Positions 1 to 64,000 of a stretch of 64,000 nt of DNA are shown here, in pieces. The DNA comes from Tropicimonas sp. IMCC34043 (lineage in GTDB: Bacteria; Pseudomonadota; Alphaproteobacteria; Rhodobacterales; Rhodobacteraceae): assembly GCF_003390845.1 (NCBI RefSeq), contig NZ_QMEK01000008.1, positions 1 through 64,000 on the forward strand. Direction: 5' to 3'. A program made the position numbers and the translations under genes. The notes beneath the pieces are model-generated. The model saw nothing but the letters and a program-made list of their open reading frames with translations, did no database searches and was not told where the DNA came from. The stretch's first letter is position 1. The number at the start of each line of letters is the position of its first letter.

Positions 1-1
1 G

Positions 2-577
2 CTGGCCGAACGCGACGTGACGCTGCTCGACTGCCCCGTGTCGGGCGGCGTGTCGCGGGCGATCACCGGCGAGCTTGCCATCATGGCGGGCGGCGCGGAC
101 GCGGGTTTCGCCGTGGGCGAGCCGGTGCTGGCCACCATGGGGTCCTCGATCACGCGGACCGGCCCCGTGGGTTCGGCCCATGCGATGAAGGCCTTGAACA
201 ACCTCGTCTCGGCGGGCGGGTTCCTGATCGGGATCGAGGCGCTGCTCATCGGCACCCGCTTCGGCCTCGACCCCGCGCTGATGACCGATGTGCTCAACGT
301 GTCGACCGGCATGAACAACTCGACCCAGAAGAAGTTCAAGCAGTTCGTGCTGTCGCGCGAATTCAATGCGGGCTTCGGGCTCGACCTCATGGTCAAGGAC
401 CTGGGCATCGCCATCGGCGTCGCGGAGTCGACCGGCACCACCGCGCCCTTTGCCACCCTCTGCCGCGAGATGTGGCAGAGCGCGCAGAAGGCGCTGGGGC
501 CGGGGCTCGACCACACCGACGTGGCGCGGTTCTCGGAACTCATCGCGGGCAGCGAACTGCACCCGGCGGACGGATGA
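2..577 (+). CDS. 3-hydroxyisobutyrate dehydrogenase-family oxidoreductase, C-terminal part
   Basis: The gene enters from the left edge, so its NAD(P)-binding Rossmann domain is missing. What remains carries the family substrate motif DCPVSGG, the catalytic-lysine segment GSAHAMKALNN and the all-alpha C-terminal domain, ending in a segment where MVKDLGIA is typical of beta-hydroxyacid dehydrogenases (3-hydroxyisobutyrate, tartronate semialdehyde and related enzymes). These enzymes oxidise or reduce a beta-hydroxyacid with NAD(P) in the cytoplasm. The stop codon overlaps the next start as ATGA (574-577), so the two genes are translationally coupled. The exact substrate cannot be told from this fragment. 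Confidence 0.85.
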   Translation: MAERDVTLLDCPVSGGVSRAITGELAIMAGGADAGFAVGEPVLATMGSSITRTGPVGSAHAMKALNNLVSAGGFLIGIEALLIGTRFGLDPALMTDVLNVSTGMNNSTQKKFKQFVLSREFNAGFGLDLMVKDLGIAIGVAESTGTTAPFATLCREMWQSAQKALGPGLDHTDVARFSELIAGSELHPADG

Positions 578-1281
578 GCCTGTCAGGCACCCGCATCGCG
601 CTGTTTGGCGGATCGTCCGGCATCGGGCTTGCCACGGCAGAGGCCGCCCATCTGGCGGGCGCCGAGGTCACGCTGATCTCGCGCACCGCCACCCGTCTCG
701 CAGCCGCTTCCTCCTCCCTCGGCGGCTGCGAGACAGCGGCGCTCGACGTCACCGACAGCACAGCGGTCGCCGGGTTCTTTGACGCCCGCGACGCCTTTGA
801 CCATGTCGTCGTGACCGCCGCCGCGCTCGACCCCGGGCCGCTGCGCGCCCAGAGCCTCGCCACTGCCCGCGCGGCGATGGAGAGCAAGTTCTGGGGTGCG
901 GTCCATGTGGCCCATGCGGCCAAGATCACGCCCGGCGGCAGTCTCACCCTCGTGTCCGGGATGCTCGGCAAGCGTCCGGCGGGCGGGGCCACGATCCTGT
1001 CGGCGATCAACGCGGGCCTCGATACGCTCGCGCAGGCGCTGGCGCTCGAGCTTGCGCCGACGCGGGTGAACTGCATCTCGCCGGGGCGCGTGGACAGCAC
1101 ATGGTGGGATCACCTGACGCCCGCGGACCGCAAGGCGCTGCTCGATGCGACGGCGGCCAAGCTGCCCGTGAAGCGCATCGGCCAGCCCGAGGACATCGCG
1201 CAGGCGATCCTCGCCGCGATGACGAACACATTCATGACCGGGGCCGTCCTGATGGTGGACGGCGGCGGCCAGATCGCCTGA
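574..1281 (+). CDS. SDR-fold protein lacking the YxxxK catalytic pair
   Basis: This is a 235-residue short-chain dehydrogenase/reductase fold protein. The start at 574 is chosen because it forms an ATGA overlap with the preceding stop and the protein then begins directly with the first beta strand. The cofactor loop is recognisable as GGSSGIG near residue 12, and the strand before the active site ends in TLVSG. Where the catalytic YxxxK should be, the sequence reads LSAIN, so both Tyr and Lys are absent, although the helix that follows (LAQALALELAP) and the RVNCISPG motif are normal. It may be a non-canonical SDR that relies on other residues or a binding or regulatory protein. It probably acts with the upstream beta-hydroxyacid dehydrogenase. 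Confidence 0.8.
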   Translation: MSLSGTRIALFGGSSGIGLATAEAAHLAGAEVTLISRTATRLAAASSSLGGCETAALDVTDSTAVAGFFDARDAFDHVVVTAAALDPGPLRAQSLATARAAMESKFWGAVHVAHAAKITPGGSLTLVSGMLGKRPAGGATILSAINAGLDTLAQALALELAPTRVNCISPGRVDSTWWDHLTPADRKALLDATAAKLPVKRIGQPEDIAQAILAAMTNTFMTGAVLMVDGGGQIA

Positions 1282-2308
1282 GCCCCGTTCCCCCCCCTGC
1301 CCCACCGAGGATATCCGAGTACCCCGGCCAGTCGGGCATACCTTCACCAGCTTTGTCGGCTCCAGAGCGCGCGACCGACAGGGATGGATCGATATAGGCT
1401 CGGCACTTGTCACGATACCCGTAGGTGTTCAGCAAGGGAGGCGTGCCGACATAGACCGTCCCGCCGATGTTGCGGCCGGCCACGCTAGCTGTTTCGCTAG
1501 ACGGGACCCACCCGCTTTTCGTTGATCGGGACGATACGCTCGATGCCATTCGCGAGAGCTGGTTTCGTTCAGCCGCCGCGGAAAGAGCTGGCGCTGCAGA
1601 CTTTCCGCGATCTCCGCTTTTCTTGCCACCAGACCAGAATGACAGGTACACCGAATGCAAAAAGCATCTGCCCGCCAACCCTGAAGCATTGTGGTCACCA
1701 CGACCATGCACAAGAAGAAATACAGGACGAGAAAGAATGTAATTCGGAAAAACTAGAGTATTGAGGACATTATCGGAACCCTCTCCGAACCACACTATTT
1801 TGGATACCCATCATTGCAACGACTAACGTCATTGTTGAAGCACTTCCCATGCTTTATGCTTGATTGGGCCGATGGCCACATACATCTGTTCACACCGTTG
1901 GGGGCACACCCCTGCCCCAGCGACCGTAACCGTAACGGCCGAGATGAAGCGTTGCCACGACCATGGGACGGTTGGTCGGGCTGGCTCCGGAGGAGACTGC
2001 CCGGTCAGCAGCACGTCGCAGTGAGAGGCGGCGTTTCAACTCGGGGAGGACGGCTGCACGCAGCCAACCGACTAGGGCTCGGTCCTGACCAAAGGGCAGG
2101 AGGGGCCAAGATCATCAAAACCTAAACTTTGCACATCACAAAAACCTAAACACCGCTCGAAACACCCCGCTTTCCACGACAAAGGTGGGATCGGTTTGAC
2201 AGCCGGTTTGACGTGTTTCGTTTTTGCTCAACATGAGTATGCAACGAGGCAAGAATCTGAACCTACTGACGATCACGAGGACGCCGACAGCAAACAGCGT
2301 GCCCCACC
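1282..2308. other. Gene-poor stretch with short direct repeats
   Basis: No convincing gene was found in this 1 kb. Reading frames on the minus strand between 1232 and 1795 contain a hydrophobic stretch (TFFLVLYFFLCMVVVTTM) that passes from frame to frame, and a small frame at 1829-2014 has one hydrophobic segment; these may be remnants of small membrane-protein genes, but I cannot name them. Towards the right are two copies of AAAACCTAAAC (2117-2127 and 2141-2151) and two copies of CGGTTTGAC (2192-2200 and 2204-2212). Base composition is lower in GC than the catabolic regions. The stretch marks the left border of the defence block. Confidence 0.4.
2117..2212. repeat. Paired short direct repeats
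   Basis: AAAACCTAAAC occurs at 2117-2127 and 2141-2151, 24 bases apart, and CGGTTTGAC occurs at 2192-2200 and 2204-2212, 12 bases apart. They lie in an AT-richer patch downstream of the AbiE genes. Spacing close to one or two helical turns could suit a protein-binding site, but two copies of each is too few to call iterons. Confidence 0.35.
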
Positions 2309-3339
2309 TCACTCAGGGCGCTTATTGGCCTGATCTTGAAGATCCATCAGACGAGCCATTAGGTCATCGAAAGCGATGGCGTCTGACTGAAGCAGCACCG
2401 CTTCCTGCATTTTCTGGTAATCTTGGGCCAGCGCCTCCAGGGCTTCACCCTCTGGGATCAGGGAAAGCGATCCTGAAACTGCGTCGGCATAGCTAATCGT
2501 TGCACCAGCACGATCGGTTTCGCGAAAAAAGTGCTGTTTGTGCTTCGCAACATCTTGTGCAAGCGTCTTATCCTCCAGCGCCCGCTCAGCGATACCCACA
2601 GCCTGCAGGCGATCAAGATCGTACCAGTGGCACGCGTAACGGTCGCCGCCCCGAAACGCGCCTCGCCGGCAATAGGCATGGATAGCTGTCGCCTTCTTCC
2701 AAAACGTCCTTTCGGCCATCATTACACGAGGCGTGGCGACGGGCATGAGCAACTCAGGTAGTGCCTGGGAGAGGTCACAAACCACTTCGTGACGCTGAGC
2801 CGGCTCTCCTGTGCACCTGGCACGAGCTCCAACAAGACCGAAGATCGAACATACCCGCTTCCGCTGCGCACCGCGTCGTAGTCCAGATAGATTTTGTCAC
2901 CTTCTACTTCTACACGGATTTCTGTTGGGAGCGCCGCTGCACTGACCTTGTCAGATAACATGGGGGCCACTTTTGACGCCACCCACTCGCCCAGGCGATC
3001 CCGAACGGCTTCGGTCCATTTCTGAGCTTGCGAGCGGCTTGGCGGATATGGATCTTCGGGATCCTTGATAAGATCGGGAATGATCCGCCTGATGTCATAT
3101 GTCAGGTCGACATCTTCTGAGAACCGGTCAATCGCCTTATAGACCTTGGAGAGCGACGTTCCTCCCTTGAAGACCATGTGTTCGCCAAGATCACTGTCGA
3201 ACAAGGCGTTAAGGACCCAAACGACCCAAATGTCTTTCTCTAACAGGTCCGCGGGCCGCCCCAGTTTCGAGGCAGCCACTTCCAGCGCGTCGATCTTGTC
3301 TTCGCGCGACAGCGAAAAATAGGTTTGGTTTTCTGTCAT
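2309..3339 (-). pseudogene. abiEii: AbiEii-type nucleotidyltransferase toxin, single-base frameshift
   Basis: The first part (3339 down to about 2823) encodes the nucleotidyltransferase core of the AbiEii toxin family, with FKGGTSLSK and FSEDVDLT, the conserved GxS and DxD-type motifs that bind NTP and metal. The second part (to 2309) carries the rest of the family, including ATPRVMMAERTFWKKATAIHAYC and HWYDL. The halves are in different frames. Restoring one G near 2823 (CTCGTGCC to CTCGGTGCC) gives a continuous LELGARCTGEPAQRHEVVCDL as expected for the family, so a one-base deletion is the simplest explanation. The start at 3339 overlaps the antitoxin stop by four bases. Intact members transfer nucleotides to tRNA and arrest growth. 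It is either a decayed toxin or a sequencing error. Confidence 0.8.
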
Positions 3340-3932
3340 TGCGATGACGCAAGCGCGCTAAGTTCCTTGGCCATCCAGGTCGGCGCACATGCGCGAAGGC
3401 TCAGAAGCTCGCGCTGCTCCTCTTCGTTCAACGTCGCTTTGATGCGCCTCAAAGCCTGAGCGACTTCGGACTTGCCGAAATAGGCGAGCGCCCGAAAGGC
3501 GTGCCCGGCACGGCTGTTGGGCGCACGAAGCTGCCAGCTCGGCACATGTTTAAGCTCGACGCTTTGCGCTCCGAGCTTCAGATGACGGCTCGGCCCGGAG
3601 GTCCAATAAATTTGACGGGATGGATTCTGCGTCGAAATGCCGAGCAGGTTCGCTGCCGACGCTCCGCTTTGCGATACGCGCTCACCTGTTGATTTCGCAA
3701 TGTGCTCGACCACGGCCTCAACCGAGGGCGCCCGGCTCCCGAAGCGGGTTTTCACGGGCTGCGCGAACAATCCCCGCTTCACACGCATAAGCTCCCCCCG
3801 CCGAACCAACCGCGACAACGCCTGGTCGACCGCAGCACGCTCTCCGAGATGCAACAACTCCCGTGCCGACAGGGTTGCACCCTCCGGCAGCGCTTCAGCA
3901 TAGGCCTTGATCGCTTGAGATGTGGTTTGCAT
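3336..3932 (-). CDS. abiEi: AbiEi-type antitoxin (DUF6088 family)
   Basis: The 198-residue protein matches the AbiEi/DUF6088 antitoxin layout: an N-terminal winged helix (ALPEGATLSARELLHLGERAAVDQALSRL region, residues about 15-60) followed by a C-terminal antitoxin domain. The start at 3932 is preceded by GGAGG at good spacing; a TTG four codons upstream overlaps that ribosome site and is less likely. It is first in a two-gene operon with the toxin, overlapping it by four bases. In the family, AbiEi represses its own promoter through inverted repeats and prevents toxin action. A matching inverted repeat lies at 3946-3973. The antitoxin is intact while the toxin is frameshifted. Confidence 0.85.
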   Translation of the reverse strand: MQTTSQAIKAYAEALPEGATLSARELLHLGERAAVDQALSRLVRRGELMRVKRGLFAQPVKTRFGSRAPSVEAVVEHIAKSTGERVSQSGASAANLLGISTQNPSRQIYWTSGPSRHLKLGAQSVELKHVPSWQLRAPNSRAGHAFRALAYFGKSEVAQALRRIKATLNEEEQRELLSLRACAPTWMAKELSALASSQ

Positions 3933-3945
3933 GTTCGCCTCCAAG

Positions 3946-3981
3946 TGTCAGATATGTAGCTTAGTTTCTGACAGTTTTCAA
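3946..3981 (-). promoter_or_regulatory. abiE promoter with overlapping inverted-repeat operator
   Basis: Reading the minus strand, TTGAAA (3981-3976), a 17-base spacer and TACATA (3958-3953) form a plausible sigma-70 promoter ending just before the abiEi ribosome site. A perfect 7-base inverted repeat, TGTCAGA (3946-3952) and TCTGACA (3967-3973), sits across the spacer and -10. AbiEi antitoxins are known to bind such repeats and autoregulate, so this is the likely operator. Confidence 0.55.
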
Positions 3982-4268
3982 GCTGAAGCTTCGCGGCTCA
4001 TGCTGGGCATGAAACAGATCACACCCTTAGGCCGCCGTCCCAAAAGTACCCAGTCAAAAGAGGAGATTCATGACGATGGGAATTCATGACCAATTGGGTT
4101 CACGCGGCCAGGCTCACATGGACCAGTCGACATAAGTTGCCCAAAACGGTCATTACTGAACTAGTTCTTGATTGCCACCACGGACCGCGAAGCAGACGGT
4201 ACTCGGTACGCGACAGAATTCCCTCCTTGGAACGGGAAATCCCCGGAAAATTTTTCGGACAACAATTT
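3974..4268. other. Spacer between abiE promoter and the Argonaute gene
   Basis: No gene of recognisable family is present. A well-placed AAAGAGGAG precedes ATG at 4070, but the frame runs only 21 codons before a stop and is not recognised. The plus-strand run CCGGAAAATTTTTCGG near 4250 is a weak hairpin just beyond the Argonaute stop and might help termination. Confidence 0.35.
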
Positions 4269-5744
4269 CTAGATGTACTTCCGATAGTCACTGCTCACTT
4301 TGTGACCGGCGGGCACATATTTCAAAACATCGCCAACCTTACGGGCTGCTCGGATCGGAATCGGCAAGCGTTGGTTCATCTGGGTCGAGTTCCAGTTCAC
4401 CTTCGTGAGGCTGAAAACTTCCTTCGCGATCTGTTCGATCGTGCTCTCGCTTTGCGGGTGCGGACAGAGCAACAGTGGATTCGGGACATAGAGGCCGGGA
4501 TAGGTCCCATAGTAGGGAATGCTGCCGTTGGTATAGAGCAGCCCATTTCCATCCAACTCAACGAAGGTGCCACGGAGGACAGGGAAGTCACCGTCGCGAA
4601 GCACCTTGACCGAATAACTTTCGTGAACCCAAACCAGATCGCGCAGCTCCACGCCTGCCTCGTCGAGCGCCTTGCCAACACCCTCGGCCTCATCTTCGCG
4701 AAAGCGCGACGTCTTCATGACGATCACGCGTGCCGGCATCGTTCTGTGGACCGACTTGTAGGCGGCTAGGGCGCTCTCGGTGAGCTTGTGAGCCTCATCG
4801 ATGGTGAGGAACGGATGGCAACCCCGTGACTCTGACTGCGCAGGACCACCTCTAAGAATGAACCCTCTGCCCCGTTCATCGAACATTTGTGCAGCGCTGG
4901 TCCATATCTCGTCGGTTTCGGCATCCTTGAAAAAGCTGACCCCAATGTAACAGGCGGTGAACTCACCTTCTTCCGGCAATCTGCGCCAGGGCGCCTTGCC
5001 GCTGCCCTTGTAGTAGAGCGTCGTCATTAGGTTCCATGCGAGGTCAGCTCGATCTTGAGTTTGGCGGTCAGAGTTCTCCTTGATCTTGCGAGGGATCTTG
5101 GCATCGGGGTCGATGACATCCTCCCAGACAATCTGAATTGAGAATCTCAGGTCCATCGCTCTGGCCTTGAGCAAGCCGCGGAAGTTTGGAGAGGTTTCCT
5201 TACCAGCTTTCGCCGCGGTCGCATCGTCCTCTATGACTTCGTTATTGCCCGCGCGTTCGTTCCTCCAGACTCGTTCGATCAGCTTGACAGGGAGCGAAAC
5301 CATGACCACGTCCGGCCGTTCATGATGCGCCTCCAACTTTTCCAGTTGCGCCATAACTGCGTCGACCGCCATTTCCACAGCACGCGCATCGCTTGGTTCC
5401 TTGGCAATCTTCTCGATCTGACCTTTCGTCAGCACACCGTCTTCGGCAGCTACCATTTCAAACCGGCACCGATAGGGGTTCTGGTTTCTCAACCCGGGAA
5501 AGTCCGGGTGCAGGTTCGGGTGCTTTTCGGTCTTCCCCTCGAACCCATCTTCGATCGCATCCAAAAACTCGCCTGATTTTTCGACGGTCAGAGCGCTGCC
5601 AACAACGCCGACTTTTATGGTGTCCCCCAGGTTCATTTGCAGTGGGCCCGCCTGCAGCAACCCCAATCGCGGATCAGGATGATGGTGCTGGTCGCCAAAT
5701 TCCAGTTCCGGCTCCGGGAAGATCTTTGTTTTGAAGTCGCTCAT
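4269..5744 (-). CDS. Short prokaryotic Argonaute (MID-PIWI) of a SPARDA-type system
   Basis: At 491 residues the protein has the size of a short prokaryotic Argonaute, which contains only MID and PIWI domains and lacks the N and PAZ domains. The C-terminal half reads as a PIWI-type alpha/beta domain, with [11 protein letters not shown], a following beta-rich block, [11 protein letters not shown] and the terminal [22 protein letters not shown] see no clear DEDX catalytic tetrad, as expected for short pAgos, whose slicer activity is lost. In this class the protein binds a guide RNA and base-pairs with invading DNA, then activates its partner effector. Here the partner is the gene immediately upstream (ATGA overlap at 5741-5744), a DUF4365-APAZ protein, giving the SPARDA arrangement. 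Family assignment is from length, domain feel and partner; the MID residues that hold the guide end were not assigned. Confidence 0.85.
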
Positions 5745-7075
5745 AGGTCGAAGCTGCCTTGTTCATTCGAGCCGGACGGCTTCCTCGACCTCTGCGCCTT
5801 CGCGCCCCACACATCCTCGGGCACGCTCTTTGGCAGTTCGATGGAAGGCGGGACGCCAAACTTGATGATGCGATCCGTCTTGGTGTCGGGTGCCAGCAGT
5901 TCGCCGGCATCTTCAAATTCCATACCCGACAGCAATCGATGCCACATGATCACCTGGCCTCGAACTGTACTGTTTGTGTCGAGGCGCTTCTTCCCGGACA
6001 ACAAGGCATCCGGATAGTTGAGCGCGCGTTCTCCATCCGAAGTGAAGTAGTAGGATGGGTTGACGATCAGGTACCATTGATCCGCCAAGCGCTCGAACCG
6101 GGGATGGAATGAATGGTGCCGTACATAGTCGATGGGCCCCTCCCCCTTCGACTTCTGATAGACGCTGACAACATCGGCCTGTGTCTTCTGCTTCGCACCA
6201 AGATAGCGAAACTTGCGCGCCACGACTCCAGGTGCTGGCAAGAAGTAGAACTGTTTTTTCTTTCGGTCCCATCCAAGCAAATCTCGAAAGTCATGGCCCA
6301 GAGTATGTCGCAACAGACCCGCAAATTTGTATTGCTGATCCACTGCGTCGTGTTGTGCCAGAAAGTCGGTTTCGATCCGTTCAACCTGATCCCGTTCGAC
6401 CAGGTCGCGAACGGGTGTGGTTAGTGGGTCGCAGAATGTCCAAAGCGAGGTTTCATCGATCATCCAATCGTACCGCCGGCCTTCCCGGACCTTATTCATC
6501 CGGGCGAGCGCCTTCTGGGTGGAGAGCTGGGTCTGTGCGACGAAGATCTCCTCTGGAAGTTGCAGAGGCACCATGTTGATGATCGCTTCCTCCCCTCCCC
6601 CAAGTGGCGGGACGTAGTAACCGTGTCCTTGCTTGGCGACGGTCAGTGCAGCGAGGCGATCCTTCGCACGTCCGTCCAAAACGTCACGCTCTTTGTCGAA
6701 CTGCAATGTGCGTTCGGCCTCGCCAACGAGGTTTTCGAACGACTTCCAGAAGAACGTGTCATCTGATTGCCTGTAAAGAACGAGAATTACGGGCAGGTTG
6801 GAGCCACGCCAGTAGTCGAAATCTGAAGCGCGGACACGATAGGTGAAACCGGCGTCCGTCTCGCCGACGTAGCTGCCACGCTCAGTAGCCTTAACCTGAA
6901 CGGCAATCATCTTCGCTGTCGGCTGATCATCGTCCATCACCTCAGCGATGCCGTCTATCCCTGCTTCCAGCCGAGAACGCCCATCGAATTGGAACCCAAT
7001 TCGCAAGAATTGAAGATTAGCCGCCTTCTCCCCGATTTCGCCAATTCGCTGACTGGCAGTAATCTTCTTGTTCAC
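5741..7075 (-). CDS. DREN (DUF4365 nuclease)-APAZ effector of a SPARDA-type system
   Basis: The 444-residue protein begins with a DUF4365-type nuclease domain: IGEIGEKAA at residues 11-19, then the PD-(D/E)xK core with Asp41 in AGIDG and Gln60-Val-Lys62 in [11 protein letters not shown]. The rest, from about residue 170 onward, fits an APAZ domain, the Argonaute-binding module that replaces the N-PAZ half of long Argonautes. In SPARDA systems guide-directed target-DNA recognition by the pAgo releases this nuclease for indiscriminate DNA and RNA cleavage, killing or arresting invaded cells. The start is GTG at 7075, with a weak ribosome site; no ATG lies nearer the conserved N-terminus. The gene overlaps the Argonaute gene by four bases and codon usage is less GC-biased than in the catabolic genes, suggesting transfer. 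Confidence 0.85.
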
Positions 7076-7138
7076 GCCAATAACCCGTACCTTCCATATG
7101 ACAGAGATAGCACTTCAATCAGCGTTTCGTAAGGCCTC

Positions 7139-7157
7139 GGCCTACTACATGTAGGCC
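7139..7157. promoter_or_regulatory. Inverted repeat upstream of the SPARDA operon
   Basis: GGCCTAC and GTAGGCC form a perfect 7-base inverted repeat separated by TACAT, about 65 bases upstream of the effector start. It may be an operator for the defence operon or a hairpin terminator for scpB reading the other way; no T-run follows it. Confidence 0.35.
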
Positions 7158-7356
7158 ATTTAGGCGACCCTTGGATTGACCGGTCAAGAGGTCTATCAAG
7201 CTTTCCCGACCAGATTTCACCACGACTGACGTTGTCGTCACGATGGTATTCGTTGCTGCCGACGATGATATCCCGGGGTAGCATCCGCGAGAGCAAAGTT
7301 GGGATGATTTCTATGCCAAGGATACCAATTCGTCAGCCGCCGCCGACTTGAAGCGG

Positions 7357-7947
7357 CTACTCCACAACCCCCGCATCCTCCAACTGCTCGCGATCGGGAA
7401 GATCGCGCAGGCTCTCCAAGCCAAACGCGACAAGGAACTGCTCGGTTATCACGAAGGTATAGGGCGCCCCTCGCCGAGGGGATCTTGTCCCGGTCCCGAT
7501 CAGGTCGCGCGCATGCAGTCGACCGATCAGTTCACGGCTGATCTCCTTGCCGAAGATATCCTTGAGCCCATCGCGGGTTATCGGCTGGTGACAGGCGATA
7601 GCGGCCAGCACCGCGACGTCGAATTCACTCAAGTCCAGCAGTTGGTCGCCGACATCTGCCGCCGCGCGGATCGCGGGGGCGTAGGCGGGTCGCGTCCGGA
7701 ACATCCAGCCGCCAGCGACCTGGGCGGTCTCGAAGGCCCGCCCGTCCAGATCGGCGGCAAGGTCCTCGACCAGTAGATCGACCGAGGCCCCCTGTCCCAC
7801 CACGCGGGCGAGGTCTTCGCGCGGGACCGGCGAGGCAGAGGCGAAGAGGACTGCCTCGATCCGGTGCATCCATTCCCGCCAGCGCAGCTCAGGCGGCAGG
7901 TCGGGCAGCTCGCGATCCAGTTCGGGGTCAGAGCGATCCTTCGCCAT
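7357..7947 (-). CDS. scpB: SMC-Scp complex subunit ScpB homologue
   Basis: The 196-residue protein shows the ScpB tandem winged-helix pattern: MHRIEAVLFASASPVPREDLARVVG at the first winged helix, a beta wing ending in GGWMFRTR, then LSEFDVAVLAAIACHQPITRDGLKDIFG and LIGTGTRSPRRGAPYTFVIT in the second. ScpB with ScpA forms the kleisin sub-complex that loads SMC for chromosome compaction and segregation. The start at 7947 lies two bases after the stop of the DUF1403-like pseudogene (TAG at 7952-7950). No scpA or smc is near, so it may serve replicon segregation with host SMC or act separately. Its position after repC resembles the backbone of other Rhodobacterales plasmids as I remember them. 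Confidence 0.85.
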   Translation of the reverse strand: MAKDRSDPELDRELPDLPPELRWREWMHRIEAVLFASASPVPREDLARVVGQGASVDLLVEDLAADLDGRAFETAQVAGGWMFRTRPAYAPAIRAAADVGDQLLDLSEFDVAVLAAIACHQPITRDGLKDIFGKEISRELIGRLHARDLIGTGTRSPRRGAPYTFVITEQFLVAFGLESLRDLPDREQLEDAGVVE

Positions 7948-7949
7948 GG

Positions 7950-8786
7950 CTACACCCCATAGAGCCGGAAAGTGTCGCGCCCGGTCAGCTCGCGCACCGC
8001 GCCGAGGTCGACCAGCCGGTCGCAGAGCCGCCGCGCGGCGCGATCCGGCAGCGGCAGCGCCGAGGGAGCAATAGCATCGCGGGTCAGGAACATCTCGACT
8101 GCGCCGCCCGACGCGCGAGATCGACGGCCTGCTGCACGGCCTCAACCGCCGAAGAGATGAGCGCCCGATGACAGGCAAGGCGCTGGTCATCCCCCTGCTT
8201 GCGTAGGTCAGCGCGCTTCAGTCCTGCGGCCAGCAGCGGCACGAGATGATCCCAACCGAGTGCCTGAGCGAGGGCGGCGTCCGCGAAGATCAGCGCTGCT
8301 TCGTCTGCACGTGGCGCCTCGCACAGAACGGCTGCCAGCGCCATCGCGGCACGGGTCACGGACGCCCCTTTCCCCACATCGAGCCACGCGGCAATCTGGC
8401 CAGGCTCGAGGGTCGGCAAAGCCCGACCCAGAGCCTTGATCGACACCGGTCGCTCCACCGCACGCCGCCAGGCAAGGCAGGTTTCACCGGCCGGTCCGGG
8501 TAGATCGCCGGGACGCAGAAGATGTACCGTGTCGCGCAATTCCCCTGCCCGCTCCGGGCGCCCCGAGAACGCCATGCAAGCCTCGGCCGCGCGCAGCGCG
8601 AGCCGGTCCCGCAACAAGGCTTGGGGCACTTCCTCGTGTCCCAACACAAGATGCAGGTGGCTCAGCGCCGCCCCCGACAAAAAACGCAACATCTTCAAGG
8701 GTTTCAGCGCGTGAAGAGGTGACCCAGGCGGGCATCCGGGGTAACGTGTCGAGGTCGCTTATGTGATCCGGTCGGGCAAAAGTCAT
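7950..8786 (-). pseudogene. DUF1403-family gene with two frameshifts
   Basis: Three consecutive frames together spell one protein. The N-terminus is read from 8786 (MTFARPDHISDLDTLPRMP... ETLEDVAF), the middle from about 8680 in the next frame (FLSGAALSHLHLVLGHEEVP... AVDLARRAA, stop at 8084), and the C-terminus in a third frame (AVEMFLTRDAIAPSALPLPD... DTFRLYGV) ending with TAG at 7952-7950. The first shift falls in a run of six T (minus strand, around 8680): five would keep frame. The second, near 8105, appears to include a small deletion before VEMFL. DUF1403 proteins are of unknown function and, from memory, accompany scpB and repC on Rhodobacterales plasmids. Two independent lesions favour real decay over sequencing error. 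Confidence 0.7.
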
Positions 8787-9094
8787 GCCCAGAGCCTACA
8801 CCAGCGCGGCGCTTTCGTCCACGTTATGATGTGCAAACCGCCCTACGCTGCGCCTCTCAGTCATGTCCAATAATCTTGCCTTATCGGATATGATCCTGAC
8901 CCCCCGGAAAGATCGCATTTCGCGGCCGATCCCACCGCCCAAGGCCGTCAAACCGGTCGATGACGCGCGCCGGCACTTGCCCGATACGGCGCCCGATCTC
9001 GCCCGGGGTGACGCCACAGACGCGATCCGGCAGCATCCCGAAGGCAAGGCATGGCGGCCCTGTGCATCGACCGACGACATCGCGTGTACAGCCG
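8787..9094. other. Spacer between repC and the DUF1403 pseudogene
   Basis: No confident gene. On the minus strand, one frame around 9000-8940 reads TPGEIGRRIGQVPARVIDRF and the neighbouring frame around 8900-8796 reads ISDKARLLDMTERRSVGRF, which together might be a decayed small DNA-binding protein gene, but I do not recognise it and found no ribosome site. Confidence 0.3.
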
Positions 9095-10243
9095 TCATCG
9101 CGACAACCCGCAGGCATGATACGGTCTCGGGGCGAGGCGGGAGCGAATCAACTGGCCGAGCTCAAGCTCCCCCCTGCCCCATCGGTCGACCAGACGGCGC
9201 AGATACCCGCCGGGATTTGCGATTTCGGCGCCACGCTCCAGAACATAGCCGAGCAGCAATGCGGCATTTGCCGTGCCCATCGAAGCGACCGCGTGTTTCC
9301 AGGACTCGAGGCTGTTCGGCAGCAGCCTCGCCGTATTGTCGAGAGCGTCGCTGATCTCACGCGGTCCCCTGCTCTGTGCAAGTATCGCGGTCAGTGTCGG
9401 AAACGCCCGGGTGATGTCCTGTTCGGTGACGGTGGTGTTTTTCTCTTTCGCGGCGGCTTCATCAACGGGAGTATTCGGAGTCTGATCTATGTGTCGCTCG
9501 GATTGAGCAACAGCGTCGCTCACTCCGGCCGTTGCAACGGGCTGTGCCTCGGAGGTTGTCCACCGCGCGAGGACGGAACGGATCTGGACCAGCATGTCGG
9601 TCAGCCGGTCAATCGTCGGGGTGCGGCGCAAACGCCGGGCGAAATCGGTGACAGCGGCGGCCAGGTCCTCCAGCCGAAGCGTCCGTGGATCGAGGCGCTG
9701 CATCAGCCGCCGCAACCGCGCCAGTTCGTCGGCACAGTCGAGCCGCAGCGCCTCGATCCGCGCGGCGTCGGCGGCGACCTCGGCCGCGATCTGTTGCAGA
9801 CGCCCGCGGCCCGCGACCAGAGGGCCGATGTCGATGCCATAGCTGCGCAGCACCGTCCCGTCCCCCCCTACCCTTCTGAAGCGTTTGCGGTTCGGCGACA
9901 TGACGCGCTGCACCAGCCCGCAGGCCTCGGCACGGCGGATGCAGCGGTTGACCGTGCTGTCGCCCGACAGGCCCATGCGGCGGGCAATCGCGGCGTTGCC
10001 GGCAAAGACGACAAGCCGGCCGTCCCGGTCGAGCGTCAGGTAGTCGCCGTCGACGAAACTGACCAGAACCTCGAGGAAATGCAGGTCGGTCCCGTTCAAC
10101 GACAGCCGCCCGGCGCAGCGCTTGAGCGGTGCGATGAGGTCACGCCATTTGTGCGGTGCGGTGGCCATGACCGCTCCGTTGCCGGGTGCGACAGGCACAC
10201 CTCGACCGGCCCGCGCGACGGCGGGATCTGAAACATGGATCAT
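9095..10243 (-). CDS. repC: Plasmid replication initiator RepC
   Basis: This is the third gene of a repABC operon. RepC proteins bind within their own coding sequence, where the origin of replication lies, and set replication initiation. The recognisable N-terminal half includes KWRDLIAPLKRCAGRLSL, then VVFAGNAAIARRMGLSG and the helix-turn-helix STVNRCIRRAEACGLVQRVMSPNRKR, which follows the RepC pattern of VFPSNxxL and SPNxKR. The C-terminal half has the lower-complexity linker and a conserved tail (GGYLRRLVDRWGRGELELGQLI). I chose ATG 10243 because it gives an N-terminus of usual size; the frame also allows ATG 10285 or a shorter start. The gap to repB carries the predicted antisense RNA. 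Length, 382 residues, is normal. Confidence 0.9.
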   Translation of the reverse strand: MIHVSDPAVARAGRGVPVAPGNGAVMATAPHKWRDLIAPLKRCAGRLSLNGTDLHFLEVLVSFVDGDYLTLDRDGRLVVFAGNAAIARRMGLSGDSTVNRCIRRAEACGLVQRVMSPNRKRFRRVGGDGTVLRSYGIDIGPLVAGRGRLQQIAAEVAADAARIEALRLDCADELARLRRLMQRLDPRTLRLEDLAAAVTDFARRLRRTPTIDRLTDMLVQIRSVLARWTTSEAQPVATAGVSDAVAQSERHIDQTPNTPVDEAAAKEKNTTVTEQDITRAFPTLTAILAQSRGPREISDALDNTARLLPNSLESWKHAVASMGTANAALLLGYVLERGAEIANPGGYLRRLVDRWGRGELELGQLIRSRLAPRPYHACGLSR

Positions 10244-10302
10244 TTCGGTATCACGAGACCCCGTGACCGGGCACAAAACCACCATTCGCCGAATCGGCGT
10301 TA

Positions 10303-10384
10303 TTGACTTCTCGATGTCCGAAGGCCATTCTCAGGGTGCAAACAGAGATTGGGGCGTCCGGGTCGGTGATCTGGCGCCTCTTTT
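10303..10384 (+). ncRNA. Predicted counter-transcribed RNA of the repB-repC spacer
   Basis: RepABC plasmids carry a small antisense RNA (incompatibility determinant) between repB and repC, transcribed against the operon. Here the plus strand shows TTGACT (10303-10308), a 17-base spacer and CATTCT (10326-10331), then a hairpin GGGGCG (10351-10356) with CGCCTC (10375-10380) followed by TTTT (10381-10384). That would give a transcript of about 45-50 bases from near 10338, the right size and place. The range given covers promoter to terminator. The -10 match is weak, so the exact start is uncertain. Confidence 0.55.
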
Positions 10385-10423
10385 CGTTAGGGCCTTTGTG
10401 CCTCCTTCATTTGCTGCTCATCC

Positions 10424-11389
10424 TCAAGTCTCCGCGCCGCCTTCTGCCTTGAAACGGTCGTGAAGTTCGTCGATCAGGCGCTCGGCGTTGTCGCTGACCC
10501 AGCGGTCGAAACCGCTGTCGCTGCGCCTGATGGTAATCGTCGTGGCCCTGGCGCTGTCCTTGATCGCAGCACCATGTTTCAGCTCGCGCGCGGGCAATGC
10601 CGCGCCCAGCCGGTCCTTCGGCCCCCGCCGCGTCGCCTCGGCATAAAGCGCAAGGAAGCGTTCGTCGGAGGTTGCATCGGGGCGCTTGCGGGCAAATCCC
10701 TCGAGGATGGACACCGCGCGGCCCTCGGTAAGGCGTTGGTCGGCGAACAGCTTCAACAGCGCCTGCCAGCGGTCCCGGCCGATGCCCACGGCCGCCCCGA
10801 TCAGGTTCCCTGCCCTTTCGGGAATGCCGTTCGCGATCTTCAGATACTCGCTGACATGGCTTTTGCCGACGTTCAGCGCCGCCTGGATCGTGGTGCGGTC
10901 ATAGCCCGCCGCCTCGATCGCCTTGGCGAACCGGCAGCGTTCATAGAACGACAGATCCTTGCGGGCGCTGTTTTCCTGCCCCTGCGCGATCACGCATTCC
11001 TGGTCGTCGAGGTTGCGCACATTGGCCTTAACCGCGATGCCAAGCTCGGCGCAGGCCTGCAGCCGCCGCCTGCCATAGACGATCTGGAACCGGTTGCGGT
11101 CATTCGGGCTTGGCCGCACCAGAACCGGCACAAGCTGGCCATAGCGTTCGATATTGGCGCGCAGTTCGTCATCGCCGACGGTCACGGTCTCGATCCGGTC
11201 GAGCGGACCGTTCAGGTCGATCCGGCCCGGGTCGATCTCCTGAATGCTGCTTGCCGTCATCTCCTGCAGGCCGGCGGCCAGCGCGCCGACGGCACCGGCC
11301 GGCAGGCTGCTGCGCGGCTTCTTCGGGCGATCCGCGTTCCCGGCCGTGGCATTCTGAAGACTGTCGAGAAGGTTGCTGTTTCTGGCCAT
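10424..11389 (-). CDS. repB: Plasmid partition protein RepB (ParB family)
   Basis: The 321-residue protein has the ParB/Srx N-terminal domain (IQEIDPGRIDLNGPLDRI, then ELRANIERYGQLVPVLVRP and FQIVYGRRRLQAC) and a KorB-type helix-turn-helix (RTTIQAALNVGKSHVSEYLKIANGIP, split over residues about 160-190). RepB binds parS palindromes, loads onto the replicon and stimulates RepA ATPase, ensuring segregation and helping repress the operon. ATG at 11389 overlaps the repA stop as TAATG and is preceded by GGGGACGG; an in-frame TTG at 11401 falls upstream of that ribosome site and is rejected. The matching parS-type sites are at 12817 and 12867. Confidence 0.92.
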   Translation of the reverse strand: MARNSNLLDSLQNATAGNADRPKKPRSSLPAGAVGALAAGLQEMTASSIQEIDPGRIDLNGPLDRIETVTVGDDELRANIERYGQLVPVLVRPSPNDRNRFQIVYGRRRLQACAELGIAVKANVRNLDDQECVIAQGQENSARKDLSFYERCRFAKAIEAAGYDRTTIQAALNVGKSHVSEYLKIANGIPERAGNLIGAAVGIGRDRWQALLKLFADQRLTEGRAVSILEGFARKRPDATSDERFLALYAEATRRGPKDRLGAALPARELKHGAAIKDSARATTITIRRSDSGFDRWVSDNAERLIDELHDRFKAEGGAET

Positions 11390-12585
11390 TACCGTCCCCA
11401 AGCCCTGTGCATCAGTTTTTCGACCTCGGCGCCGACGGCGTTCATGCTTTCCAGCGCCCGGTCATAGGTTTGCCGGTGGATGTCGGCGCGCGGCACCTCA
11501 TAAAGCGACTGCCGGAAGGTCGTCGCGTCCGAGATCGCGGTCGATTTCAGCGCCGTCGAGACCAGCACATCCTCGCCGAACAGGTTGCGCAGGAAGGCGA
11601 CCATCTGCTGCTGCGGCCCGTCCGAGGGTTCGTGCCGCGCGATCAGGTATTTCAGGAAGTCATAGCGCATGGTCACGCCCTGCTGGTCGATCACCTCCAG
11701 CAACTCGCCGGTCATGCGCAGGAACTGCGCCGTCGACGACACGTCGAGCATCGAGGGCACGATCGGTACCAGAATCCCGGTCGAGGCGACAGCACCCGCG
11801 ATGGTCAGAAAGCCAAGCTGCGGCGGGCTGTCGATCAGCACCACGTCGTAATCGTCCGCGACATCGCTGATCGCCACCGACAGCCGCTTGAAGAACGGGA
11901 CCTCGCGGCGGCTGGTATCGCGCAGCACCGCCGCGGTCTCGTGTTCGAAGGTCTGCAGTTGCAGCTCGGCCGGGACTAGATCGATGTTCTGGAAATAGGT
12001 CGGATGGGCGCAGTCGCGGATCGACACCGGATCGTCGTACTTGATCGCGTCATAGGCGGTGAACATGTCGTCGAGATCGAGCGTCGGACGGATCCCGAAC
12101 ATCGTGGTCAGGCTGCCCTGCGGGTCGAGGTCGATCGCGAGCACCCGATAGGAATGCAGCGCAAGGTAGTGCGCCAGATGCAGCGTCGTGCTGGTCTTGG
12201 CCGAGCCGCCCTTGAAGTTCATCAGCTGCAGCACCTGCAGCGCCTCGCCCTCCTGCCGGCCGCGCAGATAGCTGCCCTTCTTCTTGGCGGTCTTTTCCAG
12301 GATCTCGCGGATCTGCTGGATCGCCTGTGCCGAATAGAACCGGCGCCCGCCGCTGGCGGTATGGACGTCGGGAATACGGCCCTCGGCATGAAGGTTGCGC
12401 AGGAATTGCGGCGTCACGTCGAGCAGGTCGGCGACCTCTCCGGCCTGAAACAGCCGCAAGTCCTTTCTTGCATCCGGTGCGAAGGTACGCATCTGATGCA
12501 CGTTGAGCGCATCGGCCAACCGGTCGGCCATGTCGAGCACGGCGGAGGAGGCCGTGGGATCTTCGATGGGGGGCATGTCTTTCAT
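11389..12585 (-). CDS. repA: Plasmid partition ATPase RepA (ParA family)
   Basis: The 398-residue protein has an N-terminal MerR-like DNA-binding region (FQAGEVADLLDVTPQFLRNLHAEGRI, residues about 45-72) and a ParA ATPase domain with deviant Walker A KGGSAKTST, Walker A' DLDPQGSL and Walker B VVLIDSPPQLG. RepA moves plasmid copies with RepB and represses repABC transcription through its N-terminal domain. It is the first gene of the operon, followed by repB with a one-base overlap. Start at 12585 gives the family N-terminus. A TTGACT on the minus strand near 12670 may be part of its promoter, but no good -10 was seen. Confidence 0.92.
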   Translation of the reverse strand: MKDMPPIEDPTASSAVLDMADRLADALNVHQMRTFAPDARKDLRLFQAGEVADLLDVTPQFLRNLHAEGRIPDVHTASGGRRFYSAQAIQQIREILEKTAKKKGSYLRGRQEGEALQVLQLMNFKGGSAKTSTTLHLAHYLALHSYRVLAIDLDPQGSLTTMFGIRPTLDLDDMFTAYDAIKYDDPVSIRDCAHPTYFQNIDLVPAELQLQTFEHETAAVLRDTSRREVPFFKRLSVAISDVADDYDVVLIDSPPQLGFLTIAGAVASTGILVPIVPSMLDVSSTAQFLRMTGELLEVIDQQGVTMRYDFLKYLIARHEPSDGPQQQMVAFLRNLFGEDVLVSTALKSTAISDATTFRQSLYEVPRADIHRQTYDRALESMNAVGAEVEKLMHRAWGR

Positions 12586-12756
12586 GGCTCTGGTTGCGCT
12601 GATTCTGCTCTGTGCTGCCGTTTACCGACACTTTGACTGCTAGAAAGGCACCGATTCCGTGTCCAAGTCAATATCTTGCATGGCTTTTCGCCTCCGGCAC
12701 AAGACAGGGGCGGGGCGGCGACAGAGGCGGGAGAGCGCCTCGATGATGGCGCATCG

Positions 12757-12772
12757 GGTCCCGGTTGGGAAC
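12757..12772. other. Degenerate parS-like site
   Basis: GGTCCCGGTTGGGAAC matches the two perfect palindromes downstream at 12 of 16 positions and keeps one half-site (GGGAAC) intact. It lies 60 bases before the first perfect copy, which suggests a weaker third RepB site. Confidence 0.35.
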
Positions 12773-12816
12773 CGTGTTCGCAAGCGAGCGGCGCGGAGGC
12801 GGCCGGAGGGGCCAGA

Positions 12817-12832
12817 GTTCCCAGCCGGGAAC
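12817..12832. other. parS: parS-type partition site, copy 1
   Basis: GTTCCCAGCCGGGAAC is a perfect 16-base palindrome matching the GTT-N4-GC-N4-AAC form of repABC partition sites to which RepB binds. It lies 232 bases upstream of repA. Confidence 0.75.
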
Positions 12833-12866
12833 TTTTCCCGGAACGGTGCGCGGCGCCGGATCGCGA

Positions 12867-12882
12867 GTTCCCAGCCGGGAAC
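12867..12882. other. parS: parS-type partition site, copy 2
   Basis: A second identical copy of GTTCCCAGCCGGGAAC starts exactly 50 bases after the first, and both are preceded by GA and followed by T or TC, so the flanks are also similar. Two identical palindromes upstream of repA are strong support for a centromere. Confidence 0.75.
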
Positions 12883-13225
12883 TCTTTGCGCGGCGAGCGG
12901 CCATGCGACGGGGCAGGGGCGGTCGCAGGGGAAAGCCTGAAATCGGGTTGGTCCTGAAGGTCGGGTTGCATGAATGCGCTTGGGGCCAGAATCTCGGGGC
13001 GTCGACTCCGGGCGCAGTCTTGACCGAGACTCTGTCAAAGGCGGTGAACGGACCGTCCGCATCGACCGCCGCCACAGCAAAGGGCGGGCAGGGCAGCGGC
13101 ACAGGGAAGGGCAGGGGCCGCGATCCCTGTCGCCATGTGTAAACGCGCCGACAGCGCCACACCCATGCGGGGCAGCGCTGTCGCGTTCGATCAGGCGGGG
13201 AAGCCGGCCACCGGGCCTTGGCGGT

Positions 13226-13648
13226 TCAGCCGACGCGCTGTCCGGCCGCGTCGATCAGGGGGGTGCCATCCTCTTTCGCCATCGGTCCGGGCGGCAAGCG
13301 GTCGAGCAGGTCCAGCACCGTCTCGCTCGGGCGGCACAGCCGGACGCCCTTTGGCGAACAGACGATGGGGCGGTTGACCAGAACCGGATGTGCGACCATC
13401 GCGTCCAGCAGCGCCGCGTCCGATACCGAGGGATCGAGCAGGCCCAGTTCCTCGGCCGGCGACTTCGTGGTCCGAAGCGCCGTGCGCGGAGTCAGGCCGG
13501 CGGCGGCAAACAGCGCCAGAAGCTGCGGGCGGGTCCAGCCGGTCTTGAGGTACTCGATCACGACGGGTGTTTCGCCCGAGGCCTCGATGATCGCCAGCAC
13601 GTTGCGCGAGGTGCCGCAGGCGGGGTTGTGGTGGATGACGACGGTCAT
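13226..13648 (-). CDS. arsC: Arsenate reductase, glutaredoxin-coupled ArsC type
   Basis: The 140-residue protein starts [16 protein letters not shown], which carries the HxxxCxxxR-type active site of the Spx/ArsC fold with the catalytic cysteine at residue 11. The C-terminal part retains the arginine-containing [17 protein letters not shown] segment that binds arsenate in this family. It reduces arsenate to arsenite with glutathione and glutaredoxin in the cytoplasm, supplying the Acr3 pump encoded just upstream. The start at 13648 overlaps the acr3 stop by four bases. It is the last gene of the minus-strand operon arsR, arsC (phosphatase type), acr3, arsC. Confidence 0.93.
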
Positions 13649-14712
13649 GATCCGGCTTTCCCGGCTGGGAACCAGTGCTGGGTCCGGTTGGCGAAGGCAA
13701 CGAGCGACAGCATCACCGGCACTTCGACCAGAACCCCGACCACCGTCGCCAATGCCGCGCCAGAGCCGAGCCCGAACAGGCTGATCGCGACGGCGACGGC
13801 CAGCTCGAAGAAGTTCGAGGTGCCGATCAGCGCGCAAGGCGCCGCGACGTTGAACGGAATGCCCCAGGCCCGCGCCGCGCCATAGGCCAGAAAGAAGATC
13901 CCGTAGGACTGGATCAGCAGCGGCACGGCAATCAGGGCGATGACAAGCGGGCGGTCGAGAATGACCTCGCCCTGGAACCCGAACAGCAGCACGACCGTCA
14001 CCAGCAGGCCGAGGATCGAGAATGGCTGCACCCGCGCCTTGAAGGCGTCGACCGCCGCCGTGCCGCCGCCTTGCACCAGCCTGTGGCGGGTCAGGTAGCC
14101 CGCGAGCAGCGGCAGCATGACATAAAGGCCGACCGACAGCAGCAGCGTGTCCCAGGGCACCACGATGTCGGTCACGCCCAGCAGGAAGGCGACGATGGGG
14201 GCAAAGGCAAAGACCATGACGACATCGTTCACGCTGACCTGCACCAGGGTATAGGTGGGATCGCCGCGGGTCAGGTTCGACCAGACGAACACCATCGCCG
14301 TGCAGGGCGCCGCACCCAGCAGGATCACGCCCGCCAGATAGGCCTGTGCATCGTCTGGCGGGATCAGCCCGGCAAAGACGTGGTTGAAGAACAGCACGCC
14401 GAGCGCTGCCATGGTGAAGGGCTTGATCAGCCAGTTCACGACGAGCGTCACGATCAGACCCTTCGGCCTGTCGCCAACCTGGCGCAGCGCACCGAAATCG
14501 ACGCCGACCATCATCGGATAGACCATTGCCCAGATCAGCACCGCAACCGGCAGGTTGACCGATGCGACCTCGAGCGAGGCGAGGGCGCCAAAGGCGCCGG
14601 GGGCGAGGTTGCCAAGCAAAAGCCCGGCCCCGATGGCAAGCGCCACCCAGACCGAAAGCCAGCGCTCGAAGGTGCCAAGACCCGCCGCGGCGGGAAGCGA
14701 TGTATCTGTCAT
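13645..14712 (-). CDS. acr3: Arsenite efflux transporter Acr3
   Basis: The 355-residue, ten-helix protein belongs to the BART/Acr3 family. Diagnostic segments are [13 protein letters not shown] in the second helix region and the cysteine-containing [13 protein letters not shown] in helix four, where the conserved Cys is required for arsenite transport, followed by [14 protein letters not shown]. It exports arsenite across the inner membrane using proton motive force. The start at 14712 is chosen because the residues upstream in the same frame are antisense-like to the preceding gene and [22 protein letters not shown] is a normal Acr3 beginning. It sits between the two arsC genes of the operon. 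Confidence 0.95.
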
Positions 14713-14734
14713 GTCGGGCTTTCGCGGTTTGGGG

Positions 14735-15244
14735 TCAGTCGGCCGATTCGGGGATCTTGCCGATGTCATCGAGGTTGCGTTGCAGCGCCATCCGGTCGAG
14801 CGATCCGATGGGCAGGTTGACGAAGATCGAGATACGGCTGCGCAGCATCCGATAGGTTTCGGCGAAGGCAAAGCGCCTCATGGCTTCGGTGCCGCCGGCC
14901 TTGACGGGATCCGGGACCCCCCAATGCGCCGTCATCGGCTGGCCCGGCCAGACCGGACAGACTTCTGCGGCGGCGTTGTCGCAGACGGTGAACACGAAAT
15001 CCATCTGCGGCGCATCGGCCGCGGCGAACTCGTCCCAGCTCTTGGATCTTGCGAAGCCGGTGTCGTGGTTCAGGCCCCGCAGCAGGTCGAGCGTGTAGGG
15101 ATGCGGCGCTGATTCCGGATTCGATCCGGCGGAGAAGGCCTTGAACCGGCCCATCCCCTCGCGGTTCATGATCGCCTCCGCGATGAGCGAGCGGGCAGAG
15201 TTTCCGGTGCACAGGAACAGAACGTTATAGGCATCTTTGGTCAT
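14735..15244 (-). CDS. arsC: Arsenate reductase, low-molecular-weight phosphatase type
   Basis: The 169-residue protein carries the LMW protein tyrosine phosphatase signature [11 protein letters not shown] (CX5R with catalytic Cys12) and the general acid region VPDPVKA. This class of ArsC reduces arsenate to arsenite using thioredoxin, mycothiol or glutaredoxin. It begins nine bases after arsR and precedes acr3. The operon thus encodes two unrelated arsenate reductases, which is common in alphaproteobacteria. Length and motifs are complete. Confidence 0.93.
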
Positions 15245-15253
15245 CTCGCCCTC

Positions 15254-15586
15254 CTAACAGGCACAGCCAAGTTCCTTGATGACGGGTTGGCAGATCTCGG
15301 GACGGCCGCCGCAGCAATCCTCCATCAGGAAGGCCAGCAGGCCGCGCATCCCGTCCATGTCGGCGAAGTAGCGGATGCTGCGACCCTGCCGTTCGAACCG
15401 GATCAGACCCGCCTGGGTCAGGATCGACAGATTGGCCGACATGGTGTTCTGGCGCACGTCGAGCGTGTCGCTGATGTCGCCGGCCGCCATGCCCGTCTCG
15501 CCCGCCTTTATGAGCAGGCGGAAGACATCGAGCCGGGTCGACTGGCTGAGTGCGGCAAAGGCGCTGAGGGCATTTTTCCTATCCAT
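15254..15586 (-). CDS. arsR: ArsR-family arsenite-responsive repressor
   Basis: The 110-residue winged-helix protein shows the ArsR helix-turn-helix (AAGDISDTLDVRQNTMSANLSILTQAG region, residues 35-63) and beta wing (IRFERQGRSIRYFADM). The classical ELCVCDL metal motif is absent; instead cysteines cluster at the C-terminus (EDCCGGRPEIC and GCAC), indicating a metal site placed as in some other ArsR types. It represses the ars operon that it heads until arsenite binds. The start ATG at 15586 has no Shine-Dalgarno; an in-frame TTG upstream lies inside the probable -35 and is rejected. Confidence 0.9.
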   Translation of the reverse strand: MDRKNALSAFAALSQSTRLDVFRLLIKAGETGMAAGDISDTLDVRQNTMSANLSILTQAGLIRFERQGRSIRYFADMDGMRGLLAFLMEDCCGGRPEICQPVIKELGCAC

Positions 15587-15593
15587 ATATCGT

Positions 15594-15622
15594 GAACTAT
15601 TGATGGAAAGGAGGGCTGTCAA
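15594..15622 (-). promoter_or_regulatory. ars promoter, apparently leaderless
   Basis: On the minus strand TTGACA (15622-15617) is followed after 17 bases by TAGTTC (15599-15594). A start of transcription seven bases on would fall at about 15587, directly before the arsR ATG, which also lacks a ribosome site. The -10 is poor, so the call rests mainly on the perfect -35 and on position. Confidence 0.45.
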
Positions 15623-15799
15623 GCCGCAAACACCTGCCTCCCGTTTGCCACGAGAGAAAGCAGGCTCGATCCAGGTCTCCCGGGGGATCAGACGGGCGCG
15701 GGGCAGGGTCGCTATATTCGGCGTTCAGGCGCCCTGACCGGCCTGTCGCCGTGACGTCGATGCTGCGGCGGTCCGAAAGGTCCGGGCCGCCAGGCCGCC

Positions 15800-16429
15800 T
15801 CAGGCCAGCCGCTTCGCCGTCTGCTCGGCCATGGCTGTCAGGATCATGCAGCAGGACGTGGCGCCCGCATCGAGCACGCCCCGCGACCGCTCGCCCAGCC
15901 GGCTGGCGCGGCCGATCTTTGCCACCATGTCGAGCGTGCTGTCGCGGCCCGCCTCGGCGGCGGCCGTCATCGCCCGAAGTGCGGCCGGGAAATCGTCGCC
16001 CGCAGCACAGAACGCGTCGACCGCCGGGAACAGCGTGTCGAGAAGCGTCTTGTCCCCGACCTTGGCCGACCCGATGGCAACCACACCGTCGCGCCCGGCC
16101 GCCAGCATGGCGCCAAAGGTCCGGACGTCGATCTGCTCCTTGCCCTCGATCACATCGGCCATGTCGGCAAAGAACATCCCGTAGAGCGGCCCCATCGAGC
16201 CGCCGATCTCGGACATCAGCACGTCCGACAGCGTCATCATCGCGGCGTCGAGCGTGTCCGCGTCGGTGATGCGTTCGGCCGCCCGGCCAAAGCCCTTGGC
16301 CATGTTGTTGCCGTGATCGCCGTCGCCGATCTTGCCGTCGATCTCGGACAGATAGCCGCGGTTCTCGACGATGACGGCGGCGACCTCGCGAATGATCGCG
16401 CCGGCACCTGCGTTGGCGAATGTGCTCAT
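15800..16429 (-). CDS. dhaL: Dihydroxyacetone kinase subunit DhaL (ADP/ATP-binding)
   Basis: The 209-residue protein is the nucleotide-binding subunit of a dihydroxyacetone-type kinase: DGKIGDGDHGNNM (residues about 31-43) holds the Asp residues that bind two Mg ions, and IGGSMGPLYG and the late GVLDAGATSC segments line the nucleotide site. With DhaK it phosphorylates small ketoses such as dihydroxyacetone or erythrulose. No DhaM phosphotransferase subunit is adjacent, so it probably uses ATP directly. It overlaps dhaK by four bases and ends the polyol operon. Confidence 0.92.
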   Translation of the reverse strand: MSTFANAGAGAIIREVAAVIVENRGYLSEIDGKIGDGDHGNNMAKGFGRAAERITDADTLDAAMMTLSDVLMSEIGGSMGPLYGMFFADMADVIEGKEQIDVRTFGAMLAAGRDGVVAIGSAKVGDKTLLDTLFPAVDAFCAAGDDFPAALRAMTAAAEAGRDSTLDMVAKIGRASRLGERSRGVLDAGATSCCMILTAMAEQTAKRLA

Positions 16430-17430
16430 CCGTTCACCCCCATGGCAGGCGTCGCGACGTCGTGGTCCAGAAGCGCCTTCAACTCGTCGTCGAGCTTCAT
16501 CACCGTCAGCGTCGCGCCCATCATTTCAAGCGATGTGAAATAATTGCCGGCGAAACCGCGATAGGTCGTGATCCCTTGCGCGGCAAGCTGCGATTCGATG
16601 CGGTCGTACAGCACGTAAAGCTCGTTCACCGGCGTCGCGCCAAGCCCGGATATCAGCACGCAGACCTCGTCGCCCGTCGCCAGGTCGTGATCGTCGAGCA
16701 CGATCTTCAGCATGTCGTCGGCGACCTCGTTGGCGGATTTGAGCTCGGTGATGTTCACGCCCGGCTCGCCGTGGTGGCCGATGCCGAATTCCATCTTGCC
16801 GGGTTCGATCTGAAAGTTCGGCTTGCCGTTGGCGGGCAGCGTGCAGGGGGCAAGCCCGACGCCGATCGACCGGGTGGCGTCGATGGCCTTCTGGGCCGCC
16901 GCCTGAACCTCGGCGGCACTGGCGCCGAGGGCCGCCTTGGCGCCGCCGATCTTCCACATCAGGATCTCGCCCGCCACGCCGCGCCGCTTTTCACGCTCGG
17001 CGGCCGGGGCCGAACAGACGTCGTCGTTGGCAACGACCGTCAGCACCTCGATCCCTTCCTTCTTTGCCATCCGCATGGCCATCTTCACGTTCATGTTGTC
17101 GCCGGCATAGTTGCCATAGAGCACACAGACGCCCGCCCCGCCGTTGGCGGCCTTGATGGCGTCGAGAAAGCTCTTGGCCGTGGGCGAGGAGAACAGCTCG
17201 CCGACCGCAACCGCGTCCACCATGTTGCGGCCGGTATAGCCGATGAAGGCAGGCTCGTGGCCCGATCCGCCGCCGGTAACGACCCCGACCTTGCCCTGCA
17301 CGGGCGCGTCCCTCGATACAACCACGCGGTCGTTCGCCGGGTCGAGCCGGACGAGATCGCTGTGGACCTTCACAAACCCCCGAACCGTTTCTTCGACGAT
17401 TGCATCGGGGTCGTTCACAAATCTCTGCAT
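16426..17430 (-). CDS. dhaK: Dihydroxyacetone kinase subunit DhaK (ketose-binding)
   Basis: The 334-residue protein carries the DhaK hallmarks: GGGSGHEPAFIGYTG near residue 51-65 and FGIGHHGEPGVN near residue 215, the latter with the His that forms a covalent hemiaminal with the ketose substrate. The fold binds dihydroxyacetone or a homologous ketose in the cytoplasm while DhaL supplies the phosphate. Linked to a polyol-dehydrogenase-like SDR and a ribose-type importer, the substrate may be erythrulose made by oxidation of a tetritol rather than dihydroxyacetone itself. This is inference from context; D- and L-erythrulose kinases of this family are known. Confidence 0.92.
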   Translation of the reverse strand: MQRFVNDPDAIVEETVRGFVKVHSDLVRLDPANDRVVVSRDAPVQGKVGVVTGGGSGHEPAFIGYTGRNMVDAVAVGELFSSPTAKSFLDAIKAANGGAGVCVLYGNYAGDNMNVKMAMRMAKKEGIEVLTVVANDDVCSAPAAEREKRRGVAGEILMWKIGGAKAALGASAAEVQAAAQKAIDATRSIGVGLAPCTLPANGKPNFQIEPGKMEFGIGHHGEPGVNITELKSANEVADDMLKIVLDDHDLATGDEVCVLISGLGATPVNELYVLYDRIESQLAAQGITTYRGFAGNYFTSLEMMGATLTVMKLDDELKALLDHDVATPAMGVNG

Positions 17431-17461
17431 GGCACTTTCTCCAGGGACACGTCTCGGGTCC

Positions 17462-18211
17462 TCACTTGATGGTGTAACCGCCGTCGATCAGCAGATCGGC
17501 GCCGTTGATCATGTCGGCCCCGCCCGAGGCGAGGAACACCGCAGCGGCCGCGATTTCCTGCGGCTCGGCGAAACGGCCGCTCGGGATCAGCGACTTCATC
17601 GCCTCGCCCTTGGGACCGGCCCAGGCCTTCTTGCCAAGATCGGTCATCACCACCGTGGGCGAGATCGTGTTGACGCAGATGCCATGCTTGCCCCATTCGA
17701 GCGCCATCACCTTCGACATGCCGATCACGGCGAATTTCGAGGTGCAATAGGCGACGTGCTCGTCGATGGCGACGCTGCCGGCCTGGCTGGCGATATTGAC
17801 GATCTTGCCGCCGCCCTGGGCGATCATCTGGCGTCCGACGGCCTGCGCCATCATGAACGATCCGGTCAGGTTGACGTCGAGCGTGCGCTTCCAGGCAGCC
17901 AGCGAAATATCCTCGGCAGGCGCCAGATCGACGATGCCGGCGCTGTTGACAAGGATGTCGATGCGCCCGAAGGCGGCGATCACCGCGGCGACCGTTGCGG
18001 CCACGGACTCGGGATCGGAAACGTCGCAGCGAAAGGCCTTGGCGCCATTGCCGAGCGCCTTGGCCGACTCGGCGGCCTTCGCCTCGTCAAGATCGCACAG
18101 CGCAAGACGCGCGCCCTTGCCGGCATAGGCCTCGGCAATGGCCGCGCCGATCCCCGAGGCCGCGCCGGTGACAACCGCAATCTTGCCGGTCAGCGGAAAA
18201 TCGAAATCCAT
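17462..18211 (-). CDS. SDR dehydrogenase of the polyol operon
   Basis: This is a classical SDR of 249 residues: cofactor motif TGAASGIG, NSAG at the end of beta-4, active-site Ser in NIASQAG and YCTSK for the catalytic Tyr-Lys. An Asp after the second strand (LCDLDEA) indicates NAD preference. It probably oxidises a polyol to a ketose in the cytoplasm; among characterised SDRs, D-threitol dehydrogenase of the mycobacterial tetritol pathway sits in the same kind of neighbourhood with a DhaK-type kinase. The start at 18211 follows GGAG at seven bases. It lies between the binding protein gene and dhaK. Confidence 0.85.
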   Translation of the reverse strand: MDFDFPLTGKIAVVTGAASGIGAAIAEAYAGKGARLALCDLDEAKAAESAKALGNGAKAFRCDVSDPESVAATVAAVIAAFGRIDILVNSAGIVDLAPAEDISLAAWKRTLDVNLTGSFMMAQAVGRQMIAQGGGKIVNIASQAGSVAIDEHVAYCTSKFAVIGMSKVMALEWGKHGICVNTISPTVVMTDLGKKAWAGPKGEAMKSLIPSGRFAEPQEIAAAAVFLASGGADMINGADLLIDGGYTIK

Positions 18212-18234
18212 GAGAGTTCTCCGGGTAGGGGGGA

Positions 18235-18260
18235 GGGCTGGCCCGGCTGGGGGCCAGCCC
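18235..18260 (-). terminator. Hairpin directly after the binding-protein gene
   Basis: GGGCTGGCC (18235-18243) and GGCCAGCCC (18252-18260) form a perfect 9-base stem with an 8-base loop, just past the stop of the binding-protein gene and before the SDR. There is no T-run. It could stabilise the upstream mRNA or reduce downstream expression. Confidence 0.5.
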
Positions 18261-18270
18261 GAAGGCATCT

Positions 18271-19260
18271 TTACTGACGCTGGGCCAGCAGCGCGTCGAC
18301 GTTCTCGGCGGTCACAGGCGTCCAGGGCACGTTGTATTCCTTGGCCTTGCCGTCTTCCCACGGCATGTCGGGATACAGCGCCCAGATGTCGGACATCGGC
18401 TGGTAATCCCCGTCCTTTGCCGCGTTGATGGCAAGGTCCAGGGCGCCCTGTGCCTGCGCGCGGGCATCCTGCAGGATCGAGGCCATTTCGCCGCTCTTCA
18501 CCGCCACCAGCGCGTCGGTCACCCCGTCGATGCCGGCAATGACGAAATCGTCGACGTTCAGGCCGACGGCCTTGATCGCCTCGATCGCGCCAAGCGCCAT
18601 CTCGTCGTTCTGGCCGATCACGCCGTTGATCTCGCCCGGGTGCGCGGTCAGCCAGTTTTCCATCAGCGACTGGGCCTCGGCGCGCGACCAGTTGGCGGTC
18701 TTGCGTTCCAGAACCGTCACGTCAGGGCAGGCCTCGAGCGCCTTCAGATTGCCCTCAAGCCGCTGGATCTGGGCGGATTGGCCGATCGGGCCCTCGATGA
18801 TGACCACGTTGCCTTTGCAGCCGATGGCATCGAGCACGTATTTGGCCTCCATCATGCCCGACTGCACATCGTCCGAGCCGACATAGGAGGTCAGCAGGTC
18901 GCTGTTCACCCGGGTGTTCGAGCCAAACACCGGGATGCCCGCCTCGGATGCCGCCTCGACCGCTGTGGCGCCGGCCTCGATGTCGATCGGCACGAAGATG
19001 ATGCCGTCGAACTGCTGGGTGATCATCGTCTCGAACTGTTCCTGCTGGACCAGCGCGTCATAGCGTCCGTCGAAGATCGTCAGATCGACGTCGCCGGCAA
19101 CGACGGCCGGGTGCTGTTCCAGCGCCTCCGACCAGATCTGCATGAACTCGCCCTTCAGGCCATAGACGGCCGCGCCGATTTTCAGCGGTTCGGCTTGCGA
19201 CAGCACAGGTACGGCGGCAAGCGCCATGGCAGTCGACAAGCGCAGGATTGCGTTTCTCAT
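18271..19260 (-). CDS. Ribose-type sugar/polyol ABC transporter binding protein
   Basis: The 329-residue protein has a Sec signal peptide (residues 1-23, ending LSQA) and a periplasmic-binding-protein type I fold of the ribose/galactose class, with GQNDEMALGAIEAIKA and FVIAGIDGVTDAL as the usual ligand-domain segments. It captures a sugar or polyol in the periplasm for the permease and ATPase encoded upstream. The ligand cannot be read from sequence; the DhaKL and SDR genes downstream suggest a small polyol or ketose. Unusually it is third in its operon, after ATPase and permease. Confidence 0.92.
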   Translation of the reverse strand: MRNAILRLSTAMALAAVPVLSQAEPLKIGAAVYGLKGEFMQIWSEALEQHPAVVAGDVDLTIFDGRYDALVQQEQFETMITQQFDGIIFVPIDIEAGATAVEAASEAGIPVFGSNTRVNSDLLTSYVGSDDVQSGMMEAKYVLDAIGCKGNVVIIEGPIGQSAQIQRLEGNLKALEACPDVTVLERKTANWSRAEAQSLMENWLTAHPGEINGVIGQNDEMALGAIEAIKAVGLNVDDFVIAGIDGVTDALVAVKSGEMASILQDARAQAQGALDLAINAAKDGDYQPMSDIWALYPDMPWEDGKAKEYNVPWTPVTAENVDALLAQRQ

Positions 19261-19334
19261 CTCGGGTTTCTCCTCCCATTGGTGATAATGTGCCCGACGT
19301 GCCGCAGGTGCCGCCGGAACGGCCGGACGGACGC

Positions 19335-20366
19335 TTACGCCCGCCGGTTTCGCGACTGATCGAGCAGCACGGCCGCCACGATCAGGATGCCCTTGATGAC
19401 CTGCTGGTAGTAGGATTCCACCCCCATCAGATCGAGACCGTTGTTGACGACGCCGATCAGAAGCGCGCCGATCAGGGTGCCGGTCACGGTGCCGACCCCG
19501 CCCAGCAGGCTGGTGCCGCCGATCACGACCGCCGCGATGGCGTCAAGCTCATAGGCGACGCCCGCCTGCGGCAGCGCCGATCCGGTGCGCGCGGCCAGGA
19601 TCATCCCGGCAAGGCCCGCAAGCCCGCCCGAGATCACGAAGACCGCGATATTGATCCGCGTCACGTTGATGCCCGACACGGTCGCCGCATGCGGGTTGCC
19701 GCCCGCGGCATAGACCCGGCGCCCGAACCGCGTGTTGGTCAGGACGTACCACGAGACGAGGAAGACCAGCGCAAAGATGATGACGGGCAGGGGGACGCCT
19801 GCGACATCGCCGGTGCCGATCCAGCGAAACGAGTCCGTCAGCGCCGGGATCGGCCGCCCGGTGGTATAGATCAGCGTCAGCCCCCGCGCCGCCGACAGCA
19901 TGCCAAGCGTCGCCACGAACGCCGGCACCCGGTAGCGTGCGACCAGCACGCCCGAGATGCCGCCTGCCGCCATGCCGACCGCCATGCCGACGGCGATGGC
20001 GATCACCGCCGGATAGGGCGTGCCATAGACGCCCTGTGTCGCCGATGTGGTCGCAAACGAGGCCGCGACCGCGCCCGCAAGCGCCACCACCGATCCGACC
20101 GACAGGTCGATCCCCCGGGTCAGGATGACAAAGGTCATGCCGATGGCGAGGATGCCGTTGATCGAGGTCTGGCGCAGGACGTTGACGATGTTGCGCGGCG
20201 TCAGGAAGTATTCGTTCGCAAAGGTCAGCAGAACGCACAGGATAAGCAGCGCGATCAGGATCCCGAACCGCTGGATCATCACCGAGGTGTTGGTCCATCC
20301 GGCGCGCGCCGCGGACACGGTCTGCCCGTCATCAGCCTTGTCGGCATTGGTGGTGTGATTGGTCAT
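19335..20366 (-). CDS. Ribose-type ABC transporter permease
   Basis: The 343-residue membrane protein belongs to the RbsC/BPD_transp_2 family: about ten hydrophobic segments, GIDLSVGSVVALAG near the middle of the N-terminal half and VVIGGTSLLGGVGTVTGTLIGAL in the C-terminal half. It forms the homodimeric channel of the polyol importer. The start at 20366 is preceded by GAGGGG; upstream residues in frame are shadows. It follows the ATPase gene by 34 bases. Confidence 0.93.
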   Translation of the reverse strand: MTNHTTNADKADDGQTVSAARAGWTNTSVMIQRFGILIALLILCVLLTFANEYFLTPRNIVNVLRQTSINGILAIGMTFVILTRGIDLSVGSVVALAGAVAASFATTSATQGVYGTPYPAVIAIAVGMAVGMAAGGISGVLVARYRVPAFVATLGMLSAARGLTLIYTTGRPIPALTDSFRWIGTGDVAGVPLPVIIFALVFLVSWYVLTNTRFGRRVYAAGGNPHAATVSGINVTRINIAVFVISGGLAGLAGMILAARTGSALPQAGVAYELDAIAAVVIGGTSLLGGVGTVTGTLIGALLIGVVNNGLDLMGVESYYQQVIKGILIVAAVLLDQSRNRRA

Positions 20367-20400
20367 TTGCCCCTCCTCGGGCCAACAGGTCGTGCGGTCT

Positions 20401-21882
20401 TCATGCCGCAAGGCTGACCAGTTTCCCGGCCGACATCTCTTTGCGGCCGAGCTCTCCTGCAACGCGGCCGTCCTTCATGACGATGACCCGGTCGGCCATC
20501 CCCAGCACTTCCTCGTTTTCCGACGAGATCATGATCACGGTTCCGCCTTTTGCGGCGAAGGCCGACATGACCCCATAGATTTCCTTCTTGGCGCCCACGT
20601 CGACGCCGCGTGTCGGTTCGTCGAGCAGCAGGATCTTCGGTTCGGTCATGAACCACTTGCCCAGCACGACCTTCTGCTGATTGCCGCCCGACAGGCCCGA
20701 AACCTCCAGCCGGTCGCTGGGTGTCTTGACCGAGAACAGATCGATCATCCGCGTGGCCGAGCTCTTTTCCGCCCCCGGCGTCATGCCGAGCAGCGACGAC
20801 AGTTCGACAAGGCTTGCCATGCACAGGTTGTTGCGCACCGAGGCCTGCAGCACGAGGCCGCTTTCCTTGCGGTCCTCGGTGACGAACGAAATCCCGTAGT
20901 GGATCGCCTCTGCGGGGGATCTGGGCGCAATCAGCTTGCCGCCAAGGTGGATAGTCCCCTTTGTGTGACGCGTCATGCCGAAGATGCGTTCGAAGATCTC
21001 GGTGCGCCCCGATCCCATCAGCCCGTAAAGCGCCAGGATCTCGCCTGCATGTACCTCGAAGCTGACGTCGCGCACGCCATTGCGGCTGTCGATGCCGGAC
21101 ACGGCAAGCGTCACCTCGTCGCTCGGGTGGTTTTCCTTGACGAATTTCTCGGCCAGCGGGCGGCCGACGATCAGGTGGATCAGATCGTCCTTGGTGACAT
21201 CGGCAATCCGGCCGTCCTGCACGAAGGCGCCGTCGCGAAACACGGTATAGGCATCGGCGATGTCGAAGATCTCGGTCAGGCGGTGACTGACATAAACGAC
21301 GCCCTTGCCCTGCGCCTTCAGCCGGCGGATGGCTTCGAAAAGCTGCTCGACCTCGCTTTCGCCAAGCGCCGAGGTCGGTTCGTCCATGATGATGATCTGC
21401 GCGTCATAGCTGAGCGCCTTGGCGATCTCGACCAGCTGGATCTTGGCAACGCTCAGGTCCATCATCCGGGTGGTGGGCGGAATGTCGAACCCGAGCTTGT
21501 CGAGCAATTCCTGCGCATGGGCGTTCATGGTGGCAAAATCGATTCGCCCGAAGGATCGCAGCGGTTCGCGGCCGAGGAAGATGTTTTCGGCCACCGTCAT
21601 CGCCGGTACCGGGCTCAATTCCTGCTCGATGATCGAGATCCCGTTGGCCAGCGCCTCGCCGGGCGAGGAGAACGAGACCTCGCGGCCGTCGCGCAGGATC
21701 ACGCCGCCATCCCGGCTCTGGATGCCCATGACGATGGTCAGAAGGGTGGATTTTCCGGCGCCGTTGCCACCGCAGAGCGCGTGAATCGATCCGGCCTCCA
21801 GCCGAAAGCGCCCGTCGCTGAGTGCTGCAACCCCCCCAAAGGACTTTTTAAGTCCTTTCACCTCAAGCAAAACGTCCGCCAA
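20401..21882 (-). CDS. Ribose-type ABC transporter ATP-binding protein, two domains
   Basis: The 493-residue protein is an RbsA-type double nucleotide-binding protein. Domain 1 has Walker A GGNGAGKST (about residues 38-46) and Walker B with IIIMDEPTSALGE; domain 2 has the degenerate P-loop region LMGSGRTEI, signature LSGGNQQK and ILLLDEPTRGVDVG. The altered second Walker A is normal for this family. It powers import with the permease and binding protein downstream. It is the first gene of the operon, with a good promoter at 21932-21960. Confidence 0.94.
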   Translation of the reverse strand: MADVLLEVKGLKKSFGGVAALSDGRFRLEAGSIHALCGGNGAGKSTLLTIVMGIQSRDGGVILRDGREVSFSSPGEALANGISIIEQELSPVPAMTVAENIFLGREPLRSFGRIDFATMNAHAQELLDKLGFDIPPTTRMMDLSVAKIQLVEIAKALSYDAQIIIMDEPTSALGESEVEQLFEAIRRLKAQGKGVVYVSHRLTEIFDIADAYTVFRDGAFVQDGRIADVTKDDLIHLIVGRPLAEKFVKENHPSDEVTLAVSGIDSRNGVRDVSFEVHAGEILALYGLMGSGRTEIFERIFGMTRHTKGTIHLGGKLIAPRSPAEAIHYGISFVTEDRKESGLVLQASVRNNLCMASLVELSSLLGMTPGAEKSSATRMIDLFSVKTPSDRLEVSGLSGGNQQKVVLGKWFMTEPKILLLDEPTRGVDVGAKKEIYGVMSAFAAKGGTVIMISSENEEVLGMADRVIVMKDGRVAGELGRKEMSAGKLVSLAA

Positions 21883-22529
21883 CGTGCCCCTCCCCGGATA
21901 CGATTAGTGCTTCCGCCGTATTGATTATCCAAATGTATATCGTTTAATGACATTTGTCAAATACATGTATTCACCTGTTTTGAGATCTGTCCGCTCGCCG
22001 GGCGGTTTTGTCGGGAATCCTGGCGCCGGCCCGTGATGCTGCCGTTGGGTCAAAGACGCGGGGGAGGTCAACGCGAAGCGGCCCTGCCGGGCATCGGCGC
22101 GGGTGCGGAACCGATGCGCGAATCGACGGCGAACATCGACGGCGAGCGCGGCGTTTCGAGCCACCGTGCTTGCGCGCATTCCGCTCGCCCTGGCCCTCCA
22201 CCTGTATCCCGGTGCTGTCGATGGGGGGTGCAGGGGCCGCTGCGATCCGACACTTCCAGGCGACCGCAGAAGGCAAGACGTTGCGTTACAGCCAATACTG
22301 TTTGAACCGATTCAGACACATGAATAGACCCTTCGGCAACCGCCGCTTCGAAAGCGATCGGAGCGCCCTTTTCCGGCAACGCCGGAGCCGTCGATCAGGC
22401 AGATATTCGGTCAGAATTAAAATCTGCGGACGCTAACACTGATCAGCCTCAGGCCTGTCGCGGTGCAGCATAATTGAATGCGACGACTCACCGGGTCGAG
22501 CAATCACGCTGCACTAAAGGAATAAAAGA
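21883..22529. other. Divergent intergenic region
   Basis: Between the polyol operon and the VPLPA-CTERM gene, 647 bases carry the promoter described above at the left and the upstream region of the exported-protein gene at the right. I see no gene, RNA or repeat in 21972-22520. Confidence 0.5.
21932..21971 (-). promoter_or_regulatory. Polyol operon promoter with two palindromes
   Basis: On the minus strand TTGACA (21960-21955), 17 bases and TACATT (21937-21932) give a strong promoter match. TGACA-TT-TGTCA (21948-21959) overlaps the -35 and AATACATGTATT (21960-21971) lies immediately upstream, so a regulator probably binds here. No regulator gene is adjacent to this operon. Confidence 0.6.
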
Positions 22530-23075
22530 ATGCCAATTTTCCGACGAAGAAGCCTTGCGGCTGCGGTTGTCCTATTCGTGCTGCCTGCGGCAGCGAATGC
22601 GGCGACTGTCACGTTCGACAGAGATCTGTATGCCGGTCAGTTTGTAAGCGAGGGCAGCCTTCTTTATCCCGATGCGTCCATCGAATACCGATATACCGCG
22701 CTGGAAGATCTTGTCATATCGTCGTTCGCGCTGTCGGCCACGGGAAACAGCTCTGGTCTCGATGTGAACGAAATCCGGTTCGGCTTTTCCTTGCCCGGGA
22801 CGGATAAGTTCACGACATCAATGGTTTCGGGGGCGTCGTCCTTCGGCGGCGCATTCCTTCCCGGCCGGTCGCTCACGGCTGGCGATGTGTTTTCCGTTTT
22901 CTTCGACGACGGAATCACGAATCCGGTTGCCGTGACCTTGTCATTCCAGCCTGCGGCGGCACCGGCTCCAATTCCGGTTCCGGCCTCTGCTGTGCTGCTT
23001 GGATCGACAATCCTCGGGTTTGGCGCCTTTGCTTCGCGCAAGCGGAGGAAACAGCGCCGGAGCATCCCGGCCTGA
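22530..23075 (+). CDS. VPLPA-CTERM sorting domain-type exported protein
   Basis: The 181-residue protein has a signal peptide (residues 1-24, ending ANA), a beta-rich, low-cysteine body, and a C-terminal tripartite tail: PIPVPASAVLLG, a hydrophobic helix and a basic cluster (RKRRKQRR). This is the VPLPA-CTERM variant of PEP-CTERM tails, thought to be cut and processed by an exosortase at the inner membrane on the way to the surface or exopolysaccharide. No exosortase or polysaccharide gene is nearby, so the sorting enzyme must be elsewhere. The body is not recognised. An AAGGAATAAAAGA precedes the start. Confidence 0.8.
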   Translation: MPIFRRRSLAAAVVLFVLPAAANAATVTFDRDLYAGQFVSEGSLLYPDASIEYRYTALEDLVISSFALSATGNSSGLDVNEIRFGFSLPGTDKFTTSMVSGASSFGGAFLPGRSLTAGDVFSVFFDDGITNPVAVTLSFQPAAAPAPIPVPASAVLLGSTILGFGAFASRKRRKQRRSIPA

Positions 23076-23088
23076 GACATTGTTGATG

Positions 23089-23114
23089 CCGGGCGCCGGG
23101 AAACCGGCGTCCGG
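23089..23114 (+). terminator. Hairpin after the VPLPA-CTERM gene
   Basis: CCGGGCGCCGG (23089-23099) and CCGGCGTCCGG (23104-23114) pair over 11 bases with one G-U and a GAAA loop, 14 bases after the stop. There is no T-run, but position and strength suit a transcript end. Confidence 0.55.
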
Positions 23115-23296
23115 TCCAAGGGCAGCGCCTCTTTCCGACGTCGGTCGGTTATGATGATGCGAACGTTCTCTTTTGTGGACCTTTGCAATCCCACCGTTGC
23201 AATTGGATCTCTTCTGGGGGCGGTCGCATCTTCAAAGCCAACTCACCCCCCGAATAAAGCCAATCCCGTGGTGCCGAGCCAGTCCGGCGCCGCGGC

Positions 23297-24805
23297 TCAG
23301 TCCGCGCGGCTTTTGTCCGGTGCCCGGCTGCGGATCAGCGATTTTACCAGCGGCAGCAGGATCAGCGCCGCGGTCGCGACGACAAAGCCGCAGGCGATGG
23401 GACGTTCGAGAAACACCATCGCATCGCCGCGCGAGATCAGCAGGGCACGCCGCAGGTTGGTTTCGATCAGCGGCCCGAGGACAAACCCCAGAAGCAGCAG
23501 CGCCGGGCTGAACGAGGCCAGCGTCAGCGCATAGCCGATGGCGCCGATCCCCGCGACCATGGCGATGTCAAAGGTCGCGCCGCGCACCGAATAGACGCCA
23601 AGGCAGACAAACACGATGATCGCGGGATAGAGCCAGCGGAACGGAATCCGCAGGATCGACACCCAGACGCCGATCAGCGTCAGGTTGATCAGCAACAGGA
23701 AGATGTTGCCGATCCCGAAGCTTGCCACCAGACCCCAGAACATGTCGGGCCGCGATTGCAGCATCATCGGGCCGGGCTGCACCCCGTGGATGACCAGTGC
23801 CCCCAGCATCAGCGCCATGATCGGATCGCCCGGAATCCCCAGCGTCAGCGTCGGCACGAAAGCGGTGATCGAGGCCGAGTTGTTGGCCGCTTCCGGCCCC
23901 GCGATCCCCTCGATCGCGCCCTTGCCGAACCGCTCGGGCGTGCGCGAGATCCGCCGCTCCAGCGCATAGGCAAGGAACGACGAGATCGTCGATCCGGTGC
24001 CGGGCAGCGCCCCGAAGAACCCCCCCAGCGCCGCGCCGCGCGGGATCGCGGCCGTCATGCGGCGGATGTCGTTGCGGGTCGGGACAAGCTGGCGCAGGCT
24101 GACCCGCGCGGGTGGGCCGCGGCGTTCGGCGATGGGGATATTGGTGATGACCTCGGCGACGCCAAAGAGGCCCATCGCCAGCGCCACCATGTTGATGCCG
24201 TCCATCAGCACCGGCTGCCCGAAGGTCAGGCGTTGCGCGCCCGAGTTCACATCGGTGCCGACGCAGCCGAGGATCAGCCCCACCACCACCATGGCAAAGT
24301 TCTTTGCCGGACGCTCCGAGCCGATGGTCGAGGCCGCGACCAGCCCCATGATCATCATCGCGGCATATTCCGCCGCCCCGAACAGGGTCGCCATCCCGGC
24401 CAGCCATCCGGCCAGCACGACGAGCACGACAATGCCCAGCATGGAGCCTGTGAAGGACGAGATCATCGAGGTGAACAGCGCAACCCCGGCGCGGCCCTGC
24501 TGTGCCAGCGGATAGCCGTCGAGTGTGGTGACGGCCGATTGCGGCGTACCGGGCAGCCGCAGCAGGATCGAGGCCACGGCGCCGCCATACTGTGCGCCGT
24601 AATACACCCCGGCCAGCATCACCAACGCCGCCTCGGACGAGATGTAATAGGTGATCGGCAACAGCAGCGTGATCGCCGCCATCGCACCGATGCCGGGCAG
24701 CACGCCGACAAACGTGCCAAGCAGCGCGCCAAACAGGCTGTAGATCAGGATCGACGGCTGCAACGCCACCGACAGCCCATGCGCCAGCCCCTCGATCGTC
24801 GTCAT
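23297..24805 (-). CDS. tctA: Tripartite tricarboxylate transporter large membrane subunit TctA
   Basis: The 502-residue, roughly twelve-helix protein carries TctA signatures RLPGTPQSAVTTLDGYPL, ALPGTGSTISSF and GIPGDPIMALMLGAL. It is the transport channel of a three-part, binding-protein-dependent secondary carrier for carboxylates such as citrate. It starts two bases before the tctB stop region and is last in the run tctC-tctB-tctA. The exact carboxylate is not evident. Confidence 0.95.
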   Translation of the reverse strand: MTTIEGLAHGLSVALQPSILIYSLFGALLGTFVGVLPGIGAMAAITLLLPITYYISSEAALVMLAGVYYGAQYGGAVASILLRLPGTPQSAVTTLDGYPLAQQGRAGVALFTSMISSFTGSMLGIVVLVVLAGWLAGMATLFGAAEYAAMMIMGLVAASTIGSERPAKNFAMVVVGLILGCVGTDVNSGAQRLTFGQPVLMDGINMVALAMGLFGVAEVITNIPIAERRGPPARVSLRQLVPTRNDIRRMTAAIPRGAALGGFFGALPGTGSTISSFLAYALERRISRTPERFGKGAIEGIAGPEAANNSASITAFVPTLTLGIPGDPIMALMLGALVIHGVQPGPMMLQSRPDMFWGLVASFGIGNIFLLLINLTLIGVWVSILRIPFRWLYPAIIVFVCLGVYSVRGATFDIAMVAGIGAIGYALTLASFSPALLLLGFVLGPLIETNLRRALLISRGDAMVFLERPIACGFVVATAALILLPLVKSLIRSRAPDKSRAD

Positions 24806-24806
24806 G

Positions 24807-25253
24807 TCATCGGCTCCACGGCCAGACCGGGATGGTCATCTTCAGCGCCAGGATGAAAATCGCCCAGGTCAGCAAGGTGACCGCAAGCGCCAGGATCAGA
24901 CGCCATGCGATGCCCTTGCCCGGGGCAACGGAACTGGCGACCAGCGCGCAGATCGCCGTCGTCGCGACAAGGCCGATCCGGTTCATCAGCACCGCGAACA
25001 GCAGCAGGGCTGCGACGATGCCCAGCATCTCGCGCCAGGCAAAGGGGCGGCGGTCGCCCTTTCGCCAGTACGCCGGGACGGCAATGAACCCGCCAAGGAT
25101 CGCCAGAATGACCCCGAGCGAGACCGGAAAGAACCCCGGTCCCATGCGGCGCAGGCTGCCGATGTCATAGTGCAGGGCCGCATAGCCCGCCACGACAAGG
25201 CCGAATGCCGCCAGCAACCCGCCCCACAGGATGTCGAGGTAATCGCGCTGCAT
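24807..25253 (-). CDS. tctB: Tripartite tricarboxylate transporter small membrane subunit TctB
   Basis: The 148-residue protein has four hydrophobic helices and the TctB pattern, with RRMGPGFFPVSLGVIL near residue 36. It partners TctA in the membrane. It lies between tctC and tctA with very short spacers, so the three are one unit. Confidence 0.92.
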   Translation of the reverse strand: MQRDYLDILWGGLLAAFGLVVAGYAALHYDIGSLRRMGPGFFPVSLGVILAILGGFIAVPAYWRKGDRRPFAWREMLGIVAALLLFAVLMNRIGLVATTAICALVASSVAPGKGIAWRLILALAVTLLTWAIFILALKMTIPVWPWSR

Positions 25254-25287
25254 CCGCCTGATCGCCGTCCCTGCCGTTTCGCGCCGC

Positions 25288-26271
25288 TCAGTTCTGCGCT
25301 TCGGTCTTGTCGATCACGGCGCCCCAAAGCGCGGTGTCGGTCTCGATCCGTGCGGCCAGATCCTCGGGCGTTCCACCGGCGGTCTTCCAGCCCATCGCCA
25401 GCAGCTTGCCCTGCAGATCCTCGTTCTCGAGGATCGCATCGATCTCGGTGTTCAGCCGGGCGATGATTGCGGGGTCGGTGCCGGCGGGGGCGATGAAGGC
25501 ATTCCACAGCTCGGCGCGGAAATCGTCGGGCAGGCCCGCCTTGCCGGCCAGCACCGGAACGTCGGGGACCAGAGGGAACACTTCGGACGAGGTGATGCCG
25601 AGCATCTTCATGGTGCCCGCCTCGACATGCGGCACGGCGGCGGAAGGTGCCATGAAGCCTGAATCGATCTCGCCCGACAGGATCGAGGTCGTGACCTCGG
25701 CATAGCTCTGGAACGGGATGTGGAACAGCACGATCCCGGCGTCCGAGGCGAACAGCTCGGCCGTCAGATGCGCGCCCGATCCCTTGCCGACCGAGCCATA
25801 GCTGATTTCGTCGGGCCGGGCCTTGGCATCGGCAACGAAGGCGTCGACGTCATCGGCGGGAAAATCGGCGGCGACGGCCAGAACCAGCGGGCTCGTCGCG
25901 ATCAGGGTGATCGGCGCCACATCGGTTGCCGGATCATAGCCGAGATCGGGGATCAGCCGCTGCGCGGTGGTCAGCGGCCCGTTGATCGTGACGCCAAAGC
26001 TGTAGCCATCGGGTTTCTGCGCCAGCATCTGCTGCACGCCAATGACACCGCCGGCGCCGGGCTTGTTTTCGATCACGACCGGCTGGCCAAGGCTTTCGGC
26101 CAGCGGCTCGGCGATCAGCCGGGCGATGGTGTCGGGCGAGGAGCCCGCCGGAAAACCGACATAGACATGGAGCGGCGCCGAGGGCCAGTCCTGCGCCATC
26201 GCAGGCGCGGCGGCTGCGGCGATCCCGAAGGCTGCGATCATCAGACTGCGGCGGCTGATCGTGGTAAGCAT
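25288..26271 (-). CDS. tctC: Tripartite tricarboxylate transporter binding protein TctC
   Basis: The 327-residue protein begins with a signal peptide that includes a twin-arginine-like SRRSLM segment (residues 6-11) and an AMAQ cleavage region near residue 26. The Bug/TctC pattern follows: WPSAPLHVYVGFPAGSSPDTIARLIAEPL, ENKPGAGGVIGVQ and the late GAVIDK. It binds a carboxylate in the periplasm for TctAB. The start at 26271 has GGAG ten bases upstream. The gene follows the sugar ABC ATPase by 174 bases, so it may be co-transcribed with the large operon or have its own promoter. Confidence 0.93.
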   Translation of the reverse strand: MLTTISRRSLMIAAFGIAAAAAPAMAQDWPSAPLHVYVGFPAGSSPDTIARLIAEPLAESLGQPVVIENKPGAGGVIGVQQMLAQKPDGYSFGVTINGPLTTAQRLIPDLGYDPATDVAPITLIATSPLVLAVAADFPADDVDAFVADAKARPDEISYGSVGKGSGAHLTAELFASDAGIVLFHIPFQSYAEVTTSILSGEIDSGFMAPSAAVPHVEAGTMKMLGITSSEVFPLVPDVPVLAGKAGLPDDFRAELWNAFIAPAGTDPAIIARLNTEIDAILENEDLQGKLLAMGWKTAGGTPEDLAARIETDTALWGAVIDKTEAQN

Positions 26272-26445
26272 GGCGTCTTCTCCCTCCTGCGAAGCCGGTC
26301 TGGTCTGGCCCGGCATTATTGTGCCGCGTCAATGCCACCGGTTTCGGCAAAGGTCCATGCGACCTGTCCGGTCCTTTTGGTCAAATTCGGGGATTCAGGC
26401 CACCACAGGGGTGCCCCGTCCCGGCGGTGGCGGCGATCCGGGGGC

Positions 26446-27978
26446 CTAGGCGCCCTGAGCCGCAGCCGCCATCGCCCCATCCCGCGCGTCGCCCGATATC
26501 GCCTGGATCAGGTTGTCCTCGGTCACCTCGTCCGAGGTGAAGGTGCGGATCATCTCGCCGTGGTACATGGCGATGATCCGGTCGCTGACATGCAGGACCT
26601 CGGGCATCTCCGAGCTGATCACGATCACCGCATAGCCATGGGCGGCGAGGTCGCGGATCAGGTTGTGGATCTCGGATTTCGACCCGACGTCGATGCCGCG
26701 CGTCGGTTCGTCGACGATCAGGACGGTCGGATGCATCGACAGCCACTTGCCGATGACGATCTTCTGCTGGTTGCCGCCCGACAGGTTTCCGACGATCTGC
26801 CGCCAGCTTGGCGTGCGGATGTCGAGCCGGTCGCGGTACTGATCGAAGATCGCCACCTCGGCGCCTTCGGCGACGAAAGGTCCGGCAGTCAGGTCGTCGA
26901 TCTGCGGCAGGGTCATGTTGTCCCGGCAGTTCATGCCCAACACCAGGCCTTGGGTCTTGCGATCCTCGGGCACCAGCGAAATGCCGTGGGCGATGGCATC
27001 GGCGGGGGAATGGATGCGCACCTTCTTGCCGTCGAGCAGGATCGTGCCGGCAGAGGGCTCTCTCAGCCCGAACAGGGTTTCGGCAATCTCGGTGCGGCCG
27101 GCGCCGACCAGACCGTAAAAGCCCACGACCTCGCCCCGGCGCACCTCGAAACTGACATCGCGATAGAAATGCCCGCAGGACAGGCCGCGCACTTCGAGTG
27201 CCACGTCGCCCAGTTCGGAATGCCGGTCGTTGCGGGTAAGGTCGAGCGAGCGCCCGATCATCAGTTGCGTGATCTCGTCCTGATCGGTCTCGGCGGTGAC
27301 AAGGGTGCCGCGGTACTGGCCGTCGCGCAGCACGCTGATCCGGTCGGTCATCTTGAAGATCTCTTCCATCCGGTGCGAGATATAGACGACCCCGACACCG
27401 TTTGCGGTCAGATCCGCGATGACATCGAACAGCACCACCTTTTCGGCATCGGTCAGCGAGGCGGTCGGTTCGTCGAAGATGACGGCCTTTGCCTTCTGGG
27501 TCAGGGCGCGGGCGATTTCGACCATCTGCTGATTGGCGATGGACAACTCGCCCACCCGGGTCCTGGCGTCGAAGCCGACGTTGAGCTTGCCGAGGATCTC
27601 GTTGGTGCGGGCATAAAGCGTCGCCCAGTCGACCCGGCCGAAGGATTTTCGCGGCAGCTCGCCCAGATAGATGTTTTCGGCAACCGACAGTTCCTCGGCG
27701 AGGCTTAGCTCCTGATGGATGAACACGATGCCCTTGGCCTTGGATTCGAGCGGCGTGGCCATGACGACGGGTTTCTCGTCGACAAAGATCCGGCCCTCGT
27801 TCGGCTGATAGATGCCGCCGATCACCTTCATCAGCGTCGACTTGCCGGCGCCATTCTCGCCCATCAGCGCATGAACCTCGCCCGGCAGCACGCTGAAGGA
27901 CACGCCGTCGAGCGCGCGGACACCGGGGAAGGTCTTGACGATGTTTTCAAGCCGGAGGACGGGGGGTTTCTCGGTCAT
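26446..27978 (-). CDS. Sugar ABC transporter ATP-binding protein, two domains
   Basis: The 510-residue RbsA-type protein has Walker A GENGAGKST and DEPTASLTDAE in domain 1, and LVGAGRTEI, LSGGNQQK and IVDEPTRGIDVG in domain 2. It energises the importer formed by the two permeases upstream. The start overlaps the preceding permease stop (27975-27978). The operon order is binding protein, SDR, permease, permease, ATPase. Confidence 0.94.
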   Translation of the reverse strand: MTEKPPVLRLENIVKTFPGVRALDGVSFSVLPGEVHALMGENGAGKSTLMKVIGGIYQPNEGRIFVDEKPVVMATPLESKAKGIVFIHQELSLAEELSVAENIYLGELPRKSFGRVDWATLYARTNEILGKLNVGFDARTRVGELSIANQQMVEIARALTQKAKAVIFDEPTASLTDAEKVVLFDVIADLTANGVGVVYISHRMEEIFKMTDRISVLRDGQYRGTLVTAETDQDEITQLMIGRSLDLTRNDRHSELGDVALEVRGLSCGHFYRDVSFEVRRGEVVGFYGLVGAGRTEIAETLFGLREPSAGTILLDGKKVRIHSPADAIAHGISLVPEDRKTQGLVLGMNCRDNMTLPQIDDLTAGPFVAEGAEVAIFDQYRDRLDIRTPSWRQIVGNLSGGNQQKIVIGKWLSMHPTVLIVDEPTRGIDVGSKSEIHNLIRDLAAHGYAVIVISSEMPEVLHVSDRIIAMYHGEMIRTFTSDEVTEDNLIQAISGDARDGAMAAAAQGA

Positions 27979-28976
27979 ACTCTCAGTGCCTCCTTGCCCT
28001 TGATGTTCAACTGCCGGTCGAGGAACAGCACCGCGATCAGGATCAGGCCGATCACCAGATTGACGGTCTCGGTGCCCGCCCCGATGTGGCCAAGGCCCTT
28101 GCGCAGCAACTGGATTGCCACGACCCCGCCGAAGGTGGCGAGGATCGACCCCGACCCGCCGCTCAGCTTGGTGCCGCCAAGCACCACCGCCGTGATCGCC
28201 CAAAGCTCGTAAAGCTGCCCGTCATTGGGGTTCACCGACCCGCTTTCGGAATAGAACACGACGGCGGACAGCGCGGCCAGAAAGCCGATGATCATGAAGT
28301 TGATCATCATGTGTGGCCCGACCCGGATGCCCGCGTTGATCGCCGCCTCGCGGTTGTCGCCGATGGCAAAGGCATTCCGGCCATGCACCGTGCGGTTCAT
28401 CAGATACCACAGCGCCGCCGTCACCACGATCAGGAACCATGTCGGCGTGTGCAGCCCGAAGAACTGCGCCTCGGCGAAATCGACAAGCGTCCAGTTCAGA
28501 TGCGAGGTCGGCTGTTCGCCGTTGTACATGAAGACCAGCCCACGATAGCCGAGCATCGAGCCAAGCGTGACGATGAAGGCGTCGACCCCGGTCTTCCACA
28601 CGATCAGCCCGTTCAGCGCGCCCAGCAGGATGCCGGTCAGCAAGGCGAGCGCCCAGGCGACCGGGATCACCCAGTTGCCAAGCCCCGCGAAGATCGGCCA
28701 GCTCATCGAGTCGAGCAGCACGATACCGCAGAGCGCGAACGTGGCGCCGACGCTCAGGTCGATATTGCCGTTGATCATGATGATCGTCATGCCGATGGCG
28801 ACGATCCCGATCGGCGCCGATTGCTTGAACAGCAACAGCATGTTGTCGAAATCCATGAAGGCCTTGTCCGACAGCGACAGGAATTCGCCCGCGACCGAAA
28901 AGAAGATCAGTTCCAGGACGATAAAGCCCCAGATCGCGCCGCCCTTGAGGAATTTGCTCAGTGTTCCGGGTGCCAT
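27975..28976 (-). CDS. Sugar ABC transporter permease 1
   Basis: The 333-residue RbsC-type membrane protein has NGNIDLSVGATFALCG and VVLGGTKLSGGSGSILATFGG at the usual places. With a second, different permease encoded next to it, the channel is probably a heterodimer. The start at 28976 is preceded by GGAGGCACCC. It overlaps the ATPase by four bases. Confidence 0.93.
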   Translation of the reverse strand: MAPGTLSKFLKGGAIWGFIVLELIFFSVAGEFLSLSDKAFMDFDNMLLLFKQSAPIGIVAIGMTIIMINGNIDLSVGATFALCGIVLLDSMSWPIFAGLGNWVIPVAWALALLTGILLGALNGLIVWKTGVDAFIVTLGSMLGYRGLVFMYNGEQPTSHLNWTLVDFAEAQFFGLHTPTWFLIVVTAALWYLMNRTVHGRNAFAIGDNREAAINAGIRVGPHMMINFMIIGFLAALSAVVFYSESGSVNPNDGQLYELWAITAVVLGGTKLSGGSGSILATFGGVVAIQLLRKGLGHIGAGTETVNLVIGLILIAVLFLDRQLNIKGKEALRV

Positions 28977-28990
28977 GGGTGCCTCCTGCT

Positions 28991-30025
28991 TCACGCGATG
29001 GCCGACAACAGCCGGCCCCGCTTGGCCGCGATGTCGAGCCATACGGCAAGGATGATGATGATCCAGGTGACGACGTACTGGACATAGAATTGCAGACCGA
29101 CCAGAAGCAGCCCGTTCTGGATGAAGCCGAGGATCAGCACGCCGATCACAGTCTTGAAGATCGTGCCCGATCCGCCCATCAGCGAGGCGCCGCCAAGGAT
29201 GATCGCCGCCAGAACCTCGAGCTCCAGCCCCTGTCCGACGGTGTTCTGGCTGCCAAGCGAGCGGCTGGCCTGCATAAGCCCGGCGGTGGCCACGCAGAGC
29301 GACGACATCAGATAGCAGAAAAACACCACCCGCGCCCGCCGGATGCCCGAGAACGTGGCCGCAACGCCATTGCCGCCGACGGCATAGACCTTGCGCCCGA
29401 ACGGGGTCTTGGCCAGCACCGTGCCGAGGATCGCGGCCAGCAGCGCGAAGATCAGGATCGGGACCGGGATGCCAAGGATCGTTCCCTGACCGAAGACGCC
29501 GAACCAGGTGCCCTCCTTGTCGGCGATGTCCATGTTCTTGCCGCCCGAATAGGTCAGCGTCAGGCCGTGGATCGCAGACAACATGCCAAGGGTGACGATC
29601 AGCGAATTGAGCTTGAGATAGCCCACCAGAAACCCGTTGAAGGCACCTAGCGCCAGCGTCATCGCGAACATCGCCGGAATGGCCAGCCCCGGCCCGATCG
29701 CGTCATGCAGATCGAGCACGACAATGGCCGAGAACGACATCATGGAGCCGACCGACAGGTCGAGATTGCCGCTGATGACGACAAAGGTCACGCCAAGCGC
29801 CATGACCCCGAGGATCGCCGAGGACCGGATGACGCCCATGATATTGTCGGGGGCGAGAAAGCGGTTATTGGCAAGCGTGAAGCCAATGATGAACAGCACG
29901 AAGGCGATCAGAATGCCTTGTCGTGCCAGAAACCGGCCGATCTGTTCCTTGCTCATGCCTGTCGCCTCCTCCTCCTGCCTCGGTCCGCTGGTGCGGCCGG
30001 GCCTGTCCCCTGGGGCATCCGTCAT
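28991..30025 (-). CDS. Sugar ABC transporter permease 2
   Basis: The protein is an RbsC-type permease with SGNLDLSVGSMMSFSA and IILGGASLMGGSGTIFKTVIG. Two starts have ribosome sites: ATG 30025 (GGGAGGAAACG, used here, 344 residues) and ATG 29956 (AGGAGGAGGAGG, 321 residues). The extra 23 residues are polar and outside the membrane domain, so the choice does not change the function. It pairs with the downstream permease in one importer. Confidence 0.92.
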   Translation of the reverse strand: MTDAPGDRPGRTSGPRQEEEATGMSKEQIGRFLARQGILIAFVLFIIGFTLANNRFLAPDNIMGVIRSSAILGVMALGVTFVVISGNLDLSVGSMMSFSAIVVLDLHDAIGPGLAIPAMFAMTLALGAFNGFLVGYLKLNSLIVTLGMLSAIHGLTLTYSGGKNMDIADKEGTWFGVFGQGTILGIPVPILIFALLAAILGTVLAKTPFGRKVYAVGGNGVAATFSGIRRARVVFFCYLMSSLCVATAGLMQASRSLGSQNTVGQGLELEVLAAIILGGASLMGGSGTIFKTVIGVLILGFIQNGLLLVGLQFYVQYVVTWIIIILAVWLDIAAKRGRLLSAIA

Positions 30026-30067
30026 CGTTTCCTCCCGACCCTGGCGGTTCTTGCAACCGGGCAGGGA

Positions 30068-30865
30068 TCAAACCAGTGTCATCCCGCCGTCGATCATCAC
30101 GATCTGTCCGGTCATGTAGTCGCTGTCCGGCGAGGCAAGGAACGTCGTCGTTCCGGTGATGTCCTGCGGTTTCGCGACCCGTCCCTTCAGGATCTCGGCG
30201 GAGAACTCCTCCATCGCCTGACCCGGACGCGCGGCGGCGCCGATGGCCATCAGATCCTGATCGACCTGTTCCCACATTTCGGTCGCCACGACGCCGGGGG
30301 CAAAGCCCGTCACCGTGATGTTGTGCTTGGCCAGATCGCGCGCGCCCGACTGGGTCAGCGACACGACGGCCCATTTCGAGGCGCAGTAGGGCGCCACATT
30401 GTCGAAGCCCTGACGGCTGGCAATCGAGGCGGTGTTGATGATCTTGCCGCCGGTGCCCTGCGCGATCATCTGGCGGGCTGCCTCCTGCATCCCGATCATG
30501 CAACCCAGCCCGTTGATCCCCATGATGAAATTCCAGTTGTCCTCGGTCACGTCCAGAAAGTTCATCGGCCGGTTGACGCCGGCATTGTTGAACTTGACGT
30601 CGAGCTTGCCGAAGGTCTCGACCGCGTGGGCCACCATGGCGCGCACCTGATCGCGGCTGCGCACGTCGACAGCGGCATGTGTTACCCGCGCGCCCGTGGC
30701 CCGTGCCGTGGCGGCGTTGTCATCGGCGACGGCGGCAACCTTGTCGCCGTTGATGTCGGCAAAGCAGACGTCGGCACCCTCGGCCAGCAGCGCCTCGCCA
30801 ATCGCGCGCCCGATACCTTGTGCTGCCCCTGTCACGATGCAGGAGCGACCAGAGACACGGCCCAT
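30068..30865 (-). CDS. SDR dehydrogenase encoded inside the sugar ABC operon
   Basis: This is a 265-residue classical SDR with TGAAQGIG, NNAG, NTASIAS and YCASK (catalytic Tyr-Lys). Asp after strand two (FADINGD) suggests NAD. It resembles the SDR encoded on the other arm of the locus (33974-34780), sharing the NxxMxFLDV/FFMDI-like region and TEMWEQVDQDL versus TPLWEQLDKDL, so the two are likely paralogues. They may act on successive hydroxyls of the imported sugar or polyol. The start follows GGGGAGAG. Confidence 0.85.
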   Translation of the reverse strand: MGRVSGRSCIVTGAAQGIGRAIGEALLAEGADVCFADINGDKVAAVADDNAATARATGARVTHAAVDVRSRDQVRAMVAHAVETFGKLDVKFNNAGVNRPMNFLDVTEDNWNFIMGINGLGCMIGMQEAARQMIAQGTGGKIINTASIASRQGFDNVAPYCASKWAVVSLTQSGARDLAKHNITVTGFAPGVVATEMWEQVDQDLMAIGAAARPGQAMEEFSAEILKGRVAKPQDITGTTTFLASPDSDYMTGQIVMIDGGMTLV

Positions 30866-30901
30866 GGCATCTCTCCCCGTTTTTGTCGTTTTGAAGAAAT
30901 T

Positions 30902-30931
30902 GCGCGCGAGGTGCCGCAACACCCCGCGCGC
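30902..30931 (-). terminator. Hairpin directly after the binding-protein gene
   Basis: GCGCGCGAGGTG (30902-30913) and CACCCCGCGCGC (30920-30931) pair over 12 bases with one G-U and a 6-base loop, 12 bases beyond the stop of the binding protein. No T-run. A likely stabiliser of the binding-protein mRNA or a partial terminator. Confidence 0.55.
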
Positions 30932-30942
30932 CCGAGGGGATC

Positions 30943-31899
30943 CTAGAACACCGGCTTGGTGAAGTCGGCCATATTGTCCTGTGTGATCTTCGGCGTGTCG
31001 AAATAGTTCAGGAACGGCACGTCCTTGCCGTCCAGAATATCGGTCGCGGTCTTCAGCGCGGCCTCGGCATCGTCGACGGGGGATTGATAGATCGAGCCCC
31101 AGTAGTCGCCGTTCTCCATCGCCTCGTAGCCGACGGCAAAGTTGGTGGCGCCGACAAAGATGATGCCTTCGCGCCCGGCGGCCTTGGCGGCGTTCAGCGC
31201 GCCGACCCCCATGTTGTCGTCACCGGCATAGACGCCGTCGATGTCGTCGTATTTCACCAGGAAGGCTTCCATCACCTTCTGCGACTTCTCGCGGTTCCAG
31301 TCGCCCGGCTGGGTCTCCAGCATCGTGACGTTCGGGCAGACCTCGGGCAGACGGTCGTCAAAGCCCTGCTGACGTTCGATGGCGGTGGTATAGCCGGGCT
31401 GCCCCGAGATCTGGACGATGTTCGCCTCGTTCTCGATGCCCATCTGCTTGAACTTGTCGCACATGATCTCGGCCGAACGTGCGCCCTGGGTCACATTGTC
31501 GGGGCCCGAGAAGGACGCGACGAAATCGAACCCCGGCTCGGCGATGTTCGAATTGGTGACGATCACCGGGATGCCGGCCTTGTGGGCCTTGCGGACAGCC
31601 GGGATCACCGCCTCGCCGTTGGTCGGCCAGATGATGATGGCGTCGACCCCTTGCTGGATCAGGTCCTCCATCTGAGCGATCTGGCGGGCGACGTCGCCGC
31701 CGGCATCGAGCACGACGGCCTCGACATTCGGATTTGCCTCGGCTGCGGCGACAAAGGCCTTTTCATAGGTGGTCTGATAGCTGTCGACGCCCACGTTGTT
31801 CTGGGTGATGCCGATCTTGTAGGTCTCGGCCGCGGCCGCGCCGGCGATCGTCAGTGCGGTCGCGGCGGTGGTCGCAGCGAGTACGTTGCGAAGGTTCAT
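30943..31899 (-). CDS. Sugar ABC transporter binding protein
   Basis: The 318-residue protein has a Sec signal (residues 1-24, ending AAA) and a type I periplasmic-binding fold of the ribose class, with GVDAIIIWPTNGEAVIP, GVYAGDDNMGVGALNAAKAAG and IIFVGATNFAVG. It binds the substrate for the two-permease importer and is the first gene of the minus arm. The start at 31899 follows AGGAG. Its promoter lies in the shared divergent region 31900-32129. Confidence 0.92.
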   Translation of the reverse strand: MNLRNVLAATTAATALTIAGAAAAETYKIGITQNNVGVDSYQTTYEKAFVAAAEANPNVEAVVLDAGGDVARQIAQMEDLIQQGVDAIIIWPTNGEAVIPAVRKAHKAGIPVIVTNSNIAEPGFDFVASFSGPDNVTQGARSAEIMCDKFKQMGIENEANIVQISGQPGYTTAIERQQGFDDRLPEVCPNVTMLETQPGDWNREKSQKVMEAFLVKYDDIDGVYAGDDNMGVGALNAAKAAGREGIIFVGATNFAVGYEAMENGDYWGSIYQSPVDDAEAALKTATDILDGKDVPFLNYFDTPKITQDNMADFTKPVF

Positions 31900-32049
31900 T
31901 CGGTTCTCCTCCCGGGTCTTGCCGGTGTTCCAGTCCAGATCCTTGCTGGCCCCTCCCTGGGGTGGCCATGCGCTCATCCGACGATGCGGACGAATGCGTC
32001 AAGGATGCCGATTCTTGCCCATTCGGAATGCACGAAAAAAATCCAGTAT

Positions 32050-32079
32050 GGATAAATTTTGATCCGATCCGGATAAATT
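32050..32079. promoter_or_regulatory. Paired GGATAAATT sites in the divergent promoter region
   Basis: GGATAAATT occurs at 32050-32058 and 32071-32079, 21 bases (two helical turns) apart, in an AT-rich patch between the divergent arms. ATCCGGAT (32067-32074) abuts the second copy. This is the natural place for binding by the regulator encoded 50 bases downstream. Confidence 0.5.
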
Positions 32080-32129
32080 CCCTGTACGTTTGTGGGGACA
32101 TCTTGAGCATCTTTCGGGGGAGCGGCGCA

Positions 32130-33956
32130 ATGTCCGGCACGAAAAAATCCAGAACGGAAACTTCGGCGGGACGACCGCCGCACAGCGAGAGAGGGGCGCA
32201 GGATCGACGAATGAACGTGTTGGGATCGCATACGCAGGCCCCGTTGGCCCCGCCGCAGGCGAATGCCGAGATTCTCCAGACCATATCCTTTCTGGAGAAA
32301 TTCGGCGACGAGCTTGAGGGGACGATCGACCTGATGACGCCCAATCCGGTCATCCGGATGGCCCTGCACCTGGTGCGCGGGCATCTCGAGGGCAAGGTCG
32401 TGACGCCGACCTCGCTGATCGCGGCAAGCCACGTGCCCTATGCCAGCGGCAACCGGCGGCTGAAGGAAATGATGGATGCGGGGCTCGTCGAACAACGCCC
32501 GCGCACCAAGACCGGCAAGACCTTTTCGCTGCATCCCAGCCAGGCGCTGCTGGATCAATGGATGCAGCTGTCCGACCGGCTGCGCCGTCTGGCCGAAACC
32601 CAGTTCGGCCGCGGCCAGTCGGCCGCCGGGCAGGATTACTATTTCGGCGGCTCCTACATGACGGCGCAGTCGATCCCGCCGCTGCAGGTGCTGCCGCAGC
32701 CGCTGACCGTGCAGGGCGGGATCCGGGTTCTGGTGCATGGCGATCCGACCTTCATGGTCATGGACACGCTCAAGCGGCAGTTCGAACAGGTCATCGGCGC
32801 CCAGATCCATCAGCGCGCCTTTTCCATCGACCGGCTGCGCGACGAGGCGATCCGCAACGCCGAGCGTCCGGCCAGCCGCTATGACATCGTGGCGCTCGAT
32901 CTGCCCTGGGTGGGCGAATTCGCCGAACGCGGCGTGCTGATGCCGCTCGACGAGGCGATGGATGTCGCCCGCCTCGATCCGGCGGATTTTCACACCGCCG
33001 GCTGGAAGGCGGCGCATTGGGGCGGCCGGCCCTATGGCGTGCCGGCACAGACGACGCCCGAGCTGCTGTTCTATCGCAAGGATCTGTTTGCCGAGGCCGG
33101 GCTGGAACCCCCCGCGACGACCGACGCGCTGCTGCAGGCCGCCCGAACCTTCTATGAGCCCAACCGGGGCCGATACGGCATTGCCTGGAATGCGGCGCGT
33201 GGCACGGCACTGGGCCATACCGTCCTGATGACCATGGCCGATTTCGGCCAGCCGGTGCTCGATCTTCCGAAGATCGCCGGGGGATTCGATACCGATCGTC
33301 TTGCCGAGGGCGGCTATCGCGCGACCATCGACACCGAAAGGGGCCTCAGAGCCGCCGAATACATGATGGAGCTGCTCAACTATTCGCCGCCCGACATCCT
33401 GTCGATGTCCTGGTACGAACGGGTCCGGCCCTATGCCGCGGGCAACGTCGCCATCGCCTATGGCTATACCCTGCTTGCGCCCTATTTCGAGCTGGACCAA
33501 TCCTCGCCCGCCTGTGGCCAGACCGGTTACCTGCCGCATCCCGCCGGCCCCGATGCCGCACCTCTGGCACCTGTCGGCGGTTATGTCATGGGCATCCCCG
33601 CCAATCTGCCGCCAGACCGGGTGCAGGCGGCGGTCGAGGCGCTGCTGGTCTTCACCTCGCCGCAGGCACAGAAACTTTACATCCAGAACGGCAGCCGGAC
33701 CAACCCGCGGTATTCCGTGGCGGCCGACCCCGATGTCAGCCGCGCCTCGCCGATCTTCGAGGCGGTGGACCAGATGTCCTGGCGCGACGAGCTGCAATTC
33801 TGGCCGCGCCCGCCGGTGCCCGAGATCTGCGACATCATCCAGATCTGCGGCGAGGAATTCCACGACATGCTGCGCGGGACCGCGACCCCGAAGCAGGCCC
33901 TGCGACGCGCCCAGGACCGGGCCGACAGGCTTATCAAACCCAGACGGTATTCGTGA
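32130..33956 (+). CDS. Winged-helix regulator fused to a MalE-like solute-binding domain
   Basis: The 608-residue protein has no signal peptide. Residues about 70-150 form a winged helix (VIRMALHLVRGHLEGKVVTPTSLIAAS, then GNRRLKEMMDAGLVEQRPRTKTGKTFSL), and residues about 198-595 are an extracellular-type solute-binding protein of family 1: a first strand IRVLVHGDP, DIVALDLPWVGEFAERGVLMPLDE, YGVPAQTTPELLFYRKDLF and GGYVMGIPANL. It is thus probably a cytoplasmic one-component sensor that uses a binding-protein domain to detect the imported sugar and controls the divergent catabolic locus. ATG 32130 follows GGGGGAG by eight bases; ATG 32211 is a weaker alternative. Similar wHTH-binding-protein fusions are rare in my knowledge. 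It heads the plus arm. Confidence 0.85.
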   Translation: MSGTKKSRTETSAGRPPHSERGAQDRRMNVLGSHTQAPLAPPQANAEILQTISFLEKFGDELEGTIDLMTPNPVIRMALHLVRGHLEGKVVTPTSLIAASHVPYASGNRRLKEMMDAGLVEQRPRTKTGKTFSLHPSQALLDQWMQLSDRLRRLAETQFGRGQSAAGQDYYFGGSYMTAQSIPPLQVLPQPLTVQGGIRVLVHGDPTFMVMDTLKRQFEQVIGAQIHQRAFSIDRLRDEAIRNAERPASRYDIVALDLPWVGEFAERGVLMPLDEAMDVARLDPADFHTAGWKAAHWGGRPYGVPAQTTPELLFYRKDLFAEAGLEPPATTDALLQAARTFYEPNRGRYGIAWNAARGTALGHTVLMTMADFGQPVLDLPKIAGGFDTDRLAEGGYRATIDTERGLRAAEYMMELLNYSPPDILSMSWYERVRPYAAGNVAIAYGYTLLAPYFELDQSSPACGQTGYLPHPAGPDAAPLAPVGGYVMGIPANLPPDRVQAAVEALLVFTSPQAQKLYIQNGSRTNPRYSVAADPDVSRASPIFEAVDQMSWRDELQFWPRPPVPEICDIIQICGEEFHDMLRGTATPKQALRRAQDRADRLIKPRRYS

Positions 33957-33973
33957 CAATCGAGGAGACAGCC

Positions 33974-34780
33974 ATGGACCCCAATCGCCTTGAGGGCAAA
34001 AACATCCTGATCACCGGTGCCGCCCGCGGCATGGGTGCAACCAATGCCGAACATTTTGCCGAACAGGGCGCGAACGTGTGCCTTGGCGATCTCGACCTCG
34101 ACATGGCGCAAAGCGTCGCCGACGGCATCAACGCGCGCGGCAACGGCAAGGCGATTGCCGTCAAGATGGATGTGACCAGGCGCGAGGATAACGCCGCCGC
34201 GGTCGCAGCCACGGTCGACGCCTTCGGCATGATCAACGTCGGCATCTTCAACGCCGGTCTGAACAAGCCGCGGTTTTTCATGGACATCGACGAGCCCAAC
34301 TGGGACCTGATCATGACCGTCAACACCAAGGCGATGTGGCTTGGCATGCAGGAGGTGGCGCGCCAGATGATCGCGCAGGGCCCGCAGGAGCATGTCTACA
34401 AGCTGATCAACGTCGGCTCCATCGCCTCGCGCAAGCCGCTGATCGACGTCACGGTCTATTGCACCTCGAAATACGGCTGCCTTGCGCTGACCCATTGCGG
34501 GGCCGTGTCGCTGGCCGAACACAACATCACCGTCAACGGATATGCCCCGGGCGTCGTCGTGACCCCGCTGTGGGAACAGCTCGACAAGGACCTCGTCGAC
34601 ATCGGGTTCAAGGAGCGGAAGGGCCAGGCCTATGAAGACATCGTCAACAGCGAACTGAAGATCAAGCGGGTGTCCTATCCCGACGACATCAAGGGCACGG
34701 CGGCTTTCCTCGTCAGCCACGACAGCGACTACATGACCGGCCAGATGCTGCACATCGACGGCGGCTGGTGCATCCAGTAG
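33974..34780 (+). CDS. SDR dehydrogenase
   Basis: The 268-residue SDR has TGAARGMG, NAGL, NVGSIAS and YCTSK. LGDLDLD after strand two suggests NAD. It is similar to the SDR at 30068-30865 in the active site surroundings. The start at 33974 has GAGGAG seven bases upstream; a GTG at 33953 overlaps the preceding stop and is less likely. It follows the regulator by 17 bases and shares its transcript. Confidence 0.87.
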   Translation: MDPNRLEGKNILITGAARGMGATNAEHFAEQGANVCLGDLDLDMAQSVADGINARGNGKAIAVKMDVTRREDNAAAVAATVDAFGMINVGIFNAGLNKPRFFMDIDEPNWDLIMTVNTKAMWLGMQEVARQMIAQGPQEHVYKLINVGSIASRKPLIDVTVYCTSKYGCLALTHCGAVSLAEHNITVNGYAPGVVVTPLWEQLDKDLVDIGFKERKGQAYEDIVNSELKIKRVSYPDDIKGTAAFLVSHDSDYMTGQMLHIDGGWCIQ

Positions 34781-34843
34781 CCCGCTGAACTTCACAAAAC
34801 TCAACGCGTAACGGGCGGGGATCCTCCGCCTGAAGGAGGAATC

Positions 34844-36142
34844 ATGTCCCGCGCCCTTACCCCGAACATCCTCAGCCCACAGGACCTCGAACCGCACTGG
34901 AACTGGGAGGGGCGGCTGCCCGCCTGGGGCCACTCATCGGTCGATTTCGAACGCCGGATCGACCATGACCGGCTGCGCCGCTATCGGCTGTCGCGCACCC
35001 GCAGGGCGCTGCAGGCCAGCGATTGCGGTACGCTGCTGCTTTTTGACGTCAACAACATCCGCTATGTCTCGGCCACCAAGATCGGCGAGTGGGAGCGGGA
35101 CAAGATGTGCCGCTTCTGCCTGCTGACCGGCGATGATGCGCCCTATGTCTGGGATTTCGGCTCGGCCGCGGTCCACCACCGGAAATTCTCCGACTGGCTG
35201 GTCCCCGACCACTGCCGGGCGGGCGTTGTCGGCATGCGCGGCACCATCCCGCCCTCGTTCGGGCTGATGAAGAAATACGCCGAGGAAATCGCCGGCCTGA
35301 TCCGCGACGCGGGCATGATCGACATGCCGGTCGGCGTCGACTACGCCGAAACCGCGATGTTCCATGCCCTGAAAGAGGCGGGGCTGAATGTCGTCGATGG
35401 CCAGCAGATCATGCTGTCGGCCCGCGAGATCAAGAACTGGGACGAGATCCAGTTGCTGACCCAGGCCGCCGCCATGGTCGATGGCGTCTATCACATGATC
35501 TATGAAGAGCTGAAGCCGGGCATCCGGGAAAACGACATCGTCGCGCTGTCGAACAAGATGCTTTATGAAATGGGCTCGGACGACGTCGAGGCGATCAACG
35601 CGATCTCGGGCGAGCGCTGCAATCCGCATCCGCACAACTTTACCGACCGGTATTTCCGCCCCGGCGATCAGGCGTTCTTCGATATCCTGCAAAGCTATCA
35701 GGGCTATCGCACCTGTTACTACCGGACCTTCAACATCGGGCGCGCGACCCCGGTGCAGAACGATGCCTATGTGAAGGCGCGGGAATGGATCGACGCCTCG
35801 ATCGCGCTGATCCGGCCCGGCGTCACCACCGATGTGGTGGCAAAGGCCTGGCCCAGGGCCGAGGAATTCGGCTTCCCGGACGAACTCAGCGCCTTTGGCC
35901 TGCAGTTCGGCCATGGTCTTGGCCTTGCCCTGCACGAACGCCCGATCATCAGCCGCGCCGTCAGCCTGGAAAACCCGATGGAGATCCAGACCGGCATGGT
36001 CTTTGCGCTCGAAACCTATTGCCCGGCGGCCGACGGTTATTCCGCCGCGCGGATCGAGGAGGAGGTCGTCGTGACCGACAAGGGCTGCGAGGTGATCTCG
36101 CTGTTCCCGGCCGAGGATCTGCCGATCGCCAACCGCTATTGA
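34844..36142 (+). CDS. M24-fold metallohydrolase-like protein with an altered metal ligand
   Basis: The 432-residue protein has the creatinase-type N-terminal domain (LLLFDVNNIRYVSATKIGEWE) and the pita-bread M24 domain used by Xaa-Pro aminopeptidases, creatinase and the DMSP lyase DddP. Four metal ligands are in place: Asp280 (AFFD), His357 (FGHGLGL), Glu390 (ALETY) and Glu405-407 (RIEEEV). The second Asp, expected 11 residues after the first as in GYxxDxTRT, is Cys291 (GYRTCYYRTF). It may therefore bind one metal or a different metal, or catalyse a lyase-type reaction. It sits between an SDR and the 2-oxoacid dehydrogenase genes, with AAGGAGG before the start. Confidence 0.8.
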   Translation: MSRALTPNILSPQDLEPHWNWEGRLPAWGHSSVDFERRIDHDRLRRYRLSRTRRALQASDCGTLLLFDVNNIRYVSATKIGEWERDKMCRFCLLTGDDAPYVWDFGSAAVHHRKFSDWLVPDHCRAGVVGMRGTIPPSFGLMKKYAEEIAGLIRDAGMIDMPVGVDYAETAMFHALKEAGLNVVDGQQIMLSAREIKNWDEIQLLTQAAAMVDGVYHMIYEELKPGIRENDIVALSNKMLYEMGSDDVEAINAISGERCNPHPHNFTDRYFRPGDQAFFDILQSYQGYRTCYYRTFNIGRATPVQNDAYVKAREWIDASIALIRPGVTTDVVAKAWPRAEEFGFPDELSAFGLQFGHGLGLALHERPIISRAVSLENPMEIQTGMVFALETYCPAADGYSAARIEEEVVVTDKGCEVISLFPAEDLPIANRY

Positions 36143-36233
36143 AACTGCCCTGTCGGGGTATGTCCCCGGCAGGACAGGACACCCGGATCGCAAGAAGAAT
36201 GGAGGGGGCCTTTGTCCCCCGCAGGAGGACAAG

Positions 36234-37232
36234 ATGGCCAAAGCGCCGAAGCAGAACGCGGAAGACTACCTGCGCATGTATCGCCAGATGGTGCGCATCC
36301 GCACCTTCGAGGACAACGCGAACCAGCTTTACCTCTCCGCCAAGATGCCGGGGCTGACCCACATGTATTCGGGCGAGGAGGCCGTGGCGGTCGGGATCTG
36401 CGAGGCGCTTCGCGTCACCGACAAGGTCACCTCGACCCACCGCGGCCACGGCCATTGCGTCGCCAAGGGCGCCGATTTCAAGGCGATGTTCTGCGAGTTG
36501 CTGGGGAAGGAAGAGGGCTATTGCCGCGGCAAGGGCGGATCGATGCATATCGCCGACCAGTCGAACGGCAACCTTGGCGCCAACGCCATTGTCGGCGGCT
36601 CGATGGGGATCGCGACGGGGGCGGCATTTTCGGCCAAGCTGCTCGGCAAGGACGACGTGACGGTCTGCTTTTTCGGCGACGGCGCCACCGCGCAGGGCCT
36701 TTGGTACGAGGTCATGAACATGGCAGCCCTCTGGAAGCTGCCCGTGATCTATGCCTGCGAGAACAACGGCTATTCCGAATACACCCGCACCGAGGAGATT
36801 GCCGCAGGCTCGATCACCGCCCGCGCCGAGGCGTTCGGGATCGAGGCCCATCAGGTCGACGGACAGGACGTTCTGGCCGTGAATGCCCTGACCGACGGTC
36901 TGGTTGCGCGCGCCCGCAAGGGCGAGGGGCCGTTCTTCATCGAACTCAAGACCTATCGCTATCACGGGCACCATGTCGGCGACATCAACCGGGAATACTA
37001 CCGCTCGAAGGACGAGGAAAAGGACTGGAAGGAAAACCGCGACCCGATCGTGCGGTTCCGCGGCTGGCTGGTCAGCGAAGGCGTCGCCTCCGAGGACGAG
37101 ATCGAGGCGATGAACGCCGAGATCAAGGAGGATGCCTCTGCCGCCGTCCAATACGCGCTCGCCGCGAAATACCCCGATGTCAGCGAGGTCGACATGCACG
37201 TGTTCACCGATGTCGAACACGCGCTGGCCTGA
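36234..37232 (+). CDS. acoA: Thiamine-dependent 2-oxoacid/acetoin dehydrogenase E1 alpha subunit
   Basis: The 332-residue protein has the E1 alpha pattern: TSTHRGHGHCVAKG, GGSMHIAD, and the thiamine diphosphate motif FGDGATAQG ending in ACENN. It decarboxylates a 2-oxoacid or cleaves acetoin with the beta subunit and passes the acyl group to lipoyl E2. Similarity of layout to AcoA is clear but the substrate could be another 2-oxoacid or acyloin made from the imported sugar. A GCAGGAGGACAAG ribosome site precedes it; the gene starts 91 bases after the M24 gene. Confidence 0.9.
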   Translation: MAKAPKQNAEDYLRMYRQMVRIRTFEDNANQLYLSAKMPGLTHMYSGEEAVAVGICEALRVTDKVTSTHRGHGHCVAKGADFKAMFCELLGKEEGYCRGKGGSMHIADQSNGNLGANAIVGGSMGIATGAAFSAKLLGKDDVTVCFFGDGATAQGLWYEVMNMAALWKLPVIYACENNGYSEYTRTEEIAAGSITARAEAFGIEAHQVDGQDVLAVNALTDGLVARARKGEGPFFIELKTYRYHGHHVGDINREYYRSKDEEKDWKENRDPIVRFRGWLVSEGVASEDEIEAMNAEIKEDASAAVQYALAAKYPDVSEVDMHVFTDVEHALA

Positions 37233-37243
37233 GGAGAATGACC

Positions 37244-38239
37244 ATGAGAGAGATCACCCTGTCGCAGGCCGTGAACGAGGCGCTGGCCGAGGAAATGCGC
37301 CGCGACGAGACCGTGTTCATCATCGGCGAGGACGTGGCCGAGGCCGGCACGCCCTTCAAGGTATTGAGCGGTCTGGTCGAGGAATTCGGCACAAGCCGCG
37401 TCGTCGATACCCCGATTGCCGAACCGGGCTTCATGGGCATCGCGGTCGGTGCCGCGATGACCGGCACGCGCCCGGTCGTCGACCTGATGTTCGGCGATTT
37501 CATCTATCTGGTGATGGACCAGCTCTGCAATCAGGCGGCCAAGACGCATTACATGTCGGGCGGCAAGCTGAGCGTGCCGCTGGTGCTGCGCACCAACCTT
37601 GGCGCCACCCGGCGGTCGGCCGCCCAGCACAGTCAAAGCCTGCACGCGCTGGTGGCCCATATCCCGGGGCTGAAGGTTGCGCTGCCATCCTCGGCCTATG
37701 AGGCCAAGGGGCTGATGAAGACCGCGATCCGCGACAACAACCCGGTCGTGATCTTCGAAGACAAGCTGATGTATCAGGACAAGGCCCCGGTGCCGGAAGA
37801 GGAATACCTGATCCCCTTCGGCGTCGCGAATGTGCTGCGCGAGGGGGCTGACATCACGCTGATCGGCACCTCCTCGATGGTGCAGGTCTGCGCGAAGGCC
37901 GCCGATATTCTGGCCGCCGAGGGCATCTCGGCCGAGGTCATCGACCCGCGCACCATCGTTCCGCTCGACGAGGCGGCGCTGCTTGCCTCGGCGCGCAAGA
38001 CAAGCCGGGTGATCGTGGTGGACGAGGGTCATCAAAGCTTTGGCGTGACCGCCGAGATCGCGAGCCGGATCAACGAGAAGGCGTTCTATCACCTCGACGC
38101 GCCGGTGCTGCGCATGGGCGCGATGGATGTGCCGGTGCCGTTCAGCCCGGCACTCGAGGACATCACGGTGCCGACGCCCGAGGGGGTCGCAGAGAACGCG
38201 CGCAAGCTGGTGCGCGGGGAGCTGATCCATGCCGCGTGA
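37244..38239 (+). CDS. acoB: 2-oxoacid/acetoin dehydrogenase E1 beta subunit
   Basis: The 331-residue protein has the E1 beta features FIIGEDVAEAGTPFK, DTPIAEPGFMGIAVGAAM and the transketolase C-terminal domain with EVIDPRTIVPLDEAALLAS. It combines with the alpha subunit in an alpha2beta2 E1. ATG 37244 with GAGGAG at seven bases is preferred over ATG 37238. The stop overlaps the next gene by 11 bases. Confidence 0.92.
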   Translation: MREITLSQAVNEALAEEMRRDETVFIIGEDVAEAGTPFKVLSGLVEEFGTSRVVDTPIAEPGFMGIAVGAAMTGTRPVVDLMFGDFIYLVMDQLCNQAAKTHYMSGGKLSVPLVLRTNLGATRRSAAQHSQSLHALVAHIPGLKVALPSSAYEAKGLMKTAIRDNNPVVIFEDKLMYQDKAPVPEEEYLIPFGVANVLREGADITLIGTSSMVQVCAKAADILAAEGISAEVIDPRTIVPLDEAALLASARKTSRVIVVDEGHQSFGVTAEIASRINEKAFYHLDAPVLRMGAMDVPVPFSPALEDITVPTPEGVAENARKLVRGELIHAA

Positions 38240-39518
38240 CGTCATCATGCCGGCGCTTGGAATGGCGCAGGACACCGGCCTGATCGTCGCCTGGCACAAG
38301 GCGCCGGGCGACGCGGTGGCCGAGGGCGACGTGTTGTTCGAGGTCGAGACCGACAAGGCGACGATGGAGGTCGCGGCCGAGGCCAATGGCTATCTGACCG
38401 ATGTCGCCTCGTCCGCGGGCGAGGATGTTCCGGTCGGTCAGGTGATCGCCCGGATCTCGGCGACGCCCGAGGACAGCGGGACGGCCGCGGCGCCCGCGGC
38501 TGCCGAACCGGACGCGGATCTGCCGGAGGGGCAGGGGGTCATCATGCCGACGCTCGGCATGGCACAGGACAGCGGGCTGATCGTTGCCTGGCACAAGGCG
38601 CCGGGGGATGCGGTCGCGGCCGATGACGTGCTGTTCGAGGTCGAGACCGACAAGAGCACGGTCGAGGTCGCAGCCGGGGTCGACGGCTTTGTCGCCGCCC
38701 TGCTGGCTGAGGCCGGCGAAGACATCCCTGTCGGCGAGACCATTGCGATCATCGCGGAAAAAGCGCCCGCTTCGCCAATTGCCCGCCGCTTTGCCCGCTC
38801 TGCCGCGCCTGAGACAACTCCGGTCGCGCCGGCCGAGGCCCCGCCGAAACCCCCGGTCGCCGAGCCGCCCGTGGCCCGGCCCGCCACAGCGCCCCGCGAC
38901 GACGGCCGCATCCTTGCCTCGCCCAAGGCGCGGCGGCTGGCGCTGGAACAGGGGCTCGACCTCGCGCGGCTGGTTGCCGCGGGCCATCCGCAGCCCTTCC
39001 ATGTCAAGGATCTGGAGGTGCTGCGCGCGCTTCCGGTCGAGGCGGCACAGACACAGACACCGGCGCAGGCGGCCGCGCGGCGCCTGACGGCCGAGATCCC
39101 GTCCGAAGGCTTCACGGACTTCGCCGGCTGGGCGGCCGGGCAGGCCGGGCTTAAGGACGAAGCCGCGCTGCTGGCCGGACTTGCCGGGGCGAGCCTGTCC
39201 CGCGACGGGGCCATTGTCGCCGTCGAGGCATTCGGCCGGATCCTCAGCTTTGCGGTGCCCGCGGGCGGCTTTGGCGCCGTCACCCCGGCCGATCCTGACG
39301 CTGCCCCCGATCTGCACCTGCGCGACCTTCGGTTCAGCCGGATCGGCAGCGTGCATCTGGGCGCCGAGCCATGCCCCGTTCTGACCCTCGTTCGCGCGGG
39401 CGCGGGCCTGTCGCTGACCCTCGAATGCGCCAGCCACCATCTGACACCGGCAGAGGCCTTGTCCCTGCTGTCTGAATTCGCGGGCCGGATGGAGCAGCCG
39501 CTCCGCCACCTGCTCTGA
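38229..39518 (+). CDS. Di-lipoyl E2-like protein with a degenerate catalytic domain
   Basis: The 429-residue protein carries two lipoyl domains in tandem, with lipoylation lysines Lys43 (ETDKATMEV) and Lys142 (ETDKSTVEV), a proline-alanine-rich linker, a peripheral subunit-binding domain (residues about 227-265, SPKARRLALEQGLDL) and a C-terminal region that resembles a shortened acyltransferase domain. The catalytic DHR motif is missing: the equivalent tail reads ECASHHLTPAEALSLL. It probably acts as the swinging arm and assembly scaffold, with the acyltransferase supplied by the separate gene at 40975. It overlaps E1 beta by 11 bases. Confidence 0.87.
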   Translation: MPRDVIMPALGMAQDTGLIVAWHKAPGDAVAEGDVLFEVETDKATMEVAAEANGYLTDVASSAGEDVPVGQVIARISATPEDSGTAAAPAAAEPDADLPEGQGVIMPTLGMAQDSGLIVAWHKAPGDAVAADDVLFEVETDKSTVEVAAGVDGFVAALLAEAGEDIPVGETIAIIAEKAPASPIARRFARSAAPETTPVAPAEAPPKPPVAEPPVARPATAPRDDGRILASPKARRLALEQGLDLARLVAAGHPQPFHVKDLEVLRALPVEAAQTQTPAQAAARRLTAEIPSEGFTDFAGWAAGQAGLKDEAALLAGLAGASLSRDGAIVAVEAFGRILSFAVPAGGFGAVTPADPDAAPDLHLRDLRFSRIGSVHLGAEPCPVLTLVRAGAGLSLTLECASHHLTPAEALSLLSEFAGRMEQPLRHLL

Positions 39519-39533
39519 CCCCTGGAGGCCCGA

Positions 39534-40964
39534 ATGGACTTTACCGATCTCTACATCAACGGCGAATGGCGCAACGGCGCCAATGGCCAGCGGTTCGACG
39601 TGCTGAACCCGGCAACCGAAGCCCCCATCGCCTCGGTCGCCTCGGCCGAGATCGCGGATGCCGATGCCGCCCTCGACGCCGCCGAGGCGGCGATGAAGGA
39701 CTGGGCCGCCCAGACCCCGCGCCAACGCTCCGAAGTGCTGCGCAAGGCGTGGGAGCTGATGACCGCGCGGCTCGATCACTTCGCCCACCTGATCACGCTC
39801 GAAAACGGCAAGGCCGGGGTCGATGCGAAGGGCGAGGCCACCTATGCCGCTGAATTCTTCCGCTGGTTCGCCGAAGAGGCGGTGCGCGCCGACGGGATGG
39901 TGACCCATGCGCCGGCGTCGGGTGCCCGGATCCTGGTGCAGCACAAACCGGCCGGCATCGCCGTGCTGGTCACGCCCTGGAACTATCCCGCCGCCATGGG
40001 CACGCGCAAGATCGCGCCAGCCCTTGCCGCCGGCTGCGCGGTGATCGTCAAGCCCGCCGCCGAGACGCCGCTGACCATGCTGGCGCTGATGCCGCTGCTG
40101 GCGGAGGCGGGCGTGCCACCGGGGCTCGTCAACGTTCTGCCGACCCGCAGCGCCGGTCCGCTTGTCGATCACATGCTGCACGACCCGCGGGTGCGCGTGG
40201 TGTCCTTTACCGGATCGACCGCCGTCGGCCGCAAACTGCTGCACGCCGCCGCCGATCAGGTGCTGAAGCCGGCGATGGAGCTTGGCGGCAACGCCCCGCT
40301 GATCGTGTTCGAAGACGCCGATCTGGAGGTCGCGGTCGAGGGCGCGATGCTGGCCAAGATGCGCAACCTTGGCGAGGCCTGCACCGCGGCCAACCGGATC
40401 TATGTCCATGAGGCGGTGGCAGAGGAATTCACGCGCCGGTTCGCGGATCGCATGGCGGCGCTGAAGGTCGGCGACGGCACCGACCCCTCGGTCGATGTCG
40501 GCCCCTTGGTCAACGCCGACACCCGCGACAAGGTTGCGGCCTTTGTCGCGGATGCGGTCAGCCGGGGCGCGAACATCGTCGTCGGGGGCCAAGTGCCGGA
40601 GGGAAAGGGATATTTCTATCCGCCGACCGTTCTGACCCATGTGCCCGAAACCGCGGATTGCGTGCATGACGAGATCTTCGGCCCGGTTGCCGCGATCCAG
40701 ACCTTTGTCGATCAGCAGGACGTCATCGCGCGCGCCAATGACACCGAATACGGGCTTGTGGCCTATGTCTTCAGCCAGGACATGAAGCGCGCGCTGCAGG
40801 TCTGCGAACGGCTCGACTATGGGATGGTCGGGCTGAACCGCGGCCTTGTCAGCGACCCGGCGGCGCCCTTCGGCGGCACCAAGCAATCGGGTCTCGGCCG
40901 CGAGGGCGGGCACGAGGGGATGCTCGAATTCATGGAAACCCAGTATATTTCGGCCAGCTGGTAA
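39534..40964 (+). CDS. NAD(P)-dependent aldehyde dehydrogenase (succinate-semialdehyde type)
   Basis: The 476-residue protein has PWNYPAAM, FTGSTAVGRKLL, catalytic Glu in MELGGNAPL and catalytic Cys in GEACTAANR, as in the GabD/SSADH branch. It oxidises a semialdehyde to an acid. Embedded between the two halves of E2, it probably removes an aldehyde produced from the locus substrate. A TGGAGG precedes the start by five bases. Confidence 0.9.
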   Translation: MDFTDLYINGEWRNGANGQRFDVLNPATEAPIASVASAEIADADAALDAAEAAMKDWAAQTPRQRSEVLRKAWELMTARLDHFAHLITLENGKAGVDAKGEATYAAEFFRWFAEEAVRADGMVTHAPASGARILVQHKPAGIAVLVTPWNYPAAMGTRKIAPALAAGCAVIVKPAAETPLTMLALMPLLAEAGVPPGLVNVLPTRSAGPLVDHMLHDPRVRVVSFTGSTAVGRKLLHAAADQVLKPAMELGGNAPLIVFEDADLEVAVEGAMLAKMRNLGEACTAANRIYVHEAVAEEFTRRFADRMAALKVGDGTDPSVDVGPLVNADTRDKVAAFVADAVSRGANIVVGGQVPEGKGYFYPPTVLTHVPETADCVHDEIFGPVAAIQTFVDQQDVIARANDTEYGLVAYVFSQDMKRALQVCERLDYGMVGLNRGLVSDPAAPFGGTKQSGLGREGGHEGMLEFMETQYISASW

Positions 40965-40974
40965 GGGGGCGACA

Positions 40975-41853
40975 ATGTCAGAGGTCATCGCTTCACCCTC
41001 GGTCCGCGCGCTTGCCGGCCGCATGGGGGTCGACATCGCACAGCTCGCAAAGGATCTGGACCGCACGACCATCGCCCGCGAGGATCTGGAACGCGGGCCG
41101 TCCGCGGCCGCGCCCGCGGGCGACAGATCCTTCTGGGAGGTCGATCACGGGCATTACGGGCCGGTGCGCGAGGAACCGTTGAGCCGTTTCGCGCAGGTGG
41201 CGGCGCGGAACCTTGCGGCGGCGCAGGCGCTGATCCCGGCGGTGACGCATCACGACCACGCCGATGTCACCGCGGTCGAGGCGTTTCGGGCCGAGCTGAA
41301 GCCCGAGGCGCGGGCGCGCGGCGTCAAGCTGACCGCGCTTGCGTTTCACGTCAAGGCGCTGGCCCGCTCGCTGCGCGATTTTCCACGCTTCAACGCCTCG
41401 CTCAGTGCGGATGCCAAGACGCTGATCCTGAAGGACTATGTTCACATCGGGATCGCCGTCGATACGGCGCATGGGCTGATGGTGCCGGTGGTCCGGGATG
41501 CCGACCGCAAGGGGCTGTGGCAGATCGCCGCCGAGATCGCCGATCTTGCCGCGCGGGCGCAGGATCGCAAGGTGCGGCCCGAGGAGATGGGTGGCGCCTC
41601 GATCACCGTCACGAACCTCGGCGGGATCGGCGGCACCGGGTTCACCCCCATCGTCAACCCGCCCGAGGTTGCCATTCTTGGCATCACCCGCACGGAAGTG
41701 CGCCCCATGTGGGATGGCGACGGGTTCAGGCCGGTTGCGATGGTGCCGCTCGATCTGTCCTATGACCACAGGGTCATCAACGGCGCCGAGGCGGCGCGGT
41801 TCATGGTCGGCTTCGCCCACTTCCTGGCCGAGCCCCTCCGGATGCTGATCTAG
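40975..41853 (+). CDS. E2 acyltransferase catalytic subunit without lipoyl domain
   Basis: The 292-residue protein starts with a peripheral subunit-binding domain (SPSVRALAGRMGVDIAQL, residues 7-42) and continues with the complete acyltransferase domain of 2-oxoacid dehydrogenase E2, including GIAVDTAHGLMVPVVRDAD, ITVTNLGGIGGTGFTPI and the active-site SYDHRVING with His265. It lacks any lipoyl domain, so it must accept acyl groups from the lipoyl arms of the 38229-39518 protein. It is the last gene of the plus arm; no dihydrolipoamide dehydrogenase gene lies in the window. Confidence 0.9.
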   Translation: MSEVIASPSVRALAGRMGVDIAQLAKDLDRTTIAREDLERGPSAAAPAGDRSFWEVDHGHYGPVREEPLSRFAQVAARNLAAAQALIPAVTHHDHADVTAVEAFRAELKPEARARGVKLTALAFHVKALARSLRDFPRFNASLSADAKTLILKDYVHIGIAVDTAHGLMVPVVRDADRKGLWQIAAEIADLAARAQDRKVRPEEMGGASITVTNLGGIGGTGFTPIVNPPEVAILGITRTEVRPMWDGDGFRPVAMVPLDLSYDHRVINGAEAARFMVGFAHFLAEPLRMLI

Positions 41854-42035
41854 CAGGCGTTGCAGGCCGGCACCGGACTGTGATGCAGCCGCCACCGGAC
41901 CCCGGCGGCGGCTCGCGTCACGGTTGACATAAGGGCACTTCGGTGAAGTCATCTGGTTGGTGAAAAGGCGCTGATCCTGTCCTCCGACCGGGGTGAACCA
42001 TCTGGATGTCAGCGCCAGACCGGGGAGGTGCGAGA

Positions 42036-43679
42036 ATGGCTGACAGCGCAAGGTTCGGGATCTGGCGATACTTCTCGGGCCTCGGATTGCTGATCGGGGC
42101 GGCGTTCTTTGCCGCCTCGCTGACGCCCTCGCTCATTCCGCGTCCCTATCTGCTGCAGGGCGTGCTGGGGGGCGTCGCCTTTGCGCTCGGCTATGGCATC
42201 GGCGTGCTGCTGCTCTGGCTTTGGGAATACCTCGGTCTGCCGATGGCACGGCATCGGTTGCGCCAGCAGGCGACCTGGGTCGCGGCGGCGGCGGCAGGGC
42301 TGCTGGTTCTGGTGTTCCTGTGGAAGGCCGCGGGATGGCAGAACTCGATCCGCGAGCTGATGCAGATGCCGCCGCTCGAAACCGGCGATCCGCTGAAGGT
42401 GGCCGCGATTGCGGTGCTTGTCGCGATCCTGCTGATCCTGATCGGCCGGCTGTTTCTGGTGCTGGCCCAGATGTTCTACTGGTGGCTCGACCGGTTCGTT
42501 CCGCCCCGCATTGCCGGTTTCGTGGGCGCGGTGCTTGCGTTTGTCGTCTTTGCCGGGGTGATCGACGGGGTGTTGCTGCGCGGATTGCTGCGCTCGGCCG
42601 ATGCCTCGTTCGAGGCGCTCGATGCGCTGATCGACCCGACCATCCCGCGCCCCGAAGACCCCGACATCGCCGGCAGCACCGCCTCGCTGCTCGATTGGGA
42701 CGATCTTGGCAAGGCCGGACGGGCGTTTGTGACGGGCGGCCCGACGCAGGCCGAAATTGCCGATTTCACCGGCGCCGAGGCGATGGAGCCGATCCGTATC
42801 TATGTCGGGCTCAATTCGGCCGACGGCTTTGAGGCGCAGGCCGAACTGGCGCTGGAGGAGATGAAGCGGGTCGGCGCCTTCGAGCGGTCGGTCCTGGTCG
42901 TCGCGGTGCCAACCGGCACCGGCTGGATGGACCCCGCGGCGATGGACACGCTCGAATACCTGCACCGCGGCGACGTGGCGACGGTGGCGATCCAGTATTC
43001 CTATCTGACCAGCTACATCTCGCTGCTGGTCGAACCGGATTACAGCCTCGACGCCGGGCGGGAGCTGTTTCGGACGGTCTACAACTATTGGCGCACCCTT
43101 CCGAAGGACGCGCGCCCGCGCTTCTACCTCTATGGGATCAGCCTTGGCGCCTACAGCTCGCAGCAATCGGTCCAGTTGCACGAGGTGATCGGCGATCCGA
43201 TCGACGGCGCGCTCTGGGTCGGCCCGCCCTTTGTCAGCCCGGTCTGGCGGTCGCTGACCGACGAACGCAATCCGGGCACGCCGGAATGGCGCCCGAAATT
43301 CGAGAATGGAGCCTTCGTGCGGTTCACCAACGCGGGCTCGGCCGCCGATCTCGATCAGGGCGCCTGGGGGCCGCTGCGGATCGTCTATCTGCAACATGCC
43401 TCCGATCCGATCGTCTTTTTCGAACCGACGGCGTTCTACAGGGCGCCTGCATGGATGGCAAAGCCGCGGGGCCCGGACGTCTCGGCCGACCTGCGGTGGT
43501 ATCCTGGCGTCAGTTTCCTGCAACTGCTGCTCGACATGGCGGTCGGGCTGAAGGTGCCGATGGGGCACGGCCACCTCTATTCCTATTCGGATCACATCCG
43601 CCCCTGGATCGAGGTCACCCAGCCGACCGGGTGGAGCGAAGCCGACATCGCGCGGCTGGAGGGCGTGTTCGCACAATAG
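42036..43679 (+). CDS. Membrane-anchored alpha/beta hydrolase (Abhydrolase_9-like)
   Basis: The 547-residue protein has four to five hydrophobic helices in the first 190 residues and a soluble alpha/beta-hydrolase domain after about residue 230, with nucleophile elbow YGISLGAYSS and a terminal MGHGHLYSYSDH that probably supplies the His. The pair of domains fits the Abhydrolase_9 family of inner-membrane proteins of unknown substrate. ATG 42036 with GGGGAGG six to seven bases before is preferred over ATG 42006. It is separated from the catabolic arm by 180 bases and stands alone. Confidence 0.8.
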   Translation: MADSARFGIWRYFSGLGLLIGAAFFAASLTPSLIPRPYLLQGVLGGVAFALGYGIGVLLLWLWEYLGLPMARHRLRQQATWVAAAAAGLLVLVFLWKAAGWQNSIRELMQMPPLETGDPLKVAAIAVLVAILLILIGRLFLVLAQMFYWWLDRFVPPRIAGFVGAVLAFVVFAGVIDGVLLRGLLRSADASFEALDALIDPTIPRPEDPDIAGSTASLLDWDDLGKAGRAFVTGGPTQAEIADFTGAEAMEPIRIYVGLNSADGFEAQAELALEEMKRVGAFERSVLVVAVPTGTGWMDPAAMDTLEYLHRGDVATVAIQYSYLTSYISLLVEPDYSLDAGRELFRTVYNYWRTLPKDARPRFYLYGISLGAYSSQQSVQLHEVIGDPIDGALWVGPPFVSPVWRSLTDERNPGTPEWRPKFENGAFVRFTNAGSAADLDQGAWGPLRIVYLQHASDPIVFFEPTAFYRAPAWMAKPRGPDVSADLRWYPGVSFLQLLLDMAVGLKVPMGHGHLYSYSDHIRPWIEVTQPTGWSEADIARLEGVFAQ

Positions 43680-43715
43680 CCGCGCTGCCGGATCGTGGGT
43701 CAGCGGCGCGCGGGG

Positions 43716-44558
43716 CTATCGCTGAAGGATCGCGCCCGCGACCGCGGCGAACAGCGGGCTTTTCGCGGTGCAGAACTCGTCGACAATCGAGTAATGGTTG
43801 CGCCCGGGGGCAATGTAGCCCTGGGCCGTCAGCCCCTGTTCGGCGCAGAAGTCCATCAGCATCCGGTGCTGCCACTGAAATCCCGAAATCTCGTCGCCGC
43901 CGATGCTGGCGATCAGCCGCTCTGGCGCGCGCTCGAACCGTTCGAGCGGCGAGAGGTGCAGCGCCGTCGCAGGGTCGAGCCCGATCTTCACGTTATAGAT
44001 CGTCTCGCAAACCGGCTGCAGATCGTAAAGCCCGCTGATCGGAAAGCAGCCCTTGACCAGATCGGGCAGTCCCGCCGCCCCGGTCCAGTCCCTGAACCCG
44101 AGGCTCAGCGCCAGATGCCCGCCCGCCGAATGGCCGGCGACCGAGATCCGCGCCGGATCGCCGCCGTGACCCGCGATATTGCGATGGACCCACAGCAGGG
44201 CGCGGCTGGCGCTTTCCACGATCTGCTCGATCCCGGCCTCGGGCGTCAGCGGATAGGAGATGGTGACGACCGTGATCCCGGCCTGCACATAGGCCGCGGC
44301 CACATGGCTGAGCGAGGCCTTGTCGAGGAACTGGAACCAGCCGCCATGGATGAACACCAAAACCGGCGCCTGCGGAACCGCGCTGGGGAAGATATCCAGC
44401 CGTTCGCGCAGATGCGGGCCATAGGGGATGTCGGTCAGGCAGGCCATGTGCTTGCGCACAAAGACGCTGTTGTCGAGCCAGGCCGCGGAATAGCGGTAGT
44501 GATCCGGCACGGCGTTCTGGTTGTTGTATTCGAGGATTTCCCCGCTCCAGCGTGACAT
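43716..44558 (-). CDS. Alpha/beta hydrolase, arylformamidase-like
   Basis: The 280-residue protein has the oxyanion motif VFIHGGWF and nucleophile GHSAGGHLA, with Asp and His supplied near SIGGDE and GRNHYSIV. This pattern is that of the bacterial kynurenine formamidase/esterase group, which cleaves N-formyl amides or small esters in the cytoplasm. It closes a six-gene minus-strand operon with a RutB-like amidohydrolase and an ABC importer, so it may process a formylated or carbamoylated import product. It begins 18 bases after the GntR stop. Confidence 0.85.
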   Translation of the reverse strand: MSRWSGEILEYNNQNAVPDHYRYSAAWLDNSVFVRKHMACLTDIPYGPHLRERLDIFPSAVPQAPVLVFIHGGWFQFLDKASLSHVAAAYVQAGITVVTISYPLTPEAGIEQIVESASRALLWVHRNIAGHGGDPARISVAGHSAGGHLALSLGFRDWTGAAGLPDLVKGCFPISGLYDLQPVCETIYNVKIGLDPATALHLSPLERFERAPERLIASIGGDEISGFQWQHRMLMDFCAEQGLTAQGYIAPGRNHYSIVDEFCTAKSPLFAAVAGAILQR

Positions 44559-44576
44559 CGGCGTCTCCCTCAGGAC

Positions 44577-45293
44577 CTAGGCCTTGGCTCCGGCACGGCT
44601 GGCCAGATACATTTCGAAATGGCTGCAGATCGCCTGCCCGATCCCGTCGAGATGGGCGCGCAGGATCTCGACCGCCTCTGCCGTCTCGCCGCGCCGGCAG
44701 GCGGCCAGAATGGCGCGGTGTTCGTCGTTCGATCCGCGCCCGGTGTCGACCTCGCCCATGTGGATCTGGACATAGCGTTCGGCATGCTTGTGCAGCCCCT
44801 GCAGCATCTGCAGCGACAGCTCGCGCCCCGAGGGCGCGTAAAGCGTGCTGTGGATCTGCCAGTTCACCTGACCCAGATCGCGGGTCGGGGCGGTTTCGAA
44901 CAGCTCGATCAGACGCGCGGCTTCGGTCAGGGCGGCGCCGGTCATCATGGGCACAGCCGCCCGCAGCAGTTCGGTTTCCAGCATGATGCGCAACTGAAAG
45001 ATCTCGCGGATGCTTTCGGCGCGCAGATCGGTCACGAAGGCGCCGCGGCCGGGGTGGGTCACCACGAACCCCTCGGCCTCCAGCCGCGCCAGCGCCTCGC
45101 GCAGCGGGATCTTGCTGATCCCGAAACGTTGCGCCAGCGGGTCCTGACGCAGCGGCATGGTGGGGGGAAGCTCGCCGCTGACGATGGCGTCGCGCAGGAT
45201 CCCGACGATGGCATCGACCTTCGATTGCGGGCGCTGCGCCTCCCATCGGGCGGCCAGTCTGGCAAAGGGGTCGGGCTGCTGCGGGTCAATCAT
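44577..45293 (-). CDS. GntR/FadR-family (FCD) transcriptional regulator
   Basis: The 238-residue protein has a GntR winged helix (LRDAIVSGELPP, LAQRFGISKIPLREALARLEAEG, GRGAFV) and an all-helical FCD effector domain with metal-site His residues (NWQIHSTLY, DEHRAILAA). It sits inside the operon it presumably controls, three bases after the ATPase stop. The perfect palindrome TCGTATACGTTATACGA upstream of the operon (48942) fits an FCD-type operator. Confidence 0.9.
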   Translation of the reverse strand: MIDPQQPDPFARLAARWEAQRPQSKVDAIVGILRDAIVSGELPPTMPLRQDPLAQRFGISKIPLREALARLEAEGFVVTHPGRGAFVTDLRAESIREIFQLRIMLETELLRAAVPMMTGAALTEAARLIELFETAPTRDLGQVNWQIHSTLYAPSGRELSLQMLQGLHKHAERYVQIHMGEVDTGRGSNDEHRAILAACRRGETAEAVEILRAHLDGIGQAICSHFEMYLASRAGAKA

Positions 45294-45296
45294 GGC

Positions 45297-46073
45297 TCAG
45301 GCCCTGTGCCCCTCTTCGATCTGGTCGCGCAGATCGCTGCAAAGCTGCACGAAAACGGGGTCGCGTTCGATCTGCGCCGCGCGCGGCCGGCCGAAGGGCA
45401 CGGTCACGTCATGGCAGATGGCCGAGGGGCGGCGGCTCATCACCAGAATGCGGTCCGACAGGAACACGGCCTCGCGGATCGAGTGGGTGACAAAGACCGC
45501 GGTCTTGTGGAACCTGTCCCAGATCGAGGCCAGCGCCACGTTCATCTCGTCGCGCGAGATCGCGTCGAGCGCGCTGAAGGGTTCGTCCATCAACAGGATG
45601 TCGGGGTCGGTGATCAGCGCCCGGCAGATCGCCACCCGCTGCCGCATCCCGCCCGACAGCTCGTCGGGGCGCTTGTCGCGGAAATCCCACAGCCCCACCA
45701 TCTCGAGCAGTTCGCGCGCCCGTTCGCGATAGGCGCTGGTCCGTCCCTGACGCAGGCGCACCGGGAACAGCACATTGTTCAGCACCGTGAACCACGGCAG
45801 CAAGGTGGCGTCCTGAAAGACGTATCCCATGTCCTCGCGCGGGGCGGTGACAGGGCTGCCGGCGATGCGGATCTGGCCGGTGGTCGGCGTTTCCAGCCCG
45901 CCGATCATCGACAGAAGCGTGCTTTTCCCGCAGCCGCTGGGGCCGAGGATCGACAGGAACTGCCCCGAGGGGATGGTGAAATCGGCGCTTTCGACCGCGT
46001 GCACCTCGGAGCGTCCCGAGCGATAGATCTTGCTGACCCCGTTCAGGGTCAGAAAATCGGCAACCGCGGTCAT
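45297..46073 (-). CDS. Nitrate/sulfonate/taurine-type ABC transporter ATP-binding protein
   Basis: The 258-residue protein has Walker A LGPSGCGKSTLL, signature LSGGMRQRV, Walker B ILLMDEPFSALD and the switch His (FVTHSIREAVFL), typical of the SsuB/TauB class. It powers the importer formed with the permease at 46787 and the binding protein at 47699. Its start overlaps the hydrolase gene stop as ATGA (46070-46073). Confidence 0.93.
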   Translation of the reverse strand: MTAVADFLTLNGVSKIYRSGRSEVHAVESADFTIPSGQFLSILGPSGCGKSTLLSMIGGLETPTTGQIRIAGSPVTAPREDMGYVFQDATLLPWFTVLNNVLFPVRLRQGRTSAYRERARELLEMVGLWDFRDKRPDELSGGMRQRVAICRALITDPDILLMDEPFSALDAISRDEMNVALASIWDRFHKTAVFVTHSIREAVFLSDRILVMSRRPSAICHDVTVPFGRPRAAQIERDPVFVQLCSDLRDQIEEGHRA

Positions 46074-46771
46074 TCCAGGGTCTCCGGGGCGGCGGCGTTC
46101 AGCGCCGCGCAGACCTCGTCGGTGGTTGTGACCCAGCCGAGGAATTTCTCGATGTTATAGCAGGTCGCGTTGAAGATCGTTTCGTCGCCGGCTTGCAGCG
46201 TCGCATCGGCCACCATCATGCAGAAGAATTCGTTGTGAAACCCGTCGCGGATGGTCGATTCCACACAGACATTGGTGTTGACCCCGGCGACGATCAGATG
46301 GCTGATCCCCCGACCCCGCAGCATCGGTTCGAGCCTTGTGCCGCAAAAGGCACTGTAACGCGACTTGTGGAGCACCACCTCGCCCGGTGCGGGCTGGATC
46401 TGGTCGACGAACTGGTAATCCCAACTGCCCTTTGTGATCAGCTTGCCGCGGTAGTCGGGATTGGCGCGCATGAACTTCAGCGGGTTCGATTTGTGCCACA
46501 CGGGCGAGGTTTCGGGGCCCGCCTCGGCAAGTTCCGGGTCAAAGCCGTTCTGCATGTAGAAGATCGCGATCCCGGCCGCGCGCGCGGCGGCAATCACCCG
46601 GGTCACCCGGGCGATCACCGCGTCCGCGCCCTCGACGCCGAACCCCACAAGGTCCAGATAGCCGCCCTTCGACAGATAGGCATGCTGCATGTCGATGACG
46701 ACAAGCGCTGTCCGGTCGAGATCGCAGCTCAGCGGATCGGGACGGGCGGGAATGGGCAGGGAACGGGTCAT
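46070..46771 (-). CDS. RutB-like cysteine hydrolase (isochorismatase superfamily)
   Basis: The 233-residue protein is close to RutB, the (peroxy)ureidoacrylate amidohydrolase of pyrimidine breakdown: GGYLDLVGFGV, HKSNPLKFMR, KGSWDYQFVD and NVCVESTIRDGF. The catalytic triad is present as Asp27, Lys136 and Cys169. RutB hydrolyses a carbamate or ureido group, releasing an amine. Here it lies between permease and ATPase genes of an ABC importer instead of in a rut operon, so the substrate may be another ureido or carbamoyl compound taken up by that importer. Confidence 0.87.
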   Translation of the reverse strand: MTRSLPIPARPDPLSCDLDRTALVVIDMQHAYLSKGGYLDLVGFGVEGADAVIARVTRVIAAARAAGIAIFYMQNGFDPELAEAGPETSPVWHKSNPLKFMRANPDYRGKLITKGSWDYQFVDQIQPAPGEVVLHKSRYSAFCGTRLEPMLRGRGISHLIVAGVNTNVCVESTIRDGFHNEFFCMMVADATLQAGDETIFNATCYNIEKFLGWVTTTDEVCAALNAAAPETLE

Positions 46772-46786
46772 GGCAGGGTCCGGGGG

Positions 46787-47623
46787 TCAGGCGCCGAAGC
46801 GGCGGCGCAGATAGATTTCGGCCAGCGCGATCGCGCCATAGAACACGAGGCCAAAGACGCAAAGCACGGTGATGGCGGCAAAGATCAGCTCGGTTTCCGC
46901 CTGCGCCGAGGCGAACAGGATCAGATAGCCAAGCCCCGCCTGCGAGGTAATGAACTCGCCCACGATCACGCCGATGATCGAGAATGTCGTGGCGATCTTC
47001 ATGCCGCTGAAGATATAGGGCAGCGCGAAGGGCAGCCGCACGTCGCGAAACACCTGCCATTCGCTGGCGCGCAGGGCACGGCAAAGCCGCAGCAGCGACT
47101 TGTCGACATTGTCGAGCCCGGCGAGCGTCGCGATGACGACCGGGAAAAAGCTGATGAAGACGGCGAAGGACAGCCGCGATTCCGCGCCGATCCCGAGCCA
47201 GACGATGAACAGCGGCGCCAGCGCAATCTTCGGGATCAGCTGAAAGAACACCACGTTCGGATAAAGCGCCTCGCGCAGCAGCCGCGAGGAACTCAGCAGA
47301 CCCGCAATCGCGATGCCGATCACGGTCGAGATGACAAAGGCGATCAGGCTTTCGGTGATGGTCGGGATCGAATGCTTCAGGATCAGGGGCAGGAACAACT
47401 GGTCAAGCTTGGCCCAGATCGCGGATGGCGCGGGCAGCAGCACGGGCGGGATCTGCAGGACCCGCACCGTCACCTCCCAGATCAGCAGGGCCGCGCCTGC
47501 GGTGCCGGCGGGCAGCAGGACCTTGCGCAGGCCCGCCATGGTGGCCGCCCGGCGCCCCTCGGCCCGCTGTTCGGGGGACACGACACCTGCCCTGGCGGCG
47601 GTGATGCTGGCACTGTTTCCCAT
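46787..47623 (-). CDS. Nitrate/sulfonate/taurine-type ABC transporter permease
   Basis: The 278-residue protein has five to six helices and the SsuC-type EAA loop (RALRASEWQVFRDVRLPFALPYIFSG). It forms the membrane channel with the ATPase and Tat-type binding protein. ATG 47623 with GGGAGG before it is preferred over a start 63 bases upstream that falls inside the hairpin at 47642-47673. Confidence 0.93.
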   Translation of the reverse strand: MGNSASITAARAGVVSPEQRAEGRRAATMAGLRKVLLPAGTAGAALLIWEVTVRVLQIPPVLLPAPSAIWAKLDQLFLPLILKHSIPTITESLIAFVISTVIGIAIAGLLSSSRLLREALYPNVVFFQLIPKIALAPLFIVWLGIGAESRLSFAVFISFFPVVIATLAGLDNVDKSLLRLCRALRASEWQVFRDVRLPFALPYIFSGMKIATTFSIIGVIVGEFITSQAGLGYLILFASAQAETELIFAAITVLCVFGLVFYGAIALAEIYLRRRFGA

Positions 47624-47641
47624 GGCTTCCTCCCAAACTTC

Positions 47642-47673
47642 GGGGACAGAGCCGCCGCAGCTGCCCTGTCCCC
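47642..47673 (-). terminator. Hairpin directly after the binding-protein gene
   Basis: GGGGACAG (47642-47649) and CTGTCCCC (47666-47673) form a perfect 8-base stem with partial inner pairing, 26 bases beyond the binding-protein stop and before the permease. It may keep binding-protein mRNA more abundant than the rest. Confidence 0.5.
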
Positions 47674-47698
47674 TTTTCGGATTCACTCCGCGACCGGC

Positions 47699-48811
47699 CT
47701 AGCCGAAATACCTGGCGTAGTCGGCGTTGTTGGCCTTTACCGCATCCCATTCCTCGGCGGTCAGTTTGACGTTGCCGACGAATTCGTTGGTGATCAGCTG
47801 GTCGAGCGGCGGCATTTCCGGGTTCTCGACCGTGCCCAGATCCAGCACGCTCTGGATCATGCCGGGGATCTTCGACAGGTCGGAATAGCCGATCGCGTTG
47901 TCCATCGCCTCGGGCCAGAGCGTGACAAGCTGGGTGATGCCCTGCGAGATCCTGGCGCTGGTCAGGCCGTTGGCGGTCAGGCCGACCTCGGGGACGATCT
48001 TGGCAAACAGCTCGATCGATTCCCCGGGCTTTTTCAGGGTGTAGGCGAAGGAACTCAGCGTGGCGTCGACCACCTTCTGGCACAGCTCCGGGTTGCTTTC
48101 ATAGACGTCGCGGCGGGTGACGATCTGGGCGGCGTAAAGCTCCAGACCATAGTCGCTCCACAGCATGAAGCGCATGTCGACGCCGGCGGCGGCGATATTG
48201 GGGATCGAACTGGTGCCGATTGCGGTGATCGCATCCACCTGCTTGTTCAGCATGGTGCGTTCGATGACCTTGCTGTCGACCTGCACGACGTCGACCTTCG
48301 AGGCGTCGATGCCCGCCTTGGCGGCAAAGGCCGGCCAGAACGGCGCCTCGGCCGAGGTCGGCACCATGCCGAGTTTGCGGCCTTCCAGATCCTTCGGCGT
48401 CTTGATCGGGCTGTCGGCCAGCGAGGCGATGCCCATGGTGGCGTCGTAATAAAGCGTCGCCAGCACGATCAGGTCCAGTCCGCGCGCCTGTGCCAGCATG
48501 GTGCCGCTGGCAAAGACGACGCCGAAATCGAACTGGTTGTTGGCCACCGCCTGAGCCGCCGCGACAGATCCGAAGCCGCGCGACACCTCGATGTCGATGC
48601 CGTTGTCGGCATAGATCCCCAGCTCCTTGCCCAGCATCGGCCAATAGTTCGATCCGTTGGCGACCCAGGGCAGGGTCAGCGAGACCTTGGTGGTCCCCTG
48701 CGCCCAAAGCGGCCGGGTGGACAGCGACAGCATCGGCACGGCCAGCGCGCCGGTGCCCAGCAGCAACGCCTGGCGCCGCGACAGATTGGAAGTCTTCGAG
48801 TCGGTCATCAT
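47699..48811 (-). CDS. NMT1/THI5-like ABC transporter binding protein with Tat signal
   Basis: The 370-residue protein has a twin-arginine signal (SRRQALLLGTGALAVPM, residues 11-27, cleavage near LWAQ) and the NMT1/THI5 binding fold of the nitrate/taurine/HMP class: LTLPWVANGSNYWPMLGKELG, NNQFDFGVVFASGTM and LEGRKLGMVPTSAEAPFW. Tat export means it folds before export. It defines the importer ligand; relatives bind pyrimidine thiamine precursors, sulfonates, nitrate or aromatic acids. It is the first gene of the operon, and the GntR operator lies 131 bases upstream. Confidence 0.9.
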   Translation of the reverse strand: MMTDSKTSNLSRRQALLLGTGALAVPMLSLSTRPLWAQGTTKVSLTLPWVANGSNYWPMLGKELGIYADNGIDIEVSRGFGSVAAAQAVANNQFDFGVVFASGTMLAQARGLDLIVLATLYYDATMGIASLADSPIKTPKDLEGRKLGMVPTSAEAPFWPAFAAKAGIDASKVDVVQVDSKVIERTMLNKQVDAITAIGTSSIPNIAAAGVDMRFMLWSDYGLELYAAQIVTRRDVYESNPELCQKVVDATLSSFAYTLKKPGESIELFAKIVPEVGLTANGLTSARISQGITQLVTLWPEAMDNAIGYSDLSKIPGMIQSVLDLGTVENPEMPPLDQLITNEFVGNVKLTAEEWDAVKANNADYARYFG

Positions 48812-48941
48812 TGATACCCTGTGGTGTGTCCGAACGAGTGGTTCGCGGTTGTTGTCTCCCCCCGGGGCTCGGGCGGCTCTGTCCTGTCTGGCGCGCGCGA
48901 TCCTGCAGGGATCCCGGCCAGTTCACCTGTGGTCGTGCAAA

Positions 48942-48958
48942 TCGTATACGTTATACGA
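48942..48958. promoter_or_regulatory. GntR-type operator palindrome
   Basis: TCGTATACGTTATACGA is a perfect inverted repeat (TCGTATA, three-base spacer, TATACGA), close to the GTATAC core of FCD-type GntR operators. It lies upstream of the binding-protein gene, and a matching GntR gene is inside the operon. Confidence 0.65.
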
Positions 48959-49087
48959 CCTGTAATCGCGGGCGAAGGATGTCCAGCACCGAAGGGCGCG
49001 GCGGCGGGCACAGCGGCAGGGAACCTGCGAAAGCTGTCGCTTTCAGCAGGGTTGCGCGGCCCTTGTCGGGTTCTTGGGCAGGGATGG

Positions 49088-49747
49088 TCAGCGCGCCGTC
49101 GGCTCGGGCTGCCATCCGCCATCCGTCCGGATCAGGATCGGGGTGCGGAAGGCGCCGATGACGGGGCAGGCGGTGGCGTCGGCCCAGGCCTCGCCCTGCA
49201 GCATGGCGGCCCCGATGGCCACCGGCTCGATTTCGGCCAGCGCCAGAAGCTTCAGCACCGCGCGGATCGAGGCGCCCGAGGACAACACGTCGTCGATGAC
49301 AAGCACCCGGCTGTCGCGCAACAGCGGCAGCATGTGCGGATCCATGTAAAGCCGCTTTCCCCCGCCCGGCGTGGTGATCGAGGACAGCGGCAGCGACAGC
49401 CGGTCGTCGTACCAGAACTTGCGCGAATAGCCCAAGGCGACCAGCCGCGCATGGCCCAGCCGGCGCGCCACCGCCTCGGCCAGCGTCAGGCCAAGGGTCG
49501 GGACGGCCACGACCACGTCGGGATTGAAAGCCGACAATTGCTCGGTCAGCCGATCCGCCAGCAGATCGAGCACCGGGAACGATGCCTGGTTCAGGATCAG
49601 CGAGACCACCGCGCGATCCTGTTCGGGCAGCACCCGGATCGGCAACAGGATCTGCCGTTCGCCCAGGGCCACGGCAAAGGTCTCCTGATCGGGCTGAACG
49701 CCCGGACGCAGGTCGCTGTGCAGCTCCTGCCAGACATCAAGTCGCAT
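49088..49747 (-). CDS. Phosphoribosyltransferase
   Basis: The 219-residue protein has the PRPP-binding motif VLVIDDVLSSGAS (residues about 155-167) and the type I PRTase fold, with VVVAVPTLGLTLAEAVARRLG earlier. It joins a nucleobase-like compound to PRPP or, as in some PRTase-fold proteins, senses PRPP. The start at 49747 has GAGGAGACAGG before it; upstream in-frame codons lie outside the fold. It reads toward the RutB-like/ABC operon with a 276-base gap containing the GntR operator, fitting a nucleobase link. Confidence 0.82.
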   Translation of the reverse strand: MRLDVWQELHSDLRPGVQPDQETFAVALGERQILLPIRVLPEQDRAVVSLILNQASFPVLDLLADRLTEQLSAFNPDVVVAVPTLGLTLAEAVARRLGHARLVALGYSRKFWYDDRLSLPLSSITTPGGGKRLYMDPHMLPLLRDSRVLVIDDVLSSGASIRAVLKLLALAEIEPVAIGAAMLQGEAWADATACPVIGAFRTPILIRTDGGWQPEPTAR

Positions 49748-49984
49748 CCACCTGTCTCCTCGGGTTGCCACGGTCCCAGGCCCCACGGGCGCGGGGGCGG
49801 GCAAGTCGCCTTTTCGCAAGATCACGAGGCGGTTGTAAATGCGGATCGGGGCGGCCGCGCTGCCGCGTACAGGAATCCCTGCGCCCGCCGAGGCGTCGGC
49901 ACCACGCCGCCAAACGTCGATGGCGCGCCAAGGCCTGTGTCGCCGGCCACAATCAGCGGGACGTTCGGTGCGCCCCTGGCGGGC

Positions 49985-51145
49985 TCAACCGTCGCGATCC
50001 CCGCCGAACGCCCATGCGCCACTGCCGAGCGCCGGCGAGGCGCGGTCGAGCACCATGGGGCTGCGCGAGAAACCGATCGGCGTGCGCAGGCCCGCGATGC
50101 CCTCGGGGGCGATCTGCAGGCTGCGGGCGGCGATCTGCGGGTCCGAAAGCGCCTCGGCCACGGTGTTGATCGGCCCGGCCGGGACGCCCGCGGCCTCGAG
50201 CCCCGCGATCAGCGCGGCCCGCGGCAGGGCGGCGGTTGCGGCGGCAATCATCGGGCCGAGGGCTGCGCGGTTCGCCACCCGCGCGGGATTGGTGGCAAAG
50301 GCCGGATCCGCGGCCAGACCATCCAGCTGCAGAAATCCGCAGAGCGCCGCGAATTGCCGGTCGTTGCCGCAGGCGATGATAAGGTGGCCGTCGGAGGCGG
50401 GAAATACCTGATAGGGCACGATATTCGGATGCGCATTGCCAAGCCGGGTCGGGACGATCCCGCCCAGCAGATAATTCGCCGCCTGATTGGCCAGCACGCC
50501 GACCCCGCAATCGAACAGCGCCAGATCGAGATGCTGGCCGCGCCCCGACCGCGCGCGTTCGGCCAGCGCCGCCTGCACCGCGATGACGCCGTAAAGCCCG
50601 GTGAAGATGTCGATCCAGGCGACACCGACCTTCTGCGGCTCGCCCGACGGATCGCCGGTCAGGTCCATGATCCCCGACAGGCCCTGAATCAGGAAATCAT
50701 AGCCGGGCTGGCGCACCCGCGGCCCGGTCTGCCCGAACCCGGTGATGGAGGCATAGACGAGGCCCGGGTTGTCGGCGGCAAGGCTTTCGTAATCGAGGCC
50801 ATGGCGCGCAAGGCCGCCCACCCTGAAATTCTCGATCACCACGTCGGCCCCGGCGATCAGCGCCTTGAGCCGCGCCAGATCCTCGGGCGCGCGGAAATCG
50901 CAGATGACCGAGCTTTTGCCGCGGTTGGCGGCGTGGAAATAGGCCGCGACCCGTTCGGTGCCGCCGCCCGGCAGCGGCCGGTCGATGAAGGGCGGGCCCC
51001 AGCGGCGGGTATCGTCGCCCTCGGGCGCCTCGATCTTGATGACCTCGGCGCCAAGATCGGCCAGCGTCTGGCCGATCCAGGGGCCGGCGAGGATGCGGGC
51101 AAGCTCGACCACCCGCAGCCCGGCCAGCGGCGCGTCAGAGCTCAT
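49985..51145 (-). CDS. Class III (CaiB/BaiF family) CoA-transferase
   Basis: The 386-residue protein has [33 protein letters not shown] split over the first 45 residues, and [14 protein letters not shown] with the family's catalytic Asp around residue 162 ([13 protein letters not shown] region follows). Class III enzymes transfer CoA between carboxylates. It overlaps the glutaryl-CoA dehydrogenase gene by four bases, so glutarate activation by succinyl-CoA is the natural proposal, as for the human and bacterial glutarate CoA-transferases. Confidence 0.9.
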
Positions 51146-52341
51146 GCGAAGGCCGAAAGGCCGGTGATCGCGCGCCCGAGGATCAGCGCGTGCACGTCGT
51201 GGGTGCCCTCATAGGTGTTCACGGTCTCAAGGTTCTGGGCATGGCGCATGACGTGGTATTCGATCTGGATGCCGTTGCCGCCGTGCATGTCGCGCGCCGC
51301 CCGCGCGATATCGAGAGCCTTGCCGCAGTTGTTGCGCTTGATCAGGCTGATCATCTCGGGCGCAAAGCGGCCGTCGTCGAACAGCCGCCCGACCTGCAGC
51401 GCCGCCTGCAGCCCCAGCGCGATCTCGGTCTCCATGTCCGCGAGCTTCTTCTGGTAAAGCTGGGTCGCGGCGAGCGGGCGGTCGAACTGCTTGCGCTCAA
51501 GGCCATAGGTCCGCGCGCGGGCAAAGCAATCCTCGGCCGCGCCCATCACCCCCCAGGCAATGCCATAGCGCGCCCGGTTGAGGCAGCCGAACGGCCCGCC
51601 CATGCCTTGGGCATCGGGCAGCAGCGCGTCTTCGCCGACCTCGACATCCTCCATCACGACCTGGCCGGTGATCGAGGCGCGCAAGGACAGCTTGCCGCCG
51701 ATCTTGGGTGCGCTCAGCCCCTTCATGCCCTTGTCCAGCACGAAGCCGCGGATCTTGCCGTCATGGGCGTCGGACTTTGCCCAGACCACGAAGACATCGG
51801 CGATCGGCGCGTTCGAGATCCAGGTCTTCGATCCGTTCAGGCGGTATCCGCCCTCGGTCCGGACCGCGCGGGTGCGCATGCCCGCGGGGTCCGATCCGGC
51901 ATCGGGTTCGGTCAGCCCGAAACAGCCGATCAGCGCCCCGCTGGCAAGGCCCGGCAGGTATTTGCGTTTCTGGTCCTCCGAGCCATAGGCATGGATCGGG
52001 TACATCACCAGGCTCGATTGCACCGACATCATCGAGCGATAGCCCGAATCGACCCGCTCGATCTCGCGCGCAACGAGGCCGTAGGAGACATAGGAGGCGC
52101 CGACGCCGCCGTATTCCTCGGGCACCGTCACCCCAAGCAGACCGAGCGCGCCCATCTCGCGAAAGATCTCGGGATCGGTCGTCTCGTTCAGATAGGCATT
52201 TTCGACCCGCCGCATCAGATTGTCCTGCGCATAGGCATGGGCGGTCTCGCGGATCATCCGCTCTTCTTCCGACAACTGGCTGTCGAGCCGGAACGGGTCC
52301 GACCAGTCGAAGGGCTGCCCCTTGGCGGATTTCGATGTCAT
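51142..52341 (-). CDS. gcdH: Glutaryl-CoA dehydrogenase
   Basis: The 399-residue acyl-CoA dehydrogenase has GcdH hallmarks: [21 protein letters not shown] at the N-terminus, [14 protein letters not shown], the flavin and substrate region [18 protein letters not shown] and the catalytic Glu in [20 protein letters not shown]. It oxidises and decarboxylates glutaryl-CoA to crotonyl-CoA, feeding FAD electrons to ETF. ATG 52341 with AAGAGGAC upstream gives the usual N-terminus; in-frame starts further up are in the promoter region. The LysR gene is divergent from it. Confidence 0.93.
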
Positions 52342-52459
52342 CCGGTTCTGTCCTCTTGCGATGCGGTGCGGCTGCGCCACTGTCGTATCATTCATATTGC
52401 CTTTCAACTTCGACGTAAAATCAGTATCTATCCATGATAACATTCGCGGAGTGCATGAA

Positions 52460-53380
52460 GTGCGGCAGCGGCGGTTCCTGCCTTCGATCAGTATGCTGCT
52501 GGCGTTCGAGGCTGTCGTGCGCAGCGGGTCGGTCACCGCGGCGGCCCACGAGCTGAACCTGACCCAAAGCACGGTCAGCCGGCTGGTGCAGAACCTCGAA
52601 CAGCAGATCGGCTGTGTGCTGTTTCTGCGCCGGCGCAAGCGGCTGGTCCCGACCGAGGCGGCGCTGGCCTATCGCGACAAGATTGCGCTCGGGCTCGACA
52701 TGATCCAGCGGGCGGGAATGGGGCTGATCGCCAATCCGGGCGGCGGCACGCTGTCGCTCGCGGTGCTGCCGACCTTTGGCACCCGCTGGCTTGCCCCGCG
52801 CCTCAGCGGTTTCTTCGACCGCAACCCGGGCGTGTCGATCAACCTTGCCACCCGGGTCAAGCGGTTCGTCTTTGACGCCGAAGGGTTCGATGCCGCGATC
52901 TATTTCGGCGAGGCGGACTGGCCGGGCGCGCGGCATCTGAAACTGTTCGACGAACGCTATACCGCCTGCGCGCCGCGGGCCTTCCTCGACAGCCACCCGA
53001 TCGTGCGGGCCGAGGATCTGGCGGCCGAGCCGCTGCTGCTGCTGGAAAGCCGGACGACCGCCTGGAACGACTGGTTTCAGGGGCAGGGGGCTGCCGCGCG
53101 GCCGATTTCGGGGATGGTGATGGACCAGTTCTCGATGATGATCCAGTCGGCGATCTCGGGGTTCGGCATCGCGCTGCTGCCCGACTATCTGGCCGATCTG
53201 GAAACCCGCGAGGACCGGCTGGCCCCGATCCTGACGCCGTCGATCCCCGGCGCCGGGTCCTATTGGCTGGCCTGGCCCGAGCGCAACGACCCGTTGGCAC
53301 CGCTGGAATGCTTTCGCGACTGGCTGTCGGGCGAATGCCGCGACTTTGCCGCCGAAAGGTCGGGTGAACAGTCGGGCTGA
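52460..53380 (+). CDS. LysR-family regulator, divergent to gcdH
   Basis: The 306-residue protein has a LysR winged helix ([35 protein letters not shown], residues about 12-46) and a substrate domain of the GcvA type. Start GTG 52460 follows GGAG by eight bases; GTG 52451 is possible. Divergent position makes gcdH and the CoA-transferase its probable targets, with glutarate or glutaryl-CoA as likely inducer. Confidence 0.88.
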
Positions 53381-53390
53381 ACCGGCCCGC

Positions 53391-54176
53391 TCAACCGTCG
53401 ATATCGGCGCCAAGCCGTTGCGAGATGGTCGTCGCGATCCGCTTCAGCGTGGCGACGATCTCGGCCTCGCGCGCGGGGTCGATGTCATCGACCGGCATGC
53501 TGACGGCAACGCCCGCAATCGCGGTGTTCGAGGCATTCAGCACCGGCGCGCCGAAACAGATCATGCCCTCGCAAACGCTCTGGTCCTCGCGCGAATAGCC
53601 GCGCGCACGCGCCTCGGCGACGAGTTTCAGCAATTGATCGAGCGTGCGGGGCGACCGCGAGGTCATCGGCTCGGGCAGGCCGTCGCGGAACCGCAGCCGG
53701 ATCTCGGCATCCGCCATGCGGCTCATGAAGGCCTGGCCTGTCGCGGTGAAGGCCATCGGCAGGCGCGATCCGACCTGGAACTCGAACCACGGCGTGCGGC
53801 TGGAATTGCGCGCGCCGATATAGACGACATCGTTCCTGTCGGGCACCGACAACGTGATCGTGGCACCCTGCAGCTTGTCGGTATTCTCGTCCCAGATCCG
53901 GGCAAATTCGGCGGCGACGTCGCTGCGTCGCGAAAACGCCCGCGCCCATCGCATGACATGGGGGCCGATGGCAAAGGTCTGGTCGGAATTGCGCACCAGA
54001 AGCCCCAGCTCGCACAGCGTCGCGCACAGCGAATGCACCGAGCTTTTCGCCAGCTTCATCCGCCGCCCGAGTTCCGAGACGGTCAGGATGTCTGGCGCGT
54101 CGGCGACCATGTCAAGGATCGTGCTGCCGCGGGAAAGTGCCGGGACCGCCGGCTTGTCCGTCGTCGTTTCAGCCAT
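53391..54176 (-). CDS. IclR-family transcriptional regulator
   Basis: The 261-residue protein has the IclR winged helix (TILDMVADAPDILTVSELGRRMKLAKSSVHSLCATLCELG, residues about 18-57) and effector domain with SVCEGMICFGAPVLN and IAGVAVSMPVDDI. It is divergent from the semialdehyde dehydrogenase gene, which it probably controls. The start at 54176 has GGCGGACAGAG upstream; the longer frame would begin in the neighbouring promoter. Confidence 0.9.
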   Translation of the reverse strand: MAETTTDKPAVPALSRGSTILDMVADAPDILTVSELGRRMKLAKSSVHSLCATLCELGLLVRNSDQTFAIGPHVMRWARAFSRRSDVAAEFARIWDENTDKLQGATITLSVPDRNDVVYIGARNSSRTPWFEFQVGSRLPMAFTATGQAFMSRMADAEIRLRFRDGLPEPMTSRSPRTLDQLLKLVAEARARGYSREDQSVCEGMICFGAPVLNASNTAIAGVAVSMPVDDIDPAREAEIVATLKRIATTISQRLGADIDG

Positions 54177-54230
54177 CTCTGTCCGCCCGGCGCCTTGTCT
54201 GGATCGTGAGTGTATCCCCAAAATCCTCGT

Positions 54231-54292
54231 TTGACAGGCTCTGCATCTCTGTACCATATTCGGAATCACGAACACCGTTCAGCATATTGAAC
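54231..54292 (+). promoter_or_regulatory. gabD-like gene promoter and IclR operator candidate
   Basis: TTGACA (54231-54236), an 18-base spacer and CATATT (54255-54260) make a good promoter. GTTCA (54277-54281) and TGAAC (54288-54292), separated by GCATAT, form an inverted repeat just downstream, at a position where an IclR-type repressor would block transcription. Confidence 0.55.
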
Positions 54293-54325
54293 ACAAATCC
54301 GGCCGGAAGGTCAAGGGAGGACACC

Positions 54326-55777
54326 ATGATCGAAGGGCTGCAGGATCGATCCCTGTTGCGTGTCGACGCGCATATTGATGGCGACTGGGTCGGCTCGACC
54401 CGGCGCACGGCCATCGTCAATCCGGCAACCGGCGCGACCGTGGCCGAGGTCGCCGACCTCGACCGTGCAGCGGCCCGCACCGCGATTGTCGCGGCCCGCG
54501 CCGCCCAGCCCGGCTGGGCTGCGAAGACCGCGCTGCAACGCTCCGACATCCTGCGCCGCTGGGCCGCGCTGATGCGCGAGAACGCCGAGGATCTGGCCCG
54601 CATCCTGACCGCCGAGATGGGCAAGCCGCTGGCCGAGGCGAAGGGCGAGATCGGCTTTGGCGCGTCCTTCCTCGACTGGTTCGCCGAGGAAGGGCGCCGG
54701 ATCTATGGCGATACCATTCCCGGCCATCAGCCCGACAAGCGCCTGCTGGTGCTGAAACAGCCGATCGGGGTCGCCGCCTCGATCACGCCGTGGAACTTTC
54801 CGAATGCAATGATCGCCCGCAAGGTCGCCCCGGCCCTTGCCGCAGGCTGCACCTTCGTCGCCCGGCCATCCGAGCTGACGCCGTTGTCGGCGCTGGCCAT
54901 GGCGGAACTCGGCCAGCGCGCCGGCCTGCCGAAAGGCGTGTTCAACGTCGTCACCGCGGCCGATGCGGCGGCAATCGGGCAGGAGTTCTGCGAAAACCCG
55001 ACCGTGCGCAAACTGAGCTTTACCGGATCGACCCGCGTCGGGCAGATCCTGATGGCGCAGGCAGCAGCCGGCATCAAGAAGCTCAGCCTCGAGCTGGGCG
55101 GCAATGCGCCCTTCATCGTCTTTGACGATGCCGACCTCGATGCCGCGGTCGAGGGCGCGCTGATCGCAAAGTTCCGCAATTCGGGCCAGACCTGCGTCTG
55201 CGCCAACCGGATCTATGCCCAGGCGGGCATCCACGACGCCTTCACCGAAAAGCTCGCCCAAAGGGTTGCGGCGATGAAGGTCGGCGATGGCGCCACCCCC
55301 GGCACCGAGCTTGGCCCCCTGATCGACCTGCGCGCCGTCGAAAAGGTCGAGGCGCATCTGAACGACGCGGTGGGCCTGGGCGCGCGGATCGTGACGGGCG
55401 GCAACCGGATCGGCGACGGCACGCTGTTCTTCGAACCGACCGTGCTGACCGGTGTCGTCCCTGCGATGCGGGTCTCGCGCGAGGAAACCTTCGGCCCGCT
55501 CGCCGCCGTCATCCGGTTCGAGACCGAGCAGGAGGTCGTGGCACTGGCCAACGACACCGAATTCGGCCTCGCGTCCTATTTCTATTCCAGCAACCTGTCG
55601 CGGGTGTTCCGGGTCATGGAGGCGCTGGAATACGGCATGGTCGGGATCAACACCGGCCTCGTCTCGACCGCCGAGGCGCCATTCGGCGGGATCAAGACGA
55701 GCGGACTCGGGCGCGAGGGCTCCAAGTACGGGATCGAGGATTACCTCGAAATCAAATACGTCTGCCTGTCGATCTGA
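54326..55777 (+). CDS. gabD: NAD(P)-dependent succinate/glutarate-semialdehyde dehydrogenase
   Basis: The 483-residue ALDH has TPWNFPNAMIARK, FTGSTRVGQILM, catalytic Glu in LELGGNAPF and Cys in SGQTCVCANR, plus GIKTSGLGREGSKYGIEDYLEIKYVC at its end (the GabD signature). It oxidises succinic or glutaric semialdehyde to the diacid. ATG 54326 follows GGGAGG by five bases. Near a glutarate CoA-transferase and glutaryl-CoA dehydrogenase, a role in 5-aminovalerate/lysine breakdown (glutarate semialdehyde) is plausible. Confidence 0.92.
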   Translation: MIEGLQDRSLLRVDAHIDGDWVGSTRRTAIVNPATGATVAEVADLDRAAARTAIVAARAAQPGWAAKTALQRSDILRRWAALMRENAEDLARILTAEMGKPLAEAKGEIGFGASFLDWFAEEGRRIYGDTIPGHQPDKRLLVLKQPIGVAASITPWNFPNAMIARKVAPALAAGCTFVARPSELTPLSALAMAELGQRAGLPKGVFNVVTAADAAAIGQEFCENPTVRKLSFTGSTRVGQILMAQAAAGIKKLSLELGGNAPFIVFDDADLDAAVEGALIAKFRNSGQTCVCANRIYAQAGIHDAFTEKLAQRVAAMKVGDGATPGTELGPLIDLRAVEKVEAHLNDAVGLGARIVTGGNRIGDGTLFFEPTVLTGVVPAMRVSREETFGPLAAVIRFETEQEVVALANDTEFGLASYFYSSNLSRVFRVMEALEYGMVGINTGLVSTAEAPFGGIKTSGLGREGSKYGIEDYLEIKYVCLSI

Positions 55778-55830
55778 CGGCGAGGGCCGCCGTCCCTGAC
55801 CGAGGCGGCGCAAACCCGGACACCGAAGGC

Positions 55831-55861
55831 GGGGGGGGGCAGATCCGCGGCGCCCCCCCCC
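55831..55861. terminator. G9-C9 hairpin between convergent genes
   Basis: Nine G (55831-55839) pair with nine C (55853-55861) over a 13-base loop, midway between the stops of the convergent genes ending at 55777 and 55871. Very strong stem, no T-run; it could act as a two-way transcription block. Confidence 0.45.
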
Positions 55862-55870
55862 GGCGCGGGG

Positions 55871-56356
55871 CTATTCCAGCGGAAATGTCACGTCGAACCG
55901 GCCCGAGACATCGCGGGACTCGCCCGCGTGGTCGGCCTTGGCCTCAAAGGTTCCGGCCAGATGCAACGCGGTGTCGCTCCGGTCGTAGGCGGTCAGCGTC
56001 ACCTCGGTCCGGCCCTCCTCGCTGGCATCCCAGAAATCCTGATAGGCGTTGAGCAGATAGCGCATCTCGCCCGACGTGGCGATCTTGCCGGTCGGGCCGC
56101 GCATCGTGACAAAGCTCAGTTCGACGACATCGCGGGTTGCGGCCAGATCGGTCTCGGCCGGATTTCCCCAAAGGGTCACGCTGTCCATGACACCCGCGGT
56201 GGTGTCGACCGACGACTGGCTTTCGCCATTCCCGGAGGTGATGAACCATGTCCGATCCGCCCCGTCCCAGGTCGCCTCGATGGTGCCAAGGGTTTCCGCC
56301 GAGGCGGCCGAGAGGCTCAGCGCGCTCAGGCAAAGGGATGCAAGGAAATGTCTCAT
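55871..56356 (-). CDS. Secreted protein of unknown function
   Basis: The 161-residue protein has a Sec signal peptide (MRHFLASLCLSALSLSAASA) and a mature domain with no cysteine that I can assign to a family; the predicted pattern is beta strands with a terminal DVSGRFDVTFPLE. It is probably periplasmic. ATG 56356 with GGAG eight bases before is chosen; a GTG-like start four codons upstream lies in the ribosome site. It stands alone. Confidence 0.7.
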   Translation of the reverse strand: MRHFLASLCLSALSLSAASAETLGTIEATWDGADRTWFITSGNGESQSSVDTTAGVMDSVTLWGNPAETDLAATRDVVELSFVTMRGPTGKIATSGEMRYLLNAYQDFWDASEEGRTEVTLTAYDRSDTALHLAGTFEAKADHAGESRDVSGRFDVTFPLE

Positions 56357-56687
56357 CTGTGTCTCCAATCGGGATCATGCCTGGTTGAACGGCCGAAAAT
56401 GCCGGGGCGACGGCCTGAATGACTGTGGCCCATACTGGCCCGATCGCGCCGTTCGTCCAAGGCCCCAGCGTCGCCCCGGCGACCACGATGCGGGCAGGGC
56501 GGTCGAGGGCCTGAAGGGCATCGACCTGCGTGTGGGCAAGGGCGAGGGGATCGCGATCTGCGGCGCCTTATCCGGCGCGGGGCTGTTCCCAAGCGCCCTG
56601 CCTTGGGTCTAGAGTGCCGGTCAGCCAGACCCGGCCGCGCAGCCCGCAGGAGGTGTCATTGACAGCCCGCTTCAAGGTTCAGCCCGC
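56357..56687. other. Divergent spacer with an ABC-ATPase-like fragment
   Basis: The 331 bases between the secreted-protein gene and the kinase gene contain no intact gene. A short plus-strand fragment at 56493-56612 resembles the start of an ABC ATPase (listed separately). AGGAGGTG near 56650 is too far from the kinase start to be its ribosome site. Confidence 0.4.
56493..56612 (+). pseudogene. Possible remnant of an ABC transporter ATP-binding protein
   Basis: The translated segment GRAVEGLKGIDLRVGKGEGI followed by AICG resembles the strand just before Walker A in amino-acid-type ABC ATPases (LKGIDLxVxxGExIAICGPSGSGKST), but continues ALSGAGLFPS and stops after 39 codons. There is no start codon in a good context. 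It may be a decayed end of a lost importer; the match is short. Confidence 0.3.
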
Positions 56688-57344
56688 ATGAGCACCGCCG
56701 ACGCCCCCGTGATCGACATCAAGGCCGCGGTTGCCGACCTGCTCGAAGGGCAGGGTGCAGACCGCCGGATCGTCGCCATCGCCGGGTGTCCGGGATCGGG
56801 GAAAAGCACGCTCGCCGACCGGCTCTGCGAGGAGATCAACGCAAGGCTTCCCGGACAATGCGCCGTGCTGGCGATGGACGGGTTTCACTATGACGACATG
56901 GTGCTGGTGCCGCGGGGCGACCGGCCGCGCAAGGGTGCGCCGCACACCTTCGACACCGGCGGGCTGCGCAGCATGTTGTGGCGGCTGAAACACGAGGCCG
57001 ACACCACGGTCGCGGTCCCGGTCTTCGATCGCTCGATCGAGATCGCGCGCGCCGGCGCCCGGCTGATCGAGCCTTCGATGAAGCTGATACTGGTCGAGGG
57101 CAACTACCTGCTGCTCGACTGGCCCGACTGGCAGCCGATGGCGGCGTTCTTCGACCGGACGATCTTTCTCGACGTACCCGAGACGGTGCTGAAGGCACGG
57201 CTGCGCAAACGCTGGCAAGGGATCGGCCTGCAAGGCGCGGCGCTCGAGGCGCAGCTTGAGGGCAACGATTTTCTCAACATCGACATAGTGCTGCGCGAAA
57301 GCCGGCCGGCGGATTTCCGGGTCATGAACGGCTTCGATGCCTGA
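56688..57344 (+). CDS. P-loop sugar kinase-like protein (FrcK/uridine kinase fold)
   Basis: The 218-residue protein has Walker A GCPGSGKSTLA (residues 33-43), MDGFHYDD with the catalytic-type Asp, VPVFDRSIEIAR, LVEGNYLLLD and the RLRKRWQ lid. This is the uridine/pantothenate-kinase-like family that includes FrcK of rhizobial fructose operons. It probably phosphorylates the ketose imported by the neighbouring Frc-type transporter. It is convergent with the ROK gene; AAGG before the start is a modest ribosome site. Confidence 0.83.
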   Translation: MSTADAPVIDIKAAVADLLEGQGADRRIVAIAGCPGSGKSTLADRLCEEINARLPGQCAVLAMDGFHYDDMVLVPRGDRPRKGAPHTFDTGGLRSMLWRLKHEADTTVAVPVFDRSIEIARAGARLIEPSMKLILVEGNYLLLDWPDWQPMAAFFDRTIFLDVPETVLKARLRKRWQGIGLQGAALEAQLEGNDFLNIDIVLRESRPADFRVMNGFDA

Positions 57345-57362
57345 CAGGCCGCGGATCGGCGC

Positions 57363-58586
57363 CTATCCGGCAGTCAGCACCGCATTCAGATCGACCAGAT
57401 AGCGTTCGGACAGCGGCAGACTGGCCGCACCGAGCGAGCGTGCATCGGGCCCGATGCTGCCCTCCCGCACCACCGGTTTGACGATGCCGCTGACGTCAAG
57501 CTCGCGCAGCGCCGCCGCGGTGCTGGTGACGATCTGCCTGCGCAGGCTTGCGGGCAGCCAGCCGTCGATCAGGATCGCCTCGACATCGACGACCGAGCAG
57601 ACCGCGGCAATCGCCTGCGCGATGCCCGACGATGCGTCGCGCACCCATGACTCGAGCACCGTCTGGTCGATCGACCAGCTTTCGGGCACCTCCCACAGGC
57701 CGCCGGGCGGCTTGCCGGCCGCGGTCAGGGCGGTTTCCAGAACCGAAAGCGAGGCGATATCGACCAGCTGCAGGGCTTTGCCCTCTGCCCCGCGGATCGG
57801 CAGCGATCCGATGGCGGCGGCGTTTCCGGTCGTGCCGGTGAACAGCCGGTTGTTCAGTACCAGCCCGCCACCGATGAAATAGCCGATGAAGAAGTGGAAA
57901 AAGCTCTCTGGCCGGTCGGCCTTGCCGAACACCAGTTCCGCGCCGCAGGCCGCCGAGGCATCGTTTTGCAGGAAAACCGGGCAGCCCAGCACCGCCTCAA
58001 GCTCGGTGCGCAGGTCGCGGGTGCGCCATGCCTCCATCTCGTCGGCGGGTGCCCCGATTGACGCCGCCCAGTCCCACAGCCGAAACGGAATGCCGACGCC
58101 AAGCCCCGCGATACGGTCGCGATGCTCGGGCGGGATCAGCCCGCCCAGCGTGTCGAAGGCCTCGGAGGTGAATTTCAGGATGCTGTCGGGGGTCGGAAAG
58201 CGATAGGTGCGGTGGACCCGCCCCAGAACCTCGCCGACAAAGTTGATCAGGATCAGATCGACCGAACGCCGCCCGACCTTCAGCCCGAAGAAAAAGGCAC
58301 CGTCGGGCGACAGATACATCGGGATCGACGGCTGGCCGACCTTACCGCGGATCGGGTCGCCACGGCGCAGAAAGCCGCCCTGTTCCAGCGACCGCATGAT
58401 GACCGAACTTGCCTGCGCCGACAGCCCGGTGACGCGCGCGATCTCGGACTTTGCCATCGGGCCGTTCCGCCGGAGCGTCGACAGAACCAGACGCTCGTTG
58501 TGCGCCCGCATTCCGACCTGATTCGATCCGCGAACGGCATTTGGAGATCTTTGTTCTCCGGCGGTCCCGAGCTCTTCAGCTTCCAA
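57363..58586 (-). CDS. ROK-family transcriptional repressor (FrcR-like)
   Basis: The 407-residue protein has an N-terminal winged helix (HNERLVLSTLRRNGPMAKSEIARVTGLSAQASSVIMRSLEQ) split over residues about 28-70, and a ROK sugar-binding domain with FLQNDASAACGAE, GYFIGGGLVLNN and the terminal GWLPASLR region. The cysteine zinc motif of ROK sugar kinases is absent, as expected for a repressor. Start TTG 58586 follows AGGGAG by eight bases and keeps the conserved GSNQVGMR leader. It diverges from the Frc-type transporter genes over a 14-base-arm palindrome. Confidence 0.87.
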   Translation of the reverse strand: MEAEELGTAGEQRSPNAVRGSNQVGMRAHNERLVLSTLRRNGPMAKSEIARVTGLSAQASSVIMRSLEQGGFLRRGDPIRGKVGQPSIPMYLSPDGAFFFGLKVGRRSVDLILINFVGEVLGRVHRTYRFPTPDSILKFTSEAFDTLGGLIPPEHRDRIAGLGVGIPFRLWDWAASIGAPADEMEAWRTRDLRTELEAVLGCPVFLQNDASAACGAELVFGKADRPESFFHFFIGYFIGGGLVLNNRLFTGTTGNAAAIGSLPIRGAEGKALQLVDIASLSVLETALTAAGKPPGGLWEVPESWSIDQTVLESWVRDASSGIAQAIAAVCSVVDVEAILIDGWLPASLRRQIVTSTAAALRELDVSGIVKPVVREGSIGPDARSLGAASLPLSERYLVDLNAVLTAG

Positions 58587-58630
58587 CAGACGTACTCCCT
58601 TGATTCGGGACGATGCGAAGGCCCGGCGCC

Positions 58631-58669
58631 CCTGTCAATAATAACTCGCAGTGATTTATTATTGACAGG
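58631..58669. promoter_or_regulatory. ROK operator with divergent -35 elements
   Basis: CCTGTCAATAATAA (58631-58644) and TTATTATTGACAGG (58656-58669) are perfect 14-base inverted repeats with an 11-base spacer. Each arm contains TTGACA facing outward, so the operator covers both promoters. The AT-rich core resembles the TTATT-like sites of Mlc/NagC-type ROK repressors. Confidence 0.75.
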
Positions 58670-58770
58670 CGTGGGCCTTTCGTGGCGTCATGCGGGCGAA
58701 GGCAGGGCCCGACACGTCGGCCTGCCTTTGGGGCCTGGGAGGGTCCGAAAACAAAATGGGAGGAAGATCT

Positions 58771-59805
58771 GTGAATTCTACCAAATCCAAGGCCACGATT
58801 CTGCTTGGCGCTACGGCAGTCAGCCTGTGCAGCATGGTCGGTGCGGCCAGTGCCCAGGGCACCACCGCCTGCCTGATCACGAAAACCGACACCAACCCGT
58901 TCTTCGTGAAGATGAAGGAAGGCGCGAGCGCCGCGGCCAAAGAGGTAGGCATCGAATTGCTGACCTATGCCGGGAAATACGATGGCGATGTCGAGACCCA
59001 GGTCGCGGCCGTCGAATCCTGCATGGCGGCCGGCGCCAAGGGCATCCTGATCACCCCGACCGACAGCCGGGCGCTGGTGCCCGTGATCAGCCAGGCGCGC
59101 GATGCGGGCGCCCTGGTGATTGCGCTCGACACCCAGTTCGAGCCGGCGGATGCCGCCGACGCGACCTTCGCAACCGACAACTTCAAGGCGGGCGAGCTGA
59201 TCGGCGAGTGGGCCGCCGCGACACTGGGCGACAAGGCGGCGGATGCGAAGATCGCGCTGCTCGATCTGAACGCGTCCGAGGTCTCGGTCGATTATCAGCG
59301 CGATCAGGGCTTTCTGACCGGGTTCGGCATCGACGTGAAGGACCCGACCGACATCGGCGACGAGGATGACCCGCGCATCGTCGGCAACGACGTGACCGAC
59401 GGCTCGCCCGACGGCGGCCGCACGGCGATGGAGAACCTGCTGCAGGTCAATCAGGACATCAACGTCGTCTACACCATCAACGAACCCGCCGCCGCCGGCG
59501 CCTATGAGGCGCTCAAGTCGGTCGGCAAGGGCGAGGGCGTGCTGATCGTGTCGGTCGACGGTGGCTGCCCGGGCGTCAAGGACGTTCAGGCCGGCGTCAT
59601 CGGTGCGACCTCGATGCAGTTTCCCCTGCTGATGGCATCGAAGGGTGTCGAGGCGATCGCGGCCTTCGCGGAAACCGGTGAAAAGCCGAAGAACACCGAA
59701 GGGCTCGATTTCTTCAACACCGGCGTCCAGCTTGTCACCGACCGGCCGGTCGAAGGGCTCCCGTCGATCACCTCCGAAGAGGCCCTTGGAAAATGCTGGG
59801 GCTGA
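58771..59805 (+). CDS. frcB: Fructose/rare-sugar ABC transporter binding protein (FrcB-like)
   Basis: The 344-residue protein has a Sec signal (cleavage near AASAQG) and the FrcB-type ribose-class fold: [46 protein letters not shown] and [13 protein letters not shown]. The start is GTG 58771 with GGGAGG upstream; ATG codons further up lie in the operator-promoter region. It is first in the frcBCA-like unit and divergent from the ROK repressor. The ligand is probably fructose, or a ketose epimer given the downstream 3-epimerase. Confidence 0.9.
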
Positions 59806-59821
59806 CGCCCGCGCATTCCTA

Positions 59822-59849
59822 GCGGCGGCGGCGCCCGGTGCGCCGCCGC
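59822..59849 (+). terminator. Hairpin between frcB and frcC
   Basis: GCGGCGGCG (59822-59830) and CGCCGCCGC (59841-59849) pair over nine bases, 16 bases after the binding-protein stop. No T-run. A likely expression step between binding protein and permease. Confidence 0.5.
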
Positions 59850-59922
59850 TTCCCGCGCCTTCAGCGACGACACGCTTCACGAAATTGCCGCCTTCGGACC
59901 ATGGAAGGCAGGGGGGGAGGAT

Positions 59923-61005
59923 ATGTCAGACACATCAGGGCCGGCCCGCAAGGGTCAGGACTTCGAACATTCACTCGACAAAAGCGACAAGACGGTCGCG
60001 GCGTTCAAGGCAAGGCACGACACGTTCGGTGCGAAAGTCCAGCACCTCCTGCACAACAACCCGACGCTGGTGCCGGTGATCGTGCTGGCCGTCAGCCTCG
60101 CCGTATTCGGTGTGATCGCGGGAGGCAGGTTCTTCTCGGCGTTCAACCTGAGCCTCATCATCCAGCAGGTGTCGATCATCGGCATGCTGGCGGCCGCGCA
60201 ATCGCTGATCATCATCACCGCCGGGATCGATCTGAGCGTTGCGGCGATCATGGTGCTGATGTCGGTCATCATGGGCAATCTTGCCGTCTTCATGGGGGTG
60301 CCAAGCGGCATCGCGATCCTGGTCGGTTTTGTCGGCGGTGCCGCGGCAGGCTTCTTCAACGGCTTCCTGATCACCAAGATCAAGCTGCCGCCCTTCATCT
60401 CGACGCTGGGCACCTGGTCGATCTATTACGCGCTGCTGCTGTGGCTGTCGGGCGCACAATCGATCCGGGGGGCGGATATCGACGCCAATGCGCCGTTCCT
60501 GAAGTTCTTCGGCCGGACCTTTGAACTGGTCGGGGCGCGGATCACGCTCGGGTCGGTGCTGATGGTGCTGATCTTCGTCGTGCTGTGGTACATGCTCAAC
60601 CACACCGCCTGGGGGCGCCATGTCTATGCCGTCGGCGACGACAAGGAGGCGGCCGAGCTTGCCGGCATCCGCACCGACAGAGTGCTTTTGTCGGTCTATG
60701 TGGTGGCGGGCCTTGTCTGCGCCATCGCGGGCTGGGCCTCGATCGGGCGGGTCGGGTCGATCTCGCCGCAATCGTTCTACGAGGGCAACCTGCAGTCGAT
60801 CACGGCCGTGGTGATCGGGGGCATATCGCTGTTCGGCGGACGCGGGTCGATCATGGGGGCGCTGTTCGGCGCGCTGATCGTCGGCGTGTTCCAGTCCGGG
60901 CTTCGTATGGCCGGGGTCGACGTGCTGTGGCAGGTCTTCGCCATCGGCTGGCTCATCATTATCGCGGTCGCTGTCGACCAATGGATCAGAAGGGTATCTG
61001 CGTGA
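59923..61005 (+). CDS. frcC: Fructose/rare-sugar ABC transporter permease (FrcC-like)
   Basis: The 360-residue permease has a polar N-terminal extension of about 45 residues and the RbsC-type core with TAGIDLSVAAIMVL and VVIGGISLFGGRGSIMGALFGAL. The extension is normal for FrcC. GGGGAGG precedes the start. Its stop overlaps the ATPase start (61003-61007). Confidence 0.92.
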   Translation: MSDTSGPARKGQDFEHSLDKSDKTVAAFKARHDTFGAKVQHLLHNNPTLVPVIVLAVSLAVFGVIAGGRFFSAFNLSLIIQQVSIIGMLAAAQSLIIITAGIDLSVAAIMVLMSVIMGNLAVFMGVPSGIAILVGFVGGAAAGFFNGFLITKIKLPPFISTLGTWSIYYALLLWLSGAQSIRGADIDANAPFLKFFGRTFELVGARITLGSVLMVLIFVVLWYMLNHTAWGRHVYAVGDDKEAAELAGIRTDRVLLSVYVVAGLVCAIAGWASIGRVGSISPQSFYEGNLQSITAVVIGGISLFGGRGSIMGALFGALIVGVFQSGLRMAGVDVLWQVFAIGWLIIIAVAVDQWIRRVSA

Positions 61006-61790
61006 TGTCTGAGGTTACTCCAGTCGTTCAGGGTCGCAATCTCGTGAAGCGCTATGGTCACGTGACCGCGATCGACAATTCCGACTTCGAGCTTCGCCCG
61101 GGCGAGATCCTGGCGGTGATCGGCGACAACGGTGCCGGCAAATCCTCGATCGTCAAGGCGATCTGCGGCGCCACCATACCCGACGAGGGCGAGATCCTGA
61201 TCGAGGGCAAGCCGGTCAGCTTCAAGTCGCCGATCGAGGCGCGGGATATGGGGATCGAGATGGTCTATCAGACCCTCGCCCTGTCGCCGGCGCTGTCGAT
61301 TGCCGACAACATGTTCATGGGCCGCGAGATCCGGCGAAAGGGCTGGATGGGCGAGTGGCTGCACATGCTCGACAAGAAGGAGATGGAGCGTTTTGCCCGC
61401 GACAAGCTGACCGAACTGGGCCTGATGACCGTGCAGTCGATCACCCAGCCGGTCGAAACCCTGTCGGGCGGCCAGCGTCAGGGCGTCGCCGTGGCCCGCG
61501 CCGCCGCCTTCGCGACCAAGTTCATCATCATGGACGAGCCGACCGCGGCGCTTGGCGTCAAGGAAAGCCGCCGGGTGCTGGAACTGATCCTCGACGTCAA
61601 GTCGCGGGGCATCCCGATCATCCTGATCTCGCACAACATGCCCCATGTCTTCGAGGTCGCCGACCGGATCCACATCCACCGTCTGGGCAAGCGGCTTTGC
61701 ACCATCAGCCCGGGCGATTTCACCATGTCGGATGCGGTCGCGATGATGACCGGCGCGCTGGAGCCGCCCGAATCCGTGCGCGCCGCCTGA
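61005..61790 (+). CDS. frcA: Fructose/rare-sugar ABC transporter ATP-binding protein, single domain (FrcA-like)
   Basis: The 261-residue protein has Walker A GDNGAGKSS, signature LSGGQRQGV, Walker B FIIMDEPTAALG and switch His LISHNMP. FrcA proteins are single-domain ATPases, unlike the double RbsA type of the other two sugar importers here. ATG 61005 overlaps the frcC stop; GTG 61002 is an alternative. Confidence 0.93.
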   Translation: MSEVTPVVQGRNLVKRYGHVTAIDNSDFELRPGEILAVIGDNGAGKSSIVKAICGATIPDEGEILIEGKPVSFKSPIEARDMGIEMVYQTLALSPALSIADNMFMGREIRRKGWMGEWLHMLDKKEMERFARDKLTELGLMTVQSITQPVETLSGGQRQGVAVARAAAFATKFIIMDEPTAALGVKESRRVLELILDVKSRGIPIILISHNMPHVFEVADRIHIHRLGKRLCTISPGDFTMSDAVAMMTGALEPPESVRAA

Positions 61791-61804
61791 CGCAGCAATT
61801 GGGG

Positions 61805-61832
61805 GGGCGGGCGCACATCGCGCCCGCCCTTT
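61805..61832 (+). terminator. Rho-independent terminator after frcA
   Basis: GGGCGGGCGC (61805-61814), loop ACATC and GCGCCCGCCC (61820-61829) form a perfect 10-base stem followed by TTT. It lies 14 bases past the frcA stop. Confidence 0.7.
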
Positions 61833-61942
61833 CCGCTGGCCGAGACCCCGCGCCCGGTCCATCGTGGCGGCGCAAGAGAGTCGCACACCGCCCGCAGTGG
61901 CCCCGCGCCGGACCCGGCCGAACGCGCGCAAAGGAGCACATG

Positions 61943-62830
61943 ATGAAAACCGCAAAGCTGGGCGTGCATCAGTTCGTCTTTACCGATGTCTGGAGCGAAC
62001 CGAACGCCCGTGCCGCCTGCCGTGCCGCCGCCGACATCGGCTTCGAGCTGTTCGAGGTCGCCCTGCCGCTCGACCCCGGCGATCTTGACGCCGCGATGAC
62101 GCGCAAGACGGTCGTGACCGAGGCGGGGCTTGGCCTGCGGCTCAGCCTCGTGCTGCAACCCGCGACCGACATCGCCAGCGCCACGCCCGAGATTGCGGCG
62201 GCAGGCGAGGCGGCGGTGATCCGGTCGCTCGAACTCGCCGCGGATCTCGACGTGCCGAATGTCAGCGGCGTGACCTATTCCGCCTGCACGCTCTATTCCG
62301 CGCCGCCGACCGAGGCGCAGATGCAAAATCTCGCCGCGGCGCTGTCGCGGATCGACGCCCGCGCCGGCGACCTTGGCGTCAGGCTCGGGCTCGAGCCGGT
62401 GAACCGGTACGAGACCAGCGTCTTCAACACGCTCGATCAGGCAGGCGACATGATCCGCGGCATCGGCGCGAAGAACCTGTTTCTGCACATGGACACCTGC
62501 CACATGAACATCGACGAATTCGATATTCCGGCAGCCATCGCGCGCAACGCCGATCTGCTGGGCTACACGCATCTGGGCGAAAGCCACCATGGCGTCTTCG
62601 GCACCGGCACCTTCGATTTCCGCGGCTATTTCCGGGCGCTCGCCTCGGCCGGATATACCGGCGACTTCACGGTCGAGACCTTCTCGCCCGCCGTGCTGAC
62701 GCCGCAGACCGCCGGTGCGATCCGGCTGTGGCGGCGCACCTGGGAAAGCTCCGAGGCCGCCGCCACTTCCTGCCTCGCCTTCATGCGAACCGAGATCGCG
62801 GCAGCCGTGCAAGCCACGCAGGCCATCTGA
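61943..62830 (+). CDS. Ketose 3-epimerase-family TIM-barrel enzyme
   Basis: The 295-residue TIM barrel has the four metal ligands of D-tagatose/D-allulose 3-epimerases in the right order and spacing: Glu151 (LEPVNRYE), Asp184 (HMDTCHMNI), His210 (YTHLGES) and Glu245 (TVETFSP); the P. cichorii enzyme has Glu152, Asp185, His211 and Glu246. Such enzymes exchange C3 epimers of ketoses (fructose-allulose, tagatose-sorbose) with Mn or Co. Downstream of an Frc-type importer it suggests a rare-ketose route. ATG 61943 is chosen for its spacing to AAGGAG; ATG 61940 is equally possible. Confidence 0.88.
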   Translation: MKTAKLGVHQFVFTDVWSEPNARAACRAAADIGFELFEVALPLDPGDLDAAMTRKTVVTEAGLGLRLSLVLQPATDIASATPEIAAAGEAAVIRSLELAADLDVPNVSGVTYSACTLYSAPPTEAQMQNLAAALSRIDARAGDLGVRLGLEPVNRYETSVFNTLDQAGDMIRGIGAKNLFLHMDTCHMNIDEFDIPAAIARNADLLGYTHLGESHHGVFGTGTFDFRGYFRALASAGYTGDFTVETFSPAVLTPQTAGAIRLWRRTWESSEAAATSCLAFMRTEIAAAVQATQAI

Positions 62831-62833
62831 GGT

Positions 62834-62873
62834 CCCTGCCCGCCGCAGGCATTGGCCCAGACGGCGGGCAGGG
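62834..62873. terminator. Bidirectional hairpin between convergent genes
   Basis: CCCTGCCCGCCG (62834-62845) and CGGCGGGCAGGG (62862-62873) pair perfectly over 12 bases in the 46-base gap between the convergent epimerase and AroE-like genes. No T-run. Confidence 0.6.
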
Positions 62874-62876
62874 TCC

Positions 62877-63725
62877 CTACAGCCCCAGATCCAGCAGCGC
62901 CTGCCGCATCACGCCCGCATCGGCGTCGATCCCGGTCCAGTATTTCAGGCCGATCACCCCCTGACCGACCAGCATGCCAAGCCCGTCGGCGGTCTTGCAG
63001 CCGCGCGCCTGCGCGGCCTTCAGAAACTGCGTCAGCGGCGGGTTATGGATGCCGTCGGCCACGACCATGTCGGGGCTGAGCGTGTCGGTATCGACATCGG
63101 GGGTCTGATCGACATTCGGGTAAAGCCCGAGCGAGGTCGCGTTGACCACGATCCCGGTACCTTTCGGGATGGCATAGGTGCCGTTCCAGGGTGCGTAATC
63201 CGCACTGGCCGGGGTCTTGTCGTCGATCAGCGAAGCGACCGTCTGGCCGCGCCCGGCGCTGCGGTTGACGACGGTGATATGCGCGACACCGGCCAGCGCC
63301 AGTTCCACGGCCACCGCACGCGCCGCGCCACCCGCGCCGAACAGCACGACGCGCTGGCCCGCAGGGTCGATGACCCGCGACAGCGCCCCGACAAAGCCCT
63401 TGCCATCGGTATTCTCGCCGATCAGCTTGTCGCCGCGCCGCACGACCGTGTTCACGGCGCCGATGATCTCGGCCGAGGCGCCAAGCCCGTCGAGATGCGC
63501 AATCACCGCCACCTTGTGCGGGATCGAGCAGTTGAAGCCCCGCCAGCCCATAGCCCGCGCTCCGCGCACCGCGTCGCCCAGATCCTCGGGCGCGACCTCG
63601 CAGTTTATATAGCGCCAGTTGAGCCCGTGATGGCGGAACGCCGCCTCGATCATTACGACGGTCGGGTCTTCGCCCGCGGGCATCGCAAAACAGCCGACCA
63701 GCGGTTGCAGGAAATCGTGGGTCAT
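62877..63725 (-). CDS. AroE-like (shikimate/quinate dehydrogenase family) protein
   Basis: The 282-residue protein has the SDH fold: catalytic Lys71 in CSIPHK, Asp107 in GENTDGKGF, the NAD(P) loop GAGGAARAV and the NATSLGL motif. The shikimate carboxylate motif SxS (GxPIxHSxSP) is replaced by GCFAMPAGEDP, so shikimate is probably not the substrate. It is transcribed against the ketose epimerase gene and with the gene cut at the right edge. GAGAGGAGGACC precedes the start. Confidence 0.85.
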   Translation of the reverse strand: MTHDFLQPLVGCFAMPAGEDPTVVMIEAAFRHHGLNWRYINCEVAPEDLGDAVRGARAMGWRGFNCSIPHKVAVIAHLDGLGASAEIIGAVNTVVRRGDKLIGENTDGKGFVGALSRVIDPAGQRVVLFGAGGAARAVAVELALAGVAHITVVNRSAGRGQTVASLIDDKTPASADYAPWNGTYAIPKGTGIVVNATSLGLYPNVDQTPDVDTDTLSPDMVVADGIHNPPLTQFLKAAQARGCKTADGLGMLVGQGVIGLKYWTGIDADAGVMRQALLDLGL

Positions 63726-63851
63726 GTCGGTCCTCCTCTCCGTCCCGCGGCCAGGCTCTGGCGCGGGCGGGCAGCGATCATGCTACGCCCGTTCCGCAGG
63801 GTGGCGAAGCCTCCGCGTCGATCCGGGCTGACCGGTGCCCCCCTCCGCGGC

Positions 63852-63998
63852 TCAGTGACTGTGCCGCGGGGTCTTTGAGTGGGCGATATCGCGGAACTGG
63901 TCGGCGCCATCGACGATCATGCCCTGACTGAACGGCCGCACGGTGTTGCGGAAGATCTGTTGCCAGGGCGTCTGGCTTTCGGGCACCGGGAAGCCGCC
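63852..63998 (-). CDS. C-terminal end of an unidentified gene
   Basis: The last 48 codons of a minus-strand gene enter from the right edge and end with TGA at 63854-63852. The tail reads GGFPVPESQTPWQQ, then NTVRPFSQGMIVDGADQF and ends HSH. The fragment is too short to name; it may be an oxidoreductase of the same catabolic cluster. It would be upstream of the AroE-like gene, with a 126-base gap. Confidence 0.55.
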   Translation of the reverse strand, partial: GGFPVPESQTPWQQIFRNTVRPFSQGMIVDGADQFRDIAHSKTPRHSH

Positions 63999-64000
63999 GG

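Follow-up and report, generated by a model that had tools for sequence, protein, structure and literature searches.

A predicted SPARDA defence operon among plasmid-backbone genes, exchanged between two positions in a Rhodobacterales clade

Introduction

SPARDA systems pair a short prokaryotic Argonaute (pAgo) with a nuclease subunit, DREN-APAZ. Short pAgos are described as lacking the PIWI catalytic tetrad (PMC12205087). NbaSPARDA acts in a heterologous host against plasmid transformation (PMC12205087, abstract and section 7) and is also active against phage T5 (PMC12205087, section 7). In its nuclease subunit, activity and defence are both lost with D41A, and collateral activity is lost with Q60A and impaired with K62A (PMC12205087). 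The sensor loop of NbaAgo, residues 280-307, is required for filament formation (PMC12205087, section 7). The related TmuRE-Ago is RNA-guided and carries out DNA-activated, non-specific DNA cutting (PMC10810196). It prefers guides with a 5'-OH and a 5'-U (PMC10810196).

The biochemistry of SPARDA is already known; the question raised here is which mobile elements own such systems, and who benefits. The locus described here lies in a 64,000-nucleotide stretch of Tropicimonas sp. IMCC34043, referred to as the window. The operon is very probably a SPARDA, a guide-RNA-triggered collateral nuclease defence, which sits among plasmid-backbone genes and is exchanged between two places in its clade.

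Identity of the operon

The operon comprises two genes, and parts of the nuclease subunit are listed with them.

4269..5744, minus strand: short pAgo (MID-PIWI), 491 aa, ATG start; predicted RNA-guide and DNA-target binding subunit
5741..7075, minus strand: DREN(DUF4365)-APAZ nuclease subunit, 444 aa, GTG start; 4-bp overlap with the pAgo gene
6647..7039, minus strand: DUF4365/DREN PD-(D/E)XK nuclease domain with D41, Q60 and K62 (Pfam)
5795..6592, minus strand: APAZ-containing part, residues ~162-427 (PADLOC PDLC02399 and solved-subunit match)

The genes lie on the same strand and share bases 5741-5744, an operon-like arrangement, and each is present in one copy in the genome. Pfam places DUF4365 at residues 13-143 of DREN-APAZ (E 3.9e-24). 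PADLOC assigns this protein to Aga_REase-PNTD1-PNTD2 (E 5.6e-162) over residues 1-436, thus including the APAZ part, and the pAgo to pAgo_I (E 1.3e-165); the Pfam Piwi model matches the pAgo weakly (E 0.27). In phmmer searches, the top solved relatives of both subunits belong to NbaSPARDA: the pAgo is matched end to end (E 4.8e-215) and DREN-APAZ is matched by 9jsb_D (E 3.5e-141), with the Xanthobacter and Enhydrobacter SPARDA next. A chance match is excluded because these E-values against solved SPARDA subunits are below 1e-140. Up to E 1, Pfam finds only DUF4365 in the DREN-APAZ partner and no TIR or SIR2 NADase domain, the mark of SPARTA and SPARSA.

The pAgo structure, predicted from the window protein and 16 relatives (mean pLDDT 79.4), resembles SPARDA pAgos with TM up to 0.92 (9vx1_A). 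An earlier, sequence-only reading had described a SPARDA-type pair, with a DUF4365 (DREN) nuclease carrying Asp41 and Gln60-x-Lys62 fused to APAZ and a 491-residue short pAgo overlapping it by four bases. The open reading frames and the Pfam, PADLOC and phmmer matches bear this description out. The profile and fold check proposed with it gives a positive result for the pAgo by PADLOC profile and predicted structure, DREN-APAZ being compared by sequence only. As far as sequence and predicted fold allow, the operon is settled as SPARDA.

Replicon and neighbourhood

The contig is 137,964 bp long and repeats its first 127 bases at its other end, as an assembled circle does; it is therefore probably a circular plasmid of ~137.8 kb. 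The genes around the operon are as follows.

9095..10285, minus strand: repC (Pfam RP-C)
10424..11401, minus strand: repB (Pfam RepB)
11389..12585, minus strand: repA (Pfam ParA-type AAA_31 and MerR)
7953..8786, minus strand: DUF1403 gene, recovered as three matching pieces, with two changes of frame relative to the copy of locus L003
7363..7947, minus strand: ScpB-like gene (SMC_ScpB, Pfam), 89% identical to L003 ScpB
7076..7159, minus strand: 84-nt leader of the operon, common to L004 and to L009/L029, whose ScpB allele differs
3336..3944, minus strand: AbiEi-like antitoxin (DUF6088), 3' of SPARDA, at the HipB/HipA place of other rep-slot copies (see below)
2309..3339, minus strand: AbiEii-like toxin gene, split over the overlapping frames 2722-3339 and 2309-2785 and broken in the sequence as it stands

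The distance of 2.0 kb between the 3' end of repC (9095) and the start of DREN-APAZ (7075) agrees with the earlier placement of the operon about 2 kb from repABC. The DUF1403 gene is probably a pseudogene, provided the reads are right. An AbiE-type toxin-antitoxin pair (2309-3944) adjoins the window SPARDA. GC content is 0.56-0.58 in 2001-8000 and 0.61-0.71 in the remaining window. Among 20 other window ORFs scanned, 9 have a Pfam match at 1e-5, to transporters, binding proteins, and sugar or aldehyde metabolism. A second RepC of the same genome is on contig C14.

A search of the genome for two conjugation families, relaxase PF03432 and the coupling protein T4SS-DNA_transf PF02534, gave no match, and neither Rfam (gathering threshold) nor a tRNA scan detected anything in the window. 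The viral-contig scan found no phage carriage with the single window DREN-APAZ protein as query, which reaches close relatives only.

Close relatives in two backbone slots

A pAgo relative at E <= 1e-20 is present in 19 of 390 genomes sampled from the order, and 5 of the 390 have a copy of at least 95% identity. A wider genome-contig scan used the best 80 of 522 relatives, together with three plasmid records and the window. Full-length pAgos of at least 95% identity occur in this set at 20 loci in 19 genomes.

These 20 close copies fall into two slots. Directly downstream of DUF1403-ScpB lie 12 copies (the rep slot), and RepC is near 11 of them: it is in the locus in 10, and in L004 repABC lies across the record start. 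The contig of the twelfth, L063, begins inside the module. A HipB-like gene then follows in 11 of the 12 loci and HipA as well in 10; L004 has an IS6 gene there, and the window has AbiE genes in place of HipB/HipA. The other 8 copies are directly downstream of TraG, before GajA/GajB and T4SS genes (the tra slot). PADLOC confirms Gabija for the proteins tested (GajB of L055; GajA and GajB of L057). In two tra-slot loci, GajA is in two overlapping pieces and is probably frame-shifted (L055, 11543-13529; L061, 11543-13530). Pseudoprimorskyibacter insulae carries near-identical SPARDA operons in both slots (L059, L068), on separate contigs. Incomplete copies L005 and L006 are in the tra slot, and two others are in neither (L069 has no marker; L071 has only a RepB-type match).

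RepA proteins of the rep slot range from ~26% to 100% identity to L003 RepA, and the pAgos are 95-97% identical to that of the window. RepA thus varies widely while pAgo is near-constant, which suggests that the cassette stayed in the backbone across replicon changes.

Distant SPARDA loci number 72, 49 of at least 15 kb and 23 shorter. RepC occurs in 2 and TraG in 3 of the 49 longer loci, and RepC in 1 of the 23 shorter ones. A general habit of SPARDA to adjoin RepC is rejected on these counts. The difference between 10/20 close and 2/49 distant loci (Fisher p 2.6e-5) overstates independence because the close copies are related by descent. One distant SPARDA, L054 of Haematobacter (8709-11446, 37% pAgo identity), lies between T4SS and TraG genes, so this slot has been used on more than one occasion. 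The location of L054 is a possible plasmid defence hotspot.

By sequence comparison, the new element is that close SPARDA copies share two plasmid-backbone slots and recombine between them. At the level of titles and abstract openings, the literature search found no report of the two-slot pattern and no paper joining prokaryotic Argonaute and repABC.

Exchange between the slots

On a tree built from the operons of the 20 copies, 3 changes of slot label are required, each of them forced by starred branches. With shuffled labels the average is 6.3, and 5 (rep) or 2 (tra) among 500 shuffles reach so low a count. The slots are thus clustered on the tree, yet not separate. The rep-slot copy L056 is placed inside the tra-slot group, and the tra-slot copy L060 clusters with the window.

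Comparison of six tra-slot copies (all but L002 and L060) with 6 of the 12 rep-slot copies yields only 11 slot-separating sites, none of them beyond nt 489 of the 2,807. At 10 of the 11 sites L056 resembles the rep-slot copies; in the remaining sequence it is nearer the tra-slot copies. L060 follows the tra pattern at the first 6 sites and the rep pattern at the remaining 5. Judged from these sequences, alleles are exchanged by homologous recombination between rep-slot and tra-slot copies. A precise mobile unit was considered, as rep and tra copies are homologous in DNA only from the GTG start to just past the stop; the tree and the sites in the first 489 nt fit allelic recombination better.

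Upstream, one leader type is common to rep-slot copies, reduced in L068 to roughly its final 16 nt as judged by eye, and the tra-slot leader differs. Direct comparisons of rep and tra leaders (L005 included) are not significant, with z from -1.0 to 1.3. L069 has a leader with a clear resemblance to that of the tra slot (z 6.2-8.7) and a weak one to that of the rep slot (z 1.7-3.0).

Conservation of functional residues

D41, Q60 and K62 are invariant in 11/11 aligned DREN-APAZ proteins, and all three catalytic residues of the window protein match NbaSPARDA. All 14 mapped guide-contact residues are identical to NbaAgo, so an RNA guide with a 5'-AU preference is predicted for the window pAgo. The 7 PIWI-PIWI filament contacts are likewise identical. 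Weighing against this, other contacts vary: 5 of 7 MID-MID and MID-PIWI contacts differ from NbaAgo (Q134E, E97V, G140H, R295P, R244K; R142 and D480 are kept), as do 3 of 8 non-catalytic DREN contact positions from NbaSPARDA (N8, N17, R20; five kept). One of three Ago-Ago dimer positions is kept relative to NbaAgo (R301), and E268 and S174 differ.

When the window is paired with relatives in 13 comparisons, dN/dS lies at 0.062-0.111 in DREN-APAZ and at 0.043-0.093 in the pAgo; these low values indicate that the operon is kept under purifying selection. Both reading frames are open in 19 of the 20 close copies found among the best 80 of 522 relatives, the plasmid records and the window; the exception is L002, with a stop within DREN. 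This stop and the partial remnants L005 and L006 show that kin can lose function. In L005 the pAgo is gone and IS66 genes adjoin; in L006 the DREN is cut short and the pAgo absent. In L050, IS5 genes lie within DREN-APAZ and also within the stretch that matches the pAgo.

The window pAgo has Cys at position 309, which corresponds to R303 of NbaAgo in the sensor loop. An allele weakened or dead through R309C is improbable. In favour of it, the residue is Arg in 11 of 12 rows of alignment A2, in 14 of 17 rows of A3 and in 15 other close copies aligned, as well as in L003 and L004 (alignment A2), with L002 and L063 outside the comparison. The need of NbaAgo filaments for this loop points the same way. 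Against a damaged allele, two other A3 rows have K or N at this position, the main text of PMC12205087 makes no mention of R303, and the window operon has both frames open with low dN/dS.

Proposed mechanism and role

The pAgo and DREN-APAZ would form a heterodimer that loads a short guide RNA, probably with a 5'-AU like the guides of NbaSPARDA. Once this guide pairs with DNA of an invader, such as a phage or an incoming plasmid, a pAgo filament would form, which would gather the DREN domains into tetramers. The tetramers would then cut nucleic acids non-specifically, and the cell would be killed or stalled. Guide-dependent activation, collateral cutting and abortive defence are attributed to the window operon by analogy with its close homologues. 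In the clade, the operon adjoins either the replication or the conjugation module of a plasmid backbone, with recombination swapping alleles between both.

The sequence-only reading had also suggested a role against competing plasmids. Its positional argument holds in so far as the location recurs (12/20 behind DUF1403-ScpB); it is weakened by the 8/20 copies in a conjugation module, by shared descent and by the tolerance of co-resident repABC plasmids. All 5 genomes with close SPARDA among the 390 carry 2-5 RepC genes (PF11800); the 390 genomes average 0.86. The comparison of counts (Mann-Whitney p 0.0003; p 0.012 for five of five with two or more, when drawn from 190 RepC genomes) is confounded, with 5 genomes, because a plasmid-borne system needs plasmids. 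The 2-5 RepC genes in every host indicate that SPARDA does not exclude resident repABC plasmids. An anti-rival-plasmid role of the window operon is plausible by analogy with NbaSPARDA and from the recurrence of the backbone position.

That the operon is ordinary anti-phage cargo on plasmids, its repABC adjacency inherited and uninformative on plasmid rivalry, has a little under an even chance. The close copies are one recent family, and the clustering of slot labels on the tree implies that neighbours are largely shared by descent; the several RepC genes retained by all five hosts and the activity of NbaSPARDA against T5 fit as well. Placement of all 20 close copies in two different backbone slots speaks against mere cargo, as does the spread of RepA beside a near-constant pAgo. 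The same backbone placement favours plasmid-plasmid conflict or persistence, in which SPARDA aborts cells receiving a rival replicon or plasmid loss is punished. Companion genes that are toxin-antitoxin-like (HipBA, AbiE) or Gabija, and the opposition of NbaSPARDA to plasmid transformation, lend this some support. It is nonetheless rather doubtful, given that hosts commonly hold co-resident repABC plasmids and that P. insulae has one SPARDA copy per slot on separate contigs.

A broader and still less likely proposal is that SPARDA in this Rhodobacterales clade is no cargo but a standing backbone part with two fixed slots, behind repABC-DUF1403-ScpB and between relaxase/TraG and T4SS genes, homogenised by inter-slot recombination so that co-resident plasmids share one DNA alarm. 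If true, the shared alarm would let carrier plasmids coexist while cells entered by guide-recognised phages or plasmids abort. The clade offers a natural testable set, with near-identical operons in two slots, a genome that has them in both, decayed sister copies and a natural variant of the sensor loop. It makes testable whether a plasmid-borne Argonaute defends the cell or the plasmid, and the recombining two-slot pattern is the part worth following.

Comparison with known systems

NbaSPARDA of Novosphingopyxis baekryungensis (9jsb, 9jsp, 9jsz, 9jt2) is homologous to the window system over the full length of both subunits. Its chains of 485 and 442 aa are similar in size to the window's 491 and 444 aa, and the catalytic, guide-pocket and PIWI-PIWI residues are the same. 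It differs in having 60-61% pAgo identity to the window, several other MID interface and DREN tetramer residues, and R303 where the window has Cys. The SPARDA of Xanthobacter autotrophicus and Enhydrobacter aerosaccus (9qbl, 9qbq, 9qcc, 9qbp) share the architecture and pAgo fold but have 46-49% pAgo identity to the window. TmuRE-Ago of Thermocrispum (PMC10810196) likewise combines DUF4365-APAZ with a short pAgo, a likeness drawn from domain pairing.
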